DNA of 33,543 nt from a virus. The first letter of the stretch is position 1. The number at the start of each line of letters is the position of its first letter. Made by a program: the position numbers and the translations under genes. Below the pieces are notes generated by a model. The model ran no database searches, was not told where the DNA came from, and saw only the letters and a list, made by a program, of their open reading frames with translations. Where the stretch lies: the IMG/VR virus record IMGVR_UViG_3300000174_000003, positions 1-33,543 of that record. The stretch is one strand, 5' to 3'. Shown here piece by piece: positions 1-33,543 of the stretch.

Positions 1-553
1 CTCTAACAAATCCTGTGTGACCCCAGTTAAATCTAAACTGTTTTAAATTTTTAGAATGTGTTTTAAATCCATACCTACCTGACCAACCCATACCATAAAA
101 AGGTTTAGCAAGTAGTAGAACCTTATCTTTAACACCAATAAAGTTAAACACATTTATATTAATATACTTTTTCCAATCAAACTTTCTTTTTATAACACAA
201 CCAAGTAGAATTAATTGATCAATTTTAAACTTAGGATAGTATTTTTCTAATGCTTTACTAATAGCCCAAGTTCCATTGCTGTGACATATAACAACTATCT
301 TAGCATTTGGATACTTATATGTGATAGTAGCTAATCTTGATGCTACTAATTCCATAGTTAAAGATCTTACTATAGGTATATAATTAACTACAGCTAACAA
401 CTTACCATAGTTAATATTAGAAAAGTGTGAATCAACAAAGAACTTATCTTTACTCATATACAAAGATAATTTCTCTAAGTTCTTACCTTTAGATTTTATA
501 CCATGTACAGTTACTATTACATTTTTTACATCTAAATTAGTTTTATATTTCAT
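1..553 (-). CDS. Alpha/beta hydrolase (serine esterase/lipase-like), 3' end outside window
   Basis: Reading leftward from the ATG at 553, 184 codons are visible before the window ends. The protein has the landmarks of the alpha/beta-hydrolase fold: an oxyanion-hole strand VTVHG (residues 15-18 region), a nucleophile elbow ICHSNGT with Ser92 (first Gly of GxSxG replaced by Cys), an acid-strand IGVKDKV with Asp143, and NWGHTGF with His179. A full Ser-Asp-His triad is therefore visible. It has its own promoter (561-589), unlike most neighbours. The substrate is unknown: cell-envelope ester or lipid cleavage would suit a phage, but no signal peptide is seen. The fold call is firm, the role is inference. 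Confidence 0.7.
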   Translation of the reverse strand, partial: MKYKTNLDVKNVIVTVHGIKSKGKNLEKLSLYMSKDKFFVDSHFSNINYGKLLAVVNYIPIVRSLTMELVASRLATITYKYPNAKIVVICHSNGTWAISKALEKYYPKFKIDQLILLGCVIKRKFDWKKYININVFNFIGVKDKVLLLAKPFYGMGWSGRYGFKTHSKNLKQFRFNWGHTGFVR

Positions 554-560
554 ATATTAT

Positions 561-589
561 ATATTACTACATATACATATAGCTGTCAA
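561..589 (-). promoter_or_regulatory. Sigma70-type promoter for the hydrolase gene
   Basis: On the minus strand the -35 TTGACA (584-589) and the -10 TAATAT (561-566) are separated by exactly 17 nt. Transcription would begin just before the ATG at 553, giving a very short or absent leader, so the start point may lie slightly differently. The 13 nt upstream of the -35 match those of the terminase promoter at 21229-21257 exactly. Confidence 0.7.
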
Positions 590-595
590 TATACA

Positions 596-784
596 TTATC
601 TAGCACCTAATTCATTTTCAAGCATTCTATCATAACCCTTTGTTGATTTACCATGTGCTCTAGATAAATGTTTCTTTTGAGATGGATAAGATGTAAATAC
701 TTGACCACAAATACCACAAGGATAAGTTCTAATCTTATTTACACCACCATTACCCCTTTTATTACCTTCATAACTTTTGTTCAT
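596..784 (-). CDS. Small C2H2 zinc-finger protein
   Basis: A 62-residue basic protein. The start is the ATG at 784, five bases after an AAGGAG site, rather than the further upstream in-frame start at 814; it overlaps the stop of the GT9-like gene as ATGA. One classical finger is visible: CGICG, then FTSYPSQKKHLSRAH, i.e. Cys-x2-Cys-x12-His-x4-His with the usual aromatic and Leu spacing. Flanks are rich in Lys, Arg and Gly, consistent with nucleic-acid binding. Function is unknown; single-finger proteins in phages may be DNA-binding or part of nucleases, but no nuclease motif is seen here. Confidence 0.7.
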   Translation of the reverse strand: MNKSYEGNKRGNGGVNKIRTYPCGICGQVFTSYPSQKKHLSRAHGKSTKGYDRMLENELGAR

Positions 785-1587
785 ACTAACTCCTTTATAT
801 TTAATTTTTCCCACAATTCATCTATAGCAATTTGAATTTCAAGTTTACCAGGTGCTTTTAACTCAACTATGTTTTCTCTTTTAGATAAGTTAGCAAGACC
901 ACCATCCCAAAAATGTATAAATATTTGTGGAATTCCTAGATAATGTGCTAATACACCTACTGAACTATGTGTTGATATAACCATATTACATGTTTTAAGT
1001 TCCTCATATACATCTATAAATGAATAACCATGAATAGGTATTGAATTAGGTATAGGTTGATCTGTAGCGAATCCAAATGACTTAACATCAGCAGGATAAT
1101 CTACTGCATATAAAGGTGCATAAGTTTTAAATCCACTGATTGAAGCTGGTTGAACTCCTATATATCCTTCACCTAAAGAATAATCCCCCACAATAACATC
1201 TGGTATGTTCATAGTAGCCCAAGGAACTGTAGTTAAATCTATACCCATATCATTACTAGAACTAAAAATACCATTTAAACTACTATCAAGTTCTTCTGGT
1301 TCTATAATAGCAATATAACTATCCTCATTATCATACATATTACCTATATGAGCAATAAATTTCTTAATAGAATTCATATCAGTATTTATCCTACCATCTA
1401 TAAACTCATTAGAATGTAACTTATCTACTAAACCCATATGTAACAACAACTTAGCAGCACCAGATTCATAACTACCATGAGCTAAATCAACTTTAATATT
1501 ATTATCTTGAAGCTTTTTCAATAATGGAATAGCATGAAAACAATCACCCACCCGTGTCCCACCGAATTTAAGAAGTACTTTACCCAA
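781..1587 (-). CDS. GT9-like (heptosyltransferase-type) glycosyltransferase
   Basis: 268 residues with GT-B character. The N-terminus MGKVLLKFGGTRVGDCFHA resembles the opening strand-turn of glycosyltransferase family 9, and the C-terminal part holds the typical segment VISTHSSVGVLAHYLGIPQ followed by IFIHFWDG, where family 9 has its nucleotide-sugar binding loop and a cheap-shot 'D/S-G-x-x-H-L/A' pattern. The start is a TTG, seven bases after AAGGAG; both lie inside the 3' end of the upstream HNH gene. It probably works with the large glycosyltransferase at 2686-5082. Donor and acceptor are unknown. The family call rests on motif resemblance only. Confidence 0.6.
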   Translation of the reverse strand: MGKVLLKFGGTRVGDCFHAIPLLKKLQDNNIKVDLAHGSYESGAAKLLLHMGLVDKLHSNEFIDGRINTDMNSIKKFIAHIGNMYDNEDSYIAIIEPEELDSSLNGIFSSSNDMGIDLTTVPWATMNIPDVIVGDYSLGEGYIGVQPASISGFKTYAPLYAVDYPADVKSFGFATDQPIPNSIPIHGYSFIDVYEELKTCNMVISTHSSVGVLAHYLGIPQIFIHFWDGGLANLSKRENIVELKAPGKLEIQIAIDELWEKLNIKELV

Positions 1588-2170
1588 TTAAAATCTCCTT
1601 TTCTAATTTTTTATTTTTCCATATTTCTTTTAACATATTTGAATGTGACTTCTTTCTATCTTCTGACCACACATTACCAAAATTTGGATTATCTTTACCA
1701 TAAAATCTTTTACCATACATAGGATTTTTACTACCTTTAGAGTCACCATTTTTTATTTTAGTTTTAGATATTAAATTTTTAGATTCTTCTGTATGTTTTT
1801 TACCTAACCAATATTTATTTCCTATATTATGTAATATAGAATGATCACCATGTTTCATTTTCTGTAAGTTATTTATATAATCATTCAACTCATTACCATC
1901 TTTATGATGTATTACATAACCATCTCCTTTAATTATAGGATCATTAATATTATATAAATTCCATACAAAATGATAAAATAAAATATCATTTTTACCTTTA
2001 TTTCCATATAAACCAATTAAATATTTTGAAATAAAAGAATCTATTACATGCCTTCTAGGTGTTTCAAAACCATGTTTAGCCAATCTACTTTTTAAATAAA
2101 CAGCATGTAAAATATCTTCCTTATTTACTATATTATTTTCAAGATCATACTTCAATAAAACCTTACTCAT
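1580..2170 (-). CDS. Free-standing HNH homing endonuclease (NUMOD-type)
   Basis: 196 residues. The HNH core is VIHHKDGNELNDYINNLQ, a classic His-His-Asp-Gly-x-x-x-N pattern around residue 85, followed by repeated GxxNPMYGK / GKDNPNFG segments typical of the DNA-binding NUMOD3 tail. The C-terminus (WSEDRKKSHSNMLKEIWK) is clearly related to that of the HNH protein at 17162-17722, so the two are paralogues. The gene sits between two unrelated genes and its last 8 bases overlap the TTG start of the next one, as expected for a selfish gene that landed between cistrons and now carries the neighbour's ribosome binding site in its 3' end. Confidence 0.85.
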   Translation of the reverse strand: MSKVLLKYDLENNIVNKEDILHAVYLKSRLAKHGFETPRRHVIDSFISKYLIGLYGNKGKNDILFYHFVWNLYNINDPIIKGDGYVIHHKDGNELNDYINNLQKMKHGDHSILHNIGNKYWLGKKHTEESKNLISKTKIKNGDSKGSKNPMYGKRFYGKDNPNFGNVWSEDRKKSHSNMLKEIWKNKKLEKEILIG

Positions 2171-2172
2171 AT

Positions 2173-2679
2173 TTATCCTTTCTTAGATCTTTTATCTCTA
2201 ATTTTTTGATTACCTTTTTCTAATTTCTTAACTAATTTTTTAAATCTCTTATTCATTTGAAGTAAACTGAAACTGAGAAAATCTCTAGCTACCATTTTCT
2301 CAGTTCCATTTATAATATAATCTACATAAGGTACTTTATTAGAGTCTACACCTACAGATAAAGTATCTTTCCTTTTAGTTTTAAAAATTTCTATATTATC
2401 TCTAAGATGACTTGATTGATCACCACCTTGTTTATGTATTTCTATAATACCATGACCAAGTACAGCTTTTATAGTAGACTTAGAAAAACCTTCCTTAGAA
2501 TAAGGATGACCTAGCTTTTTTAATTGAGATAAGGTATGATCATCTAGATTAGTATTCTTTTTGACCTCTTTCTTTAATTCTTTAGCCATTTCCTCAACGG
2601 TTTTAGTTGTACGTTTTCTAATACTCTTTGTAAAACCATCAAAAAAATCGTCATCTTTATTTCTTCTTCTTCTACCCAT
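2173..2679 (-). CDS. HK97 gp10-like head-tail / neck protein
   Basis: 168 residues, very basic at both ends (MGRRRRNK at the start, KRSKKG at the end). The middle resembles HK97-gp10-like tail-completion proteins: an amphipathic helix (VEEMAKELKKEVKKNT), then HPYSKEGF, a strand region with LSVGVD, and VDYIINGTEKMVARDFL, which matches the family's 'Y...v..GT..m.ARpFL' hallmark. Position, downstream of the connector and head-closure genes, agrees. The two intervening genes (glutaredoxin-like, glycosyltransferase) look inserted. No strong ribosome binding site precedes the ATG. Confidence 0.55.
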   Translation of the reverse strand: MGRRRRNKDDDFFDGFTKSIRKRTTKTVEEMAKELKKEVKKNTNLDDHTLSQLKKLGHPYSKEGFSKSTIKAVLGHGIIEIHKQGGDQSSHLRDNIEIFKTKRKDTLSVGVDSNKVPYVDYIINGTEKMVARDFLSFSLLQMNKRFKKLVKKLEKGNQKIRDKRSKKG

Positions 2680-2685
2680 AATATA

Positions 2686-5082
2686 TTAAATCAAACCTTC
2701 AAGGTGACCTTTCGAAACCTGACTTTGTGTTCCTACCATATCATCTATTAACTTTACATTTTCATCACAAAGTTTATAAAAAGGATGGTCTTGTTTTAGA
2801 ATTCCAGTAACCTTATTAAAATAAATTTGAGCTTTATTCAAATAGAGATATGCAAGATCTTTATTACATTGATAAAAATTATTATCTAATTCAACAGCTT
2901 GTATCAAATTCTCCTCTGCTAAATCAACAAAACCTTCTTCAAGATAATGAATAGCTATAGCATAATAAGGCCTTGGATCTTTAGGTGAATCCTTAATCTG
3001 TTTCTGATTCAACTTGAAATAAGTCTGCATCTTCTTTCTTATGTCTTTATCAGCTTTAAGATAACCAAAATGAAAGATTGACATAGGTGCTCTACCCACA
3101 GCAAACTTAATATTATTATTATTTATAGTTTCATGTACATAACCACTATAAGTAAAACCACATGATTTCTTAAATAATCTTACTGTTTCTGATAATGAAT
3201 ACCTAGTATCTTTCATAAGATTATTTACATAAAACATATAACCATCTAGACTTCCATCTAACATACGTCTTATTGTAGGTAGATCCTCAAGATGTTCATC
3301 TATATCCATATGTAGAATCCAATCAGATGTTACATGTTTAAGTGCTTCATTTCTAGCTTCTGCAAACTTCAACAACTTATCACCTGATTCATCTACTGTA
3401 TATAAATCATCTACATTTCCATTAACTACCTTACATCCGAATAACTCAGCTAACCAAACACTCTTATCTTCTGAACCTGTATCTAAGAGTACAGTCTCAT
3501 CTAGAAATGGTGTATATGATCTTAAAAAATCAAACAAAGATGGTTGCTCATTCTTCATTATAGTACATAAACTAATTGTACTATTCTCTATCCACTTACG
3601 TAGAATAATAGGATTCTCATTTATAAGATGTTTATAATCTTTATGACCTATCAAAGCTGGATTCTTATCTGTATCCATCTTCTCATACCACTCATATTTC
3701 CTCTGTCTTTGCTCTGGATTTACATAACCATAATGCTTAATCCTTATAGAAGATACTCTTGACAAATCTGGTGGTGTATAAGGAATATTACCAACATGGA
3801 ATGTACTCTTAGAACCCAAGAAGATATTAGGATCACTAGTCAACCTAACTAATCTATTACCATTCATGTTTTTCCATACATCACCTGCATTATAATGTTC
3901 TTCATCATTCCAGAATGTATAATAATGAACAGAATATGCTTGACACATAGGATCTGGAGTATTAATAAGTTTCTCCATATACTTTCTATCTACTTTATCT
4001 TCTACAACTTCATCTGCATCAAGAGAGAATACCCAATCCATATTTGCTTCTTTAGCCATATTTAATAATTCATTTCTATCTCGTCTTTCATCAAAACTTC
4101 TATCATGTTGTTTTAGTGTAACCTTACAAGTTAATTTTACTGTACGATCTATACCATCATCATCTTCTGGACTTAGTATACTTATATTACTACCCTGATA
4201 TTGTGTTATTTTATAAGGAGAATTATCATCCAATATAAATATATGATCTGCAAATGTGGAACTCTTCTCTAAAGTTCTAGCAAATATTTTTGCATCATAA
4301 TCATCTCTTATTTTAACCCTATATATAACACCTAAATCTTGATAATCATTTTTTCTTTGTCCATACTTTTTAAGCAAATCAATTGTATGTGCTGTACCTC
4401 TTTTTAGTTCTGGAATTCTATCTATAGTTTTTGATCCATAATGCCATACAAATATGTCCTTACATACTACTGTAACAAATCCAGCTTCATAAGCTCTAAC
4501 AGAAAAATCTACATCCTCACAACCAGCAAAAAATCTTTCGTCAAACTTACCTATCTTATCAAAAACTTCCCTATTTATAAACAAACATAATCCAGATACA
4601 ATACCTGTTGGTACAACCCTCCTATAATGCTGTTTATAAACATGTTTGGCAGTAGCTTCAAAATGACTTCTACTCTTACATTCTTGTTGTTGACCCCTCA
4701 TACCAACATAATTTGATGTTGGTGCAGCAATAGAAGCCATCTTTGTACCAGAAAGTCTTTCATATTCTTTACAATCAGTTTTAAACTTTTTCAAGAAACC
4801 ATCTGGTACTAAAGCATCATCATTCAATACTAATATCCACTCACCTGTAGATTTATCAATACCTTTATTTACAGCCTTACCAAAACCTTCATTCTCTTCA
4901 TTTGTTATTGTTATAATATCACTATTATCTTTTAAATATTCTTTAGTTCCATCTGTTGATGCATTATCTATTACAATTATTTCTACATCTTCAGACTTAG
5001 ATCCTTCTCTTACATAATTTATTGTTTCTACTAGGTGATTATAATTACTACTGGTGGGAATTACAACTGAATATTCGGACAT
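2686..5082 (-). CDS. Large three-domain family-2 glycosyltransferase with TPR-like tail
   Basis: 798 residues. Domain 1 (about 1-240) is a canonical GT2: VVIPTSS start, VIDNASTDGT, metal-binding LNDD near residue 88, and a family motif GCEDVDFSVRAYEAG near 188-202. Domain 2 (about 250-460) has SLDADE near 355; domain 3 (about 500-690) has CTIMKNE, LDTGSEDKS and HMDIDE near 593. Both later domains resemble SunS/glycan-extending GT2 modules. Residues about 705-760 form TPR-like helical pairs. The ATG at 5082, seven bases after GGAG, is preferred to a TTG one codon upstream. Three catalytic-looking domains in one chain suggest that it builds an oligosaccharide. Acceptor unknown; its place among head-tail genes hints at virion glycosylation, which is inference. 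Confidence 0.85.
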   Translation of the reverse strand: MSEYSVVIPTSSNYNHLVETINYVREGSKSEDVEIIVIDNASTDGTKEYLKDNSDIITITNEENEGFGKAVNKGIDKSTGEWILVLNDDALVPDGFLKKFKTDCKEYERLSGTKMASIAAPTSNYVGMRGQQQECKSRSHFEATAKHVYKQHYRRVVPTGIVSGLCLFINREVFDKIGKFDERFFAGCEDVDFSVRAYEAGFVTVVCKDIFVWHYGSKTIDRIPELKRGTAHTIDLLKKYGQRKNDYQDLGVIYRVKIRDDYDAKIFARTLEKSSTFADHIFILDDNSPYKITQYQGSNISILSPEDDDGIDRTVKLTCKVTLKQHDRSFDERRDRNELLNMAKEANMDWVFSLDADEVVEDKVDRKYMEKLINTPDPMCQAYSVHYYTFWNDEEHYNAGDVWKNMNGNRLVRLTSDPNIFLGSKSTFHVGNIPYTPPDLSRVSSIRIKHYGYVNPEQRQRKYEWYEKMDTDKNPALIGHKDYKHLINENPIILRKWIENSTISLCTIMKNEQPSLFDFLRSYTPFLDETVLLDTGSEDKSVWLAELFGCKVVNGNVDDLYTVDESGDKLLKFAEARNEALKHVTSDWILHMDIDEHLEDLPTIRRMLDGSLDGYMFYVNNLMKDTRYSLSETVRLFKKSCGFTYSGYVHETINNNNIKFAVGRAPMSIFHFGYLKADKDIRKKMQTYFKLNQKQIKDSPKDPRPYYAIAIHYLEEGFVDLAEENLIQAVELDNNFYQCNKDLAYLYLNKAQIYFNKVTGILKQDHPFYKLCDENVKLIDDMVGTQSQVSKGHLEGLI

Positions 5083-5104
5083 CAAGTGTCTCCTTTTCTA
5101 AATT

Positions 5105-5317
5105 CTAAATATCAATTTCATCATCTACTACTACAGGTGACTTCATACTATTTTCACATAATATTGAAAATGCTGCTACATCAATACTATCTCTATCTTC
5201 TGGTGGATTTTTTAATCTATATATACTTCTCTCTACAAACTCTATATTACATTTCTTATATTCCTTTTTTAAATTAACATATTTAGGACAACCATTTTCA
5301 CCAAAAATGTATTTCAA
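5105..5317 (-). CDS. Glutaredoxin/thioredoxin-like small protein
   Basis: 70 residues. The N-terminus MKYIFGENGCPKY places a CPxY redox-type motif at the end of the first strand, as in glutaredoxins; the second active-site Cys is Tyr, so it would act as a monothiol enzyme if active. The segment MKSPVVVDDEI resembles the cis-Pro strand (T/S-x-P-V-V-V) of the fold. The start is a TTG five bases after AAAGGAGG. It is the first gene after the promoter at 5349-5377 and is followed by the large glycosyltransferase. Role in the phage is unknown. Confidence 0.6.
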   Translation of the reverse strand: MKYIFGENGCPKYVNLKKEYKKCNIEFVERSIYRLKNPPEDRDSIDVAAFSILCENSMKSPVVVDDEIDI

Positions 5318-5348
5318 TTACACCTCCTTTACAATTACACAAAGGATT

Positions 5349-5377
5349 AGTATATCATAATATTAAAAATAAGTCAA
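5349..5377 (-). promoter_or_regulatory. Sigma70-type promoter with extended -10
   Basis: Minus-strand -35 TTGACT (5372-5377), 17-nt spacer, -10 TATACT (5349-5354) preceded by TGA, i.e. an extended -10 TGn. It lies in the 68-bp gap upstream of the glutaredoxin-like gene and would start a transcript for the redox/glycosyltransferase/neck genes. Confidence 0.75.
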
Positions 5378-5385
5378 CAACTAAA

Positions 5386-5976
5386 TTAAGCATTTGGAAT
5401 CTCTAATAATTCTGCTTCTATATGATTAATATTACCCATAATATCTGATGGAGAATTTATAGTTATTACCTCAAAAGTTCTACCAACTGCCCTAACATAA
5501 TCTTTAATTTTTATAGGAACATCAAAGCCAGTAAACAATATAGGTGCAGTATTTATTTCTATACCAGATCTAAGCTCATCAAATGATCTCTTTCTATTAC
5601 TAATACGACCTTTATAATTACTACCAACGACAGTTCTATATGTTATAGGAGCACCAGTTGGTGTACTCATGAAAAGATCAACAGTACCAACTGTAGCTTC
5701 ATCTGTTAAGTTATTTAAAATAACTGTAGATATTGTGGAATATGTATTTAACGAAACTAACTCACCATTTGATGGAAATGTTAATGATTCTGATGTACTA
5801 CCTTGTAAAGTTACACTACCAGATCCTGTAGTAAAACCATAAACCTTTACACCAATGTTAGCTTCTTCGCTTAATGTAAGTGAAACAGAGTTAGTCTGTA
5901 GAGGGGTACTCATTGTAGTAAGACCTGAAGTAATTGATTCTACAATGAACGTAGTTGAAAATAATCTTTCTATCAT
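5386..5976 (-). CDS. Head-closure-type protein with an extra N-terminal domain
   Basis: 196 residues from the ATG at 5976, which follows the connector stop at once; an ATG-less longer reading would add 20 residues of connector-overlapping sequence and is not preferred. The C-terminal half (from about residue 120) has the feel of head-closure/head-tail joining proteins: GRISNRKRSFDELRSG, a strand near FDVPIKIKDYV, AVGRTFEVITI, and a final HIEAELLEIPNA. The N-terminal half is Ser/Thr-rich beta sequence (SGLTTMSTPLQTNSVSL) and is not explained by that family. Placement directly after a connector supports a neck role. Assignment is moderate. Confidence 0.45.
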   Translation of the reverse strand: MIERLFSTTFIVESITSGLTTMSTPLQTNSVSLTLSEEANIGVKVYGFTTGSGSVTLQGSTSESLTFPSNGELVSLNTYSTISTVILNNLTDEATVGTVDLFMSTPTGAPITYRTVVGSNYKGRISNRKRSFDELRSGIEINTAPILFTGFDVPIKIKDYVRAVGRTFEVITINSPSDIMGNINHIEAELLEIPNA

Positions 5977-5977
5977 A

Positions 5978-6523
5978 TTATCTATTCTGATTATAAATTG
6001 GAGATTGAGTAGCGAAATGAGGATCTCTATACTCATTTAACATATTTAAAATATCTTTTATTTCACTTCCTAAAGAAGTATTTGTTTCGTATTTAAAATC
6101 ACCTATACTCATAGATTTTATACCTACTGATGTTCTTCTTGTCCAAAACAAATTTACTAATTCCATACACACAGTCTTAACTATGTCAGGTGGATTCTGA
6201 CCAAACGAAACACTTAAACTAAAATCACCGGAAAATGAACCGTCTAGTACTATAGTACCAATATCATCTTTTCTTTGATAATCCACACCAGATTCTATAC
6301 TAGATATACCAACTATAGGCCATTTTCTTAAAACAATTATATCCAAATCATTTACATTATATAATGTTTCATCTGAACCATACTCTACTTCAAAATTATA
6401 ACCAACAAACTCATCTATTTTATTTGAAGATGATTTAAGAAACGTATAAAGTAAATCATCTGTACTTGTATCTGTTACATTTAAATAATTTTTTACTTCT
6501 GTTAAAGTAGCATAAATAGCCAT
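5978..6523 (-). CDS. Head-tail connector protein (HK97 gp6-like)
   Basis: 181 residues. The N-terminus YATLTEVKNYLNVTDTSTDD followed by LLYTFLKSSSNKIDEFVGYNF is the standard opening of phage gp6-like/QLRG connectors: an alpha helix set that packs under the portal ring. Later strands (LRKWPIVGISSIESG) and the helix DIVKTVCMELVNLFWTRRT also fit the family. A good AAGGGG site lies six bases before the ATG. Its neighbours are neck and virion genes, agreeing with the role of joining the portal to the tail. Slightly longer than minimal family members. Confidence 0.75.
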   Translation of the reverse strand: MAIYATLTEVKNYLNVTDTSTDDLLYTFLKSSSNKIDEFVGYNFEVEYGSDETLYNVNDLDIIVLRKWPIVGISSIESGVDYQRKDDIGTIVLDGSFSGDFSLSVSFGQNPPDIVKTVCMELVNLFWTRRTSVGIKSMSIGDFKYETNTSLGSEIKDILNMLNEYRDPHFATQSPIYNQNR

Positions 6524-6533
6524 GTTTTACCCC

Positions 6534-6842
6534 TTATATATTACCGTACACATCAAAGTTAGCAACACTAGATTTCCACTCACCTGAAGATGATATTATA
6601 TGTGCTTGAACAGACCATAAACCTGACATATTTATATCACCAGAAATTGTTGCGTATTGAACTTTTCCATCAGTACCGTCTGTAGAAAATAATGCTGTTT
6701 TTGTTAATATAGTACCATCAGATTTTTTAAAAATTATTTCTTTAGTTGTAGCTGATGATATATCTACAACAGTTGTATTATCCTTTAATGTTATAACAAA
6801 TAAAACATTTATGTCACCGACATGAACTTCTTTAACTGCCAT
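6534..6842 (-). CDS. BppU-like / Ig-like virion protein
   Basis: 102 residues from the ATG at 6842, chosen because GGAGAGG lies four bases upstream; a longer in-frame start at 6908 lacks a site and would add a hydrophobic stretch encoded by the neighbouring gene's 3' end. The sequence (EVHVGDINVLFVITLKDN, then VVDISSATTKEIIFKKSDG, then SGLWSVQAHIISSSGEW) has the strand pattern of BppU N-terminal/baseplate-type Ig-like domains that are common in phage virion proteins. Exact location in the particle is unknown. Confidence 0.5.
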   Translation of the reverse strand: MAVKEVHVGDINVLFVITLKDNTTVVDISSATTKEIIFKKSDGTILTKTALFSTDGTDGKVQYATISGDINMSGLWSVQAHIISSSGEWKSSVANFDVYGNI

Positions 6843-6843
6843 A

Positions 6844-6990
6844 TTACCTCTCCAAATCAAAATTCTTAGTTTGAGTAATATATAAAGTAATACTATATGT
6901 ATCTCCAACTATGATAACTTTATCCCACTCAAAATCATTAGTAGTAAACCATAAAAAATCATCAGTATTTTTATATATAAAATCAGCCAT
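6844..6990 (-). CDS. Small hypothetical virion-region protein
   Basis: A 48-residue ORF (MADFIYKNTDDFLWFTTNDF... ending FDLER) with GGAG five bases before its ATG. It ends one base before the next gene's start, so it fits the tight spacing of the cluster. Acidic and aromatic, no membrane segment. Function not recognised; it may be a partner of the BppU-like protein downstream. Confidence 0.65.
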   Translation of the reverse strand: MADFIYKNTDDFLWFTTNDFEWDKVIIVGDTYSITLYITQTKNFDLER

Positions 6991-7004
6991 AATAACTCCA
7001 AACA

Positions 7005-7322
7005 TTAAATAACAATATCTGCAATAGTACCATCAAACTGAGGATGGATTAATAAATTCTCTAATAAAAATAACTCCATATCTTTAGCACCAGCAACAAC
7101 TTCTGTTGCGAATGTTATTAAAAATGCAGAATAACTATCACCTGATTTATTATCATTAAAATTACTAGTTTCAATGAAATTACTATCTTGAAGATACCCA
7201 AACTTATAATCTATTTCAACAGTAGATAACTTAATATTCCAAAATATTTTTTCAACCCTACACAAATCATAATAATAAGGCTTAGTTACTGGACTTGTAA
7301 ATGATACTTGTTTTACATTCAT
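7005..7322 (-). CDS. Hypothetical virion-region protein
   Basis: 105 residues with a good AGGAG site before the ATG. It lies directly downstream of the large fibre gene. Sequence is beta-rich at the start (VKQVSFTSPVTKPYYYDLCR) and ends with a likely helix and short tail (MELFLLENLLIHPQFDG). No family recognised; location suggests a fibre- or neck-associated protein. Confidence 0.6.
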   Translation of the reverse strand: MNVKQVSFTSPVTKPYYYDLCRVEKIFWNIKLSTVEIDYKFGYLQDSNFIETSNFNDNKSGDSYSAFLITFATEVVAGAKDMELFLLENLLIHPQFDGTIADIVI

Positions 7323-7343
7323 TACTGTAATCTCCTACATAAA

Positions 7344-10313
7344 TTAATTATTAACTTTTTCTAATTCATCAATTCTTTTAGATAGAATATTATTTTTTTC
7401 TGTTAGTTCTTGAATTGCCTTAATTAAAGGTGCTATAAATGCTGCGTCTCCAACCCTCTGACAACCATCTGGATCTTGACTCCAACCACTAAACTCATCT
7501 ACACCAATTTTATCTAACGCAGATCTAACATCTTGAGCTATTAAACCATGATGAACATTTTTATTTCTAGACTCAGTAATTTCTTTATTGTAACTATTCC
7601 ATTCTTTAGGAAATTCACTAGGTGCTTTAAATGTAAATTCCATAGATCTCAAATTATTTATAAAATCAAGACCTAATACACTTTCACCTATAATATTCTT
7701 CTTACGTTTATCTGATACTTTATCCCACACAGCATCAGTACCCCAATCACATCTAACATGATCAGTACCATCACCAATATGAATTGCATCATCTGCTGTC
7801 CCTGTCAAACCCTCACCTATAATGTACTGATGGTCTGCTGCTACTGCATCTATATCAGAGCTAGTTCCTATACAAATATTATTACTACCAGTAGTCTCAG
7901 TGTTACCTGCATCTAATCCAATAAATACATTTGAACCTCCTGTTGTTAATAAGTCTCCTGCCCCTGACCCGATTGCTGTATTAGAATTACCAGAATTTAT
8001 TACACCACCAGCATTATACCCAACAAAAGTACTATCTGAATGTGTTCCAGTAGAAACACCATAACCTGCTTTATCACCAATTGCTGTATTTCTAGATCCT
8101 GTAACATTAAAAAACAAAGCTTGATAACCTAGCGATGTATTATTAGCACCTGATGTTCCACTAAATGATGCTTTATATCCTACTGCTGTTCCTGTAACAG
8201 TGTTCTTGTCTCCAGCTGTATGTCCAATTAACACACTTCCTATCGCTGTTACTAAATACTGACCTGCGAAAGAACCCATTATTACACAATTAGTTAACGC
8301 CGATCCTCTTAAAGCAACGTTCGGACCTATAAGAACGTTAGCGTGGGTTGCCCTAAGAACACTAGCTGCATTATATCCTATAACTACATTAGTAGTTCCT
8401 GTAGCAATCCAATCTCCTGCCAAAGAGCCCAGGAGAACATTGGAGCTGCCTGTCGTTATTGAGAAACCCGCATGATAACCTAGGAACACATTATCAGAGT
8501 ATGAGTTAGCTGCCACACCAGTTCCAGCCTGGGCACCTACTATAGTATTATTCCCACCCGTTACATTCTCCGCACCCGCGCTCCAACCTACACAAGTATT
8601 GTGGGTTGGCGTTGTTTGATCTTTACCAGCATTCCTACCTATCAAAGTGTTATAACTTCCTGTAGCTGCAAATCCTGCATCCGCTCCCACAAATGTGCCG
8701 TCGATACCCGTAACCATCGCTGTTCCTGCTCTATACCCTACCATAACATGGCTAGTTCCAGTAGTAACAGCTGTTCCTGCATTATCTCCAAGAGCCGTAT
8801 TTAATGCTCCTCCACCTAATAAACTATCTAACGCTGTTGAACCTAATCCTACATTATTAGCTCCACCACCTGTTGTACCGTCTGTTAATCCATCTATACT
8901 ACTTGCCCCACCACCAGAAGATATTTTCCAAACAGCATTACCAGTACCAGTATCTTTTGTTAATAAATATTCATTTGTTGCACCTGCTACTGAAGTTAAA
9001 GCATTAATAGATGCTTGAGATGTTGTATTTCCAGTACCACCATTAGCTATAGCTATTGAAGTACCATTCCATGTTCCAGATGATACAGTTCCTAAAGTTG
9101 TAATGCTTGATGTACCAGCCCACGTACTCAAAGCAGTATCTTCTACACTACCTAATCCTATAGATGTTCTAGCTGTAGCACCTGACTCATATGCAAAAGC
9201 TCCTATTCCAGTAGCTACAATAAATTGACCATCAGATGCAGCAGCACCTAGAGTATTAAAATCATCTAATATAGCACCAGAAGCTTGGCTACCACTATGA
9301 GGATTAGATGCTCCTAAATGTGTATCTATCACAGAATGTGCATTAGATCCTATATCTGTTAAACTTGTATGACTTCTTGTTGTTATCTGAGTTATATTAT
9401 CAAGTGTTATATTATTAGCTACATAAGCATCAGAAATAGCAGTACCATTCCAAACTCCAGTTGCTATAGTTCCAGTTGCAGTTATACTAGCCTGAGTAAA
9501 ATGTTCATTACTTGCAAAATTTGTTAGTTGATCATGATCTATATCAGAATTTAAAACAACACCAGTAGAACCAGCCACACTTGTTACTTTTGCGTCAGTA
9601 TATCCCAATCCTATAGAATCACCATTCCAAACTCCAGTTGAAACTGTACCAACATTAGTTATATTAGTAGTACCAGCCCAAGTTGATACTGCCACATTCT
9701 CCACATTATTTAAACTTAGATTAGTTTTAGATGTTGTAGCATTATCAAAAGTATTATCACAAGTACGAGAATCACTTAAACGTGAATCATCACCTATACA
9801 AGCAGTTGATGATGAAGAACCATAATCTACTGATAAACTATCACCTGTTAATGTTACACCTGTACCAGCTACTAAATTTGTATCATCACTTATATCTACT
9901 TGACCTAACGTAATTGTTTGACCAGACAAACTTAAATAATTATAACTTGTAGTATCTAAAGTTACATCATCACCACTATCTACTATTCCCAAATTAGACC
10001 TAGCATCAGTAGAATTAGTAGCACCTGTTCCACCTTGAGTAACAGGTAATTTATTTTCAAGTGTTAAAGAATTTAAATGTGCCGATTGAAGTATCCATCT
10101 TTTTGTACCAGCATTAGCATCAGGTGATATCACAGTTGGAGGACTTTCAGATGCTCCACTATCTGAATCTAACCAATATGGATATAGAATATTAGTAGTA
10201 TTAACTAATGCTAAATCTTTATCTGTAAGTAGATCACCATCTAACTCAGTTCTATCTAATGAACCAGTACCACCACCAGTAAGTCCAACTGCTCCCCATG
10301 CTTTATTTGACAT
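7344..10313 (-). CDS. Large virion fibre with S74 intramolecular chaperone
   Basis: 989 residues. The N-terminal third has many short repeats of the type 'tlG TvssGtWnGtsI' seen in phage fibres. The middle third is a run of roughly 15-20-residue repeats such as SGNSNTAIGSGAG and TGSNNICIG, resembling left-handed beta-roll/YadA-head repeats. The C-terminal about 123 residues form an S74 (endosialidase-type) chaperone: SDKRKK at 867-872 supplies the Ser867/Lys872 pair of the self-cleavage site, followed by FINNLRSMEFTFK, HHGLIAQDV and a final coiled coil. The fibre would trimerise and then shed the chaperone. It sits between capsid and connector genes, so a head-borne fibre is possible. GC content is visibly higher in the middle of the gene. 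Confidence 0.85.
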   Translation of the reverse strand: MSNKAWGAVGLTGGGTGSLDRTELDGDLLTDKDLALVNTTNILYPYWLDSDSGASESPPTVISPDANAGTKRWILQSAHLNSLTLENKLPVTQGGTGATNSTDARSNLGIVDSGDDVTLDTTSYNYLSLSGQTITLGQVDISDDTNLVAGTGVTLTGDSLSVDYGSSSSTACIGDDSRLSDSRTCDNTFDNATTSKTNLSLNNVENVAVSTWAGTTNITNVGTVSTGVWNGDSIGLGYTDAKVTSVAGSTGVVLNSDIDHDQLTNFASNEHFTQASITATGTIATGVWNGTAISDAYVANNITLDNITQITTRSHTSLTDIGSNAHSVIDTHLGASNPHSGSQASGAILDDFNTLGAAASDGQFIVATGIGAFAYESGATARTSIGLGSVEDTALSTWAGTSSITTLGTVSSGTWNGTSIAIANGGTGNTTSQASINALTSVAGATNEYLLTKDTGTGNAVWKISSGGGASSIDGLTDGTTGGGANNVGLGSTALDSLLGGGALNTALGDNAGTAVTTGTSHVMVGYRAGTAMVTGIDGTFVGADAGFAATGSYNTLIGRNAGKDQTTPTHNTCVGWSAGAENVTGGNNTIVGAQAGTGVAANSYSDNVFLGYHAGFSITTGSSNVLLGSLAGDWIATGTTNVVIGYNAASVLRATHANVLIGPNVALRGSALTNCVIMGSFAGQYLVTAIGSVLIGHTAGDKNTVTGTAVGYKASFSGTSGANNTSLGYQALFFNVTGSRNTAIGDKAGYGVSTGTHSDSTFVGYNAGGVINSGNSNTAIGSGAGDLLTTGGSNVFIGLDAGNTETTGSNNICIGTSSDIDAVAADHQYIIGEGLTGTADDAIHIGDGTDHVRCDWGTDAVWDKVSDKRKKNIIGESVLGLDFINNLRSMEFTFKAPSEFPKEWNSYNKEITESRNKNVHHGLIAQDVRSALDKIGVDEFSGWSQDPDGCQRVGDAAFIAPLIKAIQELTEKNNILSKRIDELEKVNN

Positions 10314-10331
10314 TTATAACACCTCTTTAAA

Positions 10332-10583
10332 TTAATTTATTCTTTTCTTCTTTTGTAAATCTCTAACTGTGTAACCTAATTTATCTTCATTACTTACTTT
10401 AGTTACTAGATTTAAATCTCTTACTGTGTAACCTAATTTTTTTAATCTTTCAGCACTATTTACATTTGAGCAATATCCAATACCTTTTTCTATTTTAACA
10501 ACCTCATCATAAGTACTTTCTTCAAAATTGTTTATTTCAGACCACATAGTAGGACACTTTACTTCAAATCTCTTCTTATCCAC
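10332..10583 (-). CDS. Hypothetical protein with internal duplication
   Basis: 83 residues from a GTG at 10583 that follows GGGGG by five bases; the in-frame TTG at 10595 overlaps that site and is less likely. The sequence contains KLGYTVRDL twice, 19 residues apart, the result of a recent 26-bp duplication. The first part (CPTMWSEINNFEESTYDEV) is acidic. 'GY.VRDL' and 'lkklGY.V' look like a short repeat that binds something, but no family is recognised. Confidence 0.55.
   Translation of the reverse strand: MDKKRFEVKCPTMWSEINNFEESTYDEVVKIEKGIGYCSNVNSAERLKKLGYTVRDLNLVTKVSNEDKLGYTVRDLQKKKRIN
10357..10439 (-). repeat. Direct repeat, 26 bp x 2
   Basis: Copies at 10357-10382 and 10414-10439 differ at one base (25 of 26 identical), 57 bp apart, which keeps the reading frame. 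They encode the two KLGYTVRDL segments. Confidence 0.9.
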
Positions 10584-10595
10584 AAAAACCCCCAA

Positions 10596-10781
10596 TTAAG
10601 ATTTAGTTTTAGAAATTAACTTTTGTACTTTATGTGATACACCTACACCAAACAACGCACAACCAAGACTTTCTATTAGTAAAACAGTAGCATGGTCTAA
10701 ACCAAAATAACCTGCAATTGCTCCAGAAGCACATATAATCATACCGCTAACTGACTTACCACTACCAAAAAAATTCTTCAT
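10596..10781 (-). CDS. Small membrane protein, two TM segments (holin-like size)
   Basis: 61 residues from the ATG at 10781, eight bases after AGGGG. Two hydrophobic stretches are visible: MIICASGAIAGYFGL and LLIESLGCALFGVGV, joined by a short Asp/His turn, with a basic tail (HKVQKLISKTKS). The size and layout match small phage holins, but such proteins are common and no lysin gene is in the window, so holin is a guess. It lies in a group of three small genes between two fibre-like genes. Confidence 0.6.
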   Translation of the reverse strand: MKNFFGSGKSVSGMIICASGAIAGYFGLDHATVLLIESLGCALFGVGVSHKVQKLISKTKS

Positions 10782-10801
10782 AACATTCACCCCTATTTAA
10801 T

Positions 10802-10990
10802 TTATTTCTTTTTATTAACCAACTCTAATTTAGTAAAAGTTTTATCAAACTGATAATTACTAACATCTTTACCTTTTGCATTACAAAACCCTGTAACTAA
10901 TTTAATTATATTTCTTTCAATATATAATATTTCTTTTTTAGATTCTTGTATTTCTTTTATAGTATTAACATCTAAATTTATATCATCCAT
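10802..10990 (-). CDS. Small hypothetical protein
   Basis: 62 residues, acidic helix-forming N-terminal half (NTIKEIQESKKEILYIERN) and basic C-terminus. No membrane segment or motif recognised. The ATG overlaps the end of a broken reading frame upstream. Possibly an assembly or regulatory protein; unknown. Confidence 0.5.
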   Translation of the reverse strand: MDDINLDVNTIKEIQESKKEILYIERNIIKLVTGFCNAKGKDVSNYQFDKTFTKLELVNKKK

Positions 10991-11118
10991 TTAATTCCAT
11001 CTTTCTAGATTCTAAATTAGCAACTATTCTACTAGCAACCAACGAATCTTTTTCTGACTGTAATTTAATTATAAGTTATGTTAAATTCACTATTTGACTA
11101 TCTATTTTCTCATAAATA
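10983..11118 (-). pseudogene. Broken small coiled-coil ORF
   Basis: In one frame the minus strand reads IYEKIDSQIVNLT, a TAA stop (11076-11078), then LIIKLQSEKDSLVASRIVAN and so on to a TGA at 10983. Both halves look like one amphipathic helix interrupted by a single stop codon, and no usual start codon is present. It is best read as the remnant of a small helical protein, though a chance ORF is possible. Confidence 0.3.
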
Positions 11119-11121
11119 CCC

Positions 11122-12114
11122 TTATGTATAAAAATTTGGAGCCTTATCTTTAGTGGCTATATTTGTTGATTGATAATGCAAGTCAGCAAAATGGCAAAAT
11201 GGATCAGGGACAGGTCCGCTTGACACTGTCATAGCATTAGCAGATAAAAATGATCTAACTAAAAGTATACCATCTGGTTCTATTAAATCTGTATCTATTT
11301 GAGTACCAGAACCTCCGCTTACAGATGCTTGCACTTCATTGATAAGATGCATATACTGGGTAGTACTTGCTGTTTGTTGTGCAACTACAGTAACAGATGC
11401 AGGAAAAGCAGATTGTGTATGACCTTTTGCATATATAATTTCAAATGACCAATCTGTAGTCCCTCCTGTAACAGTTGTAACATTATGACTCCAATGACAA
11501 TGTATATGAATATCAGTCCCAGGAACATAATCATGTGGAATATGAAACTCCATCCATGACTCATCGTTTACTGCAAATTGAAATCCTTTTATACCGTTCC
11601 TATATACTGCATCAGTAGGATCTGTAGAACCAACACCCCTAGTTCTAATTTGACCAGTTATATCTCTCCAACCAAATGTTGGTGTGGTAGTGTCTATTTT
11701 AATACCTTTCCCTGATGATTTAGGTAATGACATCACTCCATCACTATCTATTCTGAATCGTGTATTAGTACCTATCGCACTCGTTCCTATCTTAAAGCTG
11801 TCTCCGTCACCGTCATCAACTCCCATTGTGAATATCTTTGTACCAGACAATGCAAAAGCAAGTATAGGATCCCCGTCTGTGGCAGAGTTTGATACTTGTA
11901 TTGCAGTTACATCAGTATCGTCTTCTACTTCAAGATGTGCTCCAGGTGCATCTGTACCAATTCCAAGCCTTTTATTAGTGTCATCCCAAAACAAATTGGA
12001 ATTGTCTTGTTGTAATTTACCATCAGTACCTATAAACAAAACACTACCAACAGTAGAATTTATAATTCTACTTTCTATTTTAATAGCTCGTCTTATAGAT
12101 GATACTAAACTCAT
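11122..12114 (-). CDS. Virion fibre-like structural protein
   Basis: 330 residues. The segment FWDDTNKRLGIGTDAPGAHL is the common 'GIGT' shaft/adhesin entry of phage fibres. The C-terminal half (ESWMEFHIPHDYVPGTDIHI and the following HCHWSHN) matches a beta-sandwich module often seen in uncharacterised phage virion proteins. It overlaps the upstream gene as ATGA, so the two are translationally coupled and likely act together. Its place just downstream of the major capsid gene suggests a head decoration or head fibre, which is inference. Confidence 0.6.
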   Translation of the reverse strand: MSLVSSIRRAIKIESRIINSTVGSVLFIGTDGKLQQDNSNLFWDDTNKRLGIGTDAPGAHLEVEDDTDVTAIQVSNSATDGDPILAFALSGTKIFTMGVDDGDGDSFKIGTSAIGTNTRFRIDSDGVMSLPKSSGKGIKIDTTTPTFGWRDITGQIRTRGVGSTDPTDAVYRNGIKGFQFAVNDESWMEFHIPHDYVPGTDIHIHCHWSHNVTTVTGGTTDWSFEIIYAKGHTQSAFPASVTVVAQQTASTTQYMHLINEVQASVSGGSGTQIDTDLIEPDGILLVRSFLSANAMTVSSGPVPDPFCHFADLHYQSTNIATKDKAPNFYT

Positions 12115-12536
12115 AATAAAGCCCCAACATTAATAGTTTGACCTGCTAAATTACTTATAGCATACAAAGCATTACTAACATCATTATAACTAATTATTGC
12201 TTCCTCTGTAGCTTCTAACCTAAACACATCATTTGTTTTATCACTTAATATACCAGATTTACCAACAAATATTAAACCAGTATTTTTATCATCTGCCTGT
12301 ATTCTTATTATTTGTGTTGGTGTTCCAGTTATAGATATTTGAACTTCTGAAGTACCTACTGATATATCTCCTAATCCTTCAACATCAGTCATCTCTACAG
12401 GATCAACACTAACAGTAATAGTAATTCCAACTATTCCTTGAACATGAATAGGACTTTCAAATGAACCTATATTATTATCATTTTCATCAACAAGATATGT
12501 ATCTTGTATTTGTCCCATTCTAGCTTTGTGTGTCAT
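12111..12536 (-). CDS. Hypothetical virion protein, beta-rich
   Basis: 141 residues, almost entirely alternating beta-strand sequence (VGITITVSVDPVEM, SEVQISITGTPTQIIRIQ) with little charge bias, first gene after the promoter at 12637-12665. No strong ribosome binding site before the ATG at 12536. The composition and position suit a head decoration or fibre base protein; no family recognised. Confidence 0.55.
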   Translation of the reverse strand: MTHKARMGQIQDTYLVDENDNNIGSFESPIHVQGIVGITITVSVDPVEMTDVEGLGDISVGTSEVQISITGTPTQIIRIQADDKNTGLIFVGKSGILSDKTNDVFRLEATEEAIISYNDVSNALYAISNLAGQTINVGALL

Positions 12537-12593
12537 ATTCTATATTTTTTAATACTTAAATCTTCTTTTCTAATTCTACAATTTTCAACATAA

Positions 12594-12654
12594 TGTGACC
12601 CCTAGATAAAAATTTAACATTTTAAATATCAAACTTATTATACTAGGGATCACA
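12594..12654. repeat. 12-bp inverted repeat around the -10 region
   Basis: Arms TGTGACCCCTAG (12594-12605) and CTAGGGATCACA (12643-12654) are complementary except for one G-T pair. The right arm lies in the promoter spacer and the left arm in the leader. It could be an operator, or a stem in readthrough RNA from the capsid gene. No U-tract follows, so it is not a standard terminator. Confidence 0.6.
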
Positions 12655-12665
12655 AATCTTGTAAA
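12637..12665 (-). promoter_or_regulatory. Sigma70-type promoter behind the capsid gene
   Basis: Minus-strand -35 TTTACA (12660-12665), 17-nt spacer, consensus -10 TATAAT (12637-12642). The bases upstream of the -35 match 16 of 19 positions of the box shared by the promoters at 561-589 and 21229-21257. It sits in the 174-bp gap between the capsid gene and the virion genes 12111-12536 and 11122-12114. Confidence 0.8.
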
Positions 12666-12710
12666 CATACATTATGTAATAATAAAGTTATTACCATAAG
12701 TACTTTAATA

Positions 12711-13643
12711 CTAAGCAGTTACACCTTCTAAAGTTGAGTGGTGTATAGTAGATCGCATCACAAAAGCTTCATCCGCATAAATGTCAAACTGATCAAACTG
12801 TGAACTGGTTTTACTCAAAGGAGTAACAGTTACATCATTCATATAACCTACCCAAAACTCACTAGTATCTACTACAAAAATATTAGTAGTACTTCCAGTA
12901 GCACCAAGCTGATTAGTTCCATCAAAATAGAATGTATTCAGTACATTAGTAGATGCAAATACAGGTATCTCATCATAAGACATAACCCTAAACCCACCTT
13001 TTACTTCTACTGAGTCAACCCATCTCTGTTGTGACTGCAATGCAGCACTAATCTTACGTCTACCGGACTTAGATGTAATCATAACATCAGGTGCTCCTGC
13101 ACACGCATCAATAGTTTCATCCATCTTAGCTACAGTGAAAGCACTTCCACCAAGAGTAGTAGCCTGTGCAATTCTCTGATTACCTGTGATAAGTGTATTT
13201 AAACCATCAGGCTCAAGATTAGCTGTAGCACCATAAAACATTGCTAACTCTTCTTTATCTCTGAAAGCCCTAGACCTTGTTTCAATTTCCTCAGAAAGCA
13301 AATCCTTATAACTTCTACCTGCATCCTGTGCAAACCTTGTTACTTTACCTCTAGCAAGCAATGTTCTGAACTGAAATGTTACCCTAGCTGATTCACTTCT
13401 ATCAATATCTGGTTCAGTAAGATCACTTACCCACTGTGCAACTGTATTTGCAGCAGCAGCACTACGCCTATTTAACAACCAAGAATCAGAACTTCTCTGT
13501 TTCCTTGGAATGTTTTGTCTAAGAGGATTCTTATACTCTATGATTTCTGCTATAATCTTATCAACCTCTGGCTGAATAAGAACACCACCTGTAGCACTAT
13601 AATCAAGAGACCTCTTAATCTCATTTTGCCAATTATTACCCAT
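12711..13643 (-). CDS. Major capsid protein, HK97 fold
   Basis: 310 residues. Layout fits the HK97-fold capsid family: N-terminal region with VLIQPEVDKIIAEIIEYKNP, extended loop region with RRSAAAANTVAQW and the RVTFQFRTLLARGKVTRF strand, helix DLLSEEIETRSRAFRDKEE, P-domain phrase APDVMITSKSGRRKISAALQ, and a C-terminal strand ending near HHSTLEGVTA. Strong AGAAGGAG site before the ATG. It follows the prohead protease directly, as is usual. It has no long delta domain of its own; the C-terminal half of the protease gene may provide scaffolding. Confidence 0.85.
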   Translation of the reverse strand: MGNNWQNEIKRSLDYSATGGVLIQPEVDKIIAEIIEYKNPLRQNIPRKQRSSDSWLLNRRSAAAANTVAQWVSDLTEPDIDRSESARVTFQFRTLLARGKVTRFAQDAGRSYKDLLSEEIETRSRAFRDKEELAMFYGATANLEPDGLNTLITGNQRIAQATTLGGSAFTVAKMDETIDACAGAPDVMITSKSGRRKISAALQSQQRWVDSVEVKGGFRVMSYDEIPVFASTNVLNTFYFDGTNQLGATGSTTNIFVVDTSEFWVGYMNDVTVTPLSKTSSQFDQFDIYADEAFVMRSTIHHSTLEGVTA

Positions 13644-13674
13644 ATTAATCTCCTTCTATTAAACTTATTAAATT

Positions 13675-14871
13675 TTACTTTACTTGAGATGCATTAAAAT
13701 CCATCAACATACCTAACTTATCTCCAGGTGCTGCTTCTTTATATTTATCAGATCTTAAGAACTTTTCCTTCTCACTCAAATTCTTCTCAACATCTCTCTC
13801 ATCTTCCTTATGTTCATCAAAACCAACACCTTTTCTTATAGGAAGATTATTAGAAATCATACTTTTCAAATCAGAAAGACTTTTTCTTATTTCAAGAATT
13901 TCTTTATCTTCATCCACAGACTTAGAAATTTCTTTAGTTTCATCTTCTTTCTTCTCATACTTATTCTCATCAACAGACTTAGAAATATCTTCCTTCTTTG
14001 ATTCATCAGCTACTTTAGACTTTGATACATCAACAACAACTTCTGAAAGTGCTGTAACTGTTTCTTTAATTTCACCAATAAGATTACCTATTGAATCATT
14101 AATAGCCTTTGTAATATCATCTATACTAACTGAACTTTTAGATACATCTTCAGTTATATCTGGTGATGTTGCTTCAAGTGCTTTCAAAAAATCAAGTACA
14201 CTTCTAAGTGTGTCAACCTTAACACCATCTGCATCTGAACTCAAAGCATCTTCTACAGAAGTAACAAGAATTTCAAGTTGTTTAGCATCCCTATCAATAG
14301 TTTCCTCTTGACTCTTTTCAATCTTCTTTTCTTTAGTTTTAGCTTTATTAGCCATACTATTCTCCTCACTAAATTCTTTCATTGACTTCTCAACATAAAA
14401 TGCTAATGTTCTTGCACTAGCATCTGCTGGTATTGTTACCAATGAAGTTTCAAATATTTTCATCTGGTTTACATACTGTACTACCTTATCTAAACCTTTA
14501 ATAAATTTCTCAGTAAAATCCAATGCAGTACCACTAATACTGAATTTACTAAGAACACCTTCTTGGACCTTCTGCCAAATATCAGGAACAGTTTTTGAAA
14601 TTAAACACTTTATCCATAAAGCTCTTTGTTCAGGCATATATTTAACATCAATAATCTTACCTATTTCTTTATCCCTATCATGATTATAAAGTAATGTAGT
14701 ATATTTCTTTAAATCATCTTCTGCACCTATCAATGCTTCCTCAGAAATATATAAACCATCTACATCTAGATCAGCAGTAGTGGCAATTCCTTCTATAATC
14801 CATTTACCTTCTTGATCTGCAAATCTCTTTACATCAATATTTGCATCAAATTTTACTTCTTTATTACTCAT
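13675..14871 (-). CDS. Prohead protease fused to a scaffold-like coiled coil
   Basis: 398 residues. Residues 1-165 are an HK97-type prohead serine protease: GKWIIEGIATTADLDVDG, then YNHDRDKEIGKI with His64, SKFSISGTAL with Ser111, and ETSLVTIPADASA. Residues about 170-398 are highly charged helices rich in Lys, Glu, Ser and Asp (KSVDENKYEKKEDETKEISK), as expected for a scaffolding domain that is digested before capsid expansion. The ATG has AAGGAG seven bases upstream, downstream of the structured RNA copy at 14892-14959. An internal start for a scaffold-only product (near MANKAKTKEK) is possible. Confidence 0.85.
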   Translation of the reverse strand: MSNKEVKFDANIDVKRFADQEGKWIIEGIATTADLDVDGLYISEEALIGAEDDLKKYTTLLYNHDRDKEIGKIIDVKYMPEQRALWIKCLISKTVPDIWQKVQEGVLSKFSISGTALDFTEKFIKGLDKVVQYVNQMKIFETSLVTIPADASARTLAFYVEKSMKEFSEENSMANKAKTKEKKIEKSQEETIDRDAKQLEILVTSVEDALSSDADGVKVDTLRSVLDFLKALEATSPDITEDVSKSSVSIDDITKAINDSIGNLIGEIKETVTALSEVVVDVSKSKVADESKKEDISKSVDENKYEKKEDETKEISKSVDEDKEILEIRKSLSDLKSMISNNLPIRKGVGFDEHKEDERDVEKNLSEKEKFLRSDKYKEAAPGDKLGMLMDFNASQVK

Positions 14872-14891
14872 AAGAATACTCCTTGAATAAT

Positions 14892-14959
14892 TTCCTATAA
14901 AAAATGTATAAAGGCAACTACTAGGAATGTAGCTTTCGTGTTATAGGCACTAGCCCTTA
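14892..14959 (-). ncRNA. Structured RNA element, copy 1 (three-way junction + pseudoknot)
   Basis: Read on the minus strand: P1 TAAGGGC (14953-14959) pairs with GCCTTTA (14909-14915); P2 is a GTG/CAC hairpin (14938-14950) with a 7-nt loop; a fixed GAAAG linker follows; P3 is CTAC/GTAG (14918-14932) with loop ATTCCTA; loop bases TTCCTA (14922-14927) can pair with TAGGAA (14892-14897) downstream. The ribosome binding site of the protease gene begins 8 nt later. The copy at 17742-17808 has the same plan, with compensatory changes in P2. Riboregulator, ribozyme or processing site are all possible; no known family recognised. Confidence 0.6.
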
Positions 14960-14963
14960 ATTC

Positions 14964-15962
14964 TTACTCGTTAATGAATCCACCTGTATTAGATATCGCA
15001 TCCACCTCCGATTGCATCCAATGGTTCTTACTTATTGTACTTTCAATGAACTCACCAACTGATATAGAGAAGTAATGTGGATCAGGTTTCATATTATCTT
15101 TAAATATAATAAGAATACCAACAGGAGTATCTAAACTTCTAATAACAGTATTTTGTAATATTTTATTGTCAACAAGACCCCTTATAAACTTGTTAAAATT
15201 TTCAATAGTATACTTACGTGTACCACTATCATCTGAGAAATAATAACCACCTGAATATGCGTCACAAACTTGTTCAGCAGATACCATATGTTCTAGTACT
15301 CTACATCTCATATCATGAAAATACTGACAATATTCACACTTACCAGTTTCAAAATCATGTTGTCTTAGTCTAACTTCTGGATCTGTAATAAACCTAAAAA
15401 ACTGTTTAGTCTTAGACACACTTCTCTTTTTCCATTCCCCATCATTATCAATACCATAACCAGCATCTGTTAATGCTTTCATAGCAACATTTGTACAAGC
15501 AGACTGTGTAGAGTTGTTATCTACATCACTAGGTTTCTTATTACTTCTATCTTCTATACACTTATTATATGCTTTAGATACAATACTCTTAGCTTCTTTA
15601 GGTGCATTTCCAATATCAGGTGCTCCATCCTTACCCCTCTTTATGTCACATCCATTACCACTTCTATCTAGAGGAACATCATATCTTCTACCTCTTTGTT
15701 CAAACTCCTCTATAATTTCATTTTGCATTTTCTCTAAATCTTCTTTACTGTAACCATAAACATGTTTACCAGTTCTTACAGTAATTTCATAAAATGCTTT
15801 AATTATAGATTCTCTAAAAAGTAACTCAGCATCATCTAAATCAGCAACAGTAACACTAGCACTTAGATCAAATGTGTCAGGCATCTCCTCATCAACTTCT
15901 TCGTATACAGATGCATCCCTATTTAGTTTTTCATACTGTTCTTTTAAAAACTTATATCCCAT
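14964..15962 (-). CDS. Head-region protein with HiPIP-like cysteine motif
   Basis: 332 residues between the inserted cassette and the prohead protease, GAGAGG before its ATG. The C-terminal half holds a four-Cys signature, CEYCQYFHDMRCRVLEHMVS followed by AEQVCDAYSGG, which resembles high-potential iron-sulfur or zinc motifs of phage head proteins ('CxxCxyf..C......C..y'). The middle (DGAPDIGNAPKEAKSIVSKA, with further Cys) is of unknown fold. Position between portal and protease suggests a minor head protein. No MuF motif can be defended. Function unknown. Confidence 0.55.
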   Translation of the reverse strand: MGYKFLKEQYEKLNRDASVYEEVDEEMPDTFDLSASVTVADLDDAELLFRESIIKAFYEITVRTGKHVYGYSKEDLEKMQNEIIEEFEQRGRRYDVPLDRSGNGCDIKRGKDGAPDIGNAPKEAKSIVSKAYNKCIEDRSNKKPSDVDNNSTQSACTNVAMKALTDAGYGIDNDGEWKKRSVSKTKQFFRFITDPEVRLRQHDFETGKCEYCQYFHDMRCRVLEHMVSAEQVCDAYSGGYYFSDDSGTRKYTIENFNKFIRGLVDNKILQNTVIRSLDTPVGILIIFKDNMKPDPHYFSISVGEFIESTISKNHWMQSEVDAISNTGGFINE

Positions 15963-15965
15963 AAA

Positions 15966-16301
15966 TTACCTCTCAATACCTAAAATAAAATCTAATTTAT
16001 CAATTGGATTAGTAAATTCACAAATAGATCTTTCATCAGAATACTTACAACCATCACGTTTAGCAGCATCCTTTAAACTTTTTAAACTTACATTTAATAC
16101 TTTAGCAAAACCGCTAAGACGTTCTATAGGTGGACAATTAATATTTCCACTCAGTATATTATTAACAGTAGCAGATGATATACCAGCAGCTTTACCCATA
16201 GAATCTTTTATATCGCCTTTTGACTTAGTATCAGATACTTTGGAATCTATTTTAGAATTTAATAAACTACTTAAACCAGAACCCCTATAAACATCACCCA
16301 T
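15966..16301 (-). CDS. XRE-type helix-turn-helix protein
   Basis: 111 residues. The central part DSMGKAAGISSATVNNILSG followed by PPIERLSGFAKVLNVSLKSL has the XRE/Cro pattern: helix 2 'GKAAGIS', recognition helix 'SATVNNILSG', and the later helix 'RLSGFAKVLNVS'. Such proteins bind operators, but here it is embedded in a late cluster, which is odd for a main phage repressor; a local regulator of the inserted cassette is more likely. AGGAG lies six bases before the ATG, inside the 3' end of the upstream gene (8-nt overlap). Confidence 0.65.
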   Translation of the reverse strand: MGDVYRGSGLSSLLNSKIDSKVSDTKSKGDIKDSMGKAAGISSATVNNILSGNINCPPIERLSGFAKVLNVSLKSLKDAAKRDGCKYSDERSICEFTNPIDKLDFILGIER

Positions 16302-17175
16302 ATTTAACTCCTATTTTATCTAAAACTTTACCAATACCTAAATTACTTATACAATATTTATATAACTTATTATGAGTTTTTTTCATAATCTGGAATTTAT
16401 TTGGTTTCTCTAAATGAACACCAAACATACAAAACATACAACCTGTATTTTTATAACCTATATCATATATACTAGAATATTTTAAATTATTTAATTTAAT
16501 GTATTCCCAAATATCTTTTTCTAACCAAATAGATAAAGGTAATGATTCTTTCTTTTTACCATCAAAAATATTACAACCTTTTCTTAAATACTTCTGTTTT
16601 CTTAAAGCACTATCATAAACCATAGTTCCTATAAACGGTAATAATCCATACTCTTTTTCAAACTTACGTGAAGGCCATTTTTTTAATGCATCACAACACT
16701 TATAACTTATTTTAAAATTAGAATTTATTAAATACTTCCATTTTTCTGGTATTTTACCTGACTTATTTTTATCACCATATAATCTTTTGTTTCTTAACTT
16801 ATCAGATTTTGTATTTATAACTTCAAATAATTTTTGACTAACTTCTTTAGATACAATAGGATAACCATAATGATTTAATACTTCTTTAAAATTCATTTTA
16901 GGTTTTACCCAAACTACATTATCTACACTTTTTACAAATTTAATAATCTCTGGATACTCTAAGCCAGTATTTAAAAACATAGCTTTAGTATTAGGATATT
17001 TCTTTCTAATTATATCTAAAAGAACAGTAGAATCTTTACCACCTGAAAATGATACATATACTTTTCCATTATAATGCCTATAAAATTCTTCAATACGTCT
17101 TTCAGAAAACATAATCTTAGCTTGTAATGGTAAGGATTGTTTCTGTTTTAAATAATAAGAATCAATTTTTAACAA
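16294..17175 (-). CDS. PAPS-reductase-family protein (ATP-pyrophosphatase fold)
   Basis: 293 residues. The PP-loop SFSGGKDSTVLLD (residues 42-54) and LNTGLEYPEI are diagnostic of the PAPS reductase/adenine nucleotide alpha-hydrolase family. A CCDALKKWP segment and a NTGCMFCMFG pair of cysteines near the C-terminus resemble the iron-sulfur ligands of the DndC/PAPS-reductase-like group. Members can reduce sulfate or nucleotide adducts, or modify DNA and tRNA. In a phage DNA modification or counter-defence is a reasonable guess only. Starts with TTG without a clear ribosome binding site, inside the 3' end of the HNH gene, so translation probably depends on coupling. Confidence 0.75.
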   Translation of the reverse strand: MLKIDSYYLKQKQSLPLQAKIMFSERRIEEFYRHYNGKVYVSFSGGKDSTVLLDIIRKKYPNTKAMFLNTGLEYPEIIKFVKSVDNVVWVKPKMNFKEVLNHYGYPIVSKEVSQKLFEVINTKSDKLRNKRLYGDKNKSGKIPEKWKYLINSNFKISYKCCDALKKWPSRKFEKEYGLLPFIGTMVYDSALRKQKYLRKGCNIFDGKKKESLPLSIWLEKDIWEYIKLNNLKYSSIYDIGYKNTGCMFCMFGVHLEKPNKFQIMKKTHNKLYKYCISNLGIGKVLDKIGVKYG

Positions 17176-17722
17176 TTTGTAATTTTCTTTTTTTCCACGA
17201 TTCTTTTAGCATAATAGAATGTCTATCTTTTCTTTCATTTGACCATTTTCTACCATAATTATAATTGCTTTCACCACTCACAGCTTTAGATATTTTATTT
17301 TTTGTTTCTTTAGATCTTTTTAATCCATAGTTAGGAGCATCTTTACCAAATTTTCCATACATATGGTTCTTTTCTCCTGTACGTGATAAAGATAAATTCT
17401 TCCTATGCTCATTTGTTATTTCTTTACCATACATAGCATTTCTTTTACCAGTACTATGCCAAATTCCATGTTCTTTTCTAGTTAATTTTATTAAATTACT
17501 AATATTATCATTTAATTTATTACCATCTATATGATGTATAACGCAACCATCACCGTAAACTACTTTATTATCTGGATTATAAAGATTCCAAATAGATTTA
17601 GCTAACATAACAGAAGCATAATACTTTACTCCATCATGTATTATTGAAAAACTACAAAATCTTCTACCATCTTTCATACGACAACAAGCAATTAATTCTT
17701 TTACTCTATCTTCTTTGTTCAT
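17162..17722 (-). CDS. Free-standing HNH homing endonuclease (NUMOD-type), second copy
   Basis: 186 residues. HNH core VIHHIDGNKLNDNISNLIKL near residues 61-80, then several NUMOD3-like segments (GKRNAMYGKEITNEHRKN, GEKNHMYGKFGKDAPNYG, GESNYNYGRKWSNERKDRHS). Paralogue of the protein at 1580-2170. AAGGAG lies before its ATG, just after the structured RNA copy at 17742-17808. Its 3' end overlaps the TTG start of the PAPS-reductase-like gene by 14 nt. Homing endonucleases of this type spread themselves by cutting alleles lacking the insertion; here the gene sits between portal and head genes. Confidence 0.85.
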   Translation of the reverse strand: MNKEDRVKELIACCRMKDGRRFCSFSIIHDGVKYYASVMLAKSIWNLYNPDNKVVYGDGCVIHHIDGNKLNDNISNLIKLTRKEHGIWHSTGKRNAMYGKEITNEHRKNLSLSRTGEKNHMYGKFGKDAPNYGLKRSKETKNKISKAVSGESNYNYGRKWSNERKDRHSIMLKESWKKRKLQIVKN

Positions 17723-17741
17723 ATTATTCTCCTTGAATAAT

Positions 17742-17808
17742 TTCCTATGAAAATGTATAAGGGCGACTACTAGGAATGTAGCTTTCGAGCGATCTACTCT
17801 AGCCCTTA
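17742..17808 (-). ncRNA. Structured RNA element, copy 2 (three-way junction + pseudoknot)
   Basis: Minus strand: P1 TAAGGGC (17802-17808) with GCCCTTA (17758-17764), seven Watson-Crick pairs; P2 GAG/CTC (17787-17799) with a 7-nt loop; linker GAAAG; P3 CTAC/GTAG (17767-17781) with loop ATTCCTA; TTCCTA (17771-17776) can pair with TAGGAA (17742-17747). It starts just after the portal stop and ends before the HNH ribosome binding site. Compared with copy 1, P2 changes U-A to A-U and its loop differs fully, while GAAAG, P3 and the pseudoknot are unchanged. That is the pattern of selection on RNA structure. Confidence 0.6.
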
Positions 17809-17821
17809 ATTTTTATTACTT

Positions 17822-19285
17822 CTATACAACTTTCTTTTTCTTCTTAGTTTCTGCATCTTCAATAGTTTGTTCATCTACTGAGTTCTTATCTTTATCAACT
17901 GTAGAACTGGCATCTGATGTATTTGTATCTGACATGCCATTAGGCATACCCATGTCATCTAATACAAGATATTGATTACCAATTCTCACGGCTAACCTAT
18001 CCCCACCAGGAACTGGATCAAAGTTAAGAACTTTTCTTGCTTCATTCTTTGTTATAATTCCAGCATCACTTAATTCCTTACCAGTACTAGCATCAACAAC
18101 AGGATCTATCACAAATCTTAAAGAAGCATCTGGTGCAATTTCTCTTATTAGTTCATTGTTTAATTTTAATGTTATAAGATTAACTAAAGGTCTAAATAAT
18201 TTTGATTTTGTATTCTTTGATAATGCATCAGTTGTTGATCTTGTTAGTCCATCAGCATTACCTAAATCTACAGAAGATACTCCAAAATTTCTATTAACTG
18301 TTTCCTGAATAATAAGTGTTAATTCTGCTAACTGCATTTCCCTAAAAGGCCTTGTGAAATCTATCCATCCAGCATTACCAACATTGTCTAATACTTTTAA
18401 TTGTCTTTTTCCACCCTCACCCCTACTTGCTTCAAACTGTGCTTTAGCTCTTTCATAAGCCTTTTTACCAATCTGCTCTAGATATAAAACTCCAGGTGGT
18501 ATTTCATCATCTATAAAATGTTTAGCTATAGACTGAGATGAATACATTAAAGCAGATACTTCATTTGTAATTGTTTCTATTATAGGTGTACCATAAGATG
18601 AATAAGTTCTTGGAAATTGTATTGTCCATATAATATCATCAACACTATGAGGTATTACTAATCTTTCCTTACCTGCTCTGTCAGTTAGTATCTGTTTAAA
18701 ATATGTTATGTATGAACGTGAAGAGTCAAGAACTGGTCTAAACTGTGTAGCATCACGAGCATATATTTCTACAATATTACCATTTATACTTCTTACTTTT
18801 TCAATAACAGCTTGATCTAATACTAACAAATCAGTAAGAAATTTCTGTATAATACTAGGCCATGTCTCTTTTGATATATTAGGTCTATTTATAAATTCTT
18901 CTACAGCTTTAACACTACTCTTTTTACCATCTACCCTTATAGGTAAATGTGCTACTTCTTTAACTATTGAATCTATTGCTGGTCTAACATGAGAACTTCT
19001 TCTATAAATCTCTCTTAATGTATCAAAAGATAAAAGAGAATCTCTCTCCATATTCTGAGAAGAATACGACCAAGCCTGAGAATTTGTATTGTGGTCATCT
19101 CTCCAACCACGATTAATACTGAATCCGTCACCATCTTTTAAATCGGAACTTAATTGAATAGTTTTATCACCAACAACTTTTGCAGAATAAGTTCCAACTA
19201 GATTTAATGCTTTTGAAAAGTCCATTGATATCTCTGAACCATCATGATCTAAAACACGAAACCCATTACCATTTTTTTCACTCAT
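17822..19285 (-). CDS. Portal protein
   Basis: 487 residues, placed right after the large terminase gene as in most HK97-type phages. Recognisable family stretches: FDTLREIYRRSSHVRPAIDS, VKEVAHLPIRVDG, the stem and crown phrase SVDDIIWTIQFPRTYSSYGT, and NFGVSSVDLGNADGLTRSTT. A charged tail (ETKKKKKVV) ends the protein. The protein would form the 12-fold ring through which DNA passes. Weak ribosome binding site (GGGAT), so coupling to terL, which ends 3 bases upstream, is likely. Confidence 0.8.
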   Translation of the reverse strand: MSEKNGNGFRVLDHDGSEISMDFSKALNLVGTYSAKVVGDKTIQLSSDLKDGDGFSINRGWRDDHNTNSQAWSYSSQNMERDSLLSFDTLREIYRRSSHVRPAIDSIVKEVAHLPIRVDGKKSSVKAVEEFINRPNISKETWPSIIQKFLTDLLVLDQAVIEKVRSINGNIVEIYARDATQFRPVLDSSRSYITYFKQILTDRAGKERLVIPHSVDDIIWTIQFPRTYSSYGTPIIETITNEVSALMYSSQSIAKHFIDDEIPPGVLYLEQIGKKAYERAKAQFEASRGEGGKRQLKVLDNVGNAGWIDFTRPFREMQLAELTLIIQETVNRNFGVSSVDLGNADGLTRSTTDALSKNTKSKLFRPLVNLITLKLNNELIREIAPDASLRFVIDPVVDASTGKELSDAGIITKNEARKVLNFDPVPGGDRLAVRIGNQYLVLDDMGMPNGMSDTNTSDASSTVDKDKNSVDEQTIEDAETKKKKKVV

Positions 19286-19288
19286 ATA

Positions 19289-20776
19289 TTATCCCATCTG
19301 CCAACTAGCAAATCCACCTTTACCAACTCCTTCATTAGAATATTTTTTACTTCCTTGAACAGCTAAATAACAAGCCATTACAGCATCACTATATGTTCCA
19401 TAAGGATATTGTAGAAGTTCTGTTATCCAATGACAAATATTACAACCACATCCTTTTTCTAATTCCCAATCATACTCATCTTCTTCCATTGGTATAACCC
19501 ACCTACCATTTTGAAAATCAGTTGCCATAGCAGGAACACCAAAATCTAAACTTTTCTTCTGTTGAGATCCTGTAGTAAAAGGTTCTATGTTCATTTCTAC
19601 ACCTTGTAGATCATCTAACCAATCTATTATAGCTTGTTGATAAAAGTTATTCTCAACTACAGCAGCTACAGGTGCTACCTCATTATACATATCTATTAAT
19701 TCTCTTGCAGTATCAGGTGAAGAAAACTTACCTCTACGTATTTCAATAGGATATCTAATTTTCTTCTCTTCATCAAAAGCTAAACCAAATAGTACAGTAT
19801 ACTTAGAGGATTTACCTTGACCTATTGCTAAATCAACACCTATAAATTTTTCTAGATTATCTATATAAGGCATATCTTGTCTTGAAACACAACAAGCTTT
19901 AATATTATCCTTATTAAATACTTTATCAAAATCAGACATCATTAATCCACGAAAGGCTGGATTAAAGTATATTGCACCTCTAAATTTAAATTCTTCTATA
20001 AGTGCTTCCTTAGGCCACCGTTCTTCCCAAACTGGTGTAAAGTCCTCATCTATAAAATACTTATAAGATTGAAACTTTGGTGTCTTTAATAACTTTGCAG
20101 TTAAATCATCTTTGTGCCAAGGTGTTGCAACATATATAATTCTAGCTTTTGGACCAGATTTAATATCCATCCAGTTACCAAAGAATGCATCTATAACTTG
20201 TTGTCTCATACTAGGGTTAAGAATAGCATTCTTAAAAGAAACAACATCATCAAATAAAACTAAATCAGCTTTACCTCCAGTAGCAGAAGCTAATACTCCA
20301 CAAGCTTCTATAGATGAATCCTTTCTAACATGAGTACCAGCTAATCTAACTTTAGATGCAGACCAAAGAGGTGCGCCTTCATCTGTTATGTCTGGAAATA
20401 TATCATGAAACTTACCACCCTCTTTTGATATATGACCTTTTATTTCCTGTAATATCTTGCAAGATAAGTCATCAGAATGACTTATAATCTTAATTCGTAT
20501 ATCTGGATTGTTTCCTAACTCCCATAAACATCTCTCTACACTTATTGTAGTTGTTTTACGATGATCTTTAGGAGAAGTAATAACAGTATATATGTTATCA
20601 GTTATATGACTATGCCACTCTTGATGCATATTAGACAGAGGACATTCAAAATCAGTTGCCATATACTGAGAAAAAGCAAAAGGATCTCTCCTAGCTCGTT
20701 GTCTTATCTTCTCCAAGTTCAATGAGAGTAAGTGCTCTTTGAGTTTCCTTGAGTTTTGTGTCAAGTTCTCCATCAT
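19289..20776 (-). CDS. terL: Terminase large subunit
   Basis: 495 residues with both terminase domains. ATPase: Walker A-like SPKDHRKTT (68-76), Walker B LVLFDDVV (172-179), coupling motif YVATPW (215-220). Nuclease: first acidic residue in IGVDLAIG (Asp315), second in VENNFYQQ (Glu375), third in YSDAVMACY (Asp464). The protein cuts concatemeric DNA and drives it into the prohead. The chosen ATG overlaps terS by 86 nt, long for this phage; no ribosome binding site decides the start, so the true start may lie somewhat downstream but before residue 60. Confidence 0.9.
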   Translation of the reverse strand: MMENLTQNSRKLKEHLLSLNLEKIRQRARRDPFAFSQYMATDFECPLSNMHQEWHSHITDNIYTVITSPKDHRKTTTISVERCLWELGNNPDIRIKIISHSDDLSCKILQEIKGHISKEGGKFHDIFPDITDEGAPLWSASKVRLAGTHVRKDSSIEACGVLASATGGKADLVLFDDVVSFKNAILNPSMRQQVIDAFFGNWMDIKSGPKARIIYVATPWHKDDLTAKLLKTPKFQSYKYFIDEDFTPVWEERWPKEALIEEFKFRGAIYFNPAFRGLMMSDFDKVFNKDNIKACCVSRQDMPYIDNLEKFIGVDLAIGQGKSSKYTVLFGLAFDEEKKIRYPIEIRRGKFSSPDTARELIDMYNEVAPVAAVVENNFYQQAIIDWLDDLQGVEMNIEPFTTGSQQKKSLDFGVPAMATDFQNGRWVIPMEEDEYDWELEKGCGCNICHWITELLQYPYGTYSDAVMACYLAVQGSKKYSNEGVGKGGFASWQMG

Positions 20777-21200
20777 CCAACCCCTTTAAATCTACACTTA
20801 TTGTTGTTTCTGTTTTAACTGTAGGTTTACCAAGTATCAATCTCCTTTGTTCATTAACTAATCTAATAGTACTAACAACATCACTCCAAGATGTAGGTTC
20901 TATTTCTTCAGAACATATCTTCTCTAGAATCATATCTTCTAGACTAGTTAATATACCTAATTGTTTTTCATCTTCTTCTAATATTATTGTATTGTTTGAT
21001 TGTTCTTTTATACTTAATCTAGCTTTAAGCATACCTTGTAGCTTTTCTATTTTATCATCCCAACCATCTTCAACTTTCCATTTAGAAAGAGTTGGTTGTG
21101 TAACACCAAGTTCTTCAGCTATACTAGATAAAGTATTCCTACCTCTATATAATTTAAATGCTTCTTTTCTTCTTTCAGTATCTTTAGGCCTAGCGATAAT
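20691..21200 (-). CDS. terS: Terminase small subunit, apparent AUU/AUC start
   Basis: The first in-frame ATG is at 21032, but the frame is open upstream and encodes a clear HTH: RRKEAFKLYRGRNTLSSIAE then ELGVTQPTLSKWKVEDGW, typical of small terminase N-termini that bind the packaging site. A GGAGG site lies at 21205-21209, four bases before an ATT (21200) and seven before an ATC (21197); no ATG, GTG or TTG is available in this frame. From ATT the protein has 169 residues, a usual length for the family. The C-terminal part is charged helix (LEDMILEKICSEEIEPTSW) leading into terL. Confidence 0.75.
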   Translation of the reverse strand: MIARPKDTERRKEAFKLYRGRNTLSSIAEELGVTQPTLSKWKVEDGWDDKIEKLQGMLKARLSIKEQSNNTIILEEDEKQLGILTSLEDMILEKICSEEIEPTSWSDVVSTIRLVNEQRRLILGKPTVKTETTISVDLKGLDDGELDTKLKETQRALTLIELGEDKTTS

Positions 21201-21228
21201 ATAACCTCCATTTTTATTTATTTTATTA

Positions 21229-21257
21229 ATAATACTATATTTTCAATATGTTGTCAA
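21229..21257 (-). promoter_or_regulatory. Sigma70-type promoter for the packaging/head operon
   Basis: Minus-strand -35 TTGACA (21252-21257), 17-nt spacer, -10 TATTAT (21229-21234). The start site would fall about 20 nt before the terS ribosome binding site. A 19-bp block covering the -35 and 13 bases upstream (21252-21270) is identical to 584-602. Confidence 0.85.
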
Positions 21258-21300
21258 TATACATTATCTAATTACATCTTTTAGAATTAGAAAAGTGCAT

Positions 21301-21341
21301 AAAAAAACCCCACAATGATAATTTTATTTACCATTGCAGGG
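21301..21341 (-). terminator. Rho-independent terminator after recA
   Basis: Minus-strand stem CCCTGCAATG (21332-21341) with CATTGTGGGG (21308-21317), two wobble pairs, 14-nt loop, then seven T (21301-21307). It ends the recombination operon and abuts the terminase promoter. Confidence 0.9.
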
Positions 21342-21398
21342 TAAGGAGGAATTGTTAGACCCGATTATCTAACAAGCACAACCATGAAAAATACTAAT

Positions 21399-23471
21399 CT
21401 ACTTCTTTTCTTCTTCTACAACTTTAGGTTTTGTTATATCTTTTAACATAGAACCGTCTTCTAACTCTTTGTTAAAATATTCTTTAAACTGTTTAATTCT
21501 TAACTTTTGACCTTTGTACTCGAAAAAACCACCCTTATGAAACACTATACTATCAAGTTTAATACCTAAAGTTATAGTATCCATAACTTTATCAATACCA
21601 TGTGAATAAGATATTTCTACTTCTACAGGACTACGTGGTCTATCCATCTTATTCTTTACTATTGATACTCTACAACTCATACCAATAGGATCTTCAGATT
21701 TCTTATTTTCTGGATGTATAAAGCCTGTATTAGCTGTCTTTAATCTAACAGAAGAATAAAACTTTACAGCATTACCATGTGGTGTTGTTTCAGGATTACC
21801 AAATACAATACCTATTTTTTCTCTTACTTGAGATACTAATATCAATGCTACTTTACTATTCCATATTAACTTATTAATTTTTCTTAATGCAGTAGAGACA
21901 ATCCTTGCTTCTGACGCTAATGCTTTTGTATCTTCTGTTTTTCCAGCTTCAAATTGTTTCTTACATCCTAATACTGATAATGAGTCTACAACTAAACAAG
22001 CAGGTACTTTATTCCTTTTAGCAAATTCACAAGCTAATTCTATTTTATCAAAAGCATCTTCAAGATAATCAGAATCAAGTATTAACAATTTAGAATCATC
22101 TATACCTAATTTCTTAGACCAACCAGATAACATAGAATTCTCAGTATCTAGCATTATACCAACGCCACCATTCTTCTGACAAGATGCTAATAAATTTGCA
22201 GCAAATATACTATTATGTGTTACTATAAAATCTTTAGTAACAAAAAGTTTACTTTTATGTGCTACTGATATACAAGTTACTTCTTTCTTGTTCTTAATAG
22301 ATACAATTTTTTGTAACCTTCTACCATTAGAACCTCTTTTATAAAATTTATATCTGTCAACTTTTCTTTTTAACCTGAATGGTACTAGATTATTGAAATT
22401 AATTATAACACGATAACTTAATCTACCACGTTTCTTAACTCCTTTATGCGTATAGAAAGTGTATCTACTTGTTACTTTACACTTACCACCAAGAGACAAA
22501 ACAATAAATTTTACATTTTCTGACAATTGCTTTGATGTTGTACTATATTCCATAAAACCACTAACAGAACAATGACCATCAGAATCCATTAATCCTCTAA
22601 GAATTTCTAACCTAACATTAATATTATTAAATAAGTATTCTCTAGGAACAAATTTTTCATATGATTTCTTACCTAGCAAACCAACATTTCTAAGTTTATC
22701 ACACATACCTGAAATAGTATATGAGTACTTACCACAAGCATCCTTTCTACATATACTACCAAGAAACTTAGGTATTTCTACGTCAGCAGTTGTTAGTTTT
22801 ACAACGCACTGATTACCTGTACTATCTTTCTTTTTGTAATCAGCTAAATGACCACCACCTATTAACAATCCCAATAAATAAGGATCAATACTAACTTTTT
22901 GTTTATTAAATTTAATAGGTTCTACTAGTGGTATTTCTACACGATATTTCTCTTTTGGTATTAAACCACCATAATCAATTATATCATTAGTAGACATAAC
23001 TTTATAAGTTCCATATTTTTTAGAAACTTTACCTGTACCTAACTTCTCTTTTAATCTTTCTCTTCTACCTTTTACATACCACAAATGATCTTCACATGAT
23101 TCAATTTCAGAACCATCATCAAATATAAAATTATAGCACTTTCTTTTACCTCTATTAAATACACCTGTCACCTTAGTTTTACTACCATCTTTTGAAAATA
23201 CATAATCACCTATCTTTAAATCTGATATTTTTGACCATCCGTCAGGTGTCATAACTGGTGTATCATTTGGTAGTGCTTTTCCGGTACTTTGCCACCCGAA
23301 TATCTCTGTTAATCTACCATAAGGAATTCCACCACCTAAAGAATAGTCAAGAGCACCACTACCAGTACTAAGAAATCCTAATTTATGTTCTGGTAGTGGT
23401 TTCTCTTTTAACATAGAACCAGATTTTCCAAATGTATCTAATAAATCTTCATATATTTTATCTTGGTTCAT
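21399..23471 (-). CDS. recA: RecA/UvsX-type recombinase precursor with intein
   Basis: 690-residue precursor. Extein: FLSTGSGALDYSLGGGIPYG and FGWQSTGK (58-65), then after the intein SIFAANLLASC completing the P-loop; Walker B CLVVDSLSVLG; and VSQVREKIGIVFGNPETTPH, the RecA-family loop region before KFYSSVRL. After splicing the recombinase would have 335 residues, normal for the family. It catalyses strand exchange together with the SSB and UvsY-like proteins encoded just upstream. ATG start with AAGGGG five bases before. The acidic-basic tail (KPKVVEEEKK) is usual. Splicing is needed for ATP binding because the intein splits the P-loop. Confidence 0.9.
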   Translation of the reverse strand: MNQDKIYEDLLDTFGKSGSMLKEKPLPEHKLGFLSTGSGALDYSLGGGIPYGRLTEIFGWQSTGKALPNDTPVMTPDGWSKISDLKIGDYVFSKDGSKTKVTGVFNRGKRKCYNFIFDDGSEIESCEDHLWYVKGRRERLKEKLGTGKVSKKYGTYKVMSTNDIIDYGGLIPKEKYRVEIPLVEPIKFNKQKVSIDPYLLGLLIGGGHLADYKKKDSTGNQCVVKLTTADVEIPKFLGSICRKDACGKYSYTISGMCDKLRNVGLLGKKSYEKFVPREYLFNNINVRLEILRGLMDSDGHCSVSGFMEYSTTSKQLSENVKFIVLSLGGKCKVTSRYTFYTHKGVKKRGRLSYRVIINFNNLVPFRLKRKVDRYKFYKRGSNGRRLQKIVSIKNKKEVTCISVAHKSKLFVTKDFIVTHNSIFAANLLASCQKNGGVGIMLDTENSMLSGWSKKLGIDDSKLLILDSDYLEDAFDKIELACEFAKRNKVPACLVVDSLSVLGCKKQFEAGKTEDTKALASEARIVSTALRKINKLIWNSKVALILVSQVREKIGIVFGNPETTPHGNAVKFYSSVRLKTANTGFIHPENKKSEDPIGMSCRVSIVKNKMDRPRSPVEVEISYSHGIDKVMDTITLGIKLDSIVFHKGGFFEYKGQKLRIKQFKEYFNKELEDGSMLKDITKPKVVEEEKK
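22212..23276 (-). mobile_element. Intein in RecA P-loop, class 3 hallmarks, LAGLIDADG endonuclease
   Basis: Residues 66-420 of the precursor (355 aa) interrupt GWQSTGK/SIFAAN. It begins with Ala66, not Cys or Ser, and ends THN with Ser421 as +1. It has the non-contiguous W-C-T set of class 3 inteins: Trp131 two residues after block-B His129, Cys400 at the block-F Asp position (EVTCISV), and Thr418 before His419-Asn420. In class 3 splicing the block-F Cys makes the first nucleophilic attack. The middle holds a two-motif LAGLIDADG endonuclease: LLGLLIGGGHL (199-209; usual Asp replaced by Gly) and LRGLMDSDG (291-299; Asp kept). Confidence 0.88.
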
Positions 23472-23480
23472 TGTAACCCC

Positions 23481-24284
23481 TTAAACAAGTGATTCTAATT
23501 CTTTTAACAATTTTGCTTTTCTATCTTCGGCACTAACATCAACTTCTTTATTTTCTTCAACATTATCTACCTCTTTAGCAGATGTATCAATTAGTGTAGG
23601 AACTTCATTAGGAACTTCATTAGTTTTTTCACCTGTAATATTATTAACGACATCTTTCAATTCAAAAGCATCTTTGAAATCCATAATACCATCTAGTTCA
23701 AACATACCATCTATCCAAGCATCAGACTGTTTAGGATCATCAGACAGTGTAGAATTATTAGGTGATACCTTTACAACATAACTTGTATCTAGTTTCTGAC
23801 CAGTTCTTTCAATAGTTACATCTCTACCTTCATCAACATCTGTAATATCACCGTAATCTTCATCGTACAAATAACTAAGAATGTTTTCATAAAGTTGAAT
23901 ACCAGAACGCATTATCTGCACACCTTTTTCTTCTTCACCTCTTACAATAATATTGTAATAAATACTCTTCTTAGCACTAAACTTACTAGCTAAAGCATCT
24001 TTACCACGACCTCTCAACTCTTTAGTAAGCTCACACAAAGGACATTCTTTATTAATAACAGTAAGACAATTAACCATTCTATCATTAGGTGGTATATTCC
24101 AATGTGACCTACACTCAAAAGCTATATCACCAGCTTCACTCCAAGGTGGAAGTATTCTAATCTTACTATTACCTTCTGGTATCTTCCACATGGGTAATAG
24201 ATTCCTTTGTGCTTCCTCCTGCAACCTTTGCTTTGTTTCTTTTGCTCTACTTGAATTTACCTTATATATTGTTCTTTTAGCCAA
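23481..24284 (-). CDS. Single-stranded DNA-binding protein, T4 gp32-like
   Basis: 267 residues. Core features: IRILPPW (42-48), a zinc site formed by His61, Cys73, Cys81 and Cys84 (SHWNIPP, NCL, CPLC), close to the His-Cys-Cys-Cys set of gp32, then SIYYNIIVRG strand and ILSYLYDEDYG. The C-terminal about 60 residues are strongly acidic, as in SSBs that recruit partners. Start is TTG behind AAGGAGG. In the same operon as recA and a UvsY-like protein, so it coats single-stranded DNA during replication and recombination. Confidence 0.8.
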   Translation of the reverse strand: MAKRTIYKVNSSRAKETKQRLQEEAQRNLLPMWKIPEGNSKIRILPPWSEAGDIAFECRSHWNIPPNDRMVNCLTVINKECPLCELTKELRGRGKDALASKFSAKKSIYYNIIVRGEEEKGVQIMRSGIQLYENILSYLYDEDYGDITDVDEGRDVTIERTGQKLDTSYVVKVSPNNSTLSDDPKQSDAWIDGMFELDGIMDFKDAFELKDVVNNITGEKTNEVPNEVPTLIDTSAKEVDNVEENKEVDVSAEDRKAKLLKELESLV

Positions 24285-24348
24285 AATACCTCCTTATGAA
24301 TTATAAATTAATATAACGATAACCACTAAATCTTCTAGTACTTATTAG

Positions 24349-24564
24349 TCAATCATCTTCTTTACCATATTTAATATCAACTAGATGATCTGCTAACTGT
24401 CTCATTTCCCAATTACCTATCTTTAGTTTAGAACCAACAATCTTTTCAGACAACTCTTTTGTTAGTGCATCTTGATCTAAAGTCAATAAATACTCCCTAT
24501 AATTCTTTCTTTTAAAAGAATCACTCTTTGTGTAATAATCTTTATTTTCATCAAATAATTCCAT
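24349..24564 (-). CDS. Small hypothetical protein in recombination operon
   Basis: 71 residues starting at the ATG at 24564, five bases after AAGGAGG; the longer in-frame reading up to 24618 overlaps the upstream gene and is rejected. Sequence is charged and helical (SFKRKNYREYLLTLDQDALT, WEMRQLADHLVDIKYG). No family recognised; position between UvsY-like and SSB genes suggests a replication or recombination partner. Confidence 0.6.
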   Translation of the reverse strand: MELFDENKDYYTKSDSFKRKNYREYLLTLDQDALTKELSEKIVGSKLKIGNWEMRQLADHLVDIKYGKEDD

Positions 24565-24574
24565 TGCTTCCTCC

Positions 24575-24973
24575 TTAATCTTTATCAATATTAGAATCGG
24601 TTTTACGATTAAAACCAATAGACTTCAATACATCATGCTTCATTACAGCACTTTCTTTATTGTTTTTATATCCCTCCCATATTCTAACTTTCTCAAAATA
24701 ATCTTTCTTAGCTTCTTGAACTACACCTTCATCAGCACTTACTACATTCTCAGCTTTCTTATCAGTGTCACCACACATCTTTGATTTTAGAAATATCTTT
24801 GCAGAGACTTTTTTAACTTTGTCTTTTGCTATTAATTGATCTGAGTATGCTTCTGTTGTTAGGCGTGAATAAAGATAAAAAGCTTTAACTACATTGATGT
24901 ATTCATCTTCTAGGTTATCAGGATTAATGTTATACAAATTTCTAACACTATCATTAAAATCTTTTTTAAGCAT
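24575..24973 (-). CDS. UvsY-like recombination mediator (tentative)
   Basis: 132 residues from the ATG at 24973, five bases after GGGGG; upstream in-frame TTG and GTG overlap that site. The protein is mostly helix, with an N-terminal acidic region (NPDNLEDEYINVVKAFY), KVSAKIFLKSKMCGD, and a late helix pair ending DVLKSIGFNRKTD that resembles mediator proteins whose C-terminal helices form a ring. Context (SSB and RecA-type genes behind it) is the main support. Could instead be an unrelated operon protein. Confidence 0.4.
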   Translation of the reverse strand: MLKKDFNDSVRNLYNINPDNLEDEYINVVKAFYLYSRLTTEAYSDQLIAKDKVKKVSAKIFLKSKMCGDTDKKAENVVSADEGVVQEAKKDYFEKVRIWEGYKNNKESAVMKHDVLKSIGFNRKTDSNIDKD

Positions 24974-25005
24974 TAACACCCCCAATAAAATTAATCGTTT
25001 TCTAT

Positions 25006-25033
25006 ATTATACACATTTTCTGTAAAAAGTCAA
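25006..25033 (-). promoter_or_regulatory. Sigma70-type promoter for the recombination operon
   Basis: Minus-strand -35 TTGACT (25028-25033), 16-nt spacer, consensus -10 TATAAT (25006-25011), then the UvsY-like gene. It follows the terminator at 25082-25125. Confidence 0.8.
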
Positions 25034-25081
25034 ACATATATTTGAACAACAGAAATTCACTTGACAATTAGTAGTAGGCAT

Positions 25082-25125
25082 AAAAAAACCCCACAACAAT
25101 ATTTAAACTGTTGCAGGGTCTTTTT
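25082..25125. terminator. Terminator at end of polymerase unit (possibly bidirectional)
   Basis: Minus-strand stem CCCTGCAACA (25109-25118) with TGTTGTGGGG (25089-25098), 10-nt loop, then seven T (25082-25088). On the plus strand the same stem is followed by TCTTTTT, so it may act both ways. Closely similar to the terminator at 21301-21341. Confidence 0.9.
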
Positions 25126-25135
25126 ACAATAAATT

Positions 25136-25384
25136 CTAAACTCTATCTTTTATATTTAATTCCTCCTCTAATCTTTTTACACCTAAATATTCTCTTTGAC
25201 GTTCTGGAATAAATGATTCAACATTTAGTGAGTATGATATTTCATACAACATTCTCCAATGTTTAGAACAAACAAATAACTTACATCTTACGTAGTTTAA
25301 ATTAGTATAACCCCAACATGAATAAGTAATAGCATTATTAAGATCTAACTCTTCTCCACAGAAATGACATTTATTAACATTCAC
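25136..25384 (-). CDS. Small zinc-binding protein
   Basis: 82 residues from a GTG at 25384 with GGGAG about seven bases before; the alternative ATG at 25399 overlaps the polymerase gene further and lacks a site. Likely metal ligands: CHFCG, YSCWG, RCKLFVCSKHW, i.e. a Cys4/Cys-His type ribbon. The C-terminal third is charged helix (ERQREYLGVKRLEEELN). Last gene of its transcription unit, directly before the terminator. Function unknown. Confidence 0.65.
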   Translation of the reverse strand: MNVNKCHFCGEELDLNNAITYSCWGYTNLNYVRCKLFVCSKHWRMLYEISYSLNVESFIPERQREYLGVKRLEEELNIKDRV

Positions 25385-27698
25385 CCCAGTTTCTCCCAAC
25401 CTTTACATCAACTAATACATCACCTATTAATGTATTTTTCTCTAATATACTCTTACATTTCTCTATTAAATCTTCTTCACTTTGATGTATTTTAAAATAC
25501 ACAGCATCATGTTTAGTATGTATTACTTTACTCTTTTTATATTTAAGATAGTTATGACAATCTAATACCTTTGGCCAAAATATTGCAGAACTACCAGCTT
25601 GAATAGGAAAATTAACAGATTGTCTAAATATATCACCGTCCATATCAAATATATTATACTGTTTAGTTATGAACCTTCTTTTCCTACCTACAATATCAAC
25701 TATTTCACCATTAAATAATGCATCATCTCTAAACCCATTTAACATTTTCTTTACATTTTTAAAATTCCTAAAGAATCCTTTCTTTAACTCTTCTGCAAAC
25801 TCTGCTTCCATGTCAAATTCTATCGCAATACTTTCAGATCCTCTACCATATAATACACCATAAATAACACCTTTAATCTGTGTCCATATATCTTCTGTAT
25901 AATCTAAGTTAATTATCATCTTTGTGAGTTGTTGCTTTACATCTGGTGAATCTAGAATCTCTATTAATTTATTTTCCTTTGCTAAGTACGCAGCGATCCT
26001 TAATTCAAACTGTTTATAATCCATACCAACAAACATAAATCCTTGTTCTGTAGTAAACAGTTCTCTATAACCACCTTCTCTTGGTATTGTATGTAGAGGT
26101 GATGTTAATCTACCACTAACTGTTCCATTAATATTATTAGAATTATGAATTTTACCATCATATTGTAATAACTTAAATAGATCTGTATTATAATCCGGTG
26201 TATATGAACTCAAGTTTTCAGAGTATTCTAAAAGTTGTAACTCAGTTTTAATTAACTCAACTTTAGAATACTCCTTCTTATTAATCACACCTGTAAGATA
26301 TGTTCCTAAACCTTTAACCAAATGTCTCAGTTCTAATAATAATTTAGGTGCTTCATGTTTATTTTCTAGTATTTTTAATGCTGCCTCGTTTGTACAAGGA
26401 GCACCAGTAGGTGTTTTAGATGGACATTTTAATTTCAAATCTTTATATAATACTTCACCAACTTGTTTTGTTGAGTTCCAATTTATAGGTGATATATCAT
26501 TAAGTTTTCTTTTTATTCTAACACATTCAAGATTTTTATTTAAACTTAAATTCTTTAATCTATTTATATCTATAGTTATTCCTGTTGATTCTATATCTAT
26601 AAGCATTCTATTAACAGGCATAATAGTTTTAAAGAACAAATCTTCATAACCATCTATCACTATCCAATCCTTGAATATATTATACAGTCTAAATGTTACA
26701 TCAGTATCAAAGTTATTATACAATGCTACCTTATTTATATCTTCTTTATCTAAAGCTAATTTACTTTCTAAATTATAATAAGGTACATCTGTATATACTG
26801 ATGCAAGCGTCTTTAAACCATGACTTACATTGTCGTTTAATATACCTATTGCAGCATAAGTATCAAAATACCAATTCTGTACTTCTATACCATACCTATT
26901 TTTAAGAAACAAAACATCAAACTTGGTATGTGATACAGATCTTATATTTAATGCAAATATCTTCTTATACCATTCTTGATTAAAAGGTATACATATAGAT
27001 GAACCTTCAGCAAAAGAGAAACTACAAGTTACTATATTATCATTATATGTATTCAGACCAGTAGTTTCTATATCAAAAGCATATGAATTACATTTACTTA
27101 CCAAATTATACACCTTTTGAAAATCTTCTGTATATATGTATTTTCTTGGTATAGGTTTATATTTACCTTCTAGTACACGAAACGCCTTATATATATCTGA
27201 TTGAAACTCAAACAAATTAGCTGGTCTCTTAATCAAAGAACTAGGATGATATGTAGGCATTATTCTTATACCTTCCCTAATATCATCAAACACATACCCC
27301 CTCACATCAGATATTTTCTTATTACCTAAGAAATATTTTGTAGCTACTGCACCTAAAGGGACAATAACTTTAGGTTTAATTTCAAATATTTCATCTTCTA
27401 AATAATCCTTACATGCCAATACTTCAGGTGGTTTAGGATTACCCTTAGATAATTGCATACACTTTAAAAGTGTAGTCCTATATACATCATTTAATTTATA
27501 ACCTGCCTTCTCTACACACTCTGACAATAACATACCTATTACACCAGATATGGGTGACCCATATACAGCATCTTGTTGACCAATAACATCACCAACAAAC
27601 ATTATCTTATTATCAGTATTACCTTCACCCATAATCCAATGATTCATTCTTTTATTTCTACTATTCTTTCCTAAGTGACATTTATCACACTTTCTCAT
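25374..27698 (-). CDS. Family-A DNA polymerase fused to an Fe-S uracil-DNA glycosylase domain
   Basis: 774 residues. Residues 1-175: family-4 UDG-like domain with Cys4, Cys7, Cys80 and Cys96 in the spacing of the 4Fe-4S ligands, VGDVIGQQDAVYGSPISG (35-52) as the catalytic-loop region and HPSSL (151-155). Residues about 205-365: 3'-5' exonuclease with FDIETTGL (Asp209, Glu211), HTKFDVLFL and FDTDVTF. C-terminal polymerase: MDYKQFELRIAA (motif A, Asp560), YGVLYGRG (O-helix), RQSVNFPIQAG, and KHDAVYF (Asp731, where the usual HDE is HDA). AAGGAG four bases before ATG. Replicative polymerase of the phage; SPO1-type polymerases also carry a UDG-like N-terminus. Confidence 0.9.
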   Translation of the reverse strand: MRKCDKCHLGKNSRNKRMNHWIMGEGNTDNKIMFVGDVIGQQDAVYGSPISGVIGMLLSECVEKAGYKLNDVYRTTLLKCMQLSKGNPKPPEVLACKDYLEDEIFEIKPKVIVPLGAVATKYFLGNKKISDVRGYVFDDIREGIRIMPTYHPSSLIKRPANLFEFQSDIYKAFRVLEGKYKPIPRKYIYTEDFQKVYNLVSKCNSYAFDIETTGLNTYNDNIVTCSFSFAEGSSICIPFNQEWYKKIFALNIRSVSHTKFDVLFLKNRYGIEVQNWYFDTYAAIGILNDNVSHGLKTLASVYTDVPYYNLESKLALDKEDINKVALYNNFDTDVTFRLYNIFKDWIVIDGYEDLFFKTIMPVNRMLIDIESTGITIDINRLKNLSLNKNLECVRIKRKLNDISPINWNSTKQVGEVLYKDLKLKCPSKTPTGAPCTNEAALKILENKHEAPKLLLELRHLVKGLGTYLTGVINKKEYSKVELIKTELQLLEYSENLSSYTPDYNTDLFKLLQYDGKIHNSNNINGTVSGRLTSPLHTIPREGGYRELFTTEQGFMFVGMDYKQFELRIAAYLAKENKLIEILDSPDVKQQLTKMIINLDYTEDIWTQIKGVIYGVLYGRGSESIAIEFDMEAEFAEELKKGFFRNFKNVKKMLNGFRDDALFNGEIVDIVGRKRRFITKQYNIFDMDGDIFRQSVNFPIQAGSSAIFWPKVLDCHNYLKYKKSKVIHTKHDAVYFKIHQSEEDLIEKCKSILEKNTLIGDVLVDVKVGRNWGEC

Positions 27699-27861
27699 AT
27701 CTCTCCTTTTTCATTAATAAGTATTTTTTTACTTGAACATCTGGTATATGTAGAGGTATTGTACTAACACAACCCCAACATAATTTCTCTGATTCTATAT
27801 TAAACTCCCAAGAATCGTACTCATAATTAAGTCCACATACTGTACAAGTTTTAGTTTTCAT
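27685..27861 (-). CDS. Zinc-ribbon paralogue 1 (Cys4, small)
   Basis: 58 residues from the ATG at 27861. Layout CTVCG ... CWGC, about 23 residues apart, then STIPLHIPDVQVKKYLLMKK. The same 'CxxCG - CxxC - xxIPxHI - KYLL' plan occurs in three other small genes here (27851-28018, 28424-28603, 28596-28796). The 3' end overlaps the polymerase start. Function unknown; zinc binding is inferred from the cysteine pairs. Confidence 0.65.
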   Translation of the reverse strand: MKTKTCTVCGLNYEYDSWEFNIESEKLCWGCVSTIPLHIPDVQVKKYLLMKKERYEKV

Positions 27862-28018
27862 TTTTCTCACTTAAAAATAATAAATACTTTCTTAATTGAT
27901 AAACATTTATATGACTAGGTACACTATTAACACAATCTACACAATAACCTACTATTTGTTCAGTATATTCATAGACTTGTTTTTCTTCTCCACAACATTT
28001 ACATTTTAATATTCTCAT
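27851..28018 (-). CDS. Zinc-ribbon paralogue 2 (Cys4, small)
   Basis: 55 residues from the ATG at 28018, overlapping the upstream stop as ATGA; an in-frame TTG at 28036 is less likely. Two cysteine pairs, CKCCG and CVDC, 17-18 residues apart, then NSVPSHINVYQLRKYLLFLS, matching the paralogues. Followed closely by paralogue 1. Confidence 0.65.
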   Translation of the reverse strand: MRILKCKCCGEEKQVYEYTEQIVGYCVDCVNSVPSHINVYQLRKYLLFLSEKNEN

Positions 28019-28440
28019 TTTATATAAGGAATCCAATCACTACAGTTTAAAGATATTTGTGTTATTTCTTCACATTCTCTAAAGTCTACACCAAAATCAC
28101 CAAAATGTATACTATGTCCTTCTTTACATCTTTCATTTACTACAGAACAATCATAGCATACCCTATTATGTGTGGATAAGCTACTAAATTTCTCACCACA
28201 CTTCAAACAATTTCTTTTTTCTCTAACTATATCTCTAGGAGATATAGATTTTTCAGTACGAATATATGAACTTTTTCTGCTTTCACTTGCTAGTTTTCTG
28301 GTTTCCTTACATATGATTTCTCTATGTTTACGACAATATTGTTTATTGGATGATCTGGTAAGTAGCTCTCTACCACAATTTTCATATTTACAGTATGTTT
28401 TTCTTATTCTTTTAGTTAAAAATTTACCCTTTATAGCCAT
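28015..28440 (-). CDS. Protein with two zinc-finger-like modules
   Basis: 141 residues. Module 1: YCKYENCGRELLTRSSNKQY followed by CRKH, a Cys-Cys-Cys-His type knuckle. Module 2 (about residues 80-105): CLKCGEKFSSLSTHNRVCYD with a final C, a zinc ribbon of a type common in small phage proteins. A Cys-containing acidic tail follows (GHSIHFGDFGVDFRECEE). Basic between modules, so nucleic-acid binding is plausible. Strong AGGAGG site before the ATG, overlapped by the 3' end of the upstream zinc-ribbon gene. Confidence 0.7.
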   Translation of the reverse strand: MAIKGKFLTKRIRKTYCKYENCGRELLTRSSNKQYCRKHREIICKETRKLASESRKSSYIRTEKSISPRDIVREKRNCLKCGEKFSSLSTHNRVCYDCSVVNERCKEGHSIHFGDFGVDFRECEEITQISLNCSDWIPYIK

Positions 28441-28603
28441 TTATCCTCCTAGCTTTTAATTTGCTTAATATGTATTTCTCATGTTGTTCTGGTGGAATGT
28501 GGTCTATAGGTATTAAATTAAAACATTTATTACAATACAAAGCTAACCACATACCAGTTTTTATAATATGATTTTCACCACAACCTTTACATTTATCAAT
28601 CAT
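28424..28603 (-). CDS. Zinc-ribbon paralogue 3 (Cys4, small)
   Basis: 59 residues. CKGCG and CNKC about 16 residues apart, then NLIPIDHIPPEQHEKYILSK. The last part EQHEKYIL is almost the same as EQHEKYLI in paralogue 4. Starts inside the 3' end of paralogue 4 (8-nt overlap) with AAGGA before the ATG, and runs 17 nt into the next gene. Clearly a real gene by homology to its neighbours. Confidence 0.7.
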   Translation of the reverse strand: MIDKCKGCGENHIIKTGMWLALYCNKCFNLIPIDHIPPEQHEKYILSKLKARRINGYKG

Positions 28604-28796
28604 AATTTTCCTTTTTTAAAGATATTAAATATTTTTCATGTTGTTCTAAAGGTATATGTTTAGGTATAGAATAAAAACAAATATTACAATATTGTGGAAG
28701 AAGATCTGGATCATGTATATTAGGATCATGTATATTAGGATCATGTATATTAGGATCATGTATAGATCCACAACACGCACATTTATACACACTCAA
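28596..28796 (-). CDS. Zinc-ribbon paralogue 4 with IHDPN repeats
   Basis: 66 residues, TTG start coupled to the stop of the upstream gene. CACCG and CNIC pairs flank four IHDP(N/D) repeats, then FYSIPKHIPLEQHEKYLISL as in the paralogues. The repeats enlarge the loop between the two cysteine pairs, where the paralogues have unrelated sequence. Slippage in the coding DNA can change repeat number without breaking the frame. Confidence 0.65.
   Translation of the reverse strand: MSVYKCACCGSIHDPNIHDPNIHDPNIHDPDLLPQYCNICFYSIPKHIPLEQHEKYLISLKKENYD
28708..28764 (-). repeat. Tandem 15-bp repeat, 3.8 copies
   Basis: Unit GGATCATGTATATTA on the plus strand, three full copies (28708-28752) and 12 bases of a fourth, all identical. 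Encodes IHDPN on the minus strand. Fifteen bases keep the frame. Confidence 0.95.
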
Positions 28797-29047
28797 TTTA
28801 AGTTACTAAAAGGTGTAATCGTAGGTAGATCTAACACATACAAGTAATCATATTTAATTGTTTTTATTCCTAACCTCTTCTGAAATATACTAAATTCATA
28901 ACAACTATACTGTGGTGATGAGAAAAATTCAACCATATGATCTTTAACCTTTTCTATAGTATAACCTTTTTTCTCACTGAAAGAACCTGTAAATTCTTCC
29001 CATTTTTTATCACCTATTTTTCTAATATTTACCTTATATTTATTCAT
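28793..29047 (-). CDS. Small hypothetical protein
   Basis: 84 residues, AGGAG seven bases before the ATG. Mixed alpha/beta sequence: VNIRKIGDKKWEEFTGSFSE, KVKDHMVEFFSSPQ, RLGIKTIKYDYLYVLDLP. No motif recognised. First gene left of the 454-bp non-coding block, coupled to paralogue 4. Confidence 0.55.
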   Translation of the reverse strand: MNKYKVNIRKIGDKKWEEFTGSFSEKKGYTIEKVKDHMVEFFSSPQYSCYEFSIFQKRLGIKTIKYDYLYVLDLPTITPFSNLN

Positions 29048-29156
29048 TTTTCATCTCCTGCAAAACTAAGAATGTTGTTGACATAATTCAATCTGTATGT
29101 CAAGTGAAATATAGTTGTCATAAGTCCTGTAAAATGAGGTGTTATCTAAAATATGC

Positions 29157-29185
29157 TTGACACATTTTAAGATACTTGTTATAAT
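29157..29185 (+). promoter_or_regulatory. Consensus-hexamer promoter facing right (antisense to all genes)
   Basis: TTGACA (29157-29162), 17-nt spacer, TATAAT (29180-29185): both hexamers and the spacing equal the consensus. It is on the plus strand, where no gene is seen. Start would fall near 29192, directly before a terminator-like hairpin. Confidence 0.75.
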
Positions 29186-29194
29186 TAATCTTTT

Positions 29195-29218
29195 AAGAAA
29201 CTTGTTTCTTATTTTTTT
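29195..29218 (+). terminator. Terminator-like hairpin right after the plus-strand promoter
   Basis: AAGAAA (29195-29200), loop CTTG, TTTCTT (29205-29210), then A and seven T (29212-29218). The stem is AU-rich and weak, but with the T run it is a plausible early stop that would leave only a very short transcript. Confidence 0.5.
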
Positions 29219-29258
29219 AGCTTTTTTGAATGAACGTAGTGAATGGAAGCTAAAAAAA
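29212..29258. repeat. 12-bp perfect inverted repeat
   Basis: TTTTTTTAGCTT (29212-29223) and AAGCTAAAAAAA (29247-29258), loop of 23 nt which itself contains GAATGAACG and GTGAATGG. It may work as a bidirectional terminator or as a site. Confidence 0.7.
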
Positions 29259-29455
29259 TCACATCAAAATTTAGTTTTTAAAATAAAAATATTATAACAT
29301 AAAAAATTAAATTTTAAAATAAGTTTTTTAAAAAGTCATCATTTAATTTAGGAAAGGTACACACTTATTTTATTACAGTATACTCAGAATCATTAAATCA
29401 TTAAATCTTTTCATACAGATTTTAGAACAAAAATATTATATTCTCCTGTAAGAAT

Positions 29456-29486
29456 GGATGCTGTTAGCATTATACCAACAGCATCC
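29456..29486. repeat. 10-bp perfect stem after the 29502-29930 gene
   Basis: GGATGCTGTT (29456-29465) and AACAGCATCC (29477-29486), 11-nt loop. It begins 16 nt after the gene's stop on the minus strand. No T run on either strand, so it is more likely an mRNA-end protecting hairpin than a terminator, though a weak one is possible. Confidence 0.7.
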
Positions 29487-29501
29487 AATTATAAAAATAA
29501 G

Positions 29502-29930
29502 TTACCTCTTTCCAGCTTCTAAAATAGGCATATTAGCTTCTGTAGGAATATAAATAACCTCACTACTTCCATCTTGTAGGCCTTTAACCCATAGGTACTT
29601 TAAATACTCTTCGTTTTCTTTCAAGCTTTCACCTATAATCTCATTGGCTTCTGCAACACCTTTTGCTCTTTCAACTTCTGCATTAGCCCAACCTGTAGCT
29701 TTCACAATACTAGCTTCAGCATATAAAGATGCACTATCTCGTTCAGCTTTTGCTTCTTCTACAAGAACTTTCTTTGTCCATTCCTTTTCTCTCAACTCAG
29801 CTTGACCTCTCAAGTCCTGCTTGTATATCCTATATTTTGGAAATACATACATAGATACTGATACAATACCAATAATAAAAGCTAAAATTATAGACAAGGT
29901 AATTATTACTGATTTAAGTTCTTTGTTCAT
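29502..29930 (-). CDS. Membrane-anchored coiled-coil protein, band-7/SPFH tail-like
   Basis: 142 residues from the ATG at 29930, five bases after GGAGG; an in-frame ATG four codons upstream lacks a site. One N-terminal membrane helix (VIITLSIILAFIIGIVSVSM), then a charged coiled coil with Ala-rich heptads (EEAKAERDSASLYAEASIVK, AEVERAKGVAEANEIIGESL), then KYLWVKGLQDGSSEVIYIPT and a tail ANMPILEAGK. The coiled-coil and end look like the C-terminal part of SPFH/prohibitin-type proteins without the SPFH domain itself. Likely sits in the host inner membrane; role unknown. Confidence 0.65.
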   Translation of the reverse strand: MNKELKSVIITLSIILAFIIGIVSVSMYVFPKYRIYKQDLRGQAELREKEWTKKVLVEEAKAERDSASLYAEASIVKATGWANAEVERAKGVAEANEIIGESLKENEEYLKYLWVKGLQDGSSEVIYIPTEANMPILEAGKR

Positions 29931-29957
29931 AATATCCTCCATAAAATTAAAAAAAAA

Positions 29958-30062
29958 TTAACAATTAAAAGCAACCACAGTTCCTACAACAACTATTGAA
30001 AAAATAACTAACCACTCACCACTTGACCTACCATAAAAAAGATTAACAAATCTATACAACAT
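29958..30062 (-). CDS. Tiny membrane protein
   Basis: 34 residues: MLYRFVNLFYGRSSGEWLVI, then FSIVVVGTVVAFNC. One membrane helix at the C-terminal half. AAAGGAG lies seven bases before the ATG, so translation is well supported despite the size. Lies just upstream of the coiled-coil membrane protein, possibly a partner. Confidence 0.6.
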   Translation of the reverse strand: MLYRFVNLFYGRSSGEWLVIFSIVVVGTVVAFNC

Positions 30063-30074
30063 AATACAACTCCT

Positions 30075-30172
30075 TTATAATATTATTATAAATATAAAAA
30101 CAACTATTAAAAAACTACTGACTGTTCAAAACTTGATAAACTTTCCATAAATTGAATAAGTTTATGTAACAT
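30075..30172 (-). pseudogene. Possible frameshifted paralogue of the tiny membrane protein
   Basis: The ATG at 30172 opens MLHKLIQFMESLSSFEQSVV, then F and a TAA at 30107. A -1 shift at the run of six T would continue LIVVFIFIIIL to a stop at 30075, giving a hydrophobic end like that of the gene at 29958-30062. Start MLHKLIQF resembles MLYRFVNLF there. Either a decayed duplicate or a chance ORF. No good ribosome binding site. Confidence 0.25.
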
Positions 30173-30191
30173 AATAATATCTCATTAAAAA

Positions 30192-31100
30192 TTAATCTAC
30201 ACCAACCACTGACCAACTGGCTAAAGCTGTATTCTGTATAGCTTCACATACACTATTTAGTGTTAATGTTCCATGTTCCTTATGTGAAACATAAGATTCA
30301 CAATAGTGTTTACCTTTATACAAGATATATTTATTTACTGTGTGACTGTTACCACCTTTTTCTTTGGGTAAATCAAAATGTAAAGAAAATGAATCTGGAT
30401 CTAATTTAATATCACTAGGTATAAAGAACCATTCACCTTGTCTTTGTGCAAATTTACCACTATCCTTTTCATACTTTAAAACTCTTCTAGGTTTAAGAGA
30501 TTTGAATGCAGCATCAACACTTTTAGGATTGGTCTTTAACTTAGATATAAAATAACTGTCATCATCCATACCACATATATAACTAGAATTTTTATACTTA
30601 ATTAACATACTTCCTGCAATATGATATGATTTTTCATAAATTGCACCACTAGGCTTTCCTGTTTTTTTAATAAAGTTTCTGCGCTCTTTATATGTGGCAC
30701 CTTGAGGAACTGTCTTTTCAAAATTTTTAAAATTCTTCTTTTTTGGTGTTGTGTAATTAGATCTATCTTGGGTAATATCAATTACTTGCATGTCAGATAC
30801 TACTACACCTGCATTTTTTAAACAAGTAAAGCTTGTGGTTATTACATCTTTACTACAATTTTGTAATTCTTCAATAGTTTCATTAATATCATATCCTGAT
30901 TCATAACCATCATATTCATCACCATTAATAACTATAAACTTACCTGATTTTATTGCTATATCAAAATTATTATAACTATCATATTGTAATACACCTTCAC
31001 ATATGAAAAATTCTGATAAATTTTGTTTTTGACCGGTCATAAAATATTCAATTATATCAAAATTACAAATAACATCTTCTAAAATTTGTTTCTTTTTCAC
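30192..31100 (-). CDS. Conserved phage-type protein of unknown function
   Basis: 302 residues. Recognisable but uncharacterised segments: GSMLIKYKNSSYICGMDDDS then YFISKLKTNPKSVDAAFKSL ending LKP, AQRQGEWFFIPSD, and near the C-terminus KHYCESYVSHKEHGTLTLNS. The order 'single domain with RQGEWFF then H-x-H rich end' recalls a family seen in various phages and bacteria, but I cannot name it with certainty. The early part (QNLSEFFICEGVLQYDSYNN) is unlike the rest. Not a recognised enzyme. Confidence 0.6.
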   Translation of the reverse strand: MKKKQILEDVICNFDIIEYFMTGQKQNLSEFFICEGVLQYDSYNNFDIAIKSGKFIVINGDEYDGYESGYDINETIEELQNCSKDVITTSFTCLKNAGVVVSDMQVIDITQDRSNYTTPKKKNFKNFEKTVPQGATYKERRNFIKKTGKPSGAIYEKSYHIAGSMLIKYKNSSYICGMDDDSYFISKLKTNPKSVDAAFKSLKPRRVLKYEKDSGKFAQRQGEWFFIPSDIKLDPDSFSLHFDLPKEKGGNSHTVNKYILYKGKHYCESYVSHKEHGTLTLNSVCEAIQNTALASWSVVGVD

Positions 31101-31109
31101 AATATTCTC

Positions 31110-31292
31110 CTAAACTTTTTCTATAAATATATAACAAAAACAATATTTACATCCACATGGAAAGTTATCATCATAACTATCAAAATGTCTATAATAAACA
31201 TGACCACATTCACATACTCTATCGTCACCATATTTAATATTATAGAGTTTTTCTATGGTAGTTACTATCTTTTCTAAATATGGTTGTTCCAT
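31110..31292 (-). CDS. Small Cys/His-rich zinc protein
   Basis: 60 residues. Cys/His pattern: CECGHVYYRHF, then CGCKYCFCYIF near the C-terminus, i.e. several metal ligands. N-terminal helix MEQPYLEKIVTTIEKLYNIK. Start overlaps the stop of the upstream gene by one base (TAATG). No family identified, zinc binding inferred. Confidence 0.6.
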   Translation of the reverse strand: MEQPYLEKIVTTIEKLYNIKYGDDRVCECGHVYYRHFDSYDDNFPCGCKYCFCYIFIEKV

Positions 31293-31546
31293 TAATCCTC
31301 CATAATTTTTGATTCAATAAGAGATATATTACTTCTAATAATATTAAAAACACCTGAATCATATGGTATCATATACAATTCAGATTCTTTAGAATACCAC
31401 CATTTATAGAATTTTTTACAATTTCCTATTTTTGATTTACCTTTATAATCACCTTGTATTAGTTGTATAGGTGTAGTACCATCTTTAAAGTAAATAGTTA
31501 AAACTGCTTTTCTATTTATATTCTTTACTTTCTTTTTACCAAACAT
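31292..31546 (-). CDS. Small hypothetical protein
   Basis: 84 residues, basic at the start (MFGKKKVKNINRKAVLTIYF), beta-rich in the middle (DGTTPIQLIQGDYKGKSKIG, YKWWYSKESELYMI). The AAGGAG before its ATG lies in the ligase 3'-end remnant (31546-31638). Function unknown. Confidence 0.6.
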   Translation of the reverse strand: MFGKKKVKNINRKAVLTIYFKDGTTPIQLIQGDYKGKSKIGNCKKFYKWWYSKESELYMIPYDSGVFNIIRSNISLIESKIMED

Positions 31547-31638
31547 TATAAACTCCTTTCTTTACCGTGTATACATTTAAATGTAGGAAATCTTAAAGAT
31601 ATAGAACCATCTTTAGAATTAGTTGTTTCTTCAAAATA
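31546..31638 (-). pseudogene. Duplicated 3' end of the ligase gene
   Basis: Minus-strand frame reads YFEETTNSKDGSISLRFPTF, then KCIHGKERSL and TAA (31546-31548), clearly related to the ligase end YFEETVNEKGGISLRFPVF. The first 16 bases are identical to 32123-32138. It has no start of its own and begins directly after the stop of the membrane gene at 31639-31830. Best read as the displaced original end of the ligase gene, or a duplicate. Confidence 0.75.
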
Positions 31639-31830
31639 TTATTTATATAGGTTAAATTTTCCAACACATAATATAAAAACTATACAACAAATAACAATTA
31701 TACCACCAAATGCAAATATAGACTTTGTTTCATAAGAAATGGGCATATAAGTAATACAAATTGCCCATATAGAATTAATTACTAATGATATAATTACTAT
31801 TTTTGTAAAAGCATACCAGTTAATATTCAT
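31639..31830 (-). CDS. Small membrane protein, two TM segments
   Basis: 63 residues with two hydrophobic helices (KIVIISLVINSIWAICITYM and FAFGGIIVICCIVFILCVG) joined by PISYETKS. AAAGGAT before the ATG. Lies between the GIY-YIG fragment and the ligase remnant, so it entered with that insertion or was placed there by it. Function unknown. Confidence 0.6.
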   Translation of the reverse strand: MNINWYAFTKIVIISLVINSIWAICITYMPISYETKSIFAFGGIIVICCIVFILCVGKFNLYK

Positions 31831-31872
31831 ACTATCCTTTCTTTTTATTATAGTTTAATTTTAATGATTCAC

Positions 31873-32070
31873 TTATTTTCTTTTTAAATATTTATTATGT
31901 ATTGGTTTATTTCTTAAAACTTTAATAATTGTATCTTTATATCTAGTATTTTTACCTTTACCAACATAAAACGGTAAAAATACTAACTCTTTATATTTAG
32001 AATTATTAAATAAAGATCTACCATCACAATAAACATAAACGTAATAGTTATTCTGTTCTTTTATTTCCAT
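31873..32070 (-). CDS. Truncated GIY-YIG endonuclease
   Basis: 65 residues from the ATG at 32070, inside the ligase 3' end (23-nt overlap). YYVYVYCDGRS and later FLPFYVGKGKNTRYKD match the two strands and loop that give the family its name, with the following Arg. A complete domain of about 90 residues also needs a distal Glu and Asn; the chain stops after NKYLKRK, so those are missing. Probably the remnant of a homing endonuclease, likely inactive. Confidence 0.7.
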   Translation of the reverse strand: MEIKEQNNYYVYVYCDGRSLFNNSKYKELVFLPFYVGKGKNTRYKDTIIKVLRNKPIHNKYLKRK

Positions 32071-33319
32071 AATTATGTACAAATACTGGGAATCTTAGAG
32101 ATATTCCACCTTTCTCATTAACTGTTTCTTCAAAATATCTAACTTTTATTACCTTACCAATAATTTCATTAGGATTCTTATAATAACACTCTCTTTGTTC
32201 TTTAGTAAACCCACTACCTACTTTAACTGTATTCCCATTATGACTAATCTCTACAGCAGATAATGTCATTCTTCCTATATCTTTACCATTCTCAAAGAAT
32301 CTAATTTCATCATTAATAACACCTTTAACTTCATACTCTGAATCAATAAATGATTTTACTTTAAGTAAGTCATTAGATCTTTTACCTTTATAACCTACAT
32401 TCTTTCTAAGCATAACACCTTCATAACCTTTTTCTTTTGCTTCTACCTCTAATTCTTTTAACTCTTCTTTACTACTAACTATAGTTTGTGAAAGTTTCTC
32501 TGTGGTATTACAAATTGGTATTCTTTTCAATCTTTCTGAAAATATAACACTAGATGATTTACTATTAAATTCTTCTGTAGTTAAAGCATCGAATATAAAG
32601 AACTTAGGATTTCTTATATTATGATTCTTCTTCTTTATTTCCTTCATAACACCTTGGAAATCTTCTTTATTATCCTTATCTACTATACATACCTCACCAT
32701 CAAATACAATATTTTTAAGACCTAATTGATAAAGATTTAGTTTCAATACACTTAAAGTAGTGAATAATTTCCCTGTCCTTGATAGAAACTTAATCTCACC
32801 ATATTCATCTATCTTACAAATACATCTTACACCATCTAACTTTCTACTACCATACCACTCATCTTTATAGTCTACTAACTTCTCTTCATATTTATTTGCA
32901 AGTGCTACTTTGAACTCTGGTATAAATCCTGGAACTACTTTATTAATAATAGATGCATTAGCTCTAGTCTCAAGATCCTTATCTATAATATTATATATTA
33001 GATCTCTATGTGTCTGATTATTAAATATGAAAGTTTTTACTGATCTTAGAGCATCATGACCTGTCAATTTTCTACTACAAAGATCGTCTAGTAGAATAAA
33101 CAAACTACCTGTAGATACACCAACTGGACTTTTATCAAACTTTTTTACTTTATCACTTGTTATACCATAAGTTTTATCTTCATCATTTGTGTAAAGTAAT
33201 ACTTTCATTATGAATTCATTACATATATACTTCTTTAATATTTCCTTCTTTTTATTTGAAGATGGTGTTGACTTCATATCATCAACAAATTTTTGTAAGT
33301 TTTCAAAATCATTGTTCAT
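32048..33319 (-). CDS. ATP-dependent DNA ligase
   Basis: 423 residues with all nucleotidyltransferase motifs: motif I SRKLDGVRC with Lys160 as the AMP-accepting residue, motif III FDGEV (206-210), motif IV EGVMLRK, motif V LLKVKSF. The N-terminal 150 residues are helical, as in T4-like ligases. The C-terminus FVHNYGNKRTE follows the family's 'SLRFPxF' phrase and was probably rewritten by the insertion downstream (see 31546-31638). No strong ribosome binding site is seen before the ATG at 33319. Seals nicks in replication with the family-A polymerase. Confidence 0.9.
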   Translation of the reverse strand: MNNDFENLQKFVDDMKSTPSSNKKKEILKKYICNEFIMKVLLYTNDEDKTYGITSDKVKKFDKSPVGVSTGSLFILLDDLCSRKLTGHDALRSVKTFIFNNQTHRDLIYNIIDKDLETRANASIINKVVPGFIPEFKVALANKYEEKLVDYKDEWYGSRKLDGVRCICKIDEYGEIKFLSRTGKLFTTLSVLKLNLYQLGLKNIVFDGEVCIVDKDNKEDFQGVMKEIKKKNHNIRNPKFFIFDALTTEEFNSKSSSVIFSERLKRIPICNTTEKLSQTIVSSKEELKELEVEAKEKGYEGVMLRKNVGYKGKRSNDLLKVKSFIDSEYEVKGVINDEIRFFENGKDIGRMTLSAVEISHNGNTVKVGSGFTKEQRECYYKNPNEIIGKVIKVRYFEETVNEKGGISLRFPVFVHNYGNKRTE

Positions 33320-33322
33320 AAA

Positions 33323-33463
33323 CTAATAACCTTCCCATATAAATATTAAACCTAAAATAGACCAACCAACACCAGTATTACCGTTGGTTAAATACATACA
33401 ATATGCACCTAAACCACAAACTGCAATACTAGCCAAACCTTGAGATATTTTAATATTTTTCAT
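33323..33463 (-). CDS. Tiny membrane protein
   Basis: 46 residues (MKNIKISQGLASIAVCGLGA ... FIWEGY) with two short hydrophobic segments around a Gly/Asn turn. The ATG overlaps the stop of the upstream gene as ATGA; GGAT lies before it. Unknown function. Confidence 0.6.
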   Translation of the reverse strand: MKNIKISQGLASIAVCGLGAYCMYLTNGNTGVGWSILGLIFIWEGY

Positions 33464-33543
33464 TTTGATTTAAAATCCTTTTGACTAGTTAAATGATAAT
33501 GTCTACAAATATTACACTTGTAATGTCTTTTACCTATATTACT
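33460..33543 (-). CDS. Zinc-binding protein, 5' part outside window
   Basis: The last 27 residues are visible: KRHYKCNICRHYHLTSQK and DFKSK, with Cys-x2-Cys and His-x-His spaced like a zinc finger or knuckle. The start lies beyond the right edge. Another member of the zinc-protein theme of this region. Confidence 0.5.
   Translation of the reverse strand, partial: SNIGKRHYKCNICRHYHLTSQKDFKSK

Follow-up and report, generated by a model that had tools for sequence, protein, structure and literature searches.

A repeated three-way-junction leader before a homing-type HNH gene and a prohead protease gene in a phage genome

Background

The window analysed here is a 33,543-nt stretch of viral DNA (IMG/VR record IMGVR_UViG_3300000174_000003, positions 1 to 33,543), in which a non-coding sequence recurs in front of two genes, a homing-type HNH endonuclease gene and a prohead protease gene. 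The question that this locus raises is whether the repeated sequence is an RNA whose fold has been kept by selection and, if so, what such a leader would do for the genes that follow it. A preliminary description, made from the sequence alone, had proposed two copies of a new-looking structured RNA placed before late-gene ribosome sites.

Structured leaders of phage homing endonucleases are a known kind of element. In T4-type homing endonucleases translation is regulated by RNA structures at the ribosome-binding site (RBS), and illegitimate repair at microhomology has been proposed for their ectopic spread (PMC2988022).

Methods

Relatives of the phage were reached through an alignment of RecA (69% relatives) and then through alignments of TerL and MCP, which extended the set to the wider clade. 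Single-protein searches with the portal protein and RecA returned near-identical phages or one remote RecA only, the HNH alignment returned a single remote relative among genome contigs, and the terminase alignment of remote relatives was too diverse to be used as a search query.

The four sequences compared (C1 and C2 of the window, L153 and L152 of relatives) amount to three distinct sequences plus a variant that differs by a single base, and all of them belong to one phage clade. In the substitution simulation, we considered as a positive outcome the presence of no broken pair together with at least one compensatory pair; the simulation follows a simple neutral substitution model and was applied to two comparisons, C1-C2 and C1-L153. 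A covariance model was built from C1, C2, L153 and L152. A loose descriptor of the fold was discarded as a search tool because it was swamped by chance matches.

Results

Two copies of one element

BLAST within the window identified the two copies as a real repeat, 86% identical (E=3.8e-25), and the recurrence reported in the preliminary description is thus confirmed, with both copies on the minus strand:

14870..14969, minus strand: copy 1 (C1), a 100-bp insertion separating the ChaB-like gene from the prohead protease gene
17723..17818, minus strand: copy 2 (C2), the leader between the portal gene and the HNH gene

Of 81 positions, 11 are different between the two copies, and 7 of these lie in the helix named P2 below. 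C1 is found in several independent assemblies, which excludes an assembly error for this copy. The placement before late-gene ribosome sites is right for the prohead protease, which is a late structural gene, but not for C2, which precedes an HNH endonuclease.

Fold and covariation

The proposed fold is borne out in both copies and comprises P1 (7 bp), P2 (3 bp, with a 7-nt loop) and P3 (4 bp, with the loop AUUCCUA):

14909..14959, minus strand: C1 three-way junction; P1 14953-14959 with 14909-14915, P2 14948-14950 with 14938-14940, P3 14929-14932 with 14918-14921
17758..17808, minus strand: C2 three-way junction; P1 17802-17808 with 17758-17764, P2 17797-17799 with 17787-17789, P3 17778-17781 with 17767-17770

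The folded leader, about 90 nt in size, contains the Shine-Dalgarno (SD) sequence, and its whole arrangement (P1, P2, P3, pseudoknot and SD) also holds in a third, diverged copy from a related phage (L153). Of the conserved GAAAG that had been proposed, GAAA stands as the core, but the final G does not, L153 having GAAAU.

A count of pairs on the alignment found both previously noted changes to be real: P2 has a compensatory change from U-A to A-U, and P1 a C-to-U wobble. In the four-sequence alignment the former is located at pair 21-31, A-U is replaced by G-C at pair 40-50 of P3, and G-U occurs as a variant at two pairs, one of these being added by L153. The P3 switch is a second compensatory pair, also added by L153. 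No pair of P1-P3 is broken in any of the four sequences, and P2 keeps its pairing through the changes while its loop varies.

As for the significance of the covariation, which the preliminary description had left to be evaluated, the core alignment of three sequences reached -15.0 kcal/mol, where column shuffles yielded -4.9 +/- 2.2 (z -4.57, p 0.001), and the substitution simulation gave p ~0.01 in both comparisons. Single sequences folded weakly (z -0.96 and -2.07), shuffling of the pairs gave a modest result (109/500 for pairs changed on both sides), and the minimum-energy fold of L153 alone departs from the consensus in P2/P3.

Over the element C2 and L153 are 80% identical, and the identity of the window copies to L153 is about 80-85% over 81 columns; in the same comparison (window versus L153) the fourfold sites of the portal, TerL, HNH, protease and MCP genes have an identity of 43-62%. 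A non-coding element that is better conserved than fourfold sites is under constraint, and this conservation well above synonymous sites, together with the third diverged copy, supports the selection on RNA structure that had been argued from the two window copies. Since a G-U pair corresponds to a C-A mismatch in the opposite strand, a coding-strand RNA is favoured over a DNA hairpin. Confidence stays moderate because the element is so narrowly distributed, being known from one clade and as three distinct sequences.

Pseudoknot and Shine-Dalgarno sequence

14892..14927, minus strand: C1 candidate pseudoknot; P3 loop UUCCUA 14922-14927 with UAGGAA 14892-14897
17742..17776, minus strand: C2 candidate pseudoknot; 17771-17776 with 17742-17747
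14879..14884, minus strand: C1 SD AAGGAG, serving the protease ATG at 14869-14871
17723..17741, minus strand: C2 SD hairpin AUUAUUC-AAGGA-GAAUAAU, with the SD AAGGAG (17729-17734) in and next to the loop

Both copies contain the sequences of the 6-bp pseudoknot (UUCCUA/UAGGAA) and AAGGAG, and the UAGGAA that had been placed just upstream of the latter is exactly 7 nt from it. The pseudoknot pairs are invariant, with zero covariation, and one pair is broken in L152, so that we regard the pairing of the P3 loop with UAGGAA only as plausible.

The SD hairpin of C2 has a 7-bp A/U stem, which L153 preserves with two of the pairs changed to G-U (p 0.001); C1 is without the 3' arm of this hairpin. 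The predicted cost of opening the SD is 1.2 to 4.4 kcal/mol overall, and 1.2-3.6 kcal/mol in C2 and L153, in which the SD is in the hairpin loop; these values do not indicate a strong sequestration.

Searches for relatives and known families

A strict exact-motif scan of viral contigs returned near-identical phages only, and looser scans of the same type returned, among the matches listed, chance matches without P3/P1 pairing, with the exception of L153. BLASTN against named phages gave chance matches only, of about 20-30 bases. The search with the covariance model, as the preliminary description had suggested, covered 1.28 Mb of fetched loci and the full records of 14 related contigs; no further credible copy was found in these sequences. 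Weak matches such as L154:16188 were rejected, P1 and the pseudoknot being broken.

No copy had a match in Rfam at gathering, and the matches found at E up to 10 were at chance level. A look through the main text of a survey of 104 motifs (PMC2864571) turned up nothing comparable. Judged by Rfam and the collections searched, the element is indeed new-looking, and it appears to be an undescribed RNA known from one small virus group. No tRNA-like structure was found by ARAGORN. The core of the hammerhead family is CUGAUGA, and a hammerhead-like reading of the element (GAAA...UC) was discarded because this core is absent. A scan for sigma-70-type promoters returned none at C1 and two weak, near-chance matches at C2, and the sequence showed no TATAAATA.

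The HNH gene and its leader across relatives

17162..17722, minus strand: free-standing homing-type endonuclease gene, HNH_3 and NUMOD3 (Pfam, PHROGs)

The HNH protein (186 aa) has HNH_3/NUMOD3 domains only, RuvC being absent (Pfam). The combination of an HNH domain, DNA-binding repeats and a sporadic occurrence between conserved genes assigns the gene to the free-standing homing-type endonucleases, with cleavage and homing as putative activities. Its homologue in L153 is 66% identical and has the same leader. The element is present in three relative loci, L153, L178 (same contig as L153) and L152, where it is 82-84% identical to the window copies and is located after the portal gene and before the HNH gene. 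Hence C2 and the L153/L152 copies are directly upstream of an HNH_3/NUMOD3 gene, whereas C1 is not. L151 has neither the HNH gene nor the element, though it is close to L153 (TerL 89%), and in L154 and its kin the portal gene is joined directly to the PAPS reductase gene, with no HNH gene or leader there. Since L153 and L152 carry both and L151 and L154 neither, leader and HNH gene were gained and lost together.

The 3' end of the HNH gene (17162-17175) overlaps the PAPS-reductase gene, seemingly removing its usual ATG: the start is TTG at 17175 in the window versus ATG in L154 and L071. A second HNH/NUMOD3 gene (window 1580-2170) is without this leader, and there is a short GIY-YIG-like ORF (window 31873-32082), so the phage carries several homing-type genes. 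The RecA-like gene (window 21399-23471) is split by an intein that follows the Walker A motif (WQSTGK / SIFAANLL). Several small zinc-ribbon-like ORFs, which are paralogous and have in common a motif like 'xxPxHIPxxQxxKYL', recur in the phage (window 27685-28796) and are also present in L294 and L295, and a tandem repeat of GGAAGATATTTTA-like units was seen in a longer contig (L293:13130-13300, IMGVR_UViG_3300037875_000252).

Insertion of C1 at the prohead protease start

13675..14871, minus strand: prohead protease gene (Pfam Peptidase_S78; PHROG head maturation protease), predicted to start from the C1 leader
14964..15962, minus strand: ChaB-like gene that precedes C1 and whose 3' end holds the decayed old protease SD and start (GGTGGA...ACGAG)

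Relative to L168, C1 is a clean 100-bp insertion with GAGTAA in both flanks (14964-14969 and 14864-14869). At the C1 position of L168 the ChaB-like and protease genes overlap as ATGAGTAA, and C1 is absent at that junction from L168, L151, L153 and L177; an overlap of the two genes is seen in relatives other than L168 as well. The old protease SD is GGAGGA in L168 and GGTGGA in the window, the old start is ATG in L168 and ACG in the window, and in the latter the leader AAGGAG stands 7 nt from the protease ATG. With the native SD and start decayed, the leader AAGGAG is therefore expected to supply initiation now.

In this region L168 and the window are identical as far as 15955 and from 13158, with a lower, mosaic identity between these points. 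A co-conversion tract centred on C1 was set aside as proof of homing, because further diverged blocks between the window and L168 exist beyond this tract. We also set aside the possibility that C1 was recently copied from C2 within this lineage, given their 11/81 differences in an otherwise nearly identical background; such a divergence, within a background largely identical to L168, suggests that C1 was probably brought in with a recombined segment. L168 begins at window position 16643, and L009, from the same sample, ends at 16646 and carries C2; as the two adjoin, that population is probably C2-positive and C1-negative.

Strong mosaicism between close phages is also seen at window 2461-6989, a block with 92% identity to L168 that adjoins stretches of near identity. 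In a sister clade (L071:15502-17099, L073, L154, L157, L170 and kin) a single reading frame joins the ChaB-like N-terminus to the prohead protease; in the window, L151, L153 and L168 they are two genes and the ChaB-like protein is longer.

Discussion

The explanation that we favour, with a confidence somewhat above even, builds on the repeat, the conserved fold, the link with the HNH gene, the insertion with its empty site and the decay of the old SD and start. The element would be a structured leader from which translation of a mobile HNH gene is initiated, and a copy of this leader would have been captured by an essential head gene. Precisely, the leader would fold into the three-way junction, the P3 loop would pair with UAGGAA just 5' of the SD, the HNH copies would present the SD in the A/U hairpin loop, and in this way the leader would probably limit or time HNH translation. 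A leader copy without the HNH gene, moved perhaps by endonuclease-driven or microhomology repair, would have been inserted between the ChaB-like and prohead protease genes and would have entered this lineage through recombination. At that junction an independent start from the leader would have taken the place of the coupled protease start. What seems to be new is the stand-alone inserted leader copy serving an essential gene.

Among known systems, HEARO or IscB omega RNA is likewise a structured RNA beside an HNH-nuclease gene, with some copies without the ORF. No HEARO covariance match was found here, the protein has HNH_3 and NUMOD3 with no RuvC, and the RNA differs in being only ~90 nt long and in containing the SD. 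The leaders of I-TevI, I-TevII, I-TevIII, segB and Aeh1 mobE are structured, contain the SD and stand right before a phage homing-type endonuclease gene (PMC2988022), as does the element before the HNH gene; these precedents, the place of the element and its SD make it fit that kind of leader, and on this analogy we infer that the fold regulates translation. Leaders of the I-TevI type probably delay or limit translation, and the same may be presumed for this element. They are, however, hairpins with a sequestered RBS and a late promoter inside (PMC2988022), whereas here a three-way junction with a putative pseudoknot has its SD predicted in a loop and not firmly sequestered, the sigma-70-type scan gave no match better than near chance, and the element also stands alone before a head gene. 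No leader described in that paper combines these architectural features. The leader of seg43(25) of Aeromonas phage 25 is alike in having a stable structure just upstream of a homing-endonuclease RBS that is not buried, but it is a single stem for which neither a pseudoknot nor other occurrences are reported (PMC2988022); the present element would be pseudoknotted and has a second copy.

A broader and tentative extension of the captured-leader explanation is that of a mobile translation-start cassette, in which the leader would spread alone between gene junctions and be taken over by essential genes, turning coupled into separately controlled translation, possibly under the HNH protein.

The main rival, which we hold to be unlikely, is an operator for a protein: either HNH or the phage SSB would bind the pseudoknotted leader and repress translation in a gene 32-like way, and C1 would put the protease under the same control. 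In the T4/T2 gene 32 leader, gp32 first binds a pseudoknot and next an A/U-rich stretch that covers the RBS (PMC3014915), and here too the stretch from core to SD is A/U-rich and conserved, with the unpaired GAAA and the loop conserved as a binding site would be. The phage does encode an SSB (23481-24284; PHROG single strand DNA binding protein), but this gene is without such a leader, which argues against SSB autoregulation; moreover, the gene 32 pseudoknot consists of two coaxially stacked helices before the SSB gene (PMC3014915), whereas here a three-way junction precedes the HNH and protease genes.

Less likely still is a DNA signal (an HNH operator, a mimic of the homing site or the end of a mobile unit) with an incidental RNA fold. 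The element travels with the HNH gene and is inserted elsewhere, the C1 complement also meets the loose fold descriptor, and I-TevI has, in front of its own ORF, an operator that it binds and that is similar to its homing site (PMC2988022). Nevertheless, the G-U wobbles suit a coding-strand RNA alone, the pairing of P2 is kept while its loop varies, the SD and its spacing to the start belong to the conserved unit, and the core fold (z -4.57) likewise speaks against a DNA signal.

Many small aptamers and ribozymes have a three-way junction, a pseudoknot and a conserved unpaired core. All of these, the pseudoknot as a candidate, occur here next to an SD, with the same core fold score, but we consider a small-molecule riboswitch or a self-cleaving RNA improbable, in view of the chance-level Rfam matches of every copy, the very narrow distribution and the controlled genes (HNH and protease), which point to no metabolite; nor does anything in the analysis favour the processing site that the preliminary description had raised. 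That the element is a copied leader without structural function, its pairing a relic or chance, would agree with only three distinct sequences and weak single-sequence folding, but it is very improbable for a non-coding element conserved above fourfold sites, with compensatory changes and zero broken P1-P3 pairs.

For the captured leader, the locus offers a site-exact case in which the leader of a selfish endonuclease is inserted before an essential capsid gene and the native translation start is displaced, with empty-site alleles in nearly identical phages available for comparison. If the leader is regulatory, a pseudoknotted three-way-junction leader would join the few known phage translational operators, and the locus would illustrate a way for homing elements to rewire phage gene expression.
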